Shown in pieces: positions 1 to 9,389 of a stretch of 9,389 nt of DNA (its first letter is position 1; the number at the start of each line of letters is the position of its first letter). Location: NCBI GenBank assembly GCA_022566355.1, contig JADFJB010000153.1, forward strand, positions 1 through 9,389, given 5' to 3'. The notes below the pieces were generated by a model. It did not search any database. It was not told the origin of the DNA and was given only the letters and a program-made list of their open reading frames with translations. Both the position numbers and the translations under genes were made by a program. Origin of the DNA: a candidate division KSB1 bacterium (GTDB lineage: Bacteria; Zhuqueibacterota; JdFR-76; DREG01).

Positions 1-20
1 TTTATTTTTGTTTAGATTAA

Positions 21-54
21 AAGATTTCTCGTCGTAAACTCCTCGAAATGACAA
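21..54. repeat. Possible decayed dispersed repeat
   Basis: A segment starting with GATTTCTCG (23-31) and ending with CGAAATGAC (44-52) resembles, from memory, the widespread 'GATTTCTCG...CGAAATGACA' dispersed repeat seen in intergenic regions of many environmental bacterial genomes. The two ends are only imperfectly complementary, so any hairpin would be weak. With a single copy in this window, repetition cannot be shown here. Confidence 0.2.
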
Positions 55-126
55 TATTATAAGTTATTTCAGAAGTCTCAGATGATATCTCATAAACGAT
101 TATCTTAAACTCAATCTCATAATTTG

Positions 127-155
127 TTGCAATTGAGTCTATTTTTCGATAAATT
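127..155 (+). promoter_or_regulatory. Possible rpmE promoter
   Basis: TTGCAA (127-132), a 17-nt spacer and TAAATT (150-155) give 4/6 matches to each sigma-70 box. It lies 37 bp before the TTG start chosen for rpmE. The region is AT-rich, so chance matches are common and this is a weak call. Confidence 0.25.
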
Positions 156-192
156 TACGGCTAATTTGAATTTAGAAAAGCAGGAGATTAAA

Positions 193-405
193 TTGAAAAA
201 AGGTATTCATCCAAAATATGAATTAACAACTGTTACGTGTGCTTGTGGAAATACTTTCCAGACACGTTCAACTGTTGATAATCTTCACCTGGATATTTGT
301 TCTAATTGTCATCCCTTTTTTACCGGTAAGCAAAAATTGGTTGATTCTGCCGGACGGGTTGAAAAGTTCATGCGCAAATATAAAAAAGTGGAAAGTACTG
401 CTTAA
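193..405 (+). CDS. rpmE: 50S ribosomal protein L31 (bL31), zinc-binding form
   Basis: A 70-residue protein of the bL31 family, a component of the large ribosomal subunit near the central protuberance that bridges to the small subunit. It begins with the family hallmark MKKGIHPKY, followed by a C-x-C pair (C16, C18) and a C-x-x-C pair (C36, C39). These four cysteines define the zinc-binding C+ paralogue, as opposed to the zinc-free form made under zinc starvation. The frame is open upstream to position 124, but homologues start at MKKGIHP. That points to TTG at 193, with AGGAG at 182-186 spaced 6 nt before it. Length matches the family. The gene is followed by a strong terminator and precedes prfA, a common bacterial order. 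The only unusual point is the TTG start. Confidence 0.96.
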
Positions 406-428
406 ATTATTCCCAAAATCTGGCAGTG

Positions 429-469
429 ACGGAATCATTCAATTATTTTGAATATTCCGTTTTTTTTTG
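429..469 (+). terminator. Rho-independent terminator after rpmE
   Basis: ACGGAAT (429-435) pairs with ATTCCGT (454-460), and just inside ATTCAA (437-442) pairs with TTGAAT (448-453), with only C436 bulged. This gives a 13-bp stem with a 5-nt loop. A run of nine T (460-468) follows directly. It lies 23 bp after the rpmE stop and should separate rpmE from prfA. Confidence 0.87.
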
Positions 470-482
470 TCCATGTAGATGC

Positions 483-491
483 TGATATAAT
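483..491 (+). promoter_or_regulatory. Extended -10 promoter for prfA
   Basis: TGATATAAT (483-491) is a perfect TGnTATAAT extended -10 element, 30 bp upstream of the prfA ATG and just after the rpmE terminator. No good -35 box is visible at 16-18 nt spacing, since that stretch is the terminator T-tract. Extended -10 promoters can work without one. Its position between a terminator and a start codon supports the call. Confidence 0.5.
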
Positions 492-521
492 TCTTAATTT
501 TTACATTACTGAGAAAATTTG

Positions 522-1589
522 ATGTTAGAAAAACTTATTGAAATCGAAACTCGTTTTGAGAATATAAATTCAGAGCTGAGTGATCCGGGAATCATGTCAG
601 ACATTGAGAATTATACCAAGCTGTCAAAGGAACAAAGTGAACTGGAACCACTGGTTAAAACAATACGCGAGTACAAATCTATATTAAAAAATATCAAAGA
701 TGATGAAGAGTTGCTAAAAGAAGATATTGAGATTGAGTTACGGGAAATGGCCGAAGTTGAATTAGAGGAGTTAAAATCTTCGCTAGACGAAATCGAAGAA
801 AAACTTAAAGTAATGCTGATTCCTAAAGATCCACAGGATAATAAAAATATTATCATGGAAATCCGTGCAGGGACCGGTGGTGATGAAGCGGGTTTATTTG
901 CTGGCGATCTGTTTCGAATGTATTCCCGATATTGTGAAAGGAAAGGTTGGAAAATCGAAATTCTCAATTCGAACCCACAAGGGATAGGCGGATTCAAAGA
1001 AATTGTTTTTAGTATCAATGGCACAGATGTTTATAGCATGCTTAAATTTGAGGGTGGAGTTCATCGGGTTCAACGTATTCCAACCACTGAATCCGGCGGT
1101 CGGATCCATACATCTGCCGCTTCGGTGGCGGTCTTGCCGGAAGCAGAGGAAGTGGATGTCGCAATCGATCCAAAGGAAATTCGTATCGATCTGTTTCGTG
1201 CTTCAGGCCCTGGAGGGCAGAGCGTAAATAAGGTAGAATCAGCCGTGCGGATTACACACATCCCAACAAATATCGTAGTATCTTGCCAGGATGAAAAATC
1301 CCAGCACAAAAATAGAACGAAAGCGATGAAAATCTTACGTGCTCGCTTGCTTGCCAAAAAGCAAGAAGAAGAAATGGCGAAAAGAGTAGCTGCACGCCGG
1401 GCAATGGTAAGTACCGGTGACCGAAGTGTAAAAATCAGAACATTTAATTATCCTCAAAACCGGGTCACGGACCACAGGATAAACCTAACCCTATATAAAT
1501 TGGAAATGATTCTTGATGGTGATCTTGATGCATTAATCGAAGAAATGCAGATTGCGTATCAGACGGAGCAACTTAAGCAAGCTAGTTGA
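522..1589 (+). CDS. prfA: Peptide chain release factor 1
   Basis: A 355-residue class I release factor that reads UAA and UAG in the ribosomal A site and triggers peptidyl-tRNA hydrolysis. The N-terminal third is an acidic helical domain (about 1-105). The codon-recognition region holds the P-x-T tripeptide as PTT (187-189), followed by the RF1-type GGRIHTSAASVAVLPE; RF2 would have SPF. The catalytic GGQ (231-233) lies in RASGPGGQSVNKVESAVRITH, and the basic C-terminal part is complete. Length is normal for RF1 (about 355-360). Start: TTG at 519 and ATG at 522 are adjacent and in frame; ATG gives the family-standard MLEKL N-terminus. The Shine-Dalgarno match is weak (GAGA at 511-514). It is probably transcribed from the extended -10 at 483-491. 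The product's GGQ glutamine is the substrate of PrmC, encoded two genes downstream. Confidence 0.97.
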   Translation: MLEKLIEIETRFENINSELSDPGIMSDIENYTKLSKEQSELEPLVKTIREYKSILKNIKDDEELLKEDIEIELREMAEVELEELKSSLDEIEEKLKVMLIPKDPQDNKNIIMEIRAGTGGDEAGLFAGDLFRMYSRYCERKGWKIEILNSNPQGIGGFKEIVFSINGTDVYSMLKFEGGVHRVQRIPTTESGGRIHTSAASVAVLPEAEEVDVAIDPKEIRIDLFRASGPGGQSVNKVESAVRITHIPTNIVVSCQDEKSQHKNRTKAMKILRARLLAKKQEEEMAKRVAARRAMVSTGDRSVKIRTFNYPQNRVTDHRINLTLYKLEMILDGDLDALIEEMQIAYQTEQLKQAS

Positions 1590-1622
1590 TTTTAGTATTC
1601 AAGGGGTTGTTATTCTATAGTA

Positions 1623-1649
1623 TTGATTAAGTCTATTTTCTGTTATAAT
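1623..1649 (+). promoter_or_regulatory. Possible promoter for the 56-residue gene and prmC
   Basis: TGTTATAAT (1641-1649) is a perfect extended -10 element. TTGATT (1623-1628) lies 15 nt upstream of the TATAAT core, a short spacing for a -35 box. It is 34 bp after the prfA stop and 47 bp before the ATG of the small gene, so it could start transcription of that gene and prmC separately from prfA. Confidence 0.42.
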
Positions 1650-1696
1650 TTTAAGTTTTCCACAAACAAAGAATATTTCTCGAAAGTCTCAAAATT

Positions 1697-1867
1697 ATGA
1701 AGAAAATAGTCAACAAAGCTAAGAGCCATAAAGAAGCAGAAAAATGGGATATTAACCAACAAATACAGTTGACTCCTGCTGAAAGACAACCCATTGCTGC
1801 TGAACTCAAAAAAAGATTCTATGGAACAGATGTCCCAGATGTTAGAGAGGCTCATTCTAATATTTAA
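1697..1867 (+). CDS. Small charged protein, likely partner of an absent nucleotidyltransferase
   Basis: A 56-residue open frame between prfA and prmC, starting MKKIVNKAKSHKEAEKWD and ending GTDVPDVREAHSNI. It has no signal peptide or membrane segment. The layout is a short strand, then 'EAEKWD', then 'LTPAERQPIAAELKKRFYG'. It recalls a family of short proteins with an [EA]-E-x-x-D element and an LTPEER motif that are usually encoded just before a MNT/AbiEii-like nucleotidyltransferase in putative toxin-antitoxin modules. That relationship is from memory, not a search. No nucleotidyltransferase follows: only 52 bp separate its stop from prmC. It may therefore be an orphan antitoxin-like partner. 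No clear Shine-Dalgarno precedes the ATG, but an extended -10 lies 47 bp upstream. The coherent, protein-like composition argues for a real gene. Confidence 0.6.
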   Translation: MKKIVNKAKSHKEAEKWDINQQIQLTPAERQPIAAELKKRFYGTDVPDVREAHSNI

Positions 1868-1919
1868 AAAGACTCAATCTAGGCGAGAGTAAGCCATTCC
1901 TTAGTCAGAATAGGATATT

Positions 1920-2801
1920 ATGCAAACGAAAACCTCTCCCAAACTCTGGCGAATTGTTGAACTTCTTCAAACAACCACAGAATTTCTTCAAAAAAAATCA
2001 ATTGATAACCCACGTTTAAATGCAGAACTATTACTTTGTAAAGTTTTAGGAATTCAGCGAGTCGACTTATATGTGAATTATGATAGACCAATCTCTTCCC
2101 AGGAATTGCAGGAATACCGCGATTATATTCGTAGAAGGGCTTCTCGCGAACCTTTGCAATATGTCCTTGGGCAAACAGAGTTTATGTCATTAACTTTTAA
2201 GGTAAATCCGTCAATATTAATTCCGCGTCAAGACACCGAAACTTTGGTCGAATGGGTACTTGACCGATTTAATGGAAGACAAAATTTAAAAATATTAGAT
2301 TTGGGCACGGGTTCAGGTAATATAGCAGTTAGCCTCGCTTATTACTTAAATGAACCACAAATTACAGCGGTTGATATATCCCAAGAGGCATTAGAATCAG
2401 CTCAAGAGAATGCAAACCTTAACAAAGTCGATGATTGTATAAGTTTTATTCATTGCGATGTTTTGGATAGGCGCTTCGAGATAATAATGAATGATCGCTT
2501 TGATATTATTGTCGCTAATCCGCCATATATCCAGGAACAAGAATTCATGCAACTAGAGCCCGAAGTTAGAGAGTATGAACCCAGAATTGCTTTAGTAGGA
2601 CAGGATAAAGTTAATACATTTTCCCATCGGATATGTGAATTGGCGCCTCATCTATTAAAGGATAATGGTGAAGTGTTTGTTGAAATTGCCGCAGGACAAT
2701 CTGAAACAGTAGAAGCCATTTTTAAAAAAAACCGGTTTAAGTCTGTTCAGATTCGCAAAGATATTGCCGGTATTGAGCGGGTTGTATTAGCAAAGTTTTA
2801 A
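1920..2801 (+). CDS. prmC: Release factor glutamine N5-methyltransferase
   Basis: A 293-residue PrmC/HemK protein that uses S-adenosylmethionine to methylate the side-chain amide of the GGQ glutamine in release factors, raising termination efficiency. An N-terminal helical domain (about 1-90) for release-factor docking ends with REPLQYVLGQTEF (77-89). PRQDTE (102-107) follows. The class I methyltransferase fold starts with the SAM-binding loop LDLGTGSGN (126-134), has an acidic ribose-binding position in AVDIS (150-154), and carries the catalytic NPPY (200-203) that holds the target amide. Length is typical (275-300). ATG 1920 is preceded by TAGGA (1911-1915). Nearness to prfA, which encodes a substrate, is a common gene order, here interrupted by the 56-residue gene. 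No terminator is evident downstream. Confidence 0.96.
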   Translation: MQTKTSPKLWRIVELLQTTTEFLQKKSIDNPRLNAELLLCKVLGIQRVDLYVNYDRPISSQELQEYRDYIRRRASREPLQYVLGQTEFMSLTFKVNPSILIPRQDTETLVEWVLDRFNGRQNLKILDLGTGSGNIAVSLAYYLNEPQITAVDISQEALESAQENANLNKVDDCISFIHCDVLDRRFEIIMNDRFDIIVANPPYIQEQEFMQLEPEVREYEPRIALVGQDKVNTFSHRICELAPHLLKDNGEVFVEIAAGQSETVEAIFKKNRFKSVQIRKDIAGIERVVLAKF

Positions 2802-2813
2802 TTTGATCAAGGT

Positions 2814-2977
2814 GTAACTATTCAGCCATTAGCTTTTAGCTGTTGGCCTTTAGGAGACTGATGAGATTGTTTATCATTTTTTGTTTTATATTTAATTGAT
2901 CCATAATCACTTTTACAACTTTTGTTGGGATTAAATGCCAATTGCTAACAGCCAAATGCTAATAGCAGAACAGTTAC
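2814..2977. repeat. Imperfect inverted-repeat element between prmC and the mutase gene
   Basis: The left arm (2814-2847) and the reverse complement of the right arm (2944-2977) match at 28 of 34 positions without gaps. Both begin GTAACT and share ATTAGC and GCTGTT blocks. Allowing a 6-7 nt indel, the arms extend inward so that 2843-2852 matches the complement of 2932-2941 at 9 of 10 positions. About 80 AT-rich bases lie between, with no open frame. The left arm can also fold alone (GCCA 2825-2828 with TGGC 2844-2847; AGCT 2831-2834 with AGCT 2838-2841). It has the look of a non-coding MITE- or REP-like dispersed element. It fills most of the 273-bp gap between prmC and the mutase gene. Confidence 0.75.
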
Positions 2978-3003
2978 AAAAAAGGCATTAAAAGATTTAT
3001 AAT
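2974..3003 (+). promoter_or_regulatory. Possible promoter for the phosphohexomutase operon
   Basis: TTACAA (2974-2979), an 18-nt spacer and a perfect TATAAT (2998-3003) lie 71 bp upstream of the mutase ATG. The -35 box overlaps the right end of the inverted-repeat element, so the element may have supplied part of the promoter. No other good site is visible in this gap. Confidence 0.37.
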
Positions 3004-3029
3004 ATGAACTTGGAGCCTTTGAGTCTTGT

Positions 3030-3042
3030 GGCTGAATAGGTA
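3030..3042. repeat. Third copy of the inverted-repeat end motif
   Basis: GGCTGAATAGGTA, read on the other strand, matches 12 of 13 bases of the outer end of the preceding inverted repeat (2815-2827). It is preceded by TTTGAGTCTTGTG, which recalls from memory a 'CTTTGTGGCTGAATAGTTAC'-like dispersed repeat of environmental bacteria. It may be the true outer border of a composite element spanning roughly 2814-3042. Confidence 0.4.
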
Positions 3043-3074
3043 TGTTCAGGTTAAGAAAGAATATGGAGTAATGA

Positions 3075-4460
3075 ATGAACCAAGCTATTTTTCGAGAATA
3101 CGATATACGTGGAATCGCAGATACGGATCTAACTGACGAAGTAGCAAATGCAATCGGAAAAGCCTATGGAACCTATGTGAAGCGCAAAGAAGCCAAATCA
3201 GTCTCTGTCGGTTGTGATGTGCGTTTGACATCACCGCGATTAAAAGCTGCAGTTATTGAAGGGATTCAAACAACCGGAGTTAATATTGTTGACGTTGGCA
3301 CTGTTCCGACCCCGGTGCTGTATTTTTCGGTGTTTCATTACGATACTGATGGTGGTATGATGATAACCGGCAGCCACAATCCCATAGAATATAATGGCTT
3401 CAAAATGAATATGAAAAGCGGATCGGTCTTTGGACAAGAAATTCAGGTACTTAAACAGTTCATCCAAACCAATGATTTTGAAAATGGAGACTCTAACATA
3501 AGATCTGAAAATGCAGTTCCCGCTTATGTAAGTATGCTTAATGAAAAATTCAATTTCTCAAAGAAACTTAAAATGATTATGGATCCAGGCAATGGGACCG
3601 CAGGTCCTCTGGCAAGCTCTTTCTTTATTAATAAAGGGATGGATGTTGATTGTATTTTTTGTGAACCTGATGGGAATTTTCCAAACCACTTACCGGATCC
3701 AACGGTGCTCAAATATACCAAGGCATTACGTGCAAAGGTTATTGAAAGCGGAGCAGATATTGGTATCGGTTATGATGGCGATTCGGACCGATTGGGAGTC
3801 ATTGATAATTTAGGCCGGCCAATTTTTGCAGACCGTTTGCTCGCAATAATGGCCCGGGATTTACTATCAAGACACCCAGGGGAAAAGATAATATTCGACG
3901 TGAAATGCTCTCAAAGCCTTGTGGATGAAATCAAAAAATATGGCGGTATCCCCTTAATGTGGAAGACCGGTCATGCCATTCTGAAAAGTAAAATGAAAGA
4001 GGAAAATTCATTGTTGGCTGGAGAAATGTCCGGTCATATTTTCTTTGGTGAAAATTATTATGGATTTGATGATGCCATTTATGCCTCCGCATTGATGATT
4101 CGTATTCTGTGTGAATCCGACAAAACTATTGCAGAAATTGTCGATGAAATCCCAGCATTTTATTCAACCCCGGAAGTTCGTGTGGAATGCTCTGATGAGG
4201 AGAAATTCAAGATCGTAGACGATCTTGTACACTATTTTAAGTCGAGGTATGAAGTGATTGACGTGGATGGAGTGCGTGCTTTATTTGGCGATGGCTGGGG
4301 TCTGGTTCGTGCATCAAATACCCAGCCGGCTCTAGTTCTACGAATGGAAGCAAAAACGGAAGAGCGATTAAAGGAAATTATCGAGATTTTTCTGAATAAG
4401 CTTAGAGAATTTCCATCTGTGAAAGTAAATGAGGAAGATTTTGTTATTGTTAAAGGTTGA
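3075..4460 (+). CDS. Phosphomannomutase/phosphoglucomutase
   Basis: A 461-residue cytosolic alpha-D-phosphohexomutase of the AlgC/ManB type, interconverting hexose 6-phosphate and 1-phosphate (mannose and/or glucose) to feed sugar-nucleotide and polysaccharide synthesis. All four domain signatures are present in order: N-terminal FREYDIRG (6-13); the catalytic phosphoserine loop TGSHNP with S100; the metal loop DGDSDR with D234, D236 and D238; the sugar-selecting GEMSGH (316-321), where E317 and S319 contact hydroxyls; and the C-terminal phosphate-binding RASNTQP (412-418). Length and domain set are complete. ATG 3075 has GGAG at 3065-3068, 6 nt upstream; an ATG at 3071 is out of frame. The 88-residue gene follows after 6 bp and is probably co-transcribed. 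Mannose versus glucose preference cannot be decided from sequence, so no symbol is given. Confidence 0.94.
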   Translation: MNQAIFREYDIRGIADTDLTDEVANAIGKAYGTYVKRKEAKSVSVGCDVRLTSPRLKAAVIEGIQTTGVNIVDVGTVPTPVLYFSVFHYDTDGGMMITGSHNPIEYNGFKMNMKSGSVFGQEIQVLKQFIQTNDFENGDSNIRSENAVPAYVSMLNEKFNFSKKLKMIMDPGNGTAGPLASSFFINKGMDVDCIFCEPDGNFPNHLPDPTVLKYTKALRAKVIESGADIGIGYDGDSDRLGVIDNLGRPIFADRLLAIMARDLLSRHPGEKIIFDVKCSQSLVDEIKKYGGIPLMWKTGHAILKSKMKEENSLLAGEMSGHIFFGENYYGFDDAIYASALMIRILCESDKTIAEIVDEIPAFYSTPEVRVECSDEEKFKIVDDLVHYFKSRYEVIDVDGVRALFGDGWGLVRASNTQPALVLRMEAKTEERLKEIIEIFLNKLREFPSVKVNEEDFVIVKG

Positions 4461-4466
4461 ACTTGC

Positions 4467-4733
4467 ATGAGAACGCAATCTTCAGATACACATCCGGAAG
4501 TTGAAAGAATTTTAATTGATCTTACTCGAAAAGTAACGGTTGCAGAGAAATTCTCCCAGGTTCGGGAGCTTTCAAACATGGCCATGCAATTATCAAGGCG
4601 GGCAATTGCAAGGGCTAATCCCGGGTTATCAGAGAACGAAGTTGACCTTCTCTTCGTAAAGTACCATTATGGAGATGACGTAGCTAATCGACTAAAAAAT
4701 CATCTTGAGAAAAGACAAGATGAAAAGCGTTGA
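4467..4733 (+). CDS. Small helical protein of unknown function, likely nucleotidyltransferase partner
   Basis: An 88-residue protein containing PEVERILIDLTRK (10-22), AEKFSQVRELS (26-36) and SRRAIARANPGLSENEVD (43-60), then LLFVKYHYGDDVANRL. It is probably all helical and cytosolic, rich in charged residues. I recall this as a recurrent small protein family in environmental bacteria and cyanobacteria. Members there are typically encoded directly before a nucleotidyltransferase-fold protein whose start reads like 'IPY-VGGS-AS'. That recollection fits what lies here: the next frame (4720-4821) starts inside this gene and looks like the beginning of such a partner, then ends early. AAAGG (4452-4456) inside the end of the mutase gene is the likely ribosome site, suggesting translational coupling to it. 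The biochemical function is unknown; a toxin-antitoxin-like role is inference only. Confidence 0.78.
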   Translation: MRTQSSDTHPEVERILIDLTRKVTVAEKFSQVRELSNMAMQLSRRAIARANPGLSENEVDLLFVKYHYGDDVANRLKNHLEKRQDEKR

Positions 4734-4821
4734 CCTTTTATCAGCTTTGCATCCCATCACTATAGCCTTTGAAAAATTATCAATTCCTTATTTCAAGGCT
4801 TTTGAAGAATCATCCAATTAG
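4720..4821 (+). pseudogene. Truncated stump of a nucleotidyltransferase-like partner gene
   Basis: A 33-codon frame starting at ATG 4720, overlapping the last 14 bp of the preceding gene as in translationally coupled pairs. Residues 1-17 (MKSVDLLSALHPITIAF) and then EKLSIPYF (18-25) look like the N-terminus of an MNT-type nucleotidyltransferase, in which the next residues would be the active-site GGS region. Instead the frame reads KAFEESSN and stops. The final residues resemble the acidic helical tail expected at the C-terminus of such proteins, so an in-frame internal deletion joining both ends is possible. The overlap and the protein-like sequence are seen directly; the family assignment is from memory. 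It could alternatively be a genuine small peptide. No further coding trace is visible from 4822 to rnr. Confidence 0.55.
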
Positions 4822-4873
4822 ACTTTTATCAATTTCACATTTGAACAATCAAATCAAAATAATCTAATTCCAA

Positions 4874-7021
4874 ATGAGTTTAACCAAATCATCAAAAATT
4901 CAATTCAAAAAACAAATTGTTGAGATATTATCATCTCAGCCATCGACAAAATTTAAAAGTAAAACGATCGCTCGTACGCTTAAAGTTTCGAGTGATGATT
5001 ATGTGGATTTTCGGAATTTCTTACGAGATTTATCCCGAAATGATGTCATTACGAAAACCGGGACAAACGCTTACCAATATCGAGAAAAGCCGCAGTTGGT
5101 CGTTGGGAAATTGAGTGTGAAAACCCAGGGCTATGGTTTTGTGCAACTGGAAGACAGAGAAATATTTGTGAGTCAACGCAACATGACAACCGCCATTGAT
5201 GGAGATACGGTTGCCGTTCATTTATATGCAAAATCACGAGATGGCAAACTTCCAGAAGGAAAAATTGATCACATCATTGAAAGAAAAAGGAAATATATTG
5301 TCGGAACGTATAAGCATGGTAAATACTTTAATTTTGTAGCTCCAGATGATCGAAAAATTCCTTGGGACATCATTATACACGACAGTTTTGCGAAGAATGC
5401 CCAACCAGGACAGAAAGTAGCTGTGACCCTGGATTATTGGGAAGATAGCAGTTTAAATCCCACAGGACGAATTGAAGAGGTGCTGGGTTTCTCCAAGGAC
5501 CCCGGTGTTGATGTTACCTCAGTTGCATTTAAATTCAACCTGCCATTTAAATTTCCTAAAAAAGTAGAAGCTGAATGTGAAAGATTAACCGGAAAAATTA
5601 CTCCTTCGGATCTGCAAGGCAGGTTGGATTTCAGAAAGAGAGTTTGTTTTACAATCGATCCGAAAGATGCAAAGGATTTTGATGATGCTGTCTCTCTGGA
5701 AACTTTGGATGATGGCAATTTGATGTTGGGCGTCCATATCGCCGACGTAAGCCATTATATTCAAGATGGTACAAGTCTTGATAAGGAAGCTTTGAGCAGG
5801 GCAACGAGTGTTTATATGGTCGATCGTGTGATTCCCATGTTGCCCGAAAAAATTTCCAACGAAATTTGTAGTTTAAGGGCAAACGAAGACCGCCTGACTT
5901 TTAGTGTAATGATGAAAATTACTCCGGATGGCCGCAGGTTGGATTATAAAATTCAACCATCCGTTATTAATAGCAACCGCCGGTTTAATTACGAAGAGGT
6001 GCAGAAAATTATCGATGACGGCCAGGGAGATTATTTTGATGAGTTACGACAATTGCGTGATCTTAGCCAGAAACTATTCAGCAAACGGTTGAAAGCGGGG
6101 AGTCTGGATTTCGATTTACCGGAAGCAAAAATTGAATTGAATGACCTGGGAGAACCGATTGACATTCGTCGAAGCGAGAGATTGGATAGCCATCATTTGA
6201 TTGAAGAATTTATGTTGTTGGCCAACAAAACCATCAGTGAGCACATAGCCATGACCTTAACACAGCAGCGGCAATTGTCTAAATTATTGCCGTTCATTTA
6301 CCGGATTCATGAAAAACCGGATGCGAAAAAAATAACAAATTTCGAAAATTTAGTGCGTAGTCTCGGTATTAATTTCCAACGAAGAAAGCGAATATCACCC
6401 AAACAGCTGCAAGAAGTGATTCATTCGGTACGTGGTTTACCGGAAGAAGATATTATTAATCATGTTATGTTGCGTTCGCTGATGAAAGCTAAATACGATA
6501 CAAAAAATGTAGGACATTTTGGGCTTGCATTTAAACATTACACCCATTTCACGTCACCCATTCGCCGTTATCCGGACCTGGTTGTTCACCGCCTTCTTAA
6601 GGAATATGCCGAATTTCCTTCTGAAAAAAGAATTGCCAAGATAAAAAGCAAGCTTCCCGAAGTTTGTCGAATTTCGAACGAACAGGAAATTAATGCCTTG
6701 GAAGCCGAACGTGAATCTATAAAGATCATGCAAGCAAAATTCATGGTTAATAAAATGGGTGAGAGCTATGATGGCATCATTTCCGGCATCGTTCCTTTTG
6801 GAATTTTTGTGGAGATCGTTGACTACTTAGTAGAAGGGCTGGTGCATATTAAAGATTTGGCCGGTGATTACTATATTCATGATGAACCGAATTATCGTTT
6901 GATTGGCCAAAAAACCGGGAAAACATATCGCTTGGGGGATCGGGTAAAAATTCAGGTCGTTAAAGTAGTTCCCGAACAAAAGATGATTGATTTTAAATTG
7001 ATTGAAGATGAGGAGGAATGA
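4874..7021 (+). CDS. rnr: Ribonuclease R
   Basis: A 715-residue 3'-5' exoribonuclease of the RNase II/R (RNB) family, which degrades structured RNA and takes part in rRNA quality control and mRNA decay. Domains: an N-terminal winged-helix region (about 1-70); cold-shock/OB domains (about 75-205), including GKLSVKTQGYGFV (78-90) and IFVSQRNM; the RNB catalytic domain (about 250-580) with IDPKDAKDFDDA (261-272), whose D262, D268, D270 and D271 bind the catalytic metals; the family signature HYTHFTSPIRRYPDLVVHR (555-573); and a C-terminal S1 domain (about 631-711). The Lys-rich tail of enterobacterial RNase R is absent; the protein ends EDEEE right after S1. ATG 4874 begins the expected N-terminus, but no Shine-Dalgarno is visible in the AT-rich leader. 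AGGAGG near its stop (7011-7016) probably serves the next gene. Confidence 0.97.
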   Translation: MSLTKSSKIQFKKQIVEILSSQPSTKFKSKTIARTLKVSSDDYVDFRNFLRDLSRNDVITKTGTNAYQYREKPQLVVGKLSVKTQGYGFVQLEDREIFVSQRNMTTAIDGDTVAVHLYAKSRDGKLPEGKIDHIIERKRKYIVGTYKHGKYFNFVAPDDRKIPWDIIIHDSFAKNAQPGQKVAVTLDYWEDSSLNPTGRIEEVLGFSKDPGVDVTSVAFKFNLPFKFPKKVEAECERLTGKITPSDLQGRLDFRKRVCFTIDPKDAKDFDDAVSLETLDDGNLMLGVHIADVSHYIQDGTSLDKEALSRATSVYMVDRVIPMLPEKISNEICSLRANEDRLTFSVMMKITPDGRRLDYKIQPSVINSNRRFNYEEVQKIIDDGQGDYFDELRQLRDLSQKLFSKRLKAGSLDFDLPEAKIELNDLGEPIDIRRSERLDSHHLIEEFMLLANKTISEHIAMTLTQQRQLSKLLPFIYRIHEKPDAKKITNFENLVRSLGINFQRRKRISPKQLQEVIHSVRGLPEEDIINHVMLRSLMKAKYDTKNVGHFGLAFKHYTHFTSPIRRYPDLVVHRLLKEYAEFPSEKRIAKIKSKLPEVCRISNEQEINALEAERESIKIMQAKFMVNKMGESYDGIISGIVPFGIFVEIVDYLVEGLVHIKDLAGDYYIHDEPNYRLIGQKTGKTYRLGDRVKIQVVKVVPEQKMIDFKLIEDEEE

Positions 7022-7025
7022 AAGA

Positions 7026-7457
7026 TTGAATGCAAAATTTACTAACTTATGGAGTGCATCAACAGTGTTGATGCGTAAGAACAAAGATATGTTTCTATCC
7101 GTCATCGCAGCAAGGTGAATTCTAGTCGCTATCGGCATAGTATTTTTCGTTAGCGGGCTAATAGTAACCAGCATGAATTTGGCGAAAGTGATCCCCGCCA
7201 GCTACAATTGGCAAGGGCCTGTTTTCCTAATATTAGGCGTTGCAGGTATTGCAACCGCGTATTTCGGTCTGAGGCCAGTGCGACCCTGGGCGTTAATCGT
7301 ACTTGCGTTGGTTTACATTCCGTGGACGGTAATTGGCTTTATCGGTGATATTGGTCAAGGTTTTTGGCCCTTGGTAATTGGAGAAGCGGCTGGACTGGTC
7401 CTGGGATTGTTGGCATTCACCGTCTTATGGAAACAGATATTGCAGAGAGAAAAATAA
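7026..7457 (+). pseudogene. Four-helix membrane protein gene with in-frame TGA
   Basis: One frame runs from TTG 7026 (or ATG 7071) to the TAA at 7455-7457 and is interrupted by a single TGA at 7116-7118. Before it the frame reads MRKNKDMFLSVIAAR; after it ILVAIGIVFFVSGLIVTS, which is clearly the rest of a first transmembrane helix. Three more helices follow: GPVFLILGVAGIATAYFGL, WALIVLALVYIPWTVIGFI and FWPLVIGEAAGLVLGLLAF, then a basic end. AGGAGG (7011-7016), 9 nt before TTG 7026, supports that start. The downstream ATG 7173 would give a 94-residue three-helix product lacking the first helix, so a shortened protein may still be made. TGA is a normal stop for prfA, the mutase and rnr here, so recoding is unlikely. 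Either a nonsense mutation or a sequencing error explains it. I do not recognise the family. Confidence 0.65.
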
Positions 7458-7487
7458 TGCATAAAAAGACAAAGTTGATTCTATAAA

Positions 7488-7565
7488 AATTTAAAATCCA
7501 GGGCGAAATTTTTGTTAGTTTTTTGTGCATCATAACGCTATATTTCATCATCACAAAATGTATGA
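7488..7565. repeat. Direct repeat, copy A (78 bp)
   Basis: This 78-bp segment matches copy B (8222-8299) at 64 of 78 positions without gaps, in the same orientation. It includes the shared block AGGGCGAAATT and a TATATT -10-like box. It lies between the membrane-protein gene and the DUF4160 gene, so the two copies bracket the DUF4160/DUF2442 pair. ATCATA (7529-7534) and TATGAT (7561-7566) form an inverted repeat around the -10-like box. Confidence 0.75.
7516..7544 (+). promoter_or_regulatory. Possible promoter of the DUF4160/DUF2442 module
   Basis: TAGTTT (7516-7521), a 17-nt spacer and TATATT (7539-7544). The same arrangement with a better -35 box recurs in repeat copy B. A 6-bp inverted repeat (7529-7534 with 7561-7566) spans the -10-like box and could be an operator, as expected for an autoregulated toxin-antitoxin-like unit. 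No experimental or comparative support is available here. Confidence 0.33.
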
Positions 7566-7628
7566 TCATATTAGGAAATATCAGCAGGGCCAAATTATTT
7601 TAGATTTAACAATTGATTGGATTCGTAT

Positions 7629-7884
7629 ATGCCAGTAATTGCAAGATTTTATGGAATAGTTATTAAGACGTATTTCAGTCAAAGTGAACATGGTAATCCA
7701 CACTTTCATGCGATTTATGGTGAATATAATGGTGTTTTTAATATTGAAACTCTCGAAATAATTGAGAGTGACTTGCCAATGCGTGCACAACGGTAAGTAA
7801 AAGAGTGAGGCATCGCTTTATAAAAGTGATTTATTGAAGATTTGGAACGAACAAAATTTTAAGAAACTCCCTGGATTGGAGTAA
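7629..7884 (+). pseudogene. DUF4160 protein gene, inactivated
   Basis: The frame from ATG 7629 reads a typical DUF4160 N-terminus: MPVIARFYGIVIKTYF, then SEHGNPHFHAIYGEY, IETLEIIESDLPMRAQR. It stops at TAA 7794-7796 after 55 residues. One base change (TTA to TAA) would restore a Leu there. The following codons read V-K-E, and removing one base within 7806-7810 (TGAGG, expected TGGG) restores the rest: W-A-S, then LYKSDLLKIWNEQNFKKL, then P-G-L-E and stop at 7882-7884. The corrected product has 84 residues, the usual DUF4160 length. So one nonsense change and one 1-bp insertion separate this from an intact gene. DUF4160 genes are often paired with DUF2442, as here, in putative toxin-antitoxin units; biochemical function is not established. 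GGA at 7619-7621 is a weak ribosome site. Confidence 0.88.
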
Positions 7885-7889
7885 TAAAG

Positions 7890-8153
7890 ATGACTAAAAT
7901 CCCCAAGATAAAACATGTCCGAGCAAAAGATAATTTTCATCTTATAGTTAAGTTTGATAATGATTTGGAAAAAGAATATGATTGTCAACAAATTCTACAT
8001 CGCCCTGAATTTAAACCTCTTCTGAATAAAGCTTTTTTTCGTTCAGTGAAGGTTGATAGTGGTGGTTATGGTGTATCATGGAATGATGATATAGATTTAA
8101 GTGAATATGAATTATGGGTAAATGGAAAAAATATTCGAGATAATAGTAATTAG
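7890..8153 (+). CDS. DUF2442 domain protein, intact partner of broken DUF4160
   Basis: An 87-residue protein with the complete DUF2442 pattern: an N-terminal strand region (IKHVRAKDNFHLIVKFDN), EYDCQQIL, PLLNKAFFRSVKVD, and the hallmark GGYGVSWNDDIDLSEYELW near the C-terminus. The ATG lies 5 bp after the stop of the DUF4160 remnant, with GGAG (7878-7881) 8 nt upstream inside the end of that remnant. The two genes were clearly one operon. DUF2442 proteins commonly accompany DUF4160 and are treated as candidate antitoxins or DNA-binding regulators; this is family context, not proof. No stop or frameshift is present, in contrast to its partner. The nonsense codon upstream may reduce its translation if the two were coupled. 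Confidence 0.92.
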   Translation: MTKIPKIKHVRAKDNFHLIVKFDNDLEKEYDCQQILHRPEFKPLLNKAFFRSVKVDSGGYGVSWNDDIDLSEYELWVNGKNIRDNSN

Positions 8154-8221
8154 AAGATAATCGTATATGTTTGAGCCTGTCCAGGGAGATTTAATTATTC
8201 ATGGTGCAACCTTGAACTTTT

Positions 8222-8299
8222 AATTTAAAAATCAGGGCGAAATTGTTGTTTGTTTTTCATGTTTCATATCGGTATATTATATCATTACAAAATATATGA
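8222..8299. repeat. Direct repeat, copy B (78 bp)
   Basis: This is the second copy of the segment at 7488-7565, 734 bp downstream, same orientation, 82% identical without gaps. Its inverted repeat is TTCATA (8263-8268) with TATGAA (8295-8300). The outer base pair differs from copy A (T-A instead of A-T), yet pairing is kept. No intact gene follows it directly. Confidence 0.75.
8250..8278 (+). promoter_or_regulatory. Promoter-like site in repeat copy B
   Basis: TTGTTT (8250-8255), a 17-nt spacer and TATATT (8273-8278) give 4/6 and 5/6 consensus matches. It aligns exactly with the site in copy A. It is followed by the 12-codon frame at 8388 and, 299 bp on, by the glycosyltransferase start. Confidence 0.37.
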
Positions 8300-8576
8300 A
8301 GCAAAACATGGAAATACAAGCATGGTTTTTCATTTTTTAACTTATATCAACTCAACACATAGAATAATTTCCATGCTATAAGGTGATATGATGGAAAATA
8401 AGAAAGCATTTACCATATATGACTAAGTTAGGCTCATAAAAAACAGGGCCAATTGAAATCCAAAAACGAGGAACCGAGAAAAGACTTGCAGTAGTCCGTA
8501 TTAAATCGGAAGCGCATACAATAGAATTCGTATTAATTCGTATTGATATTCAAACTGATATAAAGGATTGTTAATA

Positions 8577-9389
8577 TTGAACATAAGCTATATCTCATCC
8601 TACCCACCAACAAGATGTGGAATAGGCACTTATACAAATTACCTATCCCAAGCTATGCAGAGGATTAATAAAGAATTAAGAATCTCAATTATAGCAGAAA
8701 ATGGCGCAAAAAAAATCAAAGACAAATTGTTTGAAACATCGCCTTGCTTTGATAGGAAAGAGGACTATGTGCAAAAAATAAATGAAGCTGCGGCGAAGTT
8801 TTGTTCTGATTTTGTTCATATTCAACATGAATTCGCTGTTTTCAATCCTGATAAACGATTCTTGAACTTGCTGCAAGAGCTAAAAAAGAAGACTAGGATT
8901 GTATTAACCCTTCATACTGTACACACAAACGAAACTAATGACTGGAATATGGAAGCAATGAGTATTGAGGAATATAACTTCGGAATGAGCCAGCTTGTTG
9001 ATGCGATTATTGTTCATCAGGTGTCTATGAAGGAAGAGCTAGTCAGACAAAATGTGAATGAAAAGCTCATCCATGTGATTCCACATGGTACAGAAATTTT
9101 AGAACAGGCAAATAAAATAGAAGCGATGAGGAAGTTTGAATTACCGGAAAATAGTAGAATTATTCTTTCTTTTGGATTTTTCGGCAAGTTAAAAAGAAAA
9201 GAGTTAATCGTTGAGGCCTTGCCTGAAGTGCTTAAGAAAGTACCAGATGCCTATGTCTTTTTTTCAGGATATGTTAGGGATTGGGTCCAGGAAGATTTTG
9301 AAACCCGAAAGCTCTATGAAGAAAAGGCTGAAAAACTTGGTGTGAGTGATCATGTAATTTTTGCGAAAAGATACATACGCGATGATGAA
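8577..9389 (+). CDS. Glycosyltransferase, GT4/GT-B type (3' end outside window)
   Basis: A frame open for 271 codons to the window edge, so the C-terminus is missing. The N-terminal Rossmann half begins MNISYISSYPPTRCGIGTY, the glycine-rich acceptor-side loop typical of GT4 retaining glycosyltransferases. It continues with HIQHEFAVF (81-89), LTLHTVH (110-116), DAIIVHQ (142-148) and VIPHGTE (167-173), the usual hinge into the donor-binding half. The start of that half is visible as SFGFFGKLKRKELIVEAL (198-215) and DAYVFFSGYVR. The donor-binding E-x7-E motif would lie beyond the edge. It likely transfers a sugar from a nucleotide sugar in the cytosol for surface polysaccharide or glycolipid synthesis; substrate unknown. 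TTG 8577 is chosen because AAAGGA (8562-8567) precedes it by 9 nt and homologues start just before the SYPP loop; TTG 8568 is a poorer option. More genes of a glycan cluster may follow. Confidence 0.9.
   Translation, partial: MNISYISSYPPTRCGIGTYTNYLSQAMQRINKELRISIIAENGAKKIKDKLFETSPCFDRKEDYVQKINEAAAKFCSDFVHIQHEFAVFNPDKRFLNLLQELKKKTRIVLTLHTVHTNETNDWNMEAMSIEEYNFGMSQLVDAIIVHQVSMKEELVRQNVNEKLIHVIPHGTEILEQANKIEAMRKFELPENSRIILSFGFFGKLKRKELIVEALPEVLKKVPDAYVFFSGYVRDWVQEDFETRKLYEEKAEKLGVSDHVIFAKRYIRDDE

Follow-up and report, generated by a model that had tools for sequence, protein, structure and literature searches.

The best-described relatives of the gene pairs considered here are two toxin/antitoxin (TA) systems. 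DhiTA, a type II system of Dickeya dadantii (PMC8198452) and of Thermus plasmids (PMC12724237), consists of adjacent genes in toxin-first order, the DUF4160 protein having been shown to be the toxin and the DUF2442 protein the antitoxin in Dickeya and E. coli (PMC8198452), while in Thermus constructs lacking DUF4160 could be introduced and those lacking DUF2442 could not (PMC12724237). In MenAT1 (Rv0078B-Rv0078A) of Mycobacterium tuberculosis the small antitoxin gene comes first and is followed by an NTase of ~197 aa (PMC10435456). A third kind, in which a DUF6036 NTase follows a small upstream partner, has no experimentally studied member in the literature searched. One module related to each of these kinds is present in the stretch of DNA analysed here (the window), in each case with the small partner intact and its partner lost, as the first-pass annotation had said on the basis of the sequence and its open reading frames.

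The window is the whole of contig C153 (9389 bp) of a 4.6-Mb metagenome-assembled genome (MAG) that is 98.5% complete, and all features given below lie on its forward strand. Its backbone is a host operon that begins with rpmE (ribosomal protein L31; 193..405; PF01197, E=4.7e-33; synteny with G002, G004, G005 and G006) and continues with prfA (release factor 1; 522..1589; PF03462/PF00472), prmC (release factor methyltransferase; 1920..2801; PF17827), pgm (phosphoglucomutase/phosphomannomutase; 3075..4460; PF02878-PF02880, PF00408) and rnr (RNase R; 4874..7021; PF00773, E=5.8e-112), all likewise identified by domain and synteny. Other members of the family and of the order keep this gene arrangement wherever their contigs show it; onto it the three modules have been added, modules 1 and 2 lying inside the cluster and module 3 just 3' of it. 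The prfA-prmC gap measures 37-45 bp in G002 and G004 against 330 bp in the window, where it contains module 1, and the short gap of these two relatives is the empty insertion site of that module. The G002 copy of module 2 is found on a different contig between unrelated genes, and thus the modules are mobile. The pgm-rnr gap of G002 holds a different module, composed of an intact MNT-type NTase and HEPN-looking fragments. No RNA families or tRNAs were found in the window. The surviving small genes now have release-factor and RNase R genes as their neighbours.

Module 3 shares with DhiTA both Pfam domains, the adjacency of the genes and the toxin-first order. A DhiT-type (DUF4160) toxin pseudogene (7629..7883, from its translation; PF13711, E=9.6e-10) is followed directly by an intact DhiA-type (DUF2442) antitoxin gene (7890..8153; PF10387, E=1.2e-11), both matches being above the Pfam cut-offs. 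It differs from DhiTA in that the toxin gene is interrupted by stops at 7794-7796 and 7806-7808 and by a frame change near 7818-7826, after which toxin-like sequence runs on in another frame to 7883. These are three lesions, where the first-pass annotation had recorded two. Since the DhiT equivalog NF048015 scores 62.2 bits (E=5e-17, on the shortened 55-aa frame) against an NCBIfam cut-off of 100, we file this gene as a DhiT-like remnant and not as DhiT. The partner lost was also said to be the larger one, which holds for modules 1 and 2 but not here, where a toxin of ~85 aa precedes an antitoxin of 87 aa. The antitoxin role of the DUF2442 protein has been shown elsewhere, by experiments in DhiTA relatives, and is the probable role here. 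Two direct repeats of 78 nt, 82% identical to one another, flank the module on its 5' (7488..7565) and 3' (8222..8299) sides and have no further copy in the genome; a genome search with a 148-bp stretch that includes the flanking repeat also returned only the two window copies.

Elsewhere in this genome the same family has fared similarly. Only one of its eight DUF2442 genes (on C105) lies beside an intact DUF4160 gene, the other DUF4160 copies being frameshifted (C54), 5'-truncated (C129) or the window copy itself, and no DUF4160 was detected beside the remaining four DUF2442 genes. This low proportion argues for a fast turnover of such modules, as had been proposed. A plasmid search placed DUF4160 on 42 plasmid records, whereas neither the module-1 nor the module-2 small protein had a match there.

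In module 2 the intact 88-aa gene (4467..4733) encodes a putative antitoxin whose homologues precede an NTase (NTase2). The protein matches PF18993, the Rv0078B antitoxin family, with E=7.6e-4 and 19.9 bits, below the 27.1-bit gathering cut-off, and we claim no membership of that family for it, only that it would work like MenA1. In seven genomes the relatives of this module carry an NTase of ~197 aa 3' of the small gene, in the gene order of MenAT1. When the NTase profiles were searched against PDB sequences only 5uvd (E 0.04) was returned, so a comparison of folds was needed. The best solved match to an AlphaFold model of the G006 NTase (pLDDT 87.7) is MenT1 (8an4; Z 16.4, rmsd 3.2, 177/195 residues), and T-x-D, K and D of the relatives' NTases align to T39, D41, K137 and D152 of MenT1, the catalytic residues of which were taken from PMC10435456, with D43, K138 and D155 conserved. 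These active-site residues and this fold belong to the relatives, whereas the NTase of the window is reduced to a stump of 33 aa (4720..4821) that is devoid of the whole catalytic core, including all active-site residues; the antitoxin too differs from that of MenAT1, with 88 against 68 aa and a similarity below the Pfam cut-off. By homology to MenAT1-like systems the small gene is a predicted antitoxin. The first ~24 aa of the stump align to NTase2, and the tail KAFEESS is similar to the C-terminal end of the NTase (7-9 residues; p ~1e-3), which makes an in-frame internal deletion likelier than a plain truncation. The stump is thus a remnant, as first described, although probably one left by an internal deletion. 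A comparable deletion is seen in G007, where residues 1-45 and 143-196 of the NTase are left.

Module 1 is represented by an intact 56-aa gene alone (1697..1867), the product of which has no Pfam match. It ends only ~53 bp before prmC at 1920, and neither reading of the sequence nor the NTase1 HMM revealed an NTase remnant in the expected site between them (1868..1919). Homologues, found among 82 genomes of this phylum and on 14 public contigs (of Ignavibacteria, Balneolaceae, Aminicenantes, Deltaproteobacteria, Omnitrophota and others), pair a protein of 54-61 aa with a DUF6036-like NTase of ~160 aa directly 3' of it, PF19502 (DUF6036) being above its cut-off for two of them. The partner that the first-pass annotation had supposed from the context of the family is thereby confirmed, both genes being intact at eight loci (6 close, 2 more distant); the window differs in that its NTase is absent. 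A structural model of a module-1 NTase (pLDDT 80.6, the active-site loop being weak) has its best matches in TM1012 (Z 11.2) and MenT1 (Z 10.7). Of the PADLOC defence models only AbiEii gave a hit, a weak one, and this in a relative's module-1 NTase. By analogy we regard the toxin and antitoxin roles in this module as putative.

Three losses in the same direction within one window are in themselves weak evidence, as a coin toss would give them with a probability of 0.125, and it is the counts from related genomes that carry the weight, although the loci counted come from genomes that share ancestry and are not independent events. Since a search that starts from the small gene is blind to losses of the small gene, NTase-anchored and DUF4160-anchored searches were run beside the small-gene-anchored ones. 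For module 1, besides the eight intact pairs, the small gene is intact beside an NTase with a stop or frameshift at three loci (L004, L122, L124), intact without an NTase at four (the window, L121, L128, L129) and degraded without an NTase at two (L006, L007). The close subfamily of module 2 gives seven intact pairs; at six loci only the small gene is intact, its NTase being lost or broken, and at four the small gene is degraded and the NTase lost. An intact NTase whose small gene had been lost was found neither in this subfamily nor in the NTase-anchored search. In the corresponding search for module 1 the small gene was present beside every close NTase (three close loci only). Taken together, 13 loci of these two modules retain an intact small gene and have a lost or broken NTase, none shows the reverse, and six more have an orphan small gene that is degraded as well.

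The survey of DUF4160/DUF2442 covered 119 genomes, the DUF2442 figures being those among the 150 matches listed, with toxins classed as partial left out of the strict DUF4160 counts. Stops or split frames affect 24/124 DUF4160 loci and stops affect 3/150 of the DUF2442 genes listed (Fisher p=1.7e-6). In adjacent pairs the lesion is on the toxin in 22 cases and on the antitoxin in 1 (p=6e-6), and in that lone pair (L266) the N-terminus of the toxin looks damaged too. The direction of decay is thus strongly biased in related genomes, toxin first, and what had been noticed in three places is general. Lesions produced by sequencing or binning errors of the metagenome assembly would be a trivial explanation for the window, the lesions of which rest on a single MAG contig from one assembly. 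Such errors should, however, be as frequent in antitoxin genes as in toxin genes of about the same length, which the counts of 24/124 and 3/150 listed contradict, nor is the deletion of the whole or most of an NTase a sequencing error, and the adjacent operon genes are intact; we judge this explanation extremely unlikely.

The tally of partners also bears on the view that the small genes are normally solitary and that nothing was lost. Orphans are indeed common, as 53/150 of the DUF2442 genes listed have no DUF4160 match, but most close homologues of the small genes have an intact partner 5' or 3', an intact DUF4160 adjoining at least 63 DUF2442 genes, and many of the seemingly solitary DUF2442 genes have a C-terminal scrap of DUF4160 directly 5' of them (L227, L241, L253, L256, L260, L261, L262). 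The DUF2442 subfamily that looks solitary includes the paired members L058 and L268, and the idea of an intrinsically solitary subfamily was dropped when these were found. For modules 2 and 3 the solitary view is refuted, and overall it is scarcely credible. Alternatively, the systems could be split, with toxins acting in trans from elsewhere in the genome, which does hold an intact DUF4160 (on C105) and a distant NTase (C9:53317-53775). The former, however, has its own DUF2442, the latter scores 103 bits where the close family exceeds 350, and no match in the genome to the module-1 NTase reached E 1e-15, which leaves a split arrangement very improbable.

We propose a model that most reasonably fits these observations and that we hold to be very probably correct. 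Three unrelated TA modules would have entered the chromosome in or beside the host cluster, after which their toxins were inactivated, by complete deletion in module 1, internal deletion in module 2 and stops with a frameshift in module 3, leaving antitoxins that can still be read. For modules 1 and 2 the mode of action would have been that of MenAT, with a small helical antitoxin bound to an NTase that may add nucleotides to the 3' ends of tRNA and so stop translation. Module 3 would have worked like DhiTA, its DUF4160 protein inhibiting growth and its DUF2442 protein neutralising it. In TA systems the loss of the antitoxin first releases the toxin, and only toxin-first losses survive. The direction of decay would thus be fixed, since a cell that loses the antitoxin first would be inhibited by the surviving toxin and the reverse order is lethal, whereas loss of the toxin would cost nothing and leave the antitoxin free to decay as a neutral leftover. 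Once three modules have decayed, three of three in one window is the expected outcome. As the bias is explained in this manner, a use for the leftover antitoxin is not needed, and toxin-first decay does not by itself show that the antitoxin is useful.

The first-pass annotation had offered selection for keeping the antitoxin as one reading of the shared direction, and leftover antitoxins may indeed be retained by selection, serving against addiction (a role proposed in PMC7192599), in regulation or to inhibit related toxins such as that of the intact DhiTA on C105. In its favour, the small genes of the window score like their paired homologues (for the 56-aa gene, a leave-one-out HMM score inside the range of these), and two pairs of orphan DUF2442 genes, the members of each pair sharing a junction across two genomes, give dN/dS of 0.10 and 0.23 (L237/L238 and L243/L244; p=0.04 and 0.03). 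Since these two syntenic pairs are under purifying selection, the neutral fate in our model is not universal, and in some DUF2442 cases retention by selection is real. Other low pairwise dN/dS values were not counted, as they may predate the loss of the toxin. The window genes have no close relative in the data, and against other genera their synonymous sites are saturated or nearly so; the DhiT and DhiA orthologues of G048 and G053 show few changes in both genes. Against retention as a rule, the orphan small genes of modules 1 and 2 are themselves decaying at six loci, and toxin-less DUF2442 genes are scattered over their tree (37 changes against a shuffled mean of 38.4, on a poorly resolved tree of ~65-residue sequences), as expected for short-lived states. 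Selection is therefore not a necessary inference from the direction of decay, and as the general explanation we consider it possible but unlikely. It is more doubtful still that TA modules directed at translation have repeatedly landed in the rpmE-prfA-prmC-pgm-rnr cluster in this lineage, with the antitoxins kept as standing protection against incoming relatives.

The antitoxin-like nature ascribed to the small partners thus stands on experiments elsewhere for DhiTA, on homology for the MenAT1-like module and on analogy for module 1, and their orphan state has ample precedent. Toxins and antitoxins standing alone had been noted by 2009 (PMC2701414), Klebsiella (2253 occurrences; PMC7192599) and E. 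coli (PMC10790755) have abundant orphan antitoxins, and in the MenAT1 study 6/21 menA1 genes had no adjacent menT (PMC10435456). As such orphans are already widely reported, ours is an ordinary case of something known, well supported and well quantified. An uncultured phylum gains candidate modules of the MenAT1-like and DUF6036 types, and the case provides a clean natural count of the way in which TA modules are lost: the toxin goes first, in several unrelated families, through stops, frameshifts and deletions, which cautions against taking every orphan antitoxin to be a gene retained on purpose. The likeness to the Klebsiella and E. coli orphans lies in the plentiful antitoxins without a usable toxin; here, in contrast, the mode and direction of toxin loss have been counted in named families, with the remnants still visible.

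The DhiTA-like module, a DUF4160 toxin pseudogene (7629-7883) followed by an intact DUF2442 antitoxin gene (7890-8153), is flanked on both sides by a 78-nt direct repeat (7488-7565 and 8222-8299) whose two copies are 82% identical. The repeat has no further copies genome-wide, which points to a duplication or an insertion/excision event. Upstream, at 7173-7457, lies a 94-aa membrane ORF whose in-frame 5′ extension is broken by a stop (region 7082-7457), which may be a further decaying gene.

At two other loci of the window genome (L099 on contig C129 and L095 on contig C33), DUF2442 is immediately preceded by a PIN-like ORF and its partner of 56/57 aa. On C129 this PIN-like ORF adjoins a DUF4160 gene truncated at its 5′ end, as if one module had been inserted over another. 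A solitary DUF2442 on contig C111 (L097) has a TIR-domain ORF (PF13676) upstream, and genome G080 (L246) shows a comparable layout in which the ORF looks TIR-like.

In a sister genus, the 793-bp pgm-rnr gap (L287, G002:C5) is occupied by a different module from that in the window, an intact MNT-type nucleotidyltransferase gene (PF18765) followed by HEPN-looking fragments that lack their middle and for which Pfam gave no confirmation of a HEPN assignment.

An apparent in-frame DUF4160-DUF2442 fusion, having lost the DUF2442 N-terminus, lies at a contig end (L272, G047:C65). Two DUF4160 genes of genome G048 (L107 and L265) carry one stop apiece, and their inactivations are recent, since orthologues with 97-100% identical residues remain intact in the same genus (L264, G053).
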